DNA from: Pseudomonadota bacterium
Lineage (GTDB): Bacteria; SZUA-182; DTGQ01
Length of the DNA: 35,427 nt
NCBI GenBank assembly: GCA_030625085.1
Contig: DAOURK010000033.1
Coordinates: 1 to 35,427 of the forward strand
Direction: 5' to 3'
A model generated the notes under the pieces. That model worked only from the letters and a program-made list of their open reading frames with translations. It had not been told where the DNA came from and did not search any database. Positions 1 through 35,427 of the stretch are shown here, piece after piece (positions within the stretch are counted from its first letter, which is position 1; the number at the start of each line of letters is the position of its first letter). The translations under genes and the position numbers were made by a program.

Positions 1-1101
1 AGGGGAACTCCAAGGAGTCCAACCACTCATCATGTCTGCTTGAAAATAGGGAAGGCTCAGTTCATACCCCCTTTGGCCTGTTTCATAATTAGAACTTAAC
101 AGCATATTCATTATTTCTGATGGCAAAGATAGATTTGGACGTGGGACTGTGCCATACAAGGGATCATTGGGATTGTAAGGATTGCCGTGATAGAGGTTAT
201 CGCCGGTAGGAAGTAAAATATAGTCGCCATAAGGATTCTGTGGGTTAACGGGAATAGCATATCTGTCAGGATAATAATTGGGAGATCCACTATAGTTATA
301 AGGTTGATTCCATCCGGAAGGGCTATAAGACTGCTGATATCTGTAAGGATTATAAGGTTGCTGATACCCACCAAAATAAGGTTGATTCCACCCATAATTA
401 TATGGCTGGTTCCACCAATAGGGCGAAGGCAAAAAGCCGACTCCTGGAAGATGATCTATGGTTATATGGATATAATCGCCCAGAAAAGCAATATTCGTGG
501 TCTGGGTGGGAGATCCGCCTAAATCAGGAAGCGAATGCCCATCATTTTCGAAATCGGCAATACTATCCCAATTTTCCTCGGATACATCAAGCTCCCAGGT
601 AGGGTCGGTGAAGTCTCCATCATCTATAGCAATGTAATACAGTTTGAATTCATCACCTCGAATCTGAATATATTCAAGTTCGGCTGAACCCCCATTGTAC
701 TCCCGCTTTTTCCAGTGAGTATTTATATATTCAGCCAAAGAAAAGCTGTTGCTGTGGGTATATGAGTTGAAGGTCTCCTTATGCCCTGTGACATATTCAT
801 CTTCATCCAGAAAAATGGCCAACTCATCATCATTATTGTCATCTTTATAATCACCGGTGTCTTCATCATTTTCCGGTTGGTACCGGACCCTAAAGGTATT
901 ATTATCATTATCCTTCATATATAGGACAATATCGAAATTTTTATCAGCGTCAATGATAAATTTGATGTATTGGGCTTCATCATAGTCTATATCACTAAAC
1001 TCCAATTGGATATGAGCCTGAAGATTAGTGGTAAATAAAAAAATACTGACACATACACACAAACAAATTCCTAATACTTTCAATAACCATATTTTTTTCA
1101 T
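1..1101 (-). CDS. Secreted Tyr/Pro/Asn-rich protein, 3' end cut by window edge
   Basis: An uninterrupted minus-strand frame runs from an ATG at 1099-1101 to the window edge with no stop, so the last few codons lie outside. A good Shine-Dalgarno (AAGGAGG) precedes the ATG. The product starts MKKIWLLKVLGICLCVCVSI, a classic signal peptide. An acidic middle region follows with many Asp/Asn/Glu (for example DDNNDDELAIFLDEDE). The C-terminal third is rich in Tyr, Pro, Asn, Gln and Gly with repeated units such as QQPYNPYRYQQSYSPSGWNQ. It is clearly paralogous to the protein at 5223-6365: same start, same repeat block and a nearly identical C-terminus (YELSLPYFQADMMSGWTPWS). I recognise no catalytic domain. 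A surface, matrix or adhesive role is inferred from composition only. Confidence 0.85.
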   Translation of the reverse strand, partial: MKKIWLLKVLGICLCVCVSIFLFTTNLQAHIQLEFSDIDYDEAQYIKFIIDADKNFDIVLYMKDNDNNTFRVRYQPENDEDTGDYKDDNNDDELAIFLDEDEYVTGHKETFNSYTHSNSFSLAEYINTHWKKREYNGGSAELEYIQIRGDEFKLYYIAIDDGDFTDPTWELDVSEENWDSIADFENDGHSLPDLGGSPTQTTNIAFLGDYIHITIDHLPGVGFLPSPYWWNQPYNYGWNQPYFGGYQQPYNPYRYQQSYSPSGWNQPYNYSGSPNYYPDRYAIPVNPQNPYGDYILLPTGDNLYHGNPYNPNDPLYGTVPRPNLSLPSEIMNMLLSSNYETGQRGYELSLPYFQADMMSGWTPWSSP

Positions 1102-1221
1102 CAAAAGTCCTCCTTAATTTTGATGTATAAATCTCTTTTAATTGAAGAAGTCCAACTTTAAAACATCTTCTGCCCTATTTATAAATATTACCAATAAAAC
1201 GCATACTTTATGCCACTGTTT

Positions 1222-1260
1222 ATAAGGGATTCTCTATTTTTGTGTAAGGGATTACCTTAC
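1222..1260 (+). repeat. Double-palindrome repeat, copy 1
   Basis: Two adjacent dyads around a T-run: ATAAGGGATTCTCTAT, then Ts, then GTAAGGGATTACCTTAC. It lies about 140 bp upstream of the ATG at 1101. It is the most diverged left half of the five copies in this window (others at 3708, 3868, 6635, 8207), while its right half is a perfect GTAAGG/CCTTAC dyad. It is either an operator or a dispersed intergenic element. Confidence 0.75.
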
Positions 1261-1356
1261 AATCTCTTTTTATTTTGTATCTTTGTCTATCTTTTTTTTC
1301 ATATCTCCTGCGAATTGGCTCTTCAATCACAAGAGCAAATTCTTAAAAAAATGTAT

Positions 1357-3570
1357 CTAAAATCCAAAAAAGCCGGTGTAAGGATTTGAAAATCCACCCA
1401 TGGGAAATGATCCCAAAGCCCCATTGTTCGATGTGTTATTCCACATTGGATTCATTATTGTGTTTATTGGATTGAAACTTGTAGGATAAGACCACGGATT
1501 ATTCCCCCAAGGGGAAGTAGGATTTTGAAAAGTGTATGGATTTTGAAATGAAGAAGGAAATACTGATGATTGACCCCAGGATGGTGAATTGATCAATCCA
1601 GGAGTAGACCATGGATCTGTTGGGTAATACTGAGGAGAATATATTCCCGAAGGGCCTTGATTTGCATACATTGAAAATGCAGAAGGATTGTTAAAACCGC
1701 CATAGCCATAGCCTCCATAGCCTCCTGCAAAAAAGGGGCTTCCTCCATAGCCACCAGGGCTATAATAAGGGAAAACTCCGTACCCTCCGCCATTTGAATA
1801 TCTATTAGGTTCATAGGAAAATTCGGCTATGAGGCAATAGGGATTATCCATATAGGTGTCCCATACATCAAATGTGTCATTTGATTTTGAAAATTCAATA
1901 ACAAAAGTTCTTTCTTTATAATTAGAAAGATCATCGATAAGAGCAGGCGCATCCCCTGATGATGTTACTTGAGTAATCTTAGAGACATCAAAATCATTAT
2001 TTAACTCATCAAGAGAATTTATTCCAAAGGTTGCAATATCACCATCATGCCCTAAAGAGATCATACTGACAGCCTCTTTGGTGAGCATCAGTATTAATTC
2101 CCCCTCGATTATCTCTTCTATTGGTCCCAGTGTTTCATGGGAAGGGCCGATTTCTTCTGTCATTTCTATATTTTCTTTTTCCGATATGTCCCAGATTTGA
2201 ACATTGCTGCGGGAAACAGTAAAGGCAAGGTCTCCTTCAACGGCTGTATCTTGTAAGTATCCTGAGGCACTATTGTCGGTGCTTTCATACAGCTTATGGG
2301 ACGGCAACCTATACCCCTGAATTATTTCAGGTGCTGCCGGATTTGACAAATTTACACAATATAAGCCCTTACAATAATCGGACACATAAGCTTGCTGACC
2401 CTTTAAAAAGATCTGCCAAGGCCAGGCCATTTCTACAACAGAAATCAATTGAGGGTCATCGGGCGATTGAATATCAATTATCAATAGTCCTTCTTCGGAA
2501 GCCGTACCCAATAGAAAATGATCTAAGAGGGCTAAGTCCTTAATCCGGCCCTTATCATAATCAAATCTACTGATTCTACTTGGATTTTGAGGATCAGATA
2601 TGTCAAAAATATAAATATCATGGGCAGCCATAAAGGCCAGGTTATCTTTTACTGCAATCTGATTAATAGTGATATTACGGTTAAAGTCTACATGGGCTGT
2701 AGAGAGCAGATTAAGATTTTCAGGGCTGGAGATATCTATTTGGACAAGGATTCCTTCATCTTCCATGTCCTCATCGTCAAAATCACTATAGAGTAAATAA
2801 AATCGATCATTATTGAAAGTAGCTACGGGGAAATTGGCCTGCTCAATATCTATTTTTAGAGTGTCAATCAAAGAAGGATTGGCCGGATTAGAAATATCAA
2901 ATACGCCAACTATATCCTCATCGTCAATATCATAATCAAAATCATCATAACCCTCAGCATGGGAAATCCAATATAAATAATTCTCATGAAGATATAAGTC
3001 CAGTGAAGGATAATGTCCGACTAATATACGTTTTACTCTGTCCGGATTATCGGGATCACTCACATCGACCACCCATAAATATTGGTTGTTATCTTCCCCG
3101 AAATCTTCTGAAACAGCAAGATAGACATATTCACCCTTTGCTTCAACTGCCGATATATATTCATATTCATCATCATCAGGGATAGGAGGGGGGGTGGGAT
3201 AATTGGTTGAGTAAGGGTAGTAGGGTGATCCATATGATCCGTATGAGCCATAGGAGCCATATGAAGAAGGAGCATATCCATAACCACCATATTGATTATT
3301 AGGTAGTGCACCGGAAAAGCCGGTTGGGGAGTAATTCATACTGGAATATGGACTAAATGAAGAGAAAGAGGATATGCCCGGATTTCCCCAAGAAGAAAAT
3401 CCTTGATTTGTCCATGATGGATTAGTATACGAGAAAGGATACTGGGCCTTTCCCTGATGAGGGCAAGCCAAAAAGAAACATATTATTAATAAGGTAGATA
3501 GTGCAGTGCATACTTCCGGTATATAAAATATTTTTTTTATCTTTAAAATAACTGAAAAATTCCCTTCCAT
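1357..3570 (-). CDS. Secreted LVIVD-repeat beta-propeller with Tyr/Gly-rich ends
   Basis: 737 residues. The N-terminus has a long hydrophobic stretch (about residues 14-35, ending near HQGKAQ) that fits a signal peptide or uncleaved anchor. Residues about 45-130 are Ser/Tyr/Gly/Pro-rich, with repeated YGSYGSYGS units. Residues about 135-560 hold repeated units of the LVIVD type (VDVSDPDNPDRV, FDISNPANPSLI, IDISSPENLNLL, FDISDPQNPSRI, IDIQSPDDPQLI, VNLSNPAAPEII), a family that folds as a beta-propeller and is found in extracellular proteins. The C-terminal part (about 590-737) is again Tyr/Gly/Pro/Asn-rich (GGYGGYGYGG). Low-complexity tails on both sides resemble those of the neighbouring secreted paralogs, so this protein probably works with them at the cell surface. 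No enzyme motif seen. Two double-palindrome repeats lie upstream. Confidence 0.8.
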   Translation of the reverse strand: MEGNFSVILKIKKIFYIPEVCTALSTLLIICFFLACPHQGKAQYPFSYTNPSWTNQGFSSWGNPGISSFSSFSPYSSMNYSPTGFSGALPNNQYGGYGYAPSSYGSYGSYGSYGSPYYPYSTNYPTPPPIPDDDEYEYISAVEAKGEYVYLAVSEDFGEDNNQYLWVVDVSDPDNPDRVKRILVGHYPSLDLYLHENYLYWISHAEGYDDFDYDIDDEDIVGVFDISNPANPSLIDTLKIDIEQANFPVATFNNDRFYLLYSDFDDEDMEDEGILVQIDISSPENLNLLSTAHVDFNRNITINQIAVKDNLAFMAAHDIYIFDISDPQNPSRISRFDYDKGRIKDLALLDHFLLGTASEEGLLIIDIQSPDDPQLISVVEMAWPWQIFLKGQQAYVSDYCKGLYCVNLSNPAAPEIIQGYRLPSHKLYESTDNSASGYLQDTAVEGDLAFTVSRSNVQIWDISEKENIEMTEEIGPSHETLGPIEEIIEGELILMLTKEAVSMISLGHDGDIATFGINSLDELNNDFDVSKITQVTSSGDAPALIDDLSNYKERTFVIEFSKSNDTFDVWDTYMDNPYCLIAEFSYEPNRYSNGGGYGVFPYYSPGGYGGSPFFAGGYGGYGYGGFNNPSAFSMYANQGPSGIYSPQYYPTDPWSTPGLINSPSWGQSSVFPSSFQNPYTFQNPTSPWGNNPWSYPTSFNPINTIMNPMWNNTSNNGALGSFPMGGFSNPYTGFFGF

Positions 3571-3707
3571 CTTTTTCCCCTTTTACATTTTTTTACTCAT
3601 GTTAACCATGCTCCAACAACCTGATTATATTATCTTTTATTTGGAAAATGACTTTAAAACATATTATTATGTATTATGAATATTATCAGTAAATTTGTAC
3701 TTAACAA

Positions 3708-3746
3708 GTAGGGGAATCCCTATTTTTTTGTAAGGGAAAACCCTAC
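3708..3746 (+). repeat. Double-palindrome repeat, copy 2
   Basis: Left dyad GTAGGGGAATCCCTA, a run of seven Ts, right dyad GTAAGGGAAAACCCTAC. Its centre is about 157 bp upstream of the ATG at 3570, similar to the spacing of copy 1 from its gene. Confidence 0.85.
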
Positions 3747-3867
3747 AGCTTTTCTTGCATTTTATATCCCCTTTGAACTACCTGCCTTTCTATACCTCTT
3801 ATTATTGAATGAGGTCAAAAAATGAATATGTAATATAATTAGACGAAAAATTATTTCAATTAGTTAT

Positions 3868-3906
3868 GTAGGGGAATCCCTATTTTTTTATAGGGAATTT
3901 CCCTAT
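3868..3906 (+). repeat. Double-palindrome repeat, copy 3
   Basis: The left dyad is identical to copy 2 (GTAGGGGAATCCCTA), followed by Ts and a right dyad ATAGGGAATTTCCCTAT. It lies 160 bp further upstream than copy 2, so the propeller gene has two sites in tandem. Confidence 0.85.
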
Positions 3907-3925
3907 TCTTGTTTTTTTATGGTAT

Positions 3926-4085
3926 TTAATCTTCCTCCTTGATGGTTATCCTGAAAATATTTTTAATATCCTCATCGTGATCATTAAAATCAATATAATA
4001 AAGCACTACTTCTGTTTCCCTTTCCTGTTCCAAGCTTCTTTATCATAGATCATTTTCATCCTATCGAATTTGCGTCTTTCAAAAA
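3926..4085 (-). pseudogene. Decayed ORF fragment
   Basis: A short minus-strand frame from a TTG at 4033 to a TAA at 3926-3928 reads LEQERETEVVLYYIDFNDHD and ends ITIKEED. It looks like the tail of a real protein. Upstream, another frame reads FDRMKMIYDKEAWNRK before a stop, so a frameshift near 4030 would join them. There is no good start or ribosome binding site. I do not recognise the family. The acidic YYIDFND stretch faintly recalls the YYIAIDDGD part of the neighbouring secreted proteins, but this is too short to claim kinship. Confidence 0.3.
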
Positions 4086-4424
4086 GCGCTATATATAATT
4101 TTTTTTATTTATAAATTATCGATGTAATCCACTATGCAACATTAATAGCAAATTTAATGCCGGGAATAAAAACAAGGGGCGCTTGCCCTGAACTTATAAT
4201 AATTTCAAGGGTTAAGGCTTATTGGTCACCTGACTCTGAGAATATAGATGCGGCCAACTTTTTGGCCTTGAATATGGGCTATAAGTATTTTGGAGGGCTT
4301 ACTTATTGATTGTATGGAGATTTCTTTAAGGCCAAGATCTTGTCCTTAAGGGCCAAGATTTTGGCCTCCCCTTATTGTCAATGAGAAAAAATAAATCTGA
4401 CCCTTTTTTAATAATAGGTCCTTT

Positions 4425-4787
4425 TTATTTGTCGGTATTTGACTTATATTCATAATAATCCCCCAATAAATGATCTCTGGCTTGCTCTTGATACTTGGGG
4501 TCCAATTCAAAAACTCGATTTAGAGCTTCCTCTAACTTTGGTATTACCAGATTTCCCTGTCTATCATGATGAGGCAATAAACGAATCACTGTTCCTTCCG
4601 GCCTTTTTTCAACCACACTGAAGGATTGATCAGGAAGAGATTGAAAATACTTTTTATCTTCCCAATCTTCAGCATAACAAATCTTTTTACCTGAAAGAAG
4701 AATGCCCAACAAAATAACAATCAGGCAGGCGAGGATTCTTTGGCAAGACCTTGATGAAAGAATATTAATTCGGCTGTGTAGAAACAT
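4425..4787 (-). CDS. Small secreted protein of unknown function
   Basis: The start is placed at the ATG at 4785-4787 because GGAGGG sits six bases upstream. An in-frame ATG 15 codons earlier has no such site. The 120-residue product begins MFLHSRINILSSRSCQRILA, then a hydrophobic segment (CLIVILLGILLSGKKICYAE) that reads as a signal peptide with probable cleavage after CYA. The mature part (about 85 residues) is charged, includes VVEKRPEGTVIRLLPHHDRQ and ends KSNTDK. No known family recognised. It sits between the propeller protein and the second Tyr-rich paralog on the same strand, so it may belong to the same secreted set. Confidence 0.65.
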   Translation of the reverse strand: MFLHSRINILSSRSCQRILACLIVILLGILLSGKKICYAEDWEDKKYFQSLPDQSFSVVEKRPEGTVIRLLPHHDRQGNLVIPKLEEALNRVFELDPKYQEQARDHLLGDYYEYKSNTDK

Positions 4788-5222
4788 TTTTTCCCTCCGA
4801 TCAAGAATTCTTAAGCTGCCATACAGTACCATAGCTCTAAATGAATCCTTTTACTTTTATTTTAAAAAATCTTATCTATTATATAAATCGGAGAGTAGTT
4901 AGCTTAACTTTATAAGGTGGTAGTTAATAATTTAAATTTTCAATTTAATAAAATCACAATTATTAATAGTACAATAAGAACAACACCGATCTCTATTATG
5001 ATCATCATGTGAGATGAAATTAAAATGGATAATGTTTTAGGATGAGAAAAGAGGTTGTATCTCTTATAAATATAACCTCTCTTTTATTATAGCTATTATA
5101 ATTATAATTCCTTCGTAATTATCAAATCAGGTTATCGTCTACTACTCAAATTTTAAAAATATCGTAACTACTCAATAACTTGTGCCTTTCTTTGGCTTTT
5201 TTATTTATCATGGAGTTTATCT
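4788..5222. other. Intergenic region with a terminator
   Basis: The stretch is very AT-rich. The only clear structure is the hairpin at 5047-5085 that ends the gene at 5223-6365. No double-palindrome repeat is present here, unlike the regions in front of the larger secreted proteins. Confidence 0.5.
5047..5085 (-). terminator. Rho-independent terminator of the second Tyr-rich gene
   Basis: AGAGGTT and AACCTCT form the stem with an AT-rich loop, flanked by AAAA and TTTT, so it could work on either strand. It lies downstream of the minus-strand stop at 5223, which fits termination of that transcript. Confidence 0.6.
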
Positions 5223-6365
5223 CTAATAACCCCAAGGATATCCACCATAATTATTATAAGGCTGAGATCCATAAGGGGAACTCCAAGGAGTCCAACCACT
5301 CATCATGTCTGCTTGAAAATAGGGGAGGCTCAGTTCATAACCCAAAAAGGGTATATACGCATCAGAAGCATCATAAGCAGAATGTGCCATCATATTCATT
5401 ATTCCTGATGGAATAGATATTGGAGGACGTGGGACAGTGCCGTACAAAGGATCGTTTGGATTATAAGGATTGCCTCGATAGCCGTTATAGCCGGTAGGAA
5501 GGGAAGTATAGGCGCCATAAGGGTTCTGTGGGTTAACAGGAACGGCATATCTGTTAGGATACTGATTGGGAGATCCACTATAGTTATAAGGTTGATTCCA
5601 TCCGGAAGGGCTATAAGACTGCTGATACCCGTTAGGGTTATAAGGCTGTTGATATCCTAAATAATTCGGGACGGGAGGGCTGAGGTAACTTGTAGGATAA
5701 GGATAATTTACCGGATAATTTGGTTCTATCTTTTTGGTAACGTGAATATTCGAGTTATTGAATTGGATATACGGATTGGCAAGGTCAGAAATTTTTCCAT
5801 CATCAGCCTCAAAGTCATCAAGATCATCCCAATCAGAGGCATCTCTCTCCCAATATGGGTCATCAAAGTTATCATTATCATCTAGAGTGATGGAATATAA
5901 ACTAAAGTCAAGACCAGCAATAATAATTGTTCTGACAGTAGCCTCATTGGTATAATTGTAAGTTATATCATTATTTTCAGACAAATGTTTTGATGTTAGA
6001 TAGCTAAAAAATTTTGCCGTATAAATTTTTTTCTTGCCATCTGCATAGTCATCATCATCTCCAATCCCCACTATAAGGGAGTTATTGTCTGAAGTATCAT
6101 ATTCCTCATAATAATCATTGGTATTAAAGGAAATTGAAAATTTATTTCCATCTTCGTCCACCATATTAACCTCGACTACATAATTTTCATTGGCTTTGAT
6201 TTCCCATTGAATGTACTCTGCTGATTCATTGATATCACTAAAACTAATATTGGGACGGGTCAGGACATCAGGACTACTAGCCCGGGTTGCCTTGGCTACT
6301 AAGAAAAGGGCTATAAAAAGCAATAAATTTATTCCTAATATTTTCAATAACCATATTTTTTTCAT
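5223..6365 (-). CDS. Secreted Tyr/Pro/Asn-rich protein, paralog of the gene at 1-1101
   Basis: The start is placed at the ATG at 6363-6365. An in-frame TTG directly before it is possible, but the paralog begins with the same MKKIWLLK and GAGG is well spaced for the ATG. 380 residues. The signal peptide is about residues 1-30 (MKKIWLLKILGINLLLFIAL). Residues about 31-210 are acidic, with runs such as GIGDDDDYADG. Residues about 215-380 carry repeats rich in Tyr, Pro, Asn, Gln and Gly (YQQPYNPNGYQQSYSPSGWN) and end in a Gly/Tyr tail (YNNYGGYPWGY). No enzymatic motif or sortase/PEP-CTERM-like anchor is seen. The C-terminal half is much closer to the paralog than the acidic half, which suggests recent duplication or gene conversion there. 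An extracellular matrix or adhesin-like role is inference. Confidence 0.85.
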   Translation of the reverse strand: MKKIWLLKILGINLLLFIALFLVAKATRASSPDVLTRPNISFSDINESAEYIQWEIKANENYVVEVNMVDEDGNKFSISFNTNDYYEEYDTSDNNSLIVGIGDDDDYADGKKKIYTAKFFSYLTSKHLSENNDITYNYTNEATVRTIIIAGLDFSLYSITLDDNDNFDDPYWERDASDWDDLDDFEADDGKISDLANPYIQFNNSNIHVTKKIEPNYPVNYPYPTSYLSPPVPNYLGYQQPYNPNGYQQSYSPSGWNQPYNYSGSPNQYPNRYAVPVNPQNPYGAYTSLPTGYNGYRGNPYNPNDPLYGTVPRPPISIPSGIMNMMAHSAYDASDAYIPFLGYELSLPYFQADMMSGWTPWSSPYGSQPYNNYGGYPWGY

Positions 6366-6708
6366 CAATTTTCCTCAAACAATTTTCATTATAAATCTCT
6401 TTTAACTGAAGAGGTCCGACTTTAAAACATTATCCCTTTGCCTAGTTCCTCTCATCCCTATAATAAAAAAATAAATTGTTTTATGCCTGGGTGGTAAATT
6501 ATTCTATTTATTACAAAATATTATATAGCAAAAACTATGCCTACTATTCCTTGCCTTTCATTCCTCGTTTTATTTGGATGAGGATGGAAATTTATATATA
6601 TCTTAATTAGATGATAAATTATTTTAGTTATTATGTAGGGGAAATGCTATTTTTGTAAGGGATTACCTTATAATCATTAAATAAAAAGTATAAAGTAGAG
6701 TATAGCTG
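6366..6708. other. Intergenic region between regulator and secreted protein
   Basis: About 340 bases holding double-palindrome copy 4 (6635-6671). The rest is AT-rich with no gene. The promoter of the gene at 5223-6365 is expected here. Confidence 0.5.
6635..6671 (+). repeat. Double-palindrome repeat, copy 4
   Basis: GTAGGGGAAATGCTAT, then Ts, then GTAAGGGATTACCTTAT. The left half is decayed on one side and the right half is nearly perfect. It lies about 288 bp upstream of the ATG at 6365 and about 40 bp beyond the stop of the response regulator gene. Confidence 0.75.
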
Positions 6709-7392
6709 TTAAATAGTTTGGCACTCGTTTTGAACCCATAAAGATGCATAATGGACCAGTTTATTAATGTTTTCTATATTCAATTTTTTCTTAATCCGGC
6801 CTCGGTATGCCTCTATTGTTTTTACACTCAGACATAATTCCTCGGCTATCCTATGTGTGCCATAGCCTTGTCCGATTAATCGAAACACTTCTAATTCACG
6901 GTTACTAAGAAGCTCTATAAGGGAACTAAAACCGATAGATTGACTGTCTATGGATTTATCTATCATGGACATCTTGTTACTTAAATATATATCTTTGAGC
7001 AGCACTCGACAGATTGCTTCTACAATTCTTTCAGGCGTTTCATGTTTCATAATATATCCCTTAGCCCCTGCCTGAAAAACACGCCTGGCATATAAAAGTT
7101 CATCAAGCATGGAAAAAACTAAGACAGGCAGCTTTGGATATTGCAGTCTGATTCTCTCGATTAGTTCAATACCACTGAGACCTTTAAGAGAGATTTCAAT
7201 AATGATCATATCAGGTTTCAAAGTCTTAATAAGCTCCAAAGCGTTATTAGCATCCTTGGCTTCCCCACAAACAATGAGGTTTGGAATTTTGTTAATAAGA
7301 TAACTAAGTCCTTGATGCACAATAGGATGGCCGTCAACAATAAGAATTCTATTTCCATCTTTGTTGGTTTCATGATGTTTATCAAAGGACAT
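6709..7392 (-). CDS. LuxR/NarL-type response regulator with degenerate receiver
   Basis: 227 residues. An N-terminal receiver domain (about 14-130) is followed by a LuxR-type helix-turn-helix (about 160-220; LLSNRELEVFRLIGQGYGTH, then IAEELCLSVKTIEAYRGRIK). The receiver is atypical. The usual phospho-acceptor Asp is Glu66 (IIIEISLKG, normally with D before ISLKG), and one acidic-pocket Asp is Gly21 (IVDGHP instead of IVDDHP). Ser94 and Lys116 of the switch are kept. Both codons (GAA, GGC) read cleanly. Glu at this position often mimics the phosphorylated state, so constitutive or phosphorylation-independent DNA binding is likely (inference). No histidine kinase is nearby. Its position among secreted-protein genes carrying double palindromes makes it the natural candidate regulator of them. 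AAGGAGAG precedes the ATG. Confidence 0.9.
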   Translation of the reverse strand: MSFDKHHETNKDGNRILIVDGHPIVHQGLSYLINKIPNLIVCGEAKDANNALELIKTLKPDMIIIEISLKGLSGIELIERIRLQYPKLPVLVFSMLDELLYARRVFQAGAKGYIMKHETPERIVEAICRVLLKDIYLSNKMSMIDKSIDSQSIGFSSLIELLSNRELEVFRLIGQGYGTHRIAEELCLSVKTIEAYRGRIKKKLNIENINKLVHYASLWVQNECQTI

Positions 7393-8405
7393 GCCTTTTG
7401 CTCTCCTTGAAAATTAAATATGGGATTGGTTTGAATAAGACAATTATTAGCAGTGCCTTATTGTTCCAATTATTTTGACATATCTGGCTACTTTAGAAGT
7501 CCTGTGGAAAATATGCAGATCTTTCATGCACACATAATAAATAAAAGCCTAAAATTGGAATTTATCCTGACTATAATAATCCTAATTTAAATATTTTAGC
7601 CCTAAAGGAAGTTTTTGATTCCAATAGCTCAAATTTAATAGGTTAATATTGTCAAGATAATAAGGGTGGGGCACAGCCTTGCAGTATAGGAAGGGAATAT
7701 ATACCATAACTAATATAAGCTATAAAATTAAGATGTTTATCCATATGGTGAGCATGATAAGTGTTGTAATAAACTTGTGCCAGGGTTAAGACATTTGCAA
7801 TAAAAGAGGTTTTAAAAAAAAGAAACAATCTATTCTTATCTGTTTTATTCTTTAGCATTTTTTCATTATCCTTTTTGGAGATTTATACGTACCATTCTCA
7901 TTGTTTACTTTCCAAACATAAGGAGTTTTAACTCCGGATCTTGAAAAATTATCTCGCTAACAACACCTACCTTTCGAACCCTCGGTAAAGTTTGACTGAG
8001 GGAGGATAGAGATATACAGATGTATTTTAGTTAGGCGAGAATTTAGTTTGATAATTACGAAACATTTCATAATGAAATCTATGTTTATTGAATTTTGTTA
8101 CTGTGAAAATTTTGTTAGATAAAATTCGAAAAGATGGGGTATGGAAGGTGGGAAGTGGTTATAGGGATACCTATATGTAGGTTAGACGAAATAAATTTCC
8201 AAATTTGTAAGGTAATCCCCTACATAAAAATAGGGATTCCCTTACATAATGGCTGGTAATAATTTTTTGCCTCATTGAAAAATCATGGGGAAGGAAGGGC
8301 AGGTGTTTCATGGGATAGCTAAAAAATTAGAATTACTCCCTTGCCAAATGCTAAGGGAAAAAGGAAGGTGGTGAAGAAATATAAAATTTTGTATAATCCG
8401 GATTG
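7393..8405. other. Long intergenic region upstream of the regulator
   Basis: About 1 kb. It contains double-palindrome copy 5 (8207-8245) near the rhomboid stop. A 68-codon minus-strand frame at 7652-7858 lacks a well-placed ribosome binding site and has no recognisable content. The region is long for this locus and may hold a small RNA or a decayed gene, but I see nothing definite. Confidence 0.4.
8207..8245 (-). repeat. Double-palindrome repeat, copy 5 (inverted)
   Basis: Read on the minus strand: GTAAGGGAATCCCTA, then TTTTTAT, then GTAGGGGATTACCTTAC. It is the cleanest example of the pair of dyads. It lies about 180 bp past the rhomboid stop and about 830 bp upstream of the response regulator start. 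Confidence 0.85.
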
Positions 8406-9068
8406 TCAATTCCAGTATTTATCTCGCTTACGGTGTCGTAAGTTTTTTATTTTTCTCAAGATGTTTGAATGATTCAGGTATATATAGCCTATAACCATTC
8501 CACCGAGATGGGCTATATGGGCGACGCCATCTACCCTTTGGGATACTGTCGAGTAGAATTCAATAAGACCAAAAATAAGAGCAAAATATTTAGCTTTTAT
8601 CGGGAAGAGAAAGTTTAAGTATATGATTCGGTTTGGATAAGTAATTGCAAAGGCGAGCAATATTCCATAGATAGCTCCGGATGCGCCTATGGTGGGGATT
8701 CTTGAGGAAGGATTGAATAAGGCGGTGCAAAGCCCTGCTCCAATTCCGGTAATAAAAAAGTATTTTAGAAAGAAGCTTGTTCCCCATTGATATTCGAGTT
8801 CACTACCGAACATCCAGAGAGCAAAAAGGTTCATGATAAGGTGCATTAATCCACCATGGAGGAATATATAGGTTACCGGTTGCCAAAGAAAAAATCTATG
8901 CCAAATATAGTAAGGCCGTAGCCCGCAGAAGGCTATCAATAGACGACCTAAAAAGAGTTGAAGGAAAAAGATAACCCCCATGATTATCATTAATTTTTTT
9001 ATGCCTTTACTTAAAGAGGGGCCAAATGAAGAATGATTTGGCCTATATTCATAATAACGATACGACAT
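8406..9068 (-). CDS. Rhomboid-family intramembrane serine protease
   Basis: 220 residues, multi-pass. After a Tyr/Arg-rich cytosolic N-terminus the first membrane segment starts near residue 25. Family hallmarks are present in order: HLIMNLFALWMFGSELEY (oxyanion His and Asn in the helix-2 motif), TIGASGAIYG with nucleophile Ser130, and VAHIAHLGG with catalytic His187 in the last core helix. The length fits a compact six-helix bacterial rhomboid. Rhomboids cleave membrane-anchored substrates within or near the bilayer. The adjacent secreted proteins with hydrophobic N-termini are possible substrates, but this is only suggested by position. The ATG at 9068 has AGGGG upstream. Confidence 0.9.
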   Translation of the reverse strand: MSYRYYEYRPNHSSFGPSLSKGIKKLMIIMGVIFFLQLFLGRLLIAFCGLRPYYIWHRFFLWQPVTYIFLHGGLMHLIMNLFALWMFGSELEYQWGTSFFLKYFFITGIGAGLCTALFNPSSRIPTIGASGAIYGILLAFAITYPNRIIYLNFLFPIKAKYFALIFGLIEFYSTVSQRVDGVAHIAHLGGMVIGYIYLNHSNILRKIKNLRHRKRDKYWN

Positions 9069-9715
9069 GTTTTCCCCTGTTCTGAAAATAGCGGAATTTA
9101 TTAGTCTTGATGATCATCAACTATTTAACCCTATAACGTCACTTATTTTTTCGATCATTAAGGTGATTGGGTTTGCCTTATTTTGATAAATTTTGTTATT
9201 CATTTAGTGCCGGGTGTTTATGAAACAAGTGTCGTTGTAGGGTTAAGTTCATTAATTATACCATCATTCTCATGGAAATAGTATACTAGCACGATATATC
9301 GGATATTGCATTAAAATTTTGCAATAGATTTACGCCCATCCCTATATTTTGTTATACTATTTGTATTCAAGCACTGTGGAAAATGCCCCCTATCCAATTA
9401 GTGTTAAATGACCCCTTGATGGTAACCTTTTGGGGGTCAATCTTAAATCTAGGCCAATCCCCCTATTCTCCCATATTATAAAATAGTTAGGCCGAGTTCA
9501 AAAAATTTTTTTATATCGAAAACCATTTTAAGAATGTCTTTACTTACAACTATTTAAGACTACTAAAAATCCCATTTGTCGCCTTATATCGAAAACCCTG
9601 GAAGATAATCTTAGATAGTTGCCTGAGTGACTATTTAATGGTATGATGTGAAAAAAAATGAAAGCCAGGCGTAAAGGAAATTTATATAACATATCTGTCT
9701 TTTAAAGGAATAAAA
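9069..9715. other. Divergent intergenic region with hairpin and direct repeat
   Basis: This lies between the minus-strand rhomboid and the plus-strand radical SAM gene, so it should hold two promoters. Visible structures are an inverted repeat TGACCCC (9409-9415) / GGGGTCA (9433-9439), and a 14-bp direct repeat TTATATCGAAAACC at 9511-9524 and 9584-9597. The direct repeat could be a regulator site for the downstream gene. No coding frame stands out. Confidence 0.5.
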
Positions 9716-10777
9716 ATGTTGGATCAAAAAATTGACGCATCATTACGATTGATTGCCTGGGAATTTACCCAAAAATGTAATCTTAAGTGCTTGCATTGCC
9801 GCGGTTCAGCAAGTAATGAGAATTCTCCGGAAGAGTTGAATCTATCGGAGAGCCGATCTTTTGTTGACACATTAAAAGATTTTAAATCTCCACCTATCTT
9901 AATTTTTAGCGGTGGAGAGCCGCTCACTCGCGAAGAATCCTTTGAAGTCATTGAGTATGCTTCACATAATAAACTTCGGGTAGTTCTGGCAACCAATGGG
10001 ACCTTAATCAATAAAGATATAGCCAAGACATTAAAAAAAATTGGTATCCAAAGAGTAAGTATCAGTGTGGATGGGGCTACAGCGGAAAGTCACGACAGCT
10101 TTCGAGGGCTTTCAGGGGCTTATGTCAAGGCTATGGACGGAATTGAGGAACTGAAGCGAGTTGATTTACCTTTCCAGATTAATACTACCATCACCCGAAG
10201 GAATCTCAAAGAGATTGAGGACATTGCCGAATTGGCTGTAAAAATAAAAGCCCAGGCTCTCCACATTTTTTTGTTGGTTCCCACCGGAAGGGGTAAGGAT
10301 CTCGAAAGAGAAGAAATTTCGGCTATTGAGTATGAAAAGGTACTGCGGTGGTTTTATGAATTCGGCCGGGAATATCCTATCCAGGTAAAGGCAACCTGCG
10401 CCCCTCACTATTATCGTATTGTTCACCAGTTGTCCGGAGAGCTCCCCTCTTCACATGCATCTAAAGGGTTAGCCGCTTATAGTCGGGGATGCCTTGGGGG
10501 AACCGGATTTTGTTTTATATCTTACAAGGGAGACGTATGCCCTTGTGGTTATCTTCCTGTAGTAGCCGGCAATATCCGGGAGCAACGCTTAAGCCAAATT
10601 TGGTCCGAATCCCCAGTTTTTCTGGATCTTCGAAATCCGGATAAACTTCAGGGTAAATGCGGGCGATGCGAATATCGATGGATCTGCGGTGGGTGCCGGG
10701 CACGCGCTTACCATACGTCCGGCGACTATTTGGCGGAAGAGCCATTGTGTATCTATCACCCCAAAGAAAATAAATGA
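9716..10777 (+). CDS. Radical SAM/SPASM protein, AhbD/NirJ-like
   Basis: 353 residues. The radical SAM [4Fe-4S] motif is CNLKCLHC (Cys21, Cys25, Cys28), followed by the SAM-binding FSGGEPL and a typical core (LATNGT, VSISVDGA). The C-terminal half is a SPASM-type region with many cysteines: Cys259, Cys266, Cys275, Cys277, then CGRCEYRWICGGC (315-327) and Cys345. The opening RLIAWEFTQKCNLKCLHCRG and the phrase LVPTGRGKDL resemble enzymes of alternative heme and heme d1 synthesis (AhbC/AhbD/NirJ group). Peptide-modifying SPASM enzymes are the alternative. No other heme-pathway gene and no small precursor-peptide gene is seen nearby, so the substrate is open. AAAGGA precedes the ATG. The next radical SAM gene starts four bases after its stop. 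Confidence 0.75.
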   Translation: MLDQKIDASLRLIAWEFTQKCNLKCLHCRGSASNENSPEELNLSESRSFVDTLKDFKSPPILIFSGGEPLTREESFEVIEYASHNKLRVVLATNGTLINKDIAKTLKKIGIQRVSISVDGATAESHDSFRGLSGAYVKAMDGIEELKRVDLPFQINTTITRRNLKEIEDIAELAVKIKAQALHIFLLVPTGRGKDLEREEISAIEYEKVLRWFYEFGREYPIQVKATCAPHYYRIVHQLSGELPSSHASKGLAAYSRGCLGGTGFCFISYKGDVCPCGYLPVVAGNIREQRLSQIWSESPVFLDLRNPDKLQGKCGRCEYRWICGGCRARAYHTSGDYLAEEPLCIYHPKENK

Positions 10778-10781
10778 TTTT

Positions 10782-13439
10782 ATGGATTTTTTCAATTTTT
10801 TGTCTCACATCTCCAAGCCAACGCGTTACATTGGAAATGAATTCAATGCCATCCAAAAAAACTGGGATGAGGTTCAATTTCGCATAGCTTTGGCTTATCC
10901 TGATCTCTACGAAATAGGCATGTCCAATTTAGCCCTTAAAATTTTGTATGGGATCCTCAATAACAGATCAGATGTCCTAGCTGAACGAGTATTCTGCCCC
11001 TGGCCCGACGCAGAGCAAAAAATGCGTGAAAGCGGGACCCCGCTCTTTAGCCTGGAATCCAAAAAGCCATTAAAACAATTCGACCTTTTCGGGTTTACTT
11101 TGCCCTATGAATTATGCTTCACCAATATTTTGAATATGTTAAACTTGGCAGATATCCCCTTTTTCTCTTCCCATCGAGATGAGTCCTATCCTTTAATCAT
11201 AGGCGGAGGACCCGGAGCTTTCAACCCGGAACCCCTGGCGGATTTTTTTGATTTATTTGTCTTAGGAGATGGGGAAGAAGTAATTCTCGAACTGGCAGAC
11301 TTAGGGATTCAGGCTAAAAAAGAAAAATGGTCGAAATCTTTCTTGCTCAAACAAATGGCCAAACTGTCGGGAATATATGTTCCCTCCCATTTCAGGATAA
11401 CATATCATCCTGATGGTACTATCCAAAAAATTATTCCCTTACAGGGGCAGACTATTATTGAAAAAAGGCTTGTTCAGGACCTAAACCAGGCATTTTACCC
11501 CACCAGTCCGGTAATTTCAAATGCCGAAACAGTTCATGACCGTTTTGCTCTGGAGATTGCTCGAGGATGCAGTCATGGATGCCGTTTTTGTCAGGCCGGG
11601 TCCCTGTATCGTCCGGTGCGGGAGAGAAAATTAGAAACCTTGCACAGCATGGCGCGAGAATCCATCAAACATACAGGCTATGAAGAGCTTTCTTTAGTTT
11701 CTTTAAATTCTAGTGATTACAGCCAGTTGGAGAAATTACTCGGCCTTTTAAGGAAAGATTGCCAAACCCACATGATGGCTCTCTCTCTACCCTCTCTGCG
11801 GCCGGGGACATTGACTTCCACCATCATTTCTTATATTAAAGGAATCCGCAAAACCGGCTTTACTATTGCTCCGGAGGCAGGCACGCAAAGATTGCGTAAC
11901 GTCATCAATAAAGGGATTACCGAAGAAGATATCTTTAGCACAGCGCAAAAAATCTTTGAACAAGGATGGGACTTAATTAAGTTATATTTTATGATTGGTC
12001 TGCCAACCGAACAACCTGAAGACCTGGAAGGGATCGTCTCTATTAGTCGAAAAATACTAAAGCTGGGGAAAAATTTAACCAAACGACGAACCAATATCAA
12101 TTTGACCATTTCACCCTTTGTACCCAAACCTCATACTGCTTTCCAGTGGAGGCCACAGGAACCCCTTGAGATATTACAGGAAAAAACTTCTATTTTGCGT
12201 CAACAATTGAATCATCGCGCCTTTAAGGTAAAATGCCGGAATCCGGAAGTAAGTTGTCTGGAAGCAGCGCTGGCCCGGGGAGATCGTCGCTTAAGCCAGG
12301 TATTAAAGAAAGCATGGGAATTGGGTTCCCGTTTTGATCAATGGACTGAGCAATTTTCTTTCAGCCTTTGGGAAAAGGCTTTTGCTGAAAACAACCTTGA
12401 CATCACCTTTTATGCCAATCGATCTATAGGAGAGAAAGAAATTCTGCCGTGGGAGCACCTTTCTACTGGTATATCTCCCCATTTTTTTTCTTCTGAGGCA
12501 GCTAAAGCAGTGCAAGAGATAGCCACACCCGATTGCCGATCCACCAATTGTCAAGGATGTGGAGTTTGTAATAACGAACAAATGAAAACCCCTCCCCTGC
12601 CAAATTTGATAAACCTGGAAGAAGAACCTGTTCCGGAGGAAAAACCCTCGCAACATGTTAAAATAATAGATGAAGCAAAAAAACAATTAGGACAAAAGAC
12701 ATGCCAAATCAGGGCCAAATTTCATAAAAAAGGCCCTGCTGTTTATATGTCTCATCTTGATTTGATGAGAGTCTTTCGTAGGGCAATTCGAAGGGCTGGG
12801 CTTCCCATTTCCTTCAGTCAGGGGTTTCATCCTCTTCCGCGAATATCCTTAGGGCTACCCCTTCCGGTAGGGATAGATGGTTTGGGTGAATATGGAGATT
12901 TTATTTTCCGGGAATCATTAAATCCGGAAGAATTTTTATCTAAAATTAATGAACAACTCCCAAAAGGAATAAAAATATTACAATGCAAACATATCCCCCT
13001 GGAATCCAGATCTCTTTTTGTTTTAATCAACTGCGTCGTCTATAAAATCAAAATTCTCCCGAGCGATTGGGAAAATGAGTTGAGGCACATTGAGCATAAT
13101 AAACAACTAGCCATTTTTCTAGGCCAGGATGAAATTTGGGTCCAAAAGAAAAAAAAGAAGCCCCCTAATAGAAGACAAGTAGGGACAGATATAACAAAAC
13201 GAATTAATATACGTCCCTTTATCCGCGACATTAGCCTGCTTAAAGAAAACAACCATGAACAAGACCATGGGTTTCGAATGTCCCTGGCCATAGCGGATGG
13301 AAGCGTTCATCCAGCCCGGGTTTTAGAATCCCTTTATGCCGGCTTAATTGATATTTCAAAAATTCCTCTTAAAATTACTCGGCAAGAGCAATATGTACTT
13401 CTTTCTAATCGTCAGTGGGACCCGTTTGATATAACTTAA
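10782..13439 (+). CDS. Radical SAM protein fused to DUF2344 (TIGR03960-TIGR03936)
   Basis: The frame is open further upstream, but the start is placed at the ATG at 10782 because earlier codons overlap the preceding gene and the family typically starts near FLSHISKPTRYIGNEFN. About 885 residues. Residues 1-230 are the B12-binding-like N-terminal part (RIALAYPDLYEIGMSNLALK, IIGGGPGAFNPEPL). The radical SAM core has RGCSHGCRFCQ with Cys263, Cys267 and Cys270, then CxxCxxC near residues 590-605 (NCQGCGVC). The C-terminal 230 residues match the radical SAM-linked DUF2344 domain (VYMSHLDLMRVFRRAIRRAG, FSQGFHPLPR). In many bacteria the two parts are neighbouring genes or fused as here. The function is not established; roles in tRNA or cofactor modification have been suggested. 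It is probably co-transcribed with the gene at 9716. Confidence 0.88.
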   Translation: MDFFNFLSHISKPTRYIGNEFNAIQKNWDEVQFRIALAYPDLYEIGMSNLALKILYGILNNRSDVLAERVFCPWPDAEQKMRESGTPLFSLESKKPLKQFDLFGFTLPYELCFTNILNMLNLADIPFFSSHRDESYPLIIGGGPGAFNPEPLADFFDLFVLGDGEEVILELADLGIQAKKEKWSKSFLLKQMAKLSGIYVPSHFRITYHPDGTIQKIIPLQGQTIIEKRLVQDLNQAFYPTSPVISNAETVHDRFALEIARGCSHGCRFCQAGSLYRPVRERKLETLHSMARESIKHTGYEELSLVSLNSSDYSQLEKLLGLLRKDCQTHMMALSLPSLRPGTLTSTIISYIKGIRKTGFTIAPEAGTQRLRNVINKGITEEDIFSTAQKIFEQGWDLIKLYFMIGLPTEQPEDLEGIVSISRKILKLGKNLTKRRTNINLTISPFVPKPHTAFQWRPQEPLEILQEKTSILRQQLNHRAFKVKCRNPEVSCLEAALARGDRRLSQVLKKAWELGSRFDQWTEQFSFSLWEKAFAENNLDITFYANRSIGEKEILPWEHLSTGISPHFFSSEAAKAVQEIATPDCRSTNCQGCGVCNNEQMKTPPLPNLINLEEEPVPEEKPSQHVKIIDEAKKQLGQKTCQIRAKFHKKGPAVYMSHLDLMRVFRRAIRRAGLPISFSQGFHPLPRISLGLPLPVGIDGLGEYGDFIFRESLNPEEFLSKINEQLPKGIKILQCKHIPLESRSLFVLINCVVYKIKILPSDWENELRHIEHNKQLAIFLGQDEIWVQKKKKKPPNRRQVGTDITKRINIRPFIRDISLLKENNHEQDHGFRMSLAIADGSVHPARVLESLYAGLIDISKIPLKITRQEQYVLLSNRQWDPFDIT

Positions 13440-13485
13440 TTCGTAACCGTTCAGTCCCCTCAACTCCTCCCCCTTGATGGATAAC

Positions 13486-13979
13486 TTAATTCGCTTCGTT
13501 CATTTCCGGGATACGGGAATGATGTAAACCATTCCATTGTAAGGCTTCCATTACCGCCTGGCCTATGTTAGTAAGATGATCGCCGATTTTCTCAAAATTG
13601 CTGACCAGGTCTAAAAAAATAAGAGCGGAAAAAGCATCACAAATTCCTTGTTCCAGTTGTTTAATATGGCTATTTTTGAGTCGATCTCGTAAGGAATTAA
13701 TTTGAGATTCCCTTTGAAGAATAATCTGCGCCTGATGAATGTCATTACCAGAAAGGGCTTGAATGGTGATGTCTATCATTTGACTGATTTGTTTAGATAT
13801 TTCTTTAATTTCCAGCAAGGCTTGATCAGAAAAGGAAATTCTTTTATTAGCCTTTTGTTCGGCCAATTCTTTCAAATTTACCGCATGATCTCCAATACGC
13901 TCTATATCGTTAATCACATGGATTAAGGCGGGAATTTTTCGGGATTCCTGAAATTTTTCATTATGCGGGAAGTAAGTAA
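13486..13979 (-). pseudogene. Truncated PhoU-domain fragment of a Na/Pi cotransporter-like gene
   Basis: The coding frame is open from the lepB stop (13980) to the TAA at 13486, about 165 codons. No ATG is available at its head, and the first plausible start is a GTG at 13917. The encoded part begins VTYFPHNEKFQESRKIPALI, continues through VINDIERIGDHAVNLKELAE and ends after a second PhoU repeat (LDLVSNFEKIGDHLTNIGQA). This is the C-terminal PhoU-like region of Na+/phosphate cotransporter II-type proteins. The membrane part and the start of the first PhoU repeat are missing exactly at the lepB end. Either a deletion joined the two genes or this is a reduced PhoU-only gene started at the GTG. 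Truncation seems more likely. Confidence 0.65.
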
Positions 13980-14909
13980 CTAACGACTGACATCTGAAGG
14001 ATTATAACTGAATGATTCAATAGTACTTCCAACCCGATCCCAGAATATCTGCTGATCTATGGAACCGGACCAATAAATCATAAAGGCTTTCCCGATGATT
14101 TTATCTTTTTGAACCGGTCCAAAAGATCTACTGTCCATACTCCAATCCCGGTTATCACCCATAACAAAGAAACAATTATCCGGGACCTTAAATGGGCCGA
14201 AATTGTCCAATTCGGGGTAATCAAATCCATGATAGCTACGATGAACTACATAATCTTCGTGAAGTTTTTTCCCATTAATATAGCATTCTTTTTGGTGAAT
14301 CAAAATGGTTTCCCGCGGAAGACCAATAACCCGTTTAATAAAATACTGAGTTTCATTTTTGGGATATTTAAATACAACCACATCACCTCGGCGGGGGCAG
14401 GAAAATTTGTAGACTAATTCATCAACTAAAATATGATCGCCATCAAAAATAGTAGGCGCCATTGAAGTAGCTACTACCCGATAGGCATGAACAATATTAC
14501 CTTTAATGACGTGAGAAAAAAGTGGATTGATAATATACCAGGAAAAAAAAACGAGGGCAGCATAGACATATAGTTTGTTGTAAGATTTTAAGTGATAGTG
14601 ATCTCCCTTATTTTTTGCTTCTTTCCAGCCTTTTAGAAAAACATAAAAAAAATATATGAATCCCAAAGAAAAAAAAACTAAAAAATTTGCCGGATAAGGA
14701 AGTATCAGCATCAAAAAAGCTGTAAGCAAACTAATGCCGAGGGAACCTATATAATACATTATTCCTTGGCTGAATTCGCCATTATAAACGTGCCCAAGCC
14801 CAATAACAAGTATTGTTAAAAACCCGGCCACACAAGGGCGACGTTTTTTGGGTAATGAAAAGTTCGGATCTAAAAAAATTTCTTTATTTTGTGTTCTTAT
14901 TTCTCCCAT
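13980..14909 (-). CDS. lepB: Signal peptidase I with extra N-terminal membrane segments
   Basis: The start is placed at the second in-frame ATG (14909), which has GGGAG at proper spacing. The upstream ATG at 14930 is also possible. About 309 residues. Before the catalytic domain are several hydrophobic segments (about residues 27-93 and 112-133), giving more membrane spans than the usual two; such N-terminal extensions occur in some deltaproteobacterial enzymes. The S26 peptidase motifs are complete: VVATSMAPTIFDGD with nucleophile Ser149, RGDVVVFKYP, YFIKRVIGLP with general base Lys192, and GDNRDWSMDSRSFGPV. It removes signal peptides from exported proteins, of which this window encodes at least six. 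The C-terminus carries about a dozen residues (ESFSYNPSDVSR) past the usual end, next to the truncated PhoU frame. Confidence 0.92.
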   Translation of the reverse strand: MGEIRTQNKEIFLDPNFSLPKKRRPCVAGFLTILVIGLGHVYNGEFSQGIMYYIGSLGISLLTAFLMLILPYPANFLVFFSLGFIYFFYVFLKGWKEAKNKGDHYHLKSYNKLYVYAALVFFSWYIINPLFSHVIKGNIVHAYRVVATSMAPTIFDGDHILVDELVYKFSCPRRGDVVVFKYPKNETQYFIKRVIGLPRETILIHQKECYINGKKLHEDYVVHRSYHGFDYPELDNFGPFKVPDNCFFVMGDNRDWSMDSRSFGPVQKDKIIGKAFMIYWSGSIDQQIFWDRVGSTIESFSYNPSDVSR

Positions 14910-15276
14910 GTATCTCCCAGTATCTCCCATGTCCTAAAATTTAACCCTCCCGAGAATAGATATCTTTGCTTTGCCTATTAAAACCACAGATAGACGCTAA
15001 TAATGTATCGTATAAAACTCCAAAAAGGGGCTAATATTAATTCAATATTGCTTTAAATAGCCGTAAAAAATACTCATTTATTGCGCTTAGCTTTATACCT
15101 AAAAAAATTTTTACTAAAAAAATCACCAGGTCCGCAGATAAAGGCCTGTGATTTTCAGCAGATTTTTTAACGCTTTTTGATGATGCTGAAAAAATTGTCC
15201 GATAAAAAAAAATGAGGACTACCCGCGAATAATAAATTTTTGACATGACCCTTATAATTCGGGATAGGAATTCTTA
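14910..15276. other. Divergent intergenic region with a hairpin
   Basis: This separates lepB (minus) from the glycosyltransferase (plus). A hairpin at about 15121-15153 (AATCACCAGG / CCTGTGATT, with one bulged base) is followed on the minus strand by seven Ts, so it could terminate a minus-strand transcript, but no gene is visible upstream of it on that strand. A minus-strand 69-codon frame over it (15037-15246) looks spurious. Confidence 0.4.
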
Positions 15277-16482
15277 ATGAACGTTTTGCATGTTCTTGAT
15301 CATTCTCTGCCATATATCACTGATTACAGTCTGCGAAGCCGATATATTATAAAATTACAAAAAGACCTTGGAATTAAACCTTTAGTAATCACCTCCCCTC
15401 ACCATGAAATCAGCTCTAGTCCTATAGAATTGATTGAGGGAGTGTTCCACTATCGCACACCTTTGCCCCCAAAAAAACCTGGCAACAGTAACCAATGTCC
15501 ATTTATTAATGAGAAATCATTGATCCCGGCTCTCGGCCGGATTATCGATCACGTGACAATCAATAAAAAAATTCATTTGATTCACGCCCATTCTCCCTTT
15601 TTAAACGGATTTGCCGCTTTAAAAATATGCCGCCAAAAACAAATCCCACTTGTCTACGAAGTTGGAAATCTCACAGGGGAAAAGGCCCTCAATTATAACC
15701 AGGGTATAGCCAATCCTGCCGCTCATGCTGTTACGAAAAACCTGGAAATTTTTTTATGTCGACAAGCCGGAGCGGTTGTGGTTACAGAAGAAAAGATACG
15801 ACAGCAGATTATCAACCAGGGAGTAGCACGGGAAAAAATTTATATGGTCCCCAATGGAGAGGATATATCTTTACTACAACCCGTTCAAAAAGATGAGGAA
15901 TTTATACAGAAATACAATTTAAAAAATAACCCGGTATTAGGTTTTATTGGTTCCTTCTTCCACCATGAAGGAGTAGATTGTTTATTAAAAGCCTTTTTAA
16001 AAATCCATGAAAAAGTTCCTGAATCAAAACTATTGTTGATTGCTGATAAAGAGAAAACAAAAAAAATCCCCCCCTCGTGCAGGGATGTTTCGGGACATAT
16101 CATTTATGTAGGACAGGTTAAAAAAAAGGATATTCAACGATATTACTCACTGATTGACATTTTGGTATATCCCCAACTAAAGCAAGACGTGACTGATAAA
16201 TTTTCCTCCCAACAATCCTTAAAAGCTTTATCTGTGGGCAAACCCATCGTAGCCAGCGACACGAGTGATTTACGTGAGCTACTCATCAACAAAAAAACAG
16301 GGTTATTTTTTAAAGCCGGAGATATTTCTGATTTAACCGGTAAATGTTTAAAATTAATAATGAACAAACATCTTCGACAAGATATTAACCAATGTGCTCA
16401 CCAACAGGTAAAACAGGATCGAAAATGGCTCCAGGGCCTAGCGCAATACCTCAAGGTTTATAAAAGTTTACTCTCTCAATAA
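15277..16482 (+). CDS. Family 4 glycosyltransferase, exosortase-A-system-like
   Basis: 401 residues. The opening MNVLHVLDHSLPYITDYSLR is typical of the PEP-CTERM/exosortase-A-associated GT4 family (TIGR04063-like). The N-terminal Rossmann half contains IHLIHAHSPFLNG. The C-terminal half has VPNGEDISLLQP, LGFIGSFFHHEGVDCLLKAF and GKPIVASDTSDLRELL. One oddity stands out: the conserved donor-binding Glu in the usual LEAMA(M)GK motif is Lys316 here (SLKALSVGK), and the first Glu of the EX7E pair is also absent. The enzyme may be inactive or use another donor geometry. No exosortase or other exopolysaccharide gene is nearby. AGGA sits upstream of the ATG. Probably cytosolic or membrane-associated, in surface glycan synthesis. 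Confidence 0.82.
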   Translation: MNVLHVLDHSLPYITDYSLRSRYIIKLQKDLGIKPLVITSPHHEISSSPIELIEGVFHYRTPLPPKKPGNSNQCPFINEKSLIPALGRIIDHVTINKKIHLIHAHSPFLNGFAALKICRQKQIPLVYEVGNLTGEKALNYNQGIANPAAHAVTKNLEIFLCRQAGAVVVTEEKIRQQIINQGVAREKIYMVPNGEDISLLQPVQKDEEFIQKYNLKNNPVLGFIGSFFHHEGVDCLLKAFLKIHEKVPESKLLLIADKEKTKKIPPSCRDVSGHIIYVGQVKKKDIQRYYSLIDILVYPQLKQDVTDKFSSQQSLKALSVGKPIVASDTSDLRELLINKKTGLFFKAGDISDLTGKCLKLIMNKHLRQDINQCAHQQVKQDRKWLQGLAQYLKVYKSLLSQ

Positions 16483-17150
16483 ACCCATAAGAATCCCTTT
16501 TACACCCTTCACTAAATATCTCAAGTAAACACTCATGAACGAGTTATTCACCCCCCGAGGATGAAAAATTTAATTTTTTTCAGTAAAGTCTATTTTTCAA
16601 AGTGTGTTTTCATGATAAAGAATAGCACAAGGCCAACCAGTTTTCCTTAGCCCTAATTTTATTGGCCTTGGATTGCTCATGTATGTGATATTTCCTGATT
16701 ATTAATTATTAAAATAAAAATAATGTAGTTAATTTTGGTAAAAATGACGATTTTACTTTTTACGATATATACCGACGCAAATAAATCTTATTTGAGGTTC
16801 TCCCTAAACTATTATGAAAAAAATAACCGGAGCGTCTTTAATGCTTCTTAAAAGTAAGGAGGTGATGATTAACGACAAGGATTTCTCAGTTATATTAAAA
16901 CAGTCCCCATATAGTAAGTGTCATTGATGTCCTCCATATTGAAATATTAAGCATGGAGGCAAAGCCAACGGAAAATTAGATTAAACAAATAAGGGGGTGA
17001 AGGATTATGTAGAATAAATATTATTCTCGCAAAAAATGCCTCTAAGTAAGAATTGATTATATCACTGGAGCCAATTTGCCAGCCAAAAAGATTGCTCTTA
17101 GTGCTGTAGTCAACAACCAATTTTAAACCCAATATGAGGAGAGTGATACA
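16483..17150. other. Long leader region with candidate structured RNA
   Basis: About 670 bases before a secreted-protein gene. The second half is structured. CCTCCAT (16931-16937) pairs with ATGGAGG (16953-16959), and a GGAGG at 16859 could pair with the same CCTCC, giving two mutually exclusive folds. The hairpin is followed by GCAAAGCCAACGG (16959-16971), which resembles part of the cyclic-di-GMP-I (GEMM) riboswitch core, but the GGCAAACC half of that motif is not found. A regulatory leader is possible and unproven. Confidence 0.35.
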
Positions 17151-17663
17151 ATGAAAAAGTTATATTCAATGATTTGCATATGTGGTTTGATAATCGCCAT
17201 GGTCGGTATGATTAGTATAAGGCCGGCTATCGGCCAAGATTGTCAAGAGGTTGAAGTTGATGTCAAACCAGGCAGGAGAAATACAATTAGACTCAATTCC
17301 ATGTCATGGGTGCCGATAGTCATATCTTGCGATCCTAATACAGGCTTAAATGCTGCCGATATTGATACCAACTCAGTGATGATTAATGAGGAGAGTGTTC
17401 AACCTTTAGGAGCCATGCTTTTAAGAGGAGATCTAATATTATTTCATTTAGCAAATAATTTAAATCTTGTAGAAGAAGACATAGTAGACGGCGAAATTGA
17501 CATAACAGTGACGGGTAATTTCGTTGTTGATGATATGCCTGCTGGCTGTTTTGTAGGAGCAGACACTGTAAGCTGTATAACCTCCAGATTTAATTTTGGG
17601 TCTTTAAGAGATTCTAATTTTGGGTCTTTAAGAGATCGTTGGAATACTCGGAGAGGACAGTAA
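17151..17663 (+). CDS. Small secreted protein with IDIKPGS-like domain
   Basis: 170 residues. The signal peptide is about 1-28 (MKKLYSMICICGLIIAMVGM, with cleavage probably after AIGQ or nearby). The mature part reads EVDVKPGRRNTIRLNSMSWV, then ADIDTNSVMINEESVQPLGA and a C-terminal EIDITVTGNF. This matches the pattern of a widespread extracellular domain (VDIKPGSDPNSINLKSKG...VPVAILG...DIDPSTV...), often found in PEP-CTERM and other exported proteins; its function is not defined. Two Cys in the second half could form a disulfide. The tail has a tandem NFGSLRDSNFGSLRD, from a 22-base direct repeat with a 24-base period (17591 and 17615). GAGGAG precedes the ATG. A hairpin follows the stop. Confidence 0.75.
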   Translation: MKKLYSMICICGLIIAMVGMISIRPAIGQDCQEVEVDVKPGRRNTIRLNSMSWVPIVISCDPNTGLNAADIDTNSVMINEESVQPLGAMLLRGDLILFHLANNLNLVEEDIVDGEIDITVTGNFVVDDMPAGCFVGADTVSCITSRFNFGSLRDSNFGSLRDRWNTRRGQ

Positions 17664-18271
17664 CCATATCAAGCAAAATAAAAAAATGGGCGCCCACAGC
17701 CAAAAAAATTATTTTTGTTGTGTCTTTGGCAATAGGCAACTTATAAGGGTCCGGCATCCAGGCTAGGAATGCCGGACTCTTAATGCCCATTTAATCTTAC
17801 CTCCTAATCTCCCTTTTTTTAGCCCTCCAAATAAATATTCAGAAGATGTTCATAAAAATAATGTCGTTTTTCATACACCATATACGATATTATCCTATGA
17901 ATAAATTTTCAGCACCCGAACAACCGACTATAAACCCTTACTTTTAGTATCATATTTTTGCGGGGCACAATTTATGCTACCCCTTTTATAAGAGATCGAA
18001 ATATAAAGCTGAAAAGCAAAATGAAAAATGGGGGGAGAGAGAGAATACCAGAAAAATGCCCTTAAAAAGAGCAAGAAAAACATGTAATCTTTTTTATCAA
18101 AGTCGTCCGCCTCCAAACAGCTAAAAATTTTTACTTTTCTCATAAAATTTTCCCAAGAAAATTATGAGATTTCAACATGTAAAGATTTTAACTGAAAGGC
18201 AATGAATAATTTTTTTTCTAAGGTTTTTTGGTGATTCTATTATTTAAGGTTAAGGTAAGGAGTAATTAGTT
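17664..18271. other. Intergenic region with a hairpin
   Basis: About 600 bases. It starts with the hairpin at 17749-17777. The rest is AT-rich with no convincing gene. A minus-strand 71-codon frame at 17928-18143 has no recognisable content. The promoter of the gene at 18272 should lie in the last 150 bases. Confidence 0.45.
17749..17777 (+). terminator. Hairpin, possible terminator
   Basis: GTCCGGCAT / ATGCCGGAC forms a perfect nine-base stem with an eleven-base loop. There is no long T-run after it, so termination would be weak. ATGGGC (near 17685) and GCCCAT (near 17785) could form an outer stem. Confidence 0.5.
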
Positions 18272-18937
18272 ATGCCAGATAGAACTATGGTAAGTAAAAA
18301 ATTTTTAAAAGTGCTTTTAACTTCCCTCTCTCTTTTAATGTTAATTTCTTTCACCTTTGTATGGGTATCAAATGCTCAAGATTATTGGACAGCCCTTCCT
18401 CCCTATAATACCTTGTGGCCGTTATGGTCGCCGGCTTTATCACCTCTTGATGCGGATGGTGTGCCTGTGCCGGTGATTACCAGTTTAACCCCCGGGACTG
18501 TGCTTCCTGTGCAACCTGGATTAACGTGGGACCCGAGTTTGGATTACCCCTGGCTTCTTTATAATACTCCTGTAGGATTGGCCCATTTTGATCCATTAAA
18601 TGGGGTAAATTACTGGCCTCCAAGTAACTTTATTGATTCAGCCGGAGCAGCTCTTCCCATTATTCTACCCGATCTTTATGGCAGTTTACCTCCTACAGGT
18701 GCACCTTGGCTGCAGCAAAATGTTCTCTTTGCCAATTCCTATTTCTTACGAAGCTACCCTGCCTTCTTAGCGACAGCAGATCCGCAGTTATTTTCGAGCG
18801 CGACACCCTATCCTCTTCCTCCAAATATAATAGCAGCGCTTGGACTTGGATTGACTATACCGACCTTGGGAACAACGTTATATCCACCTCCGGGTATTCT
18901 TGAATTTTTAAACCCGGCCGGCTTATTAGGTTGGTAA
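18272..18937 (+). CDS. Secreted Pro/Leu/Trp-rich protein of unknown function
   Basis: 221 residues. The N-terminus has a charged start, then a hydrophobic core (FLKVLLTSLSLLMLISFTFV) and a likely cleavage site after VSNA. The mature protein is rich in Pro, Leu, Trp and Tyr (TALPPYNTLWPLWSPALSPL; PPNIIAALGLGLTIPTLGTT) with very few charged residues. It ends LEFLNPAGLLGW with no anchor motif. No family recognised. The low charge and repeated Pro-aromatic pairs suggest an extended surface or matrix protein, but that is only a composition argument. GGAG is upstream of the ATG and a strong terminator follows. Confidence 0.72.
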   Translation: MPDRTMVSKKFLKVLLTSLSLLMLISFTFVWVSNAQDYWTALPPYNTLWPLWSPALSPLDADGVPVPVITSLTPGTVLPVQPGLTWDPSLDYPWLLYNTPVGLAHFDPLNGVNYWPPSNFIDSAGAALPIILPDLYGSLPPTGAPWLQQNVLFANSYFLRSYPAFLATADPQLFSSATPYPLPPNIIAALGLGLTIPTLGTTLYPPPGILEFLNPAGLLGW

Positions 18938-18969
18938 ATATTGTAGAGACTTAAAAATCATAAATTGTC

Positions 18970-19018
18970 TGGTCCCGATAGAAGGTTCGGCCAACCCCCT
19001 ATCGGGACCATTTTTTTT
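18970..19018 (+). terminator. Strong rho-independent terminator
   Basis: GGTCCCGATAG (18971-18981) pairs perfectly with CTATCGGGACC (18999-19009) and is followed by A and eight Ts. It ends the transcript of the gene at 18272. Confidence 0.9.
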
Positions 19019-19229
19019 CTTATCAACCAATAATTTCTATACCCTTATGTGGTTTGTTATTTATTTCCACATACGCGCCATTTTTGACACCTTCCAAGCA
19101 AAGACGCGCTATAGCACTGAGCTTTACCGCTCTAACTTGACTGCCTTACTGAACCTTGTTATATTTTAGAAAAAAACGTAACAGATTTAAGGGGTTTATT
19201 AAGAAAAAATACAATAAAAGAGGTCTGGT

Positions 19230-21476
19230 ATGAAAAAAAATATCTGGAGGCTATTATCCTTAAGCGGATTATTAAGCGTATTATTTATATTCCTTTCCTC
19301 AAGTCCATCATTGAGCAAAGAAAAAAATACGCCGCCATTAAATATCGTGATCATAACAGTTGACACCTTGCGAGCTGATCATGTGGGGTGCTATGGCTAT
19401 CGGCCAATCAAAACTCCCCAGATGGATGCCTTGGCCGGTGAAGGGGTCTTATTTGAACAGGCCTTTAGTCCTGTACCCACTACACTTCCAGCTCACACTT
19501 CGCTTTTTACCGGAATCTATCCAATTACACACGGCGTCAAAAACAACGGGGCCTTTGCTCTGGGTGAATCCGCCGTTACTTTAGCCGAGCAGCTTAAGGC
19601 GCAAGGGTATAATACTGCGGCCTTTGTCTCCTCCTTTGTCCTGGATTCCCGGTTTGGTCTTGATCAGGGTTTTGATGTATACGATGATGATCTGGTTACC
19701 GGAGTGCAGACTCCTGCCCTGCTTCAAAAAGAAAGGCGTGCCGAAACAGTGACCAAGGCAGCTATTCAATGGTTAAATACAACCAAAAAAAATAACCCCT
19801 TTTTCCTGTGGATTCACTACTATGATCCGCACGAGAAATACGATCCCCCTCCGCCCTTCGCAGATGTTTATGCTCACTGCCCTTATGATGGAGAAATCGC
19901 CTATACTGATTCCTGGATCGGGGTCCTTATTAACAAGCTTAAGGAAATGAAGATTTATGAAAAAAGCTTAACCATATTAGTCGCAGATCATGGTGAAGGT
20001 CTGGGAGAGCATCAAGAGGATACCCATGGGATTTTTCTTTACGATTACAGTTTACATGTACCCCTGATCTTTCGGTATCCTAACCAACTCCCGAAAAATC
20101 ATCGGATAGATTCTCTGGTGCGATTAATTGATATTGCCCCAACTATTTTAGCTCTCTTAGATCAAAAAATCCCGGATCATATCCAAGGGGTCAATTTGTT
20201 GCCCCTCATGAAGGGGGAAAAAAAAGATTTACAGTTAACGCTTTATTGTGAAACAGAATACCCTCGACTTACCTATGGTTGGAGCCCTTTGGAGGGAATA
20301 CGCACTGATGCATGGAAATATATTAAGGCCCCGGAAAATGAATTATATGACCTCATTAAAGACCCCGGTGAAAAAAAGAATGTAATACAAAAAGAAAAAA
20401 GCCTATCTAAAGAATATCAAAAAAAATTCACCAAATTGCGCCAACAATTGATTTCTTCACCAGGCTTTTCTCCCTCTCAATCAGTGACCCTGGATCAATC
20501 AGCCATAGAAAAACTCAAAAGTTTAGGCTATATTTTTTCCTCTGACTCAAAGAAAAAAAAATCTACCTATCCTGACCCTAAGAATATGATTGGGTTATTA
20601 GCCTATTTTACCAAGGGAGCCAAATATCTGGCCAAGGGGAACCATGAAGAGGCGGTTACCGAATTTAAAAAGGTCCTAAAAAAGGACCCCCAAAATATTG
20701 ACGTTTTTACTTGCTTGGGCGCTGTTTACCAGGCCATGGGACAGAATGATCTAGCTATTGAAGCATACGAGCAGGCGGTTTCCTTAGGTCCGGATCATTT
20801 AAATAACCTTCTTCAACTGGGGAATCTCTATCTAAAGACAGAACAAGGAGAAAAGGGCAAAGCCATTTTTGAAAAAATCATAAGCTTAAATGAAAAGTCC
20901 AAGGAAGCTTATTTGAATCTGGGAATATTTTATATTGGCAGGGAAAAGTGGGATGAAGCCAGGCCTCTTTTGGAAAAAGCCCTTGAATTGCAACCTGAAA
21001 ATATTGTAACGAAAAATCATTTGGTCTCAGTTTATCATAAGCAAGGAAAAACGAATAAGGCAATTGCTTTTTGCAGTGAGATATTGGCCATTAATCCTAA
21101 AGAGCCTTCAGCCCTTAACAATCTGGGCTGTATCCTCATGGACCAAAAAAAATACCCCGAGGCATTAGAAACTTTGCAATTATTAGCAGAGGTGCGACCT
21201 GACTACTCTCAAGCTCAACAATATATAGGAATGATTTATTTTCATCAACGTGCAGTCGACAAGGCCATGGATGCCTTTCAGAAGGCTGCTGATATAGATC
21301 CGAAATGGGTTGACCCCCATCTAAATCTGGGTATCCTCTATGCTCAATATAAGGGTGATCTTAAAAAAGCCCTCCAGGAGTTTCAAAAGGTCCTGGAAAT
21401 TGAGCCGCAGCATACCCTTGGTCGTCAATTTCTGGAACAAACTCAAAGAAGCCTTGATCGATTCAAGCCTCAGTAA
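19230..21476 (+). CDS. Sulfatase/alkaline-phosphatase-superfamily protein with eight C-terminal TPRs
   Basis: 748 residues. The signal peptide or anchor is about 7-27. The sulfatase-fold domain spans about 37-430: metal-binding NIVIITVDTLRADHVGCYGY (Asp45), TTLPAHTSLFTG and ADHGEGLGEH (Asp253, His254). At the place of the formylglycine Cys/Ser in C/S-x-P-x-R sulfatases there is Thr85 (T-L-P-A-H), so it cannot form formylglycine. Thr nucleophiles occur in phosphotransferase and phosphodiesterase members of the superfamily such as lipoteichoic-acid synthase, so a phospho- rather than sulfo-substrate is possible. Residues about 460-740 hold eight consecutive TPRs (for example YLNLGIFYIGREKWDEARPL; VDPHLNLGILYAQYKGDLKK). 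Sulfatase-TPR fusions are known in several environmental phyla, substrate unknown. GAGG precedes the ATG. Confidence 0.88.
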   Translation: MKKNIWRLLSLSGLLSVLFIFLSSSPSLSKEKNTPPLNIVIITVDTLRADHVGCYGYRPIKTPQMDALAGEGVLFEQAFSPVPTTLPAHTSLFTGIYPITHGVKNNGAFALGESAVTLAEQLKAQGYNTAAFVSSFVLDSRFGLDQGFDVYDDDLVTGVQTPALLQKERRAETVTKAAIQWLNTTKKNNPFFLWIHYYDPHEKYDPPPPFADVYAHCPYDGEIAYTDSWIGVLINKLKEMKIYEKSLTILVADHGEGLGEHQEDTHGIFLYDYSLHVPLIFRYPNQLPKNHRIDSLVRLIDIAPTILALLDQKIPDHIQGVNLLPLMKGEKKDLQLTLYCETEYPRLTYGWSPLEGIRTDAWKYIKAPENELYDLIKDPGEKKNVIQKEKSLSKEYQKKFTKLRQQLISSPGFSPSQSVTLDQSAIEKLKSLGYIFSSDSKKKKSTYPDPKNMIGLLAYFTKGAKYLAKGNHEEAVTEFKKVLKKDPQNIDVFTCLGAVYQAMGQNDLAIEAYEQAVSLGPDHLNNLLQLGNLYLKTEQGEKGKAIFEKIISLNEKSKEAYLNLGIFYIGREKWDEARPLLEKALELQPENIVTKNHLVSVYHKQGKTNKAIAFCSEILAINPKEPSALNNLGCILMDQKKYPEALETLQLLAEVRPDYSQAQQYIGMIYFHQRAVDKAMDAFQKAADIDPKWVDPHLNLGILYAQYKGDLKKALQEFQKVLEIEPQHTLGRQFLEQTQRSLDRFKPQ

Positions 21477-21478
21477 AT

Positions 21479-21598
21479 AAAATAAAGATATTCTTCTTGA
21501 CCGGCAATTCTAATTTTGAAAAAATAGAGATTGGTTATCAATATGGGTTATAATGAGAACTGCCGGTTTTTGACAAAATTTCTTAAATATCTTTATTT
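21479..21598. repeat. Long imperfect inverted repeat upstream of trpB
   Basis: The outer arms AATAAAGATATT (21481-21492) and AATATCTTTATT (about 21586-21597) are perfectly complementary. The inner arms ACCGGCAATTCT and AGAACTGCCGGT nearly match, with the 3' copy followed by TTTTT. The whole could fold into one long imperfect hairpin and end the sulfatase transcript, or be a decayed miniature element. Confidence 0.55.
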
Positions 21599-21663
21599 AT
21601 TAGGATAGTGCTAATAAGGCTTATGGTAAGGCTTGGGAAAAATTTTCAAGGGAAAAGGAGCAT

Positions 21664-22896
21664 ATGAGCACAGACGGATATTATGGACGTTTTGGGGGAG
21701 CTTTTATACCGGAGATCCTGGTAGCTACCCTGAGTCAATTAAAAAAAGAATTTTACGCAGCCAAAAATAATCCGGAATTTTGGCAGGAGTATGTCTCCCT
21801 TATGTCAAGTTATTCCTGCCGACCTACTCCATTAACCTTCGCCGAAAACCTGACCAGGGATTTGGGCGGCGCAAAGATTTATATAAAGCGGGAAGATTTA
21901 AATCACACCGGAGCTCATAAAGCCAATAATGTCATGGGACAGGGACTGCTGGTAAAAAAAATGGGTAAAAGCCGGGTCATTGCCGAAACCGGCGCCGGCC
22001 AGCATGGAGTGGCTACAGCTACCATGGCGGCCAAATTCGGCTTTGATTGCACTATCTATATGGGGGAGGTTGATGTGGAAAGGCAACGGCCGAATGTCTT
22101 TTGGATGGAACAACTGGGAGCCACAGTAGTTCCAGTGAGGGACGGAACTCGTATTCTCAAAGATGCTATTAACGAGGCCTTGCGGGACTGGAGCAAAAAC
22201 ATGGACACTACCCATTATGTGCTGGGTACAGCGTGCGGTCCCCACCCTTTTCCTGAAATGGTGGCCTATTTTCAGTCTATTATTGGCCAAGAATTAAAAC
22301 AACAGATGCTGGCTCAAGAAGGACGACTGCCTGATCAAATCTATGCCTGTGTGGGCGGAGGATCTAATGCTCTTGGTATTTTCACCGAATTTCTTAAAGA
22401 CAAACAGGTGGAATTGCATGGAGTAGAAGCCGGTGGAGAGGGGCTAAACACCGGGCGCCATGCGTCTCGTCTATCTTCCAAGGATGGAAGAGTCGGCGTA
22501 GCTCAAGGGTACAAAACCTTTTTCCTTGAGGATGAGGAAGGACAAATGAAAGAGACCCATTCTGTGGCAGCCGGCTTGGATTACGTGGGGGTGTCACCTA
22601 TTTTGGCTCATCTTAAGGAAACCGGTCGAATTCTATTTCATGCAGCCACAGATAGTGAAGTAATTGAAGCCATGAGAATAGCCATGAAAAAGGAGGGCCT
22701 TATTCCGGCACTTGAATCTGCACATGCTTTTGCTTATGCACTTCAGCAGGCCCCAAAATTAAGCAAGGATACAATTATGGTCATCAATCAGTCGGGACGA
22801 GGGGATAAGGATATTTTTACTATAGCTGACGCTCTGGGAGATGATCAGTGGAAAGAATTTATCAAGCAGAAAGCCAAAAGCTATGAATCTTACTGA
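21664..22896 (+). CDS. trpB: Tryptophan synthase beta chain
   Basis: 410 residues, normal length. The PLP-binding Lys86 lies in HTGAHKANNVMGQGLL. The Gly-rich phosphate loop is CVGGGSNALGIF. The start DGYYGRFGGAFIPEIL and the block GEVDVERQRPNVFWMEQLGA belong to a TrpB subgroup that usually travels with a distinctive TrpA, as here. It joins indole and serine to make tryptophan within the alpha2-beta2 complex. The end overlaps trpA by 14 bases, so translation is coupled. No other trp genes are in the window, so this is a detached trpBA pair. AAGGAG gives a strong ribosome binding site. Confidence 0.97.
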   Translation: MSTDGYYGRFGGAFIPEILVATLSQLKKEFYAAKNNPEFWQEYVSLMSSYSCRPTPLTFAENLTRDLGGAKIYIKREDLNHTGAHKANNVMGQGLLVKKMGKSRVIAETGAGQHGVATATMAAKFGFDCTIYMGEVDVERQRPNVFWMEQLGATVVPVRDGTRILKDAINEALRDWSKNMDTTHYVLGTACGPHPFPEMVAYFQSIIGQELKQQMLAQEGRLPDQIYACVGGGSNALGIFTEFLKDKQVELHGVEAGGEGLNTGRHASRLSSKDGRVGVAQGYKTFFLEDEEGQMKETHSVAAGLDYVGVSPILAHLKETGRILFHAATDSEVIEAMRIAMKKEGLIPALESAHAFAYALQQAPKLSKDTIMVINQSGRGDKDIFTIADALGDDQWKEFIKQKAKSYESY

Positions 22897-23647
22897 GTAT
22901 ATTCGAGAAAAAAGAAAAACAAAAAAGATCCTTTTTATGACGCACCTGGTCTGCGGGTATCCGGACTTTGAGACGAACAGAGAAATTGTCCGGATTATGG
23001 TTGATGCGGGTGTGGATTTAATAGAATTACAAATTCCCTTCAGTGAGCCTATTGCTGATGGACCAGTGATTCTAAGAGCCAATCAGCTTTCACTTCAACA
23101 AGGGACCCACGTTGCTGATTGTTTGTCTTTCATGAAAGAAGTAAGCGCCCAATACCCTATTCCCTTTCTTTTCATGACCTATTATAATATTCTGTTTAGC
23201 CGCAAAGTGGATAATTTTTGTCGGGAAGCTGAGCAAACAGGAGCATCAGGATTGATTGTACCTGATATTCCCCTTGAAGAAGGAGCAGAATATCTGAAAG
23301 CTTGCAGCGATTTTCATCTTTCCCCTATTTTGTTAATGACTATTAACTCCAGCCCTGAGAGATTGCGCCTTATTGCCAAAGCAGGGGAGGGATTTTTTTA
23401 TTGTGTAGCCCGCAAAGGAGTTACCGGCCCTAAAACCCATTTTACCCAACAAACTATCGATTTTATTCAACGCTGCCATAAGGCTACTAATTTGCCTCTC
23501 GCCGTTGGTTTGGGCATCTCGAAGCGTGAAGATTTTGAATTTCTCCAGGGAAAGGTAGATATTGCGGTTATCGGAAGCGCTATCATCCGGGTTTTTGAAC
23601 AGGGAGGATACGAAGCACTCCGTTCCTTTTTAAAGGGCTTGCGGTAA
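22883..23647 (+). CDS. trpA: Tryptophan synthase alpha chain, atypical clade
   Basis: The start is placed at the ATG at 22883, inside the end of trpB; an upstream in-frame ATG would add 14 residues encoded within trpB and not expected for the family. 254 residues. Catalytic Glu48 and Asp59 are conserved in ELQIPFSEPIADGP. Within the same motif the usual Gly is Gln50 and the usual Asp before Pro (PFSDP) is Glu55. These changes recur in the Legionella/Chlamydia-type TrpA that pairs with this kind of TrpB (recalled family knowledge). The phosphate-binding end is present (AVGLGISKREDF, VIGSAI). It cleaves indole-3-glycerol phosphate to indole, passed to TrpB. Confidence 0.93.
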   Translation: MNLTEYIREKRKTKKILFMTHLVCGYPDFETNREIVRIMVDAGVDLIELQIPFSEPIADGPVILRANQLSLQQGTHVADCLSFMKEVSAQYPIPFLFMTYYNILFSRKVDNFCREAEQTGASGLIVPDIPLEEGAEYLKACSDFHLSPILLMTINSSPERLRLIAKAGEGFFYCVARKGVTGPKTHFTQQTIDFIQRCHKATNLPLAVGLGISKREDFEFLQGKVDIAVIGSAIIRVFEQGGYEALRSFLKGLR

Positions 23648-23653
23648 CAGACC

Positions 23654-24811
23654 ATGCACCCGACCCAAAACATCCGGCAGGCCCTTCAAGACCCTGCTCT
23701 CTATCAATTCTTACAATGGAAATATCAGCAAAAATCCCTCTTGAAGCGAGGCGGCCAAATATATCCGGTAGCTGTCTATCCTGCCCCAAAAAATCAACAA
23801 AAAAATCCTGAGTCCATTTTATCAGGATTGGATCTTCACCAGACATCAAAGGAAAGCCTGATTATCCAAGACCCTTGTTATCGCAATTTATTTAAAAGCA
23901 TGGGCCGCCCATTGATTGACCTTCCAACTTACACCATGTCCGAATTTCACAGCAATGGTTTTTTGAAATTCCAATGCGGATTAGGTTCCTATTTTCAAAT
24001 GCTGGATACCTGTGAAGCCCTGGAATGGGAACTTTTAGTAACGTGGTGCAATCATTACTGCTGCAGACGAACCTTAGGCCGACAAGACAAAAATTTTCTT
24101 AGATTTGAAGCTCAATTGCCTCTTCGCCAAAAAGTACACTCCTGTGTGTCCGATCCAATCCATAGCGGAAAAGGTCGCAGTGTGGGCTTGGCAGTTTCAA
24201 CTCTTATTGCCTTTTATGATCATAATAAACTCTACCTCTGGCTCCAACGCCGATCTTCTCAGACGCTTTCACTCCTGGAAGGGATGTTCCATGTTTTCCC
24301 TTCATTCATGTTACAACCCACCAACCCTCATCGAATAAAAGAAGAATTCTCCATAACCCATCATTTTAATCGTGAATATATGGAAGAATTATTCAATCGC
24401 CCGCAATTTTCAGCATTGGAAGACCCGCCTTTTGATTTCTATCAAGATCCTTGCTTCCTGAGATTACAAAGTTACCAGGAACAAAAAGAAGCTCTGTTTT
24501 TATTAACCGGCGTGGCCGTAAATCTTTTGAATCTGCGTCCGGAAATCTGTACTCTTCTTTTTATTAAAAATCCGGAATGGTTTGAATATCACTTCAGGCA
24601 GGCCCCTTCACAACAACGATTTTGCTGCAATGAAGAGTTTTTAGAGGGGAAAAATCAAAGAGAAAAAATTTTTCCTTTTGGCTGTCCAATTCCCTATACA
24701 GATCCGGATGACGATCTCATAAAGACAGGCAACCTTTATCCTGACAAAATGGTCCCCTCAGGAGCCGCAGCCTTTTGGCTGGGAATAGATACTCTGCGGA
24801 GCATTACATAA
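23654..24811 (+). CDS. Unknown conserved-looking protein in the trpBA operon
   Basis: 385 residues, starting six bases after the trpA stop, so almost certainly co-transcribed with trpBA. No signal peptide or membrane segment. Cys-rich stretches include TWCNHYCCRRTLGR (about 135-150) and FCCNEEF. The segment LYLWLQRRSSQTLSLLEGMF followed by HVFPSFMLQP recalls a Nudix-like substructure seen in uncharacterised proteins (LQRRS...G..HV.PSG.FQP), but the Nudix box with its Glu residues is not seen. I cannot assign a function. Co-location suggests a link to tryptophan or indole use, which is inference. The TrpA-linked spacing and coding character make it a real gene. Confidence 0.8.
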   Translation: MHPTQNIRQALQDPALYQFLQWKYQQKSLLKRGGQIYPVAVYPAPKNQQKNPESILSGLDLHQTSKESLIIQDPCYRNLFKSMGRPLIDLPTYTMSEFHSNGFLKFQCGLGSYFQMLDTCEALEWELLVTWCNHYCCRRTLGRQDKNFLRFEAQLPLRQKVHSCVSDPIHSGKGRSVGLAVSTLIAFYDHNKLYLWLQRRSSQTLSLLEGMFHVFPSFMLQPTNPHRIKEEFSITHHFNREYMEELFNRPQFSALEDPPFDFYQDPCFLRLQSYQEQKEALFLLTGVAVNLLNLRPEICTLLFIKNPEWFEYHFRQAPSQQRFCCNEEFLEGKNQREKIFPFGCPIPYTDPDDDLIKTGNLYPDKMVPSGAAAFWLGIDTLRSIT

Positions 24812-25110
24812 TAAATTTTAGTCTATTCTGATTTTGGAATAAAAACATAAGCTTGGAATAAATCATCTTAAAATATTTCAAATGGTACATTTCTTAATAA
24901 AATACACTAAAAGTATAAAATATAGTTTTATGAGTAGTAACTTAATTTTGAATTGCCGATATTAATTAATACATATTTTAGGCAATGTTAAAAAAACAAG
25001 CATTATATCGTCATATATAACTCTTATGAGTCTTTAAATAAAAAGATCCCAAAATCAAGTCAGTATTTTTTTTAAATTGTGTTCCTTTCCAATAAAAAAG
25101 GAGGAAAAAA

Positions 25111-25992
25111 ATGAAAGGAAAAATCTCAATTGCAGTGTCATTAACTTTTATTCTTTTATCTGTATTTGTGGCCAATAGCTACGCATACCAAATTCCGCCC
25201 CAATCTTTATATAATTTCCAATCTTTCTATGATTTTTTCCAGAATAGATCATGGGAAGAATGGGGGGGGCAAGCATATGATAACGAAATTACTTTAGAAT
25301 GGATTCAAGAACAAATTGAGGCTCTTTTGAGTCAACTTGAGGGAATGGATATTCCTATCCCTGTCGAGGTAGAATTTTACCTGAAAGAGGTTATCCAGAA
25401 TGCTTTTGACAATTTGATAAAAAGAAGGATATTCATTCCCAATTTTAACAGCGAATTTTTAGATAAACCAGATTACAATTTTTCTTGCAATTATGATGTG
25501 ATGAGCAGAAATATGGATTTTACCACAGACAATTTCTTTTCAGGCGAAAACATGAATATTTCAGTTGATTTCGGCGGTAATTTTTCTGCTGATACAAATA
25601 GACCCTGGAATTTAGATTTTTCCATACAAAGCACTTCCTTTAATCCAGGAAAATCTGCCTTCAATCAAGCAAGAACTACAAGCAGACAAAACATAATACG
25701 ACAAAGAAGGGGAAAACACTTTCAAACAAGAATCCCCTCACGCATGGGCCAGTTTGCCTGGGAATTTGTTTTGCAGGGAGAGATTTGTCAAGATGGTTTA
25801 ACTTACTTGCACATTAACCCTCACCAAACTACAACGTTAAACCTTTGGAACTCCACCTTTATCAGCAAAACTGGTATTGACATTTTACAGGATGCTGTGT
25901 CTCAAGAAAGAAAATTTTATTTGGATATTACGCAGGATAATGAGATAGGTGGTCCAAGGCAAGTGTATTATTGGGAATCACCTCCATTATAA
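25111..25992 (+). CDS. Secreted protein of unknown function
   Basis: 293 residues with a clear signal peptide (MKGKISIAVSLTFILLSVFV, cleavage probably after NSYA). The mature part has an acidic, helix-prone section about residues 60-110 (EWIQEQIEALLSQLEGMDIP) and an Asn/Phe-rich section about 120-200 (FTTDNFFSGENMNISVDFGG), followed by a basic patch (RQRRGKHFQTRIPSRMG) and an aromatic C-terminus. No family recognised. GGAGG with good spacing precedes the ATG and a strong terminator follows about 125 bases after the stop. It appears to be a single-gene unit. Confidence 0.78.
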   Translation: MKGKISIAVSLTFILLSVFVANSYAYQIPPQSLYNFQSFYDFFQNRSWEEWGGQAYDNEITLEWIQEQIEALLSQLEGMDIPIPVEVEFYLKEVIQNAFDNLIKRRIFIPNFNSEFLDKPDYNFSCNYDVMSRNMDFTTDNFFSGENMNISVDFGGNFSADTNRPWNLDFSIQSTSFNPGKSAFNQARTTSRQNIIRQRRGKHFQTRIPSRMGQFAWEFVLQGEICQDGLTYLHINPHQTTTLNLWNSTFISKTGIDILQDAVSQERKFYLDITQDNEIGGPRQVYYWESPPL

Positions 25993-26117
25993 TTTTTTTT
26001 GTTTTTTCAAAAAGGTAAATTATATTTTTCGTCACTAGGTGAAAAGAGTGCTATTATATATAAAGCCCTAGTCTTTCCATATAAAATTTAGCCTTTCTTT
26101 ATACAATGTCCCCTAAA

Positions 26118-26148
26118 CCCCCTTTTTAACAAAAAGGGGGTTTTTTTT
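26118..26148 (+). terminator. Strong rho-independent terminator
   Basis: CCCCCTTTTT, loop AAC, AAAAAGGGGG, then eight Ts. It ends the transcript of the secreted-protein gene at 25111 and insulates the tRNA operon. Confidence 0.9.
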
Positions 26149-26250
26149 CTTATGCTTCTTTGTAGCGGTTTGCCAGCCTAAAGGTTTCACTTTGGCATTT
26201 CTCAAGTAATATATCCCAACAGGTGACAGGTATTTTGAATAAATTTAGAT

Positions 26251-26280
26251 TTGACAAGAATCAGGAAAACATGGTATAGA
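26251..26280 (+). promoter_or_regulatory. Sigma-70-type promoter of the tRNA operon
   Basis: The -35 TTGACA (26251-26256) is a perfect consensus. The -10 TATAGA (26275-26280) follows after 18 bases. The first tRNA begins about 25 bases further on. Confidence 0.7.
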
Positions 26281-26304
26281 TTATACGTTAATTAAATTAA
26301 TACT

Positions 26305-26377
26305 GGGCGGGTAGCTCAGATGGGAGAGCATCGGCCTTACAAGCCGGGGGTCACAGGTTCGAGCCCTGTTCCGCCTA
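26305..26377 (+). tRNA. tRNA-Val (anticodon TAC)
   Basis: Full cloverleaf: acceptor GGGCGGG / TCCGCCT with G-U ends, D-arm TAGCTCAGATGGGAGAGC, anticodon loop CTTACAA giving TAC, T-arm ACAGGTTCGAGCCCTGT and discriminator A. CCA is not encoded. Confidence 0.93.
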
Positions 26378-26396
26378 TATAAAAACCCGAAAAAAG

Positions 26397-26470
<74 letters not shown>

Positions 26471-26482
26471 CTCTTTTAAATT

Positions 26483-26518
26483 AAGGGGTTAGGTCAAATG
26501 ACCTGCCCCTTATTTTTT
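26483..26518 (+). terminator. Terminator of the tRNA operon
   Basis: AAGGGG..AGGTCA pairs with TGACCT.CCCCTT and is followed by ATTTTTT. Confidence 0.85.
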
Positions 26519-26520
26519 GT

Positions 26521-26751
26521 CTAAATTCGTACCTCCATCCCTTCCCTTTTATAAAATAAAAACTCATAGAGTTCCTCCTTCTTCGGAAAAAACAGGGAAC
26601 CCCTGAGCTTCCTTCCGCCCAATATCCGCCAATTTTTATATACCCAACTAAGGCTTTTCCGAAGATATTGAGCGACCTCCTCAGGAGTTAGTATATCTTT
26701 TTTAGGGGCACTTATGTCAACAGTTGAATAATACATCTGTCTTTTTCCCAA
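26521..26751 (-). CDS. Excisionase-like helix-turn-helix protein
   Basis: 76 residues. The core ILTPEEVAQYLRKSLSWVYK followed by a wing-like LRGSLFFPKKEELYEFL is the layout of small HTH_17/excisionase-type DNA-binding proteins. It lies between tRNA-Asp and the tyrosine recombinase, on the same strand as the recombinase, which is the usual place for a recombination directionality factor. The role in excision is inferred from fold and position. Confidence 0.7.
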   Translation of the reverse strand: MGKRQMYYSTVDISAPKKDILTPEEVAQYLRKSLSWVYKNWRILGGRKLRGSLFFPKKEELYEFLFYKREGMEVRI

Positions 26752-26810
26752 TATGTTATGGTTAAACTGCTTCTTTCGTTTTGCTTAAAATAGAAAGCCG
26801 ATGATCCCTT

Positions 26811-26999
26811 TCATTCCTGCCCTGAACGCCGACATATGCGATTAAACTTTAATTGCAAGGTTTTCCTTTCAAAATCCTCTAAACCACGTAGAGGGACTAT
26901 ATCAAAGGATCTTTTTGCCCTTGTCAGATGAATCAAGGCAAGTAATTTCGAGGCTTCATTCGGCTCCAATATAATCTTTCCCTTCTTTAACGTAGCCAT
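26811..26999 (-). CDS. Small protein of unknown function in the integrase segment
   Basis: 62 residues, MATLKKGKIILEPNEASKLL at the start and a basic C-terminus (LQLKFNRICRRSGQE). AAGGAAG precedes the ATG at good spacing. Charge and size fit a DNA-associated accessory protein of a mobile element, but no family is recognised. Confidence 0.5.
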   Translation of the reverse strand: MATLKKGKIILEPNEASKLLALIHLTRAKRSFDIVPLRGLEDFERKTLQLKFNRICRRSGQE

Positions 27000-27150
27000 G
27001 GGTTACTTCCTTTAAAAATTTTTGGTGATTGAAGCTCCCCGAGATTAATGCCCCAGGGAGTGAATTTGAGTTAATACCCTCTGAAAGTAGAAAAAAATTC
27101 ATTAAAAAAAAGAACGTCATAATGGCAGTTTTAGTGAACATTTCCCTCAT
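26956..27150 (-). CDS. Possible small hydrophobic protein overlapping the integrase stop
   Basis: The ATG at 27148-27150 overlaps the recombinase stop codon (TAATG), an arrangement typical of translational coupling. The 64-codon frame starts MREMFTKTAIMTFFFLMNFF with one hydrophobic segment. It overlaps the start of the next small gene (26811-26999) in another frame and has no ribosome binding site of its own. Doubtful. Confidence 0.25.
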   Translation of the reverse strand: MREMFTKTAIMTFFFLMNFFLLSEGINSNSLPGALISGSFNHQKFLKEVTHGYVKEGKDYIGAE

Positions 27151-28127
27151 TACAAACAAGCAGCCGATGCCACCATCTGAGCAATTGCTTCGGCCCGATC
27201 TTCCCTGCAATCATCATAGACCAGCACAGTTCCTACTGACCGGTGCCTGCTGTATTTCATGACTGAGTGCACATCACCTGATGTCAGATTTAGCGCTTCG
27301 CTTATGCTGGAATGTCTGAGCTTATGAGGGGCAACCCGGATACCGCATTTTTTACCTAATGCCCTGATTATCGAATAGAAGCCATTAGCACATAGCCGAC
27401 CATCTCCTTTTTTAGCAGGATCAAGATTGATGAATAACTGCCCTGGCTCCTCTCCCCGGATCTTTATCCATGCCGAAAGCGCTGATTTGCTTTCTAATGG
27501 AAGAGTAAGAGAATTTTTCTGTACCCGGCCTTTCCCCTTAACAGCTAAACTTCCGGCCTCAAAGTCTACATCCTCAACATTAAGGGCACGCACCTCCCCA
27601 CGTCTTAGTGACATATCATATAAGCGATGGAGTAAAGCCGTGTCACGAATAGTCTTAGGCCTTTTCCTCTCAGTTTTAGCTGCCTCAAGCAAGGTCTTGT
27701 ATCCGGATTTTCCACATCCTTTAGTATCCCTGTAAGGCTCCGCCTTCATATTCTGAATTTCCAAAGAAAAAGAGACAAGGCCTAAGGTCCTGGCCAATTT
27801 GACCAGGGAGCGCAAAGCTGCAAGCCGCCGGTTGATTATGCCAGGTGCAAGGCCTTGCTCTATAAGGTGGGTCTTATACTTCAGAGCAAGTGCATTTGCA
27901 AATCCATGGCCATGACTGAGCAGAACCTTTGCCGCATCGTTCAGGGGCTCAACCTCTGTATTGCCGCTCAAGAATGAGCAGAAATTTTTTAAATCCTCCG
28001 AATAGGCCGCAATGGTCAGTTGGTTCCGCCCACTGAGGAACGAATCAATAAGGCTTTGGTGGGTGGGGTTAAATATTGTTGGTAATGATGGGGCGGGTAA
28101 TGCGAGTGAATTGGTGGGAGTAAACAT
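27150..28127 (-). CDS. Tyrosine recombinase/integrase
   Basis: 325 residues. The N-terminal SAM-like DNA-binding part (about 20-115) includes RNQLTIAAYSEDLKNFCSFL. The catalytic domain has the full set: Arg175 (MSLRRGEV), Lys198 (VKGKGR), His268-x-x-Arg271 (PHKLRHSS), His295 (YSRHRSVG) and nucleophile Tyr304 (VLVYDD). It is integrase-sized and shares its strand with the HTH genes on either side. It probably mobilises the segment beginning at the tRNA-Asp gene, though only one border is visible. Confidence 0.92.
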   Translation of the reverse strand: MFTPTNSLALPAPSLPTIFNPTHQSLIDSFLSGRNQLTIAAYSEDLKNFCSFLSGNTEVEPLNDAAKVLLSHGHGFANALALKYKTHLIEQGLAPGIINRRLAALRSLVKLARTLGLVSFSLEIQNMKAEPYRDTKGCGKSGYKTLLEAAKTERKRPKTIRDTALLHRLYDMSLRRGEVRALNVEDVDFEAGSLAVKGKGRVQKNSLTLPLESKSALSAWIKIRGEEPGQLFINLDPAKKGDGRLCANGFYSIIRALGKKCGIRVAPHKLRHSSISEALNLTSGDVHSVMKYSRHRSVGTVLVYDDCREDRAEAIAQMVASAACL

Positions 28128-28261
28128 TTCGTGCCCCCTTTCTTGTTGAAAAGAGGACGGCTCTTGATTTATACTATCAATACCGGTTCATAGTGGCCGT
28201 CGGGTTAACTATGTTCCGGGAGATCCTGGCGGGTGTTCACGCACCTTCCAGGGTCGCTTAA

Positions 28262-28429
28262 TTATTCACCTTTTAAGTATTTATCTATTTCTTCCTGAAG
28301 TAACCGATAACAACGGCCTATCTTATTAGCCTTTAATTTTCCCTCTTTGATCATTTTAATAAGCGTTTGTTTCGAAACCTGTAAATATTTCGCAGCCTGT
28401 TCTGTAGTTAATACCTTTTTTTCTGCCAT
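28262..28429 (-). CDS. Small HTH_17/excisionase-family DNA-binding protein
   Basis: A 55-codon gene, easily overlooked because of its size. MAEKKVLTTEQAAKYLQVSK, then QTLIKMIKEGKLKANKIG and YRLLQEEIDKYLK: a complete excisionase-type helix-turn-helix (TIGR01764-like). It lies 135 bases upstream of the recombinase on the same strand. With the protein at 26521 it gives two such proteins around one integrase; one may be the directionality factor and the other a repressor. Confidence 0.8.
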   Translation of the reverse strand: MAEKKVLTTEQAAKYLQVSKQTLIKMIKEGKLKANKIGRCYRLLQEEIDKYLKGE

Positions 28430-28615
28430 TGTTATTTAATGCCTCTTGCCTATCACGTCACAATTTAGTTACGCGAGTCTAACAGTCTGAATTAATAAAC
28501 ATTTTTCTTCATTTCTGTGTGCCTGATTGTGCCAAATTCTTGGTACCGCCCTCTCATGAATACCCTAAAAATCGTCATATCCTTTAATTTGTAGTTCCAT
28601 TTATCCGCCAGATAT

Positions 28616-28658
28616 GGCATAATTAGGTATAGTTTTTAAAAATATACCTAATTATGCC
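28616..28658. promoter_or_regulatory. Perfect 16-bp inverted repeat upstream of orfA
   Basis: GGCATAATTAGGTATA (28616-28631), an 11-base AT spacer, then TATACCTAATTATGCC (28643-28658). It ends 13 bases before the ATG at 28672, overlapping the likely promoter/5' UTR. It fits an operator for the encoded winged-helix protein or a folded end of the mobile element. Confidence 0.75.
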
Positions 28659-28671
28659 AAGGCGGTGACAA

Positions 28672-29316
28672 ATGCCAGACCTTAAGTTCCAAAAATTGTT
28701 TCAACGCAGGCTTGTAATGGACATTCAAACGATTCAAAAGTTATGCAAAGATCGCTCAAGGCGTAGCTTGTTTCGTGATATGACCAAGCTTGGATACCTT
28801 AGTAGCTACAGCCACGCTGGGAAATTTTATACGCTAAGAACAATTCCGAATTTTGATCAGCATGGTCTATGGCATTATGAGGGGATATCATTTTCGAAGC
28901 ATGATACCTTGAAATCGACGATACAAATGCTCGTAAGTGAGTCATCTGCTGGTCTCACTCATAAGGAGCTTAGGAAATTATTACACGTGCGAGTACAAAA
29001 CACCTTAAATGACTTGCTCAGTGCCCATGCTATCACAAGAGAATCTGTTGAAAATCTATATTTATATTTAAGCTCCGACCGAAAAATCTCATCAGTACAG
29101 GTAGCACATCGTCGAAAACAGTTTGAGGATACTCGCGGGATTTGCCCTCTTGATCCCAATACGGTTATCGAAGTGTTACTCGAGTTGCTATGCTCAGAAG
29201 ATTGGCAAACAAAAGCAATATGTGAACGGTTAAAGGTAAGGGATATCATAATTTCTGAGATTCAAGTCAAAAATATTTTTTCCCGTTACAAGATAAAAAA
29301 AAAGACATCCATATAA
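28672..29316 (+). CDS. OrfA: winged-helix-like DNA-binding protein of a transposase-like element
   Basis: 214 residues. Predicted helix-turn-helix stretches include TIQKLCKDRSRRSLFRDMTK followed by LGYLSSYSHAGKFYTL (winged-helix-like), GLTHKELRKLLHVRVQNTLN and QTKAICERLKVRDIIISEIQ, giving two or three HTH units. No catalytic motif. It ends YKIKKKTSI across a run of nine As (29295-29303). Shifting to -1 at the heptamer A AAA AAG continues smoothly into the next, longer frame, so this may be the N-terminal part of a fused transposase and also a stand-alone regulator. Confidence 0.65.
   Translation: MPDLKFQKLFQRRLVMDIQTIQKLCKDRSRRSLFRDMTKLGYLSSYSHAGKFYTLRTIPNFDQHGLWHYEGISFSKHDTLKSTIQMLVSESSAGLTHKELRKLLHVRVQNTLNDLLSAHAITRESVENLYLYLSSDRKISSVQVAHRRKQFEDTRGICPLDPNTVIEVLLELLCSEDWQTKAICERLKVRDIIISEIQVKNIFSRYKIKKKTSI
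29298..29304 (+). other. Candidate -1 ribosomal frameshift site (A AAA AAG)
   Basis: The heptamer is phased correctly on orfA (AAA AAG codons at 29299 and 29302), as in dnaX and many IS3-family elements. After a -1 shift reading continues GAC ATC CAT and on through KVIRSELSQLEARYREKIRG into orfB without a stop. A homopolymer length error that splits one gene is the alternative. Confidence 0.6.
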
Positions 29317-29345
29317 TTAAGGTTATCAGATCGGAACTATCGCAA

Positions 29346-31229
29346 TTGGAAGCAAGGTATCGAGAAAAAATACGGGGCATGCGGTTGGTGCCAATCACAG
29401 TATCACCAAAAATATCAACATGTTCTAAATGTTTCAAGGAGATGAAGGTTCAAAAAACCTATCCAAGATCCCTCATTACGAAAAAATATGGAAACATCCG
29501 TGCACGAATTAAAATACTGACATGTAAACATGGATGCAAAAATCCGGATCGGTCGCCTGTTACACGCCGTCCTGAAATAATATCTCTAATTGTCCCAAAG
29601 GGTGGGAGTATCGGCTATGATGTCGAGGTTCATGTTGATATTCAACGATACCTTAATCATCGACAAAGAGAAGAGATACAGAAAAAATTACAGAAAAATC
29701 ATGATATTGAGATATCAACAGGAAAGATATCAGATTTGTCACGTAGTTTTTTAAAGCATTTTAAACTACTTCATGAAAGTAGAAGTGAGCACTTAAGAAA
29801 GGCTTTAGAGCAAGATGGTGGATACCCTCTAAATGTTGATGCAACTGGGGAATATGGGGCCGGGACTTTATTTGTGGCCATTGCCGGTTGGCGCAAATGG
29901 GTGTTGGGGGCGTGGCGACTCACAACCGAATGTGCCAATCAGATTAGTCCCTGCCTGGAAGAAATAAAAAACAGGTTTGGTGTGCCACTTGCTATTACAC
30001 GCGATTATGGCCGTGCACTTATTCCGTCAGTGCAGGAGTTTGTCGATAGCGTTGAAGAAGACGTTCGGATTCTAGGGTGCCACCAACATTTTTGCGGAAT
30101 TGTTGGTAAAGAGTTGATGAAACACTCATACGATGAATTGGCATGTCTTCTGCGCAAATATGGATTCAAAACGCCCCTCGGATCTATAGTGAGGGAATGG
30201 GGTAAACGCCCTGGTGTTCAAGGCAGTGAGGCAAGAGATGACATTGAAAAATGGAGCGCACAAATGACAGCACATGAGATACCCGGTGGACCGAAAGGTA
30301 TAGCAATTTTGCGATCAAACGTGCAATGGGCATTGGATATTTCGGCCGAAACTAAAAATTTGAGATTCCCATTTGTGCTCCCTCACCTTACCTTTTATGA
30401 CCGTTGTAAAATTCTAAGGCGTGCATGCGATGCTTATCTTAAGAGTCTACCTGATGATGTATATGTTAATCGATCCTTAAAGCGACTTGCTAAAATATTA
30501 GATCCGATTATCATAGACAAAAAATTTTGCGATGTCACAAAAATACTCCGAACAACAAAATGTTTGTTCGATGAGTTACGTGCAGCCATGCGCATTAATC
30601 CAAAAATGTCCGGAGCAAAATCCCCCCCTCCTAAATCTCAGAAAAAACAGGTCGCTGAACTAAATGACATTAAACAAACTCTGGAGGATTTCAAAGCATC
30701 TCTTCCCGGACGACGATCAAAACGTGTCTTTGGGCAAGATATGACAGACGCAATCGACACTATTCTTAAATATCTCAAACGTCATGGAGAATCATTGTGG
30801 GGTCATGTAGTGCAACTACCAAAGGAAGTTGGTGGTGGCATCCGACTAATAGAACGTACGAATAATGATGCAGAAGGGTTCTTTAATGTTTATAAGCAAG
30901 GGGAGCGACGACGAAGTGGTAGGAAAGTACTATCACACGATTTGGAATCTACTCCCCCGGAAAGCACTTTGGTTAGCAATATGAAAGATCCTAGCTATAT
31001 TCAAATTCTTTGCGGATCCATTGAAAAACTCCCGGAAGCATTTGCCAAACTTGATAAAAAAAAGGAATCAAGATCAAATAGGAATACACTTGATAAACAA
31101 AAGGCCAAGATCGAAACGGCATCGCTTTCTCGATCGGATAAAATTTTTGTTAGGAACTCTTTTCTGGGCGGAAAATTTTTAGGCGTAGCAGCCAGTTGCG
31201 CACGTAGGGTCGCTCCAATACAAATTTAG
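29346..31229 (+). CDS. OrfB: zinc-ribbon DDE transposase-like protein
   Basis: 627 residues from a TTG at 29346, but the frame is open upstream to the A-run and reads as coding (VIRSELSQLEARYREKIRGM), so it is probably translated by frameshift from orfA into about 850 residues. There is no ATG or ribosome binding site at its head. A zinc-ribbon-like start has CSKC (26-29) and CKHGC (60-64). An RNase-H-like core is suggested by LNVDATGEYGAG (Asp165), ITRDYGRAL (Asp220) and LIERTNNDAEGFFN with Glu510 (or Glu503), the ERTNN..E pattern being typical of DDE transposases, followed by basic KQGERRRSGRK. The exact IS family is not recognised. Confidence 0.65.
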   Translation: MEARYREKIRGMRLVPITVSPKISTCSKCFKEMKVQKTYPRSLITKKYGNIRARIKILTCKHGCKNPDRSPVTRRPEIISLIVPKGGSIGYDVEVHVDIQRYLNHRQREEIQKKLQKNHDIEISTGKISDLSRSFLKHFKLLHESRSEHLRKALEQDGGYPLNVDATGEYGAGTLFVAIAGWRKWVLGAWRLTTECANQISPCLEEIKNRFGVPLAITRDYGRALIPSVQEFVDSVEEDVRILGCHQHFCGIVGKELMKHSYDELACLLRKYGFKTPLGSIVREWGKRPGVQGSEARDDIEKWSAQMTAHEIPGGPKGIAILRSNVQWALDISAETKNLRFPFVLPHLTFYDRCKILRRACDAYLKSLPDDVYVNRSLKRLAKILDPIIIDKKFCDVTKILRTTKCLFDELRAAMRINPKMSGAKSPPPKSQKKQVAELNDIKQTLEDFKASLPGRRSKRVFGQDMTDAIDTILKYLKRHGESLWGHVVQLPKEVGGGIRLIERTNNDAEGFFNVYKQGERRRSGRKVLSHDLESTPPESTLVSNMKDPSYIQILCGSIEKLPEAFAKLDKKKESRSNRNTLDKQKAKIETASLSRSDKIFVRNSFLGGKFLGVAASCARRVAPIQI

Positions 31230-31309
31230 CAGTCTCAACCACATACTGACGTTATAGAAATTATGGCTACAATAAATAACGAAAAGAAGAAAATTTTTTG
31301 TGCGGAAAA

Positions 31310-31344
31310 TAGGATAATCATTTAAAAATCATGTAATTATCCTA
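31310..31344. promoter_or_regulatory. Inverted repeat upstream of the ORF6N gene
   Basis: TAGGATAAT (31310-31318) and ATTATCCTA (31336-31344) form a dyad with a 17-base AT-rich spacer, 32 bases before the ATG at 31377. Possible operator of that gene or right end of the preceding element. Confidence 0.5.
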
Positions 31345-31376
31345 ACATGATTAATGCTGGTTAGAGAATTTTTCCA

Positions 31377-31886
31377 ATGGACCCAAAATTAATACTACAA
31401 GAGACAATCCAGCGTAAAATTTTTACCCTTAGGGGGAAAAGAGTGATGCTTGACCGAGACATAGCAGTACTTTATGGTGTGGAGACCAGGGTAATAAATC
31501 AGGCAGTGAGAAGGAATAAGGCAAGATTCCCGGATGATTTTATGTTTCAGCTTACAAAGGAAGATATTAAAATTCTAAGATCACAAATTGTGATCTTAAA
31601 AGAAAATCAACATCTTAAATATATGCCTTATGCTTTTACTGAACATGGAATTCTCATGCTTTCGAGCGTCCTTAATAGCGAAAGGGCTATACAGGCAAAT
31701 ATTCAAATTATGCGTGCTTTCACTAAAATGCGAGAAATGTTGCTAAGCTATCGTGATTTAAAAGAGAAAATTGAAAATATGGAACAAAAATATGATTATC
31801 AATTTAAGGCAGTATTTGAAGCCATCCAGCAACTATTGGAGCCGCCGGATAAACCTCAAAGTAAAATAGGGTTTCAGAAGGAGTGA
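31377..31886 (+). CDS. ORF6N (KilA-N-type) domain protein
   Basis: 169 residues. The ORF6N signature is complete: RKIFTLRGKRVMLDRDIAVL, YGVETRVINQAVRRNKARFP, DDFMFQLTKED, then LRSQ and YMPYAFTEHGILMLSSVLNS. The C-terminal 50 residues form a coiled-coil-like stretch (DLKEKIENMEQKYDYQFKAV). This family is common in phages and mobile islands and is thought to bind DNA. It is a stand-alone gene here, preceded by an inverted repeat. Confidence 0.88.
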   Translation: MDPKLILQETIQRKIFTLRGKRVMLDRDIAVLYGVETRVINQAVRRNKARFPDDFMFQLTKEDIKILRSQIVILKENQHLKYMPYAFTEHGILMLSSVLNSERAIQANIQIMRAFTKMREMLLSYRDLKEKIENMEQKYDYQFKAVFEAIQQLLEPPDKPQSKIGFQKE

Positions 31887-32178
31887 AGTGATCTCATGCT
31901 GATATAAAAAGATATCGATTTGGGTAGTCTCTCAAAAAATGATGCCGCCTCCAATGTATGAAAGCATTACCAGGAAGTATATAAGGAATTTGCAAAGGCA
32001 CAGGCTGCTCTATGTGATTTTCTCAAAACGCCAATAGCCTTCCGAATTGTAGGCAAAGCCAACCGCAACCGTTTTGACAAGTTTGGCACATTGGTTTCAT
32101 TTTCTTCGATGAGAATTTTTATGGTCTTCTTTTGCGTTTCGGATTTTTGTAACTTTAGCGGGGCAAAAAATGGGAAGA
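31887..32178. other. Degraded sequence between ORF6N gene and methylase pseudogene
   Basis: No intact gene. Two overlapping, opposite frames look coding-like: plus strand HYQEVYKEFAKAQAALCDFL (about 31969-32030), and minus strand ILIEENETNVPNLSKRLRLA (about 32040-32110), which recalls a winged-helix fragment. Both break down quickly. Likely decayed island genes. Confidence 0.4.
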
Positions 32179-32713
32179 TTATCCGGCATGGTTTAGCATT
32201 ATCACATACCGGCTGGTGACCCCGAGAATCTTCTTCTTTTGCATGGCGCTGACAACCCCCGCCTCAAACCTCTCCGATGACAAAGGCGCCTGAATAATAT
32301 GAGTGCGCCGCCATCCGGTTTTCTCCAAAATCTTGAGAGAATCATCTACCAGGATGGGATTTTCCGTAATTTCACGAACGGCGGGTTTATTCTGAAAATC
32401 CCGCCAGTCTGCATTGATAAAGGCAAGTATTGTGGAAGTTTTGGTATTCTATCTCAGGCCTGCTGTCTGGACGATCGATCATATCCAGTGTCCGGCACCT
32501 GCGGTTAAAGGCAAGGCAGGTGTCCGGCGTAACGCCTCCCCCGCCCATAGGGTCAAAGACAAGATCATTCCGCTCAGAAAAATAATAGAGAATATGGGCG
32601 ATTAATTGTGCGGGAATACGCCCCGGCCACTCATCCCCAAAACGCTTATCACAGTCATTGAAGCTCACTGATCCCAGGTGCGCAGTCCCCAATTCAGCTC
32701 CCTGAAGCCGCAT
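32179..32713 (-). pseudogene. DNA methyltransferase pseudogene with internal deletion
   Basis: The start is good (ATG at 32713 preceded by GAAGG). The N-terminal frame reads DEWPGRIPAQLIAHILYYFS, then DLVFDPMGGGGVTPDTCLAF (SAM-binding motif I first, as in permuted beta-type adenine/cytosine-N4 methylases), and hits a stop after YQCRLAGFSE. In a second frame the typical tail follows: ILAFINADWRDFQNKPAVRE and WRRTHIIQAPLSSERFEAGV, ending HAG at 32179-32181. The catalytic DPPY motif and about 60-70 residues between the two parts are missing and the frame changes at the junction near 32430-32440. The gene is dead; no partner restriction enzyme gene remains. Confidence 0.75.
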
Positions 32714-33210
32714 GGGCTTTTCCTTCGCTGCACTGTTTCATTCTACAGATGATAACCATGAGAAAGTAATTTTAAAGCCTATTCATATCAAACTGGCTAA
32801 AAACCTTTTGGAGGAACTATATGACCATCAGAACTGTTCTGACTTGAGCCCCCCTTATCGTATGTTCATTCTTAAGGCTTTTTTTATTTAACTCTTTCCG
32901 GATGATGTAATTAATATTTTATCAAAAGCACTTCGGGTGCCTACCCTCAAAAAATAAAAAATGGACACTACATTTGAGGAGCTTTTTTTATTTGCTGCAG
33001 CAAGGGTGAAACGGATTAATATTTTTCACCTGGTTGTTCTCAGACCATAGCGTAGATATTCTATTGAGAAATAATTCATAGGGATTTTTTTCTGGCGTCA
33101 CCTTAAAGCGAATTTTGAGGTTATTTTGAGGATTTGAGTGGTGCGTTGTGGTTATCTTGCCACACTTATCAAGAAAAGGTTACCGAAAATGAAAAAGCAT
33201 GAATTAATAA
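32714..33210. other. Intergenic region with possible gene remnants
   Basis: About 500 bases. A plus-strand frame about 32740-32890 reads VILKPIHIKLAKNLLEELYD before a stop at a run of Ts and may be a remnant. Near 33150-33250 a 22-codon ATG frame (MKKHELIIKAQYIYNQLNSQ) overlaps the end of the PIN-like gene on the opposite strand and is probably not a gene. Confidence 0.35.
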
Positions 33211-33792
33211 TTAAGGCCCAATATATCTACAACCAGTTAAATTCTCAAATGTCTTAATTTCGGGGGTGGGTTGTTGTTTTTCTCCACAACTATTCCATTC
33301 TTCTAAAATAGTGCTGTAATTTGTATTCCAATTGATTAGTTTTTGTTTAATCCATTTGTTAATTAAACCTAAAGGCGAGACAATGTTTTCACGAGTAAAA
33401 GAAAACTCTTGTATAATAAAATCTATTAGGTTATTGTCACCAGTTGTTATCCCAAAATCATGACTGAGTATACAAGCAGCTATTTTTTGATCTACATTAC
33501 TTAAATCGAAATATTTCCCGGTTTTTTTGTTAATTTTTCCAGTTTCAATAAGATTTTTTATGGTCCAATAATATATATCAAATTCTTTTGTATTAAAAAC
33601 AGATGTTCCGAGCGTGCTAATCTCGCTTTTGAATTGAATTCTCCATGGATATTTTGTTTTAAACTTTTGTGTTCGAAATAATTCATTTCTTACATCAGGG
33701 ATAGTTACGCACTCAAATTGACTATCAATAAACATATTTGGTGTAATTCTAATAAGCATCAATACGCTACACGTGTCACAAAGAATATCCAT
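33211..33792 (-). CDS. PIN-like nuclease, probable toxin
   Basis: 193 residues. The start MDILCDTCSVLMLI places an acidic Asp6 in the first strand, as in PIN domains. Further conserved-position acids are Glu37 (DVRNELF), Asp101 (LSNVDQKIAACIL) and Asp119 or Asp124 (TTGDNNLIDFI), which would make the metal-binding site. The last 55 residues are beyond the usual PIN core. The gene follows the XRE-ImmA gene after nine bases and is surely co-transcribed. PIN proteins are metal-dependent RNases, often VapC-like toxins; activity here is inferred from fold and operon. Confidence 0.7.
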   Translation of the reverse strand: MDILCDTCSVLMLIRITPNMFIDSQFECVTIPDVRNELFRTQKFKTKYPWRIQFKSEISTLGTSVFNTKEFDIYYWTIKNLIETGKINKKTGKYFDLSNVDQKIAACILSHDFGITTGDNNLIDFIIQEFSFTRENIVSPLGLINKWIKQKLINWNTNYSTILEEWNSCGEKQQPTPEIKTFENLTGCRYIGP

Positions 33793-33801
33793 ACATCCAG
33801 C

Positions 33802-34905
33802 TTAATCCTCATTTTTTAATTTCGCGAGCTCTTCCTTTACTGCCTTGGCGTCTAAAACATTTGCCAATCCGAGTAATTCCCCTATTTTTCTATCAGTGAT
33901 GCTACCCAATTGATTAATCATGATTTCTATGAATTTGGGGCTAAAATCGTGTATTAATTTTACGTAATCTCTTGGATCTGACATCTGAAACAATATATCG
34001 CCAACTGTGGAAAAGGCTTTCTTTAAGTTAGTATCTGCACCTCCGACATCCAACATGAAACCATGTGAGATAGATTGCACTCGTTTAACTATTCCGTATA
34101 AAGAGTGACTGTGCAATTTCCCCAATGTTTTCAATTTATTGATTTGTGCAGCCTTACCTAATCCACTAATAGCATTGCATACTTTTTTTACATATTCATC
34201 AGGAAGTTGAATATAATTAGCCACCGTGTCGCAAAATTTTTCCTCTTCTTCATCATAGATCCCTTCTTGAGATTCCTCGTCTCGTATCGCGTGGATAGAT
34301 TCGTGCAGGATGGGGAAGATCAAATCAATAATGTTGGTTGAATTATTTACAAAAACAGCCCTGTGGCTATGTATTTTAGTGTAAAATGCATAGCTTTTTA
34401 TATTTTTGGGGAAATCCCTGAATATTACAGAAATCCCTAGTTCATACATCAGTTTAAATGCATTTTCATAGTTAAGGGGGAGGAAGCTTTTAATTACTCC
34501 AGATTTTGCCCTTAATTCCTTAGCTATTTTAATTGCACTTGCTTCGTTTCGTTCACTAATTCTTACAATTGGAATAACTTCAGACTCCAGAATATTTCTG
34601 AAAAATATTTCATATTGTTTCACTAGTTCTAACGCGTCTCTCTGGGTATCGAGAGTAATTTTTGCACCTTTCCTAGCACGATGGACTGGAAATGTGATCG
34701 CTTTTTCCTTGTTCGGTGAAAAGAAATAGTCCGGTTTCTCTTTGAGGATTCTACACATAGAAATCAAATGATTGCCCTTAGGGACTTGCCCATTCATCCA
34801 ATCATTAACTGTTTGGCGGGTGACCCCGATTTGTTCCGCCAACTTAACTAATGTAAGCCCCTTTTCTGTGACCAAACTTTTAATTTTTTCACCCATCCAT
34901 CTCAT
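33802..34905 (-). CDS. XRE-family HTH / ImmA-IrrE metalloprotease
   Basis: 367 residues. Residues about 6-62 are an XRE-type helix-turn-helix (LTLVKLAEQIGVTRQTVNDW). The central part holds the ImmA/IrrE peptidase motif HESIH (His201, Glu202, His205) with third ligand Glu222 (EEKFCDTVANYIQLP). The C-terminal 120 residues are helical (FSTVGDILFQMSDPRDYVKL) and unassigned. AGGAGG lies six bases before the ATG at 34905. Such fusions act as regulators that are inactivated by or cleave partners, in phages, ICEs and toxin-antitoxin modules. Being upstream of a PIN-like gene, it is a candidate antitoxin/regulator. Confidence 0.88.
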   Translation of the reverse strand: MRWMGEKIKSLVTEKGLTLVKLAEQIGVTRQTVNDWMNGQVPKGNHLISMCRILKEKPDYFFSPNKEKAITFPVHRARKGAKITLDTQRDALELVKQYEIFFRNILESEVIPIVRISERNEASAIKIAKELRAKSGVIKSFLPLNYENAFKLMYELGISVIFRDFPKNIKSYAFYTKIHSHRAVFVNNSTNIIDLIFPILHESIHAIRDEESQEGIYDEEEEKFCDTVANYIQLPDEYVKKVCNAISGLGKAAQINKLKTLGKLHSHSLYGIVKRVQSISHGFMLDVGGADTNLKKAFSTVGDILFQMSDPRDYVKLIHDFSPKFIEIMINQLGSITDRKIGELLGLANVLDAKAVKEELAKLKNED

Positions 34906-35427
34906 ATTTGGCCTCCTAATAATTTTAAATTAATATGGCCGAAGATAATCTTTAAAATTAGATGCCATAATAAATTGAAGGGAATTTCAAAAATTATATT
35001 ACTAACCCCTGTAAAGAATAGTGTACATTTTAATTTTAAAAATGTCAAATTATAATCCTTCTTGTAAAGAAAGGTTTACCAATTTATCGGCTATAACTAT
35101 AAATTACATGCACCCAATCCGCTAAAGAAGTCAACTTCATCTGATACCCAGGAGAGATTCAGCAAATAAGTAATTCCCCCGGCTTTCCCCTGCTGTATTT
35201 AGTCCAAAACTGGGACCATCCTATTTAATACAAATGATAATCAATCCCTTGCAAATGTCTAAATACTAAAAGTAATAGGGATATTTCAGCAATTCTAATT
35301 ATGAAATCTGCATAAAATAAAATTTATAGTTTACTTAATTAAAACGCACAAGATAGCCTGTTATTACTCATCATCATCAATCCTAATTTTAAAAAAATAA
35401 AAAAAATGCAGGGAATTTCTATGTATT
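34906..35427. other. AT-rich region upstream of the XRE-ImmA gene
   Basis: No coding frame seen. It should hold the promoter of the XRE-PIN pair. An AATGATAATCAAT stretch near 35235 recalls part of a Fur box but has no gene to serve. Probably intergenic to the window edge. Confidence 0.4.

Follow-up and report, generated by a model that had tools for sequence, protein, structure and literature searches.

A probable insertion sequence of the Mutator superfamily whose transposase is split at a conserved candidate −1 slip site

The window, the whole stretch of 35,427 nucleotides analysed here, makes up one entire contig of a draft genome of 4.94 Mb, in a phylum represented by nine genomes. It carries what is, with high probability, an intact-looking insertion sequence (IS) of the Mutator superfamily, in which a −1 slip at an A-run would make the fusion protein OrfAB and in which OrfA would act as a repressor. 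The parts of the element are as follows.

28450..31257, plus strand: whole insertion sequence, 2808 bp, from an end-pairing search of both flanks
28450..28471, plus strand: left terminal inverted repeat CTATCACGTCACAATTTAGTTA, 16/22 identical to the right repeat
28615..28659, no strand: palindrome TGGCATAATTAGGTATAGTTTT-t-AAAAATATACCTAATTATGCCA, proposed operator, adjoining the orfA ribosome-binding site upstream
28672-29316, plus strand: orfA, 214 aa, with its stop 3 codons past the slip site
29295-29304, plus strand: candidate slip site A9-G, assigned from sequence, phase and conservation
29304-31229, plus strand: orfB, −1 frame, ~641 aa after the slip, in a frame open from 29259
29838..29840, plus strand: proposed catalytic D1, D180 (NVDATGE), a nearly invariant column in model strand 176-183
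30003..30005, plus strand: proposed catalytic D2, D235 (ITRDYG), a nearly invariant column right after strand 231-234
30078..30089, plus strand: CxxH motif C260-H263 downstream of D2, C260 nearly invariant and H263 invariant
30873..30875, plus strand: proposed catalytic E, E525 (RTNNDAE), with E525 and RTNN invariant
31236..31257, minus strand: right terminal inverted repeat, read inward CTATAACGTCAGTATGTGGTTG, from end-pairing and pattern occurrence

The original prediction had orfA and orfB in different frames, with a correctly phased A AAA AAG between them, and the coordinates bear out both points. The open stretch of the orfB frame runs over 29259-31229 (656 codons), −1 relative to orfA, and the zero-frame codons at the junction are ATA AAA AAA AAG ACA TCC ATA TAA. 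Two heptamers are in phase for a −1 shift, A_AAA_AAA at 29295-29301 and A_AAA_AAG at 29298-29304. After the slip the codons would be GAC ATC CAT ATA ATT AAG GTT ATC AGA..., giving DIHIIKVIRSELSQLEARYREKIRG, which matches the sequence through which the −1 frame had been predicted to continue into orfB, and the junction-spanning peptide of the fusion product would cover ...YKIKKKDIHIIK.

The same arrangement recurs across a large and divergent set of homologs. A first scan of genome contigs with the window protein alone gave no match; a scan of the GTDB genomes with a three-sequence alignment gave 80 homologous loci, with 24-55% identity among these relatives. Their hosts include Thermodesulfobacteriota (Desulfobacterota), Planctomycetota, Bacteroidota, Pseudomonadota, Chloroflexota, Verrucomicrobiota, Rokubacteria, archaea and others, and a few relatives, mostly truncated by contig ends, are in the source genome and in one genome of the same family. 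Sixty-two junctions, the window included, have an in-phase heptamer of at least six A's (A_AAA_AAA-A in 56, A_AAA_AAA-G in 3, A_AAA_AAG in 2 and A_AAA_AAC in 1), all of them for −1, with the zero-frame stop 3-36 nt downstream. Because this count demanded the heptamer as a criterion, the loci that failed it were inspected separately and individually. L041 and L055 have a T_AAA_AAA heptamer, also for −1, bringing the −1 junctions to 64, and L070, L093 and L105 show the same junction arrangement; the others lack one side of the junction or have one without a clear assignment. Of 65 junctions, 64 share this direction, and the sole one needing +1 rather than −1 is that of L065 (A9 run at 2050). At its slip site L049 carries 7 A's where its near-identical sisters from Delta proteobacterium NaphS2 (L051, L062, L095 and L061) carry 8, and it is either unreadable by the usual −1 shift or the product of a sequencing error.

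Homologs with both parts in one frame and no A-run, which would speak against the predicted split, were looked for, and no true single-frame fusion was found among the loci examined. About 15 homologs that had been candidates for such fusions were rejected, since their orfA occupies its usual frame, the slip site is present, and their −1 frame merely happens to lack stops. The split is far beyond chance, and the recurrence of the same −1 split at an in-phase A-run across homologs argues for a conserved recoding site and not an assembly error. No prominent RNA structure was found 3' of the slip site, where z averages −0.21 across 58 loci and is +0.9 for the window, and no prominent ribosome-binding-like sequence 5' of it.

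From these sequences we infer that slippage occurs, with a minority of ribosomes shifting, and that it is ribosomal rather than transcriptional. In the same element, RNA polymerase could instead be what slips on the A-run and joins the frames (transcriptional realignment), which we judge fairly unlikely. Nine A's are present in 17 of the 62 runs and ten in one, and runs of A8-A9 permit polymerase slippage; in the study cited, run length correlates with slippage, with frameshifting of 10%, 40% and 63% for 7, 9 and 11 A's (PMC3711429). The +1 junction of L065 fits transcriptional slippage or an indel, and the lack of any RNA stimulator seen at the slip site also points this way. However, the heptamer is held in ribosomal phase and 64 of the 65 junctions go the same way, which favours ribosomal frameshifting, constant direction being a criterion for ribosomal over transcriptional recoding (PMC3711429). 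Four of the 62 runs have just 6-7 A's, including A_AAA_AAG and A_AAA_AAC, and these too favour the ribosome. At an A9 run, ribosome and RNA polymerase slippage may both contribute.

It is improbable that orfB is instead translated independently, with no frameshift, from TTG 29346 or ATG 29379 (27 codons in). These in-frame start codons are present in the window, and the prediction that orfB has no ATG of its own is right for the segment before the zinc ribbon and wrong for the frame overall. However, initiation within orfB would not require the −1 overlap and the A-run that are conserved family-wide, and its product would lack the N-terminal DNA-binding part. That the window element is a decayed or misassembled single-frame gene is very improbable, and for the family as a whole already refuted: the window copy has no target duplication and indels in the A-run do occur (the seven A's of L049 versus eight, in one of five NaphS2 copies), but dozens of independent genomes, spread over many phyla, share the same split, none of the loci examined turned out to be a true fusion, and both frames are otherwise intact.

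One clade shows a further feature of the overlapping frames. In a sister clade with 100/100 support and 14 rows, the −1 frame lacks stop codons throughout orfA and for ~60 codons before it in 12 members (L048, L075, L080, L083, L084, L085, L086, L088, L090/L092, L098, L103 and L109); the exceptions are L089 and the truncated L047, and the window element has no open −1 frame either (17 stops versus 16.8 expected). For the 11 open members with full-length orfA, synonymous shuffling gives 5-11 expected stops versus 0 observed (p <= 0.001 each). Stop numbers in this clade are ordinary in the +1 frame of orfA, as they are in the −1 frame of orfB in most open members, with L109 a clear exception and a few others mildly low. 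We considered the open frame as a conserved overlapping gene and rejected this, because its identity is not above that of the +1 frame and orfA and orfB diverge equally fast at third codon positions. We suggest tentatively, and with considerable doubt, that the −1 frame in 12 of 14 members is selected to be stop-free and is translated, its openness being kept while its content is free. If true, OrfB would get a long, sequence-tolerant N-terminal extension without a frameshift, and the overlapping frame would be selected for openness rather than content. The stop-free frame is an unusual signature that bears on the upkeep of overlapping frames lacking conserved content.

The predicted structures of the two proteins fit the roles proposed for them. 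OrfA was aligned across 52 sequences; its model (mean pLDDT 93.7) has winged-helix-like domains and a C-terminal helix-turn-helix, and its top structural matches include winged-helix SelB and MarR-type regulators at E ~1e-3 or weaker; model and matches support the earlier description of orfA as winged-helix. OrfB was aligned across 53 sequences, the source of the column conservation given above; its model (mean pLDDT 85.5) consists, in order, of a helix, a zinc-ribbon-like region and an RNase-H DDE core interrupted by a large helical insertion, and its best solved structural matches are two ISCth4 transposase entries (E 6.4e-06 and 1.8e-05). The window protein itself is above no cut-off in Pfam, NCBIfam or PHROGs; its relatives L051 and L044 pass Pfam Transposase_mut with 32.4 and 25.2 bits versus a cut-off of 21. 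The comparison with transposase models is positive in Pfam for these two relatives and negative for the window protein, and the assignment of orfB as a D-D-E-like transposase is upheld by the fold together with Transposase_mut in the two relatives. Plasmid, phage and viral collections gave no match with the window or L002-type protein, and distant partial matches only with L051 and L103, one of them annotated as an ISNCY family transposase.

The palindrome had been noticed as standing in front of the element; it is real, with 22-nt arms (28615-28636 and 28638-28659) and one mismatch, but it is internal and does not mark the element's end. Its score is 19, with shuffles reaching at most 11, and it lies ~165 bp inside the left end, with 12 bp between it and the start codon of orfA. 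We rejected it as the left end because multi-copy relatives place the ends further out. At the same place, an inverted repeat beats all 60 shuffles in 40 of 57 loci, a set that includes the window and two orfA-only relatives, and much of the family shares the half-site consensus TGATAAAGTAT(ATG), with the right arm just before the ribosome-binding site. An apparent lack of the palindrome in the open-frame clade was discarded, as the distance had been measured from the wrong start codon. The natural reading of this site is as an operator that OrfA would bind.

The ends of the element also differ from those first proposed. An extent of 28616-31344 had been given, and the actual one is 28450-31257: 28616 belongs to the internal palindrome, and 31344 to another palindrome before the next gene. 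CTATNACGTCANNATNTNGTT is present exactly twice in the window, on opposite strands and at both ends (0.02 expected, for a pattern chosen post hoc). Since the end score of the window element is equalled by 5 of 300 shuffles, the end assignment leans also on relatives, whose 8-bp duplications fix their ends and whose length and CTAT ends the window element matches. Elements of the group are ~2.65-2.95 kb in size with ~22-bp inverted repeats, 5'-CTAT...GGTTG, and the nearer relatives L030, L031 and L032 have GCGTCA at the same place in their ends. Five near-identical NaphS2 copies, with the ends CTATGGCCGAAAATAACGGTTG ... CAACCGTTATTTTCGGCCATAG, each have a different perfect 8-bp duplication (ggtttttc, tttgtttc, gattttat, gctatcca and cattttcc), and a systematic search found perfect 8-bp target duplications at about a dozen further loci. 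The predicted multiple copies and target duplications are therefore found in the relatives, which are multi-copy and have inverted repeats, but not in the window copy, which is flanked by cctcttgc and aaattatg with no target duplication and is single-copy in its genome at its divergence. For both reasons the window copy may be old or inactive, and we regard its continued mobility as conjectural.

Several other observations concern the source genome and the surroundings of the element. L027 (G002:C342) is an orfA relative without a visible orfB and looks like a relic, and L011 (G000:C80, 1-400) is a decayed 3' relic of the window's subfamily, whose right end, CATACCGATTTTGCCGCTATAG, is common to the L007 copy in G002. 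The orfA relatives L028 (G000:C116) and L029 (G000:C201) are cut by contig ends, which suggests that the draft genome contains more collapsed copies. The element sits directly upstream of a small excisionase-like HTH gene (about 28263-28430, minus strand) whose start is ~20 bp from the element's left end; a tyrosine recombinase gene (Phage_integrase, E 1.8e-20) is at 27150-28127 on the minus strand. The second palindrome, 31311-31343 (AGGATAAT...ATTATCCT), is outside the element, shortly before an ORF6N-domain gene at 31377-31886 (Pfam E 2.2e-36), and is probably that gene's own control site.

In the mechanism that we propose, transcription would begin upstream of orfA near the palindrome, itself probably bound by OrfA. 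Most ribosomes would make OrfA, a winged-helix DNA-binding protein, and end at the stop three codons past the A-run, while a minority would slip one base back on A_AAA_AAG/A_AAA_AAA and enter orfB. The resulting OrfAB, of ~850 residues, would have a winged-helix DNA-binding part, a zinc-ribbon-like region and an RNase-H DDE core with helical insertion; it would bind the 22-bp ends, cut them and insert the element elsewhere, generating an 8-bp duplication. On its own, OrfA would act as a repressor of the promoter and may compete for the ends, so that the slip rate would set the frequency of transposition. Three points lend themselves to direct testing: the ratio of OrfA to OrfAB, the operator, and the target duplication of 8 bp.

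These elements appear to form an IS group of the Mutator/IS256 superfamily that is unnamed in the family models and literature searched, with ISfinder outside the comparison; no description of the group was found in that literature. The Mutator superfamily would gain a widespread group with large split transposases, a winged-helix OrfA, and conserved slip and operator-like sites. Gene callers tend to split such transposases in two and leave both parts unnamed.

Guerillot et al. 2014 defined five prokaryotic Mutator-like families, whose traits are terminal repeats of 18-39 bp that end in C, target duplications of 8-9 bp, a helical insert of 99-138 aa and a CxxH motif, given as C/D-x2-H 11-19 residues after D2 (PMC3942029). 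In the present group the DDE triad sits in an RNase-H fold, and an alpha-helical insertion separates D2 from E; the 290 residues from D2 to E far exceed the length reported for the insert (PMC3942029). C260-x2-H263 follows D2 at a spacing of 24 residues (~20 in L002), slightly over the range given there (PMC3942029). Relatives have CTAT... ends and perfect 8-bp duplications; the window has the ends and no duplication. Among the curated NCBIfam models, IS256 (cut-off 150 bits) gave no match with the window and 16-41 bits with relatives (best 40.7), ISH6 (240 bits) reached at best 36.1 bits, in L051, and IS66 (180 bits) gave 14.2 bits with the window and at best 31.2 with L031.

The known families can be set beside this group as follows. 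IS256 (p-MULT 1), which includes ISCth4, has a similar RNase-H DDE core with helical insertion, a CxxH after D2, 8-9 bp target duplications and terminal repeats beginning with C, but its transposase is one open frame of ~400 residues, whereas here OrfA plus OrfB come to ~850. ISH6 (p-MULT 2) shares the Mutator-like core and a sub-threshold similarity in L051, but misses the curated cut-off, and the consulted part of the family description mentions no split transposase for it (PMC3942029). The ISMich2 group (p-MULT 4, ISKra4-like) is likewise a Mutator-superfamily IS, with its transposase spread over two ORFs and a −1 frameshift that is conserved (PMC3942029). Two ORFs joined in this way are found here as well, a feature also present in unrelated IS families, and the ISKra4-type NCBIfam model gave no match at E up to 1; this comparison covers the family models and the published description. 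ISMich2 elements are much shorter, ~1.3 kb. IS3/IS1/IS911-type elements are an unrelated transposase family with other ends and another target duplication, but they too have an OrfA DNA-binding regulator and an OrfAB transposase made by −1 frameshift at A-rich heptamers (PMC4066793).
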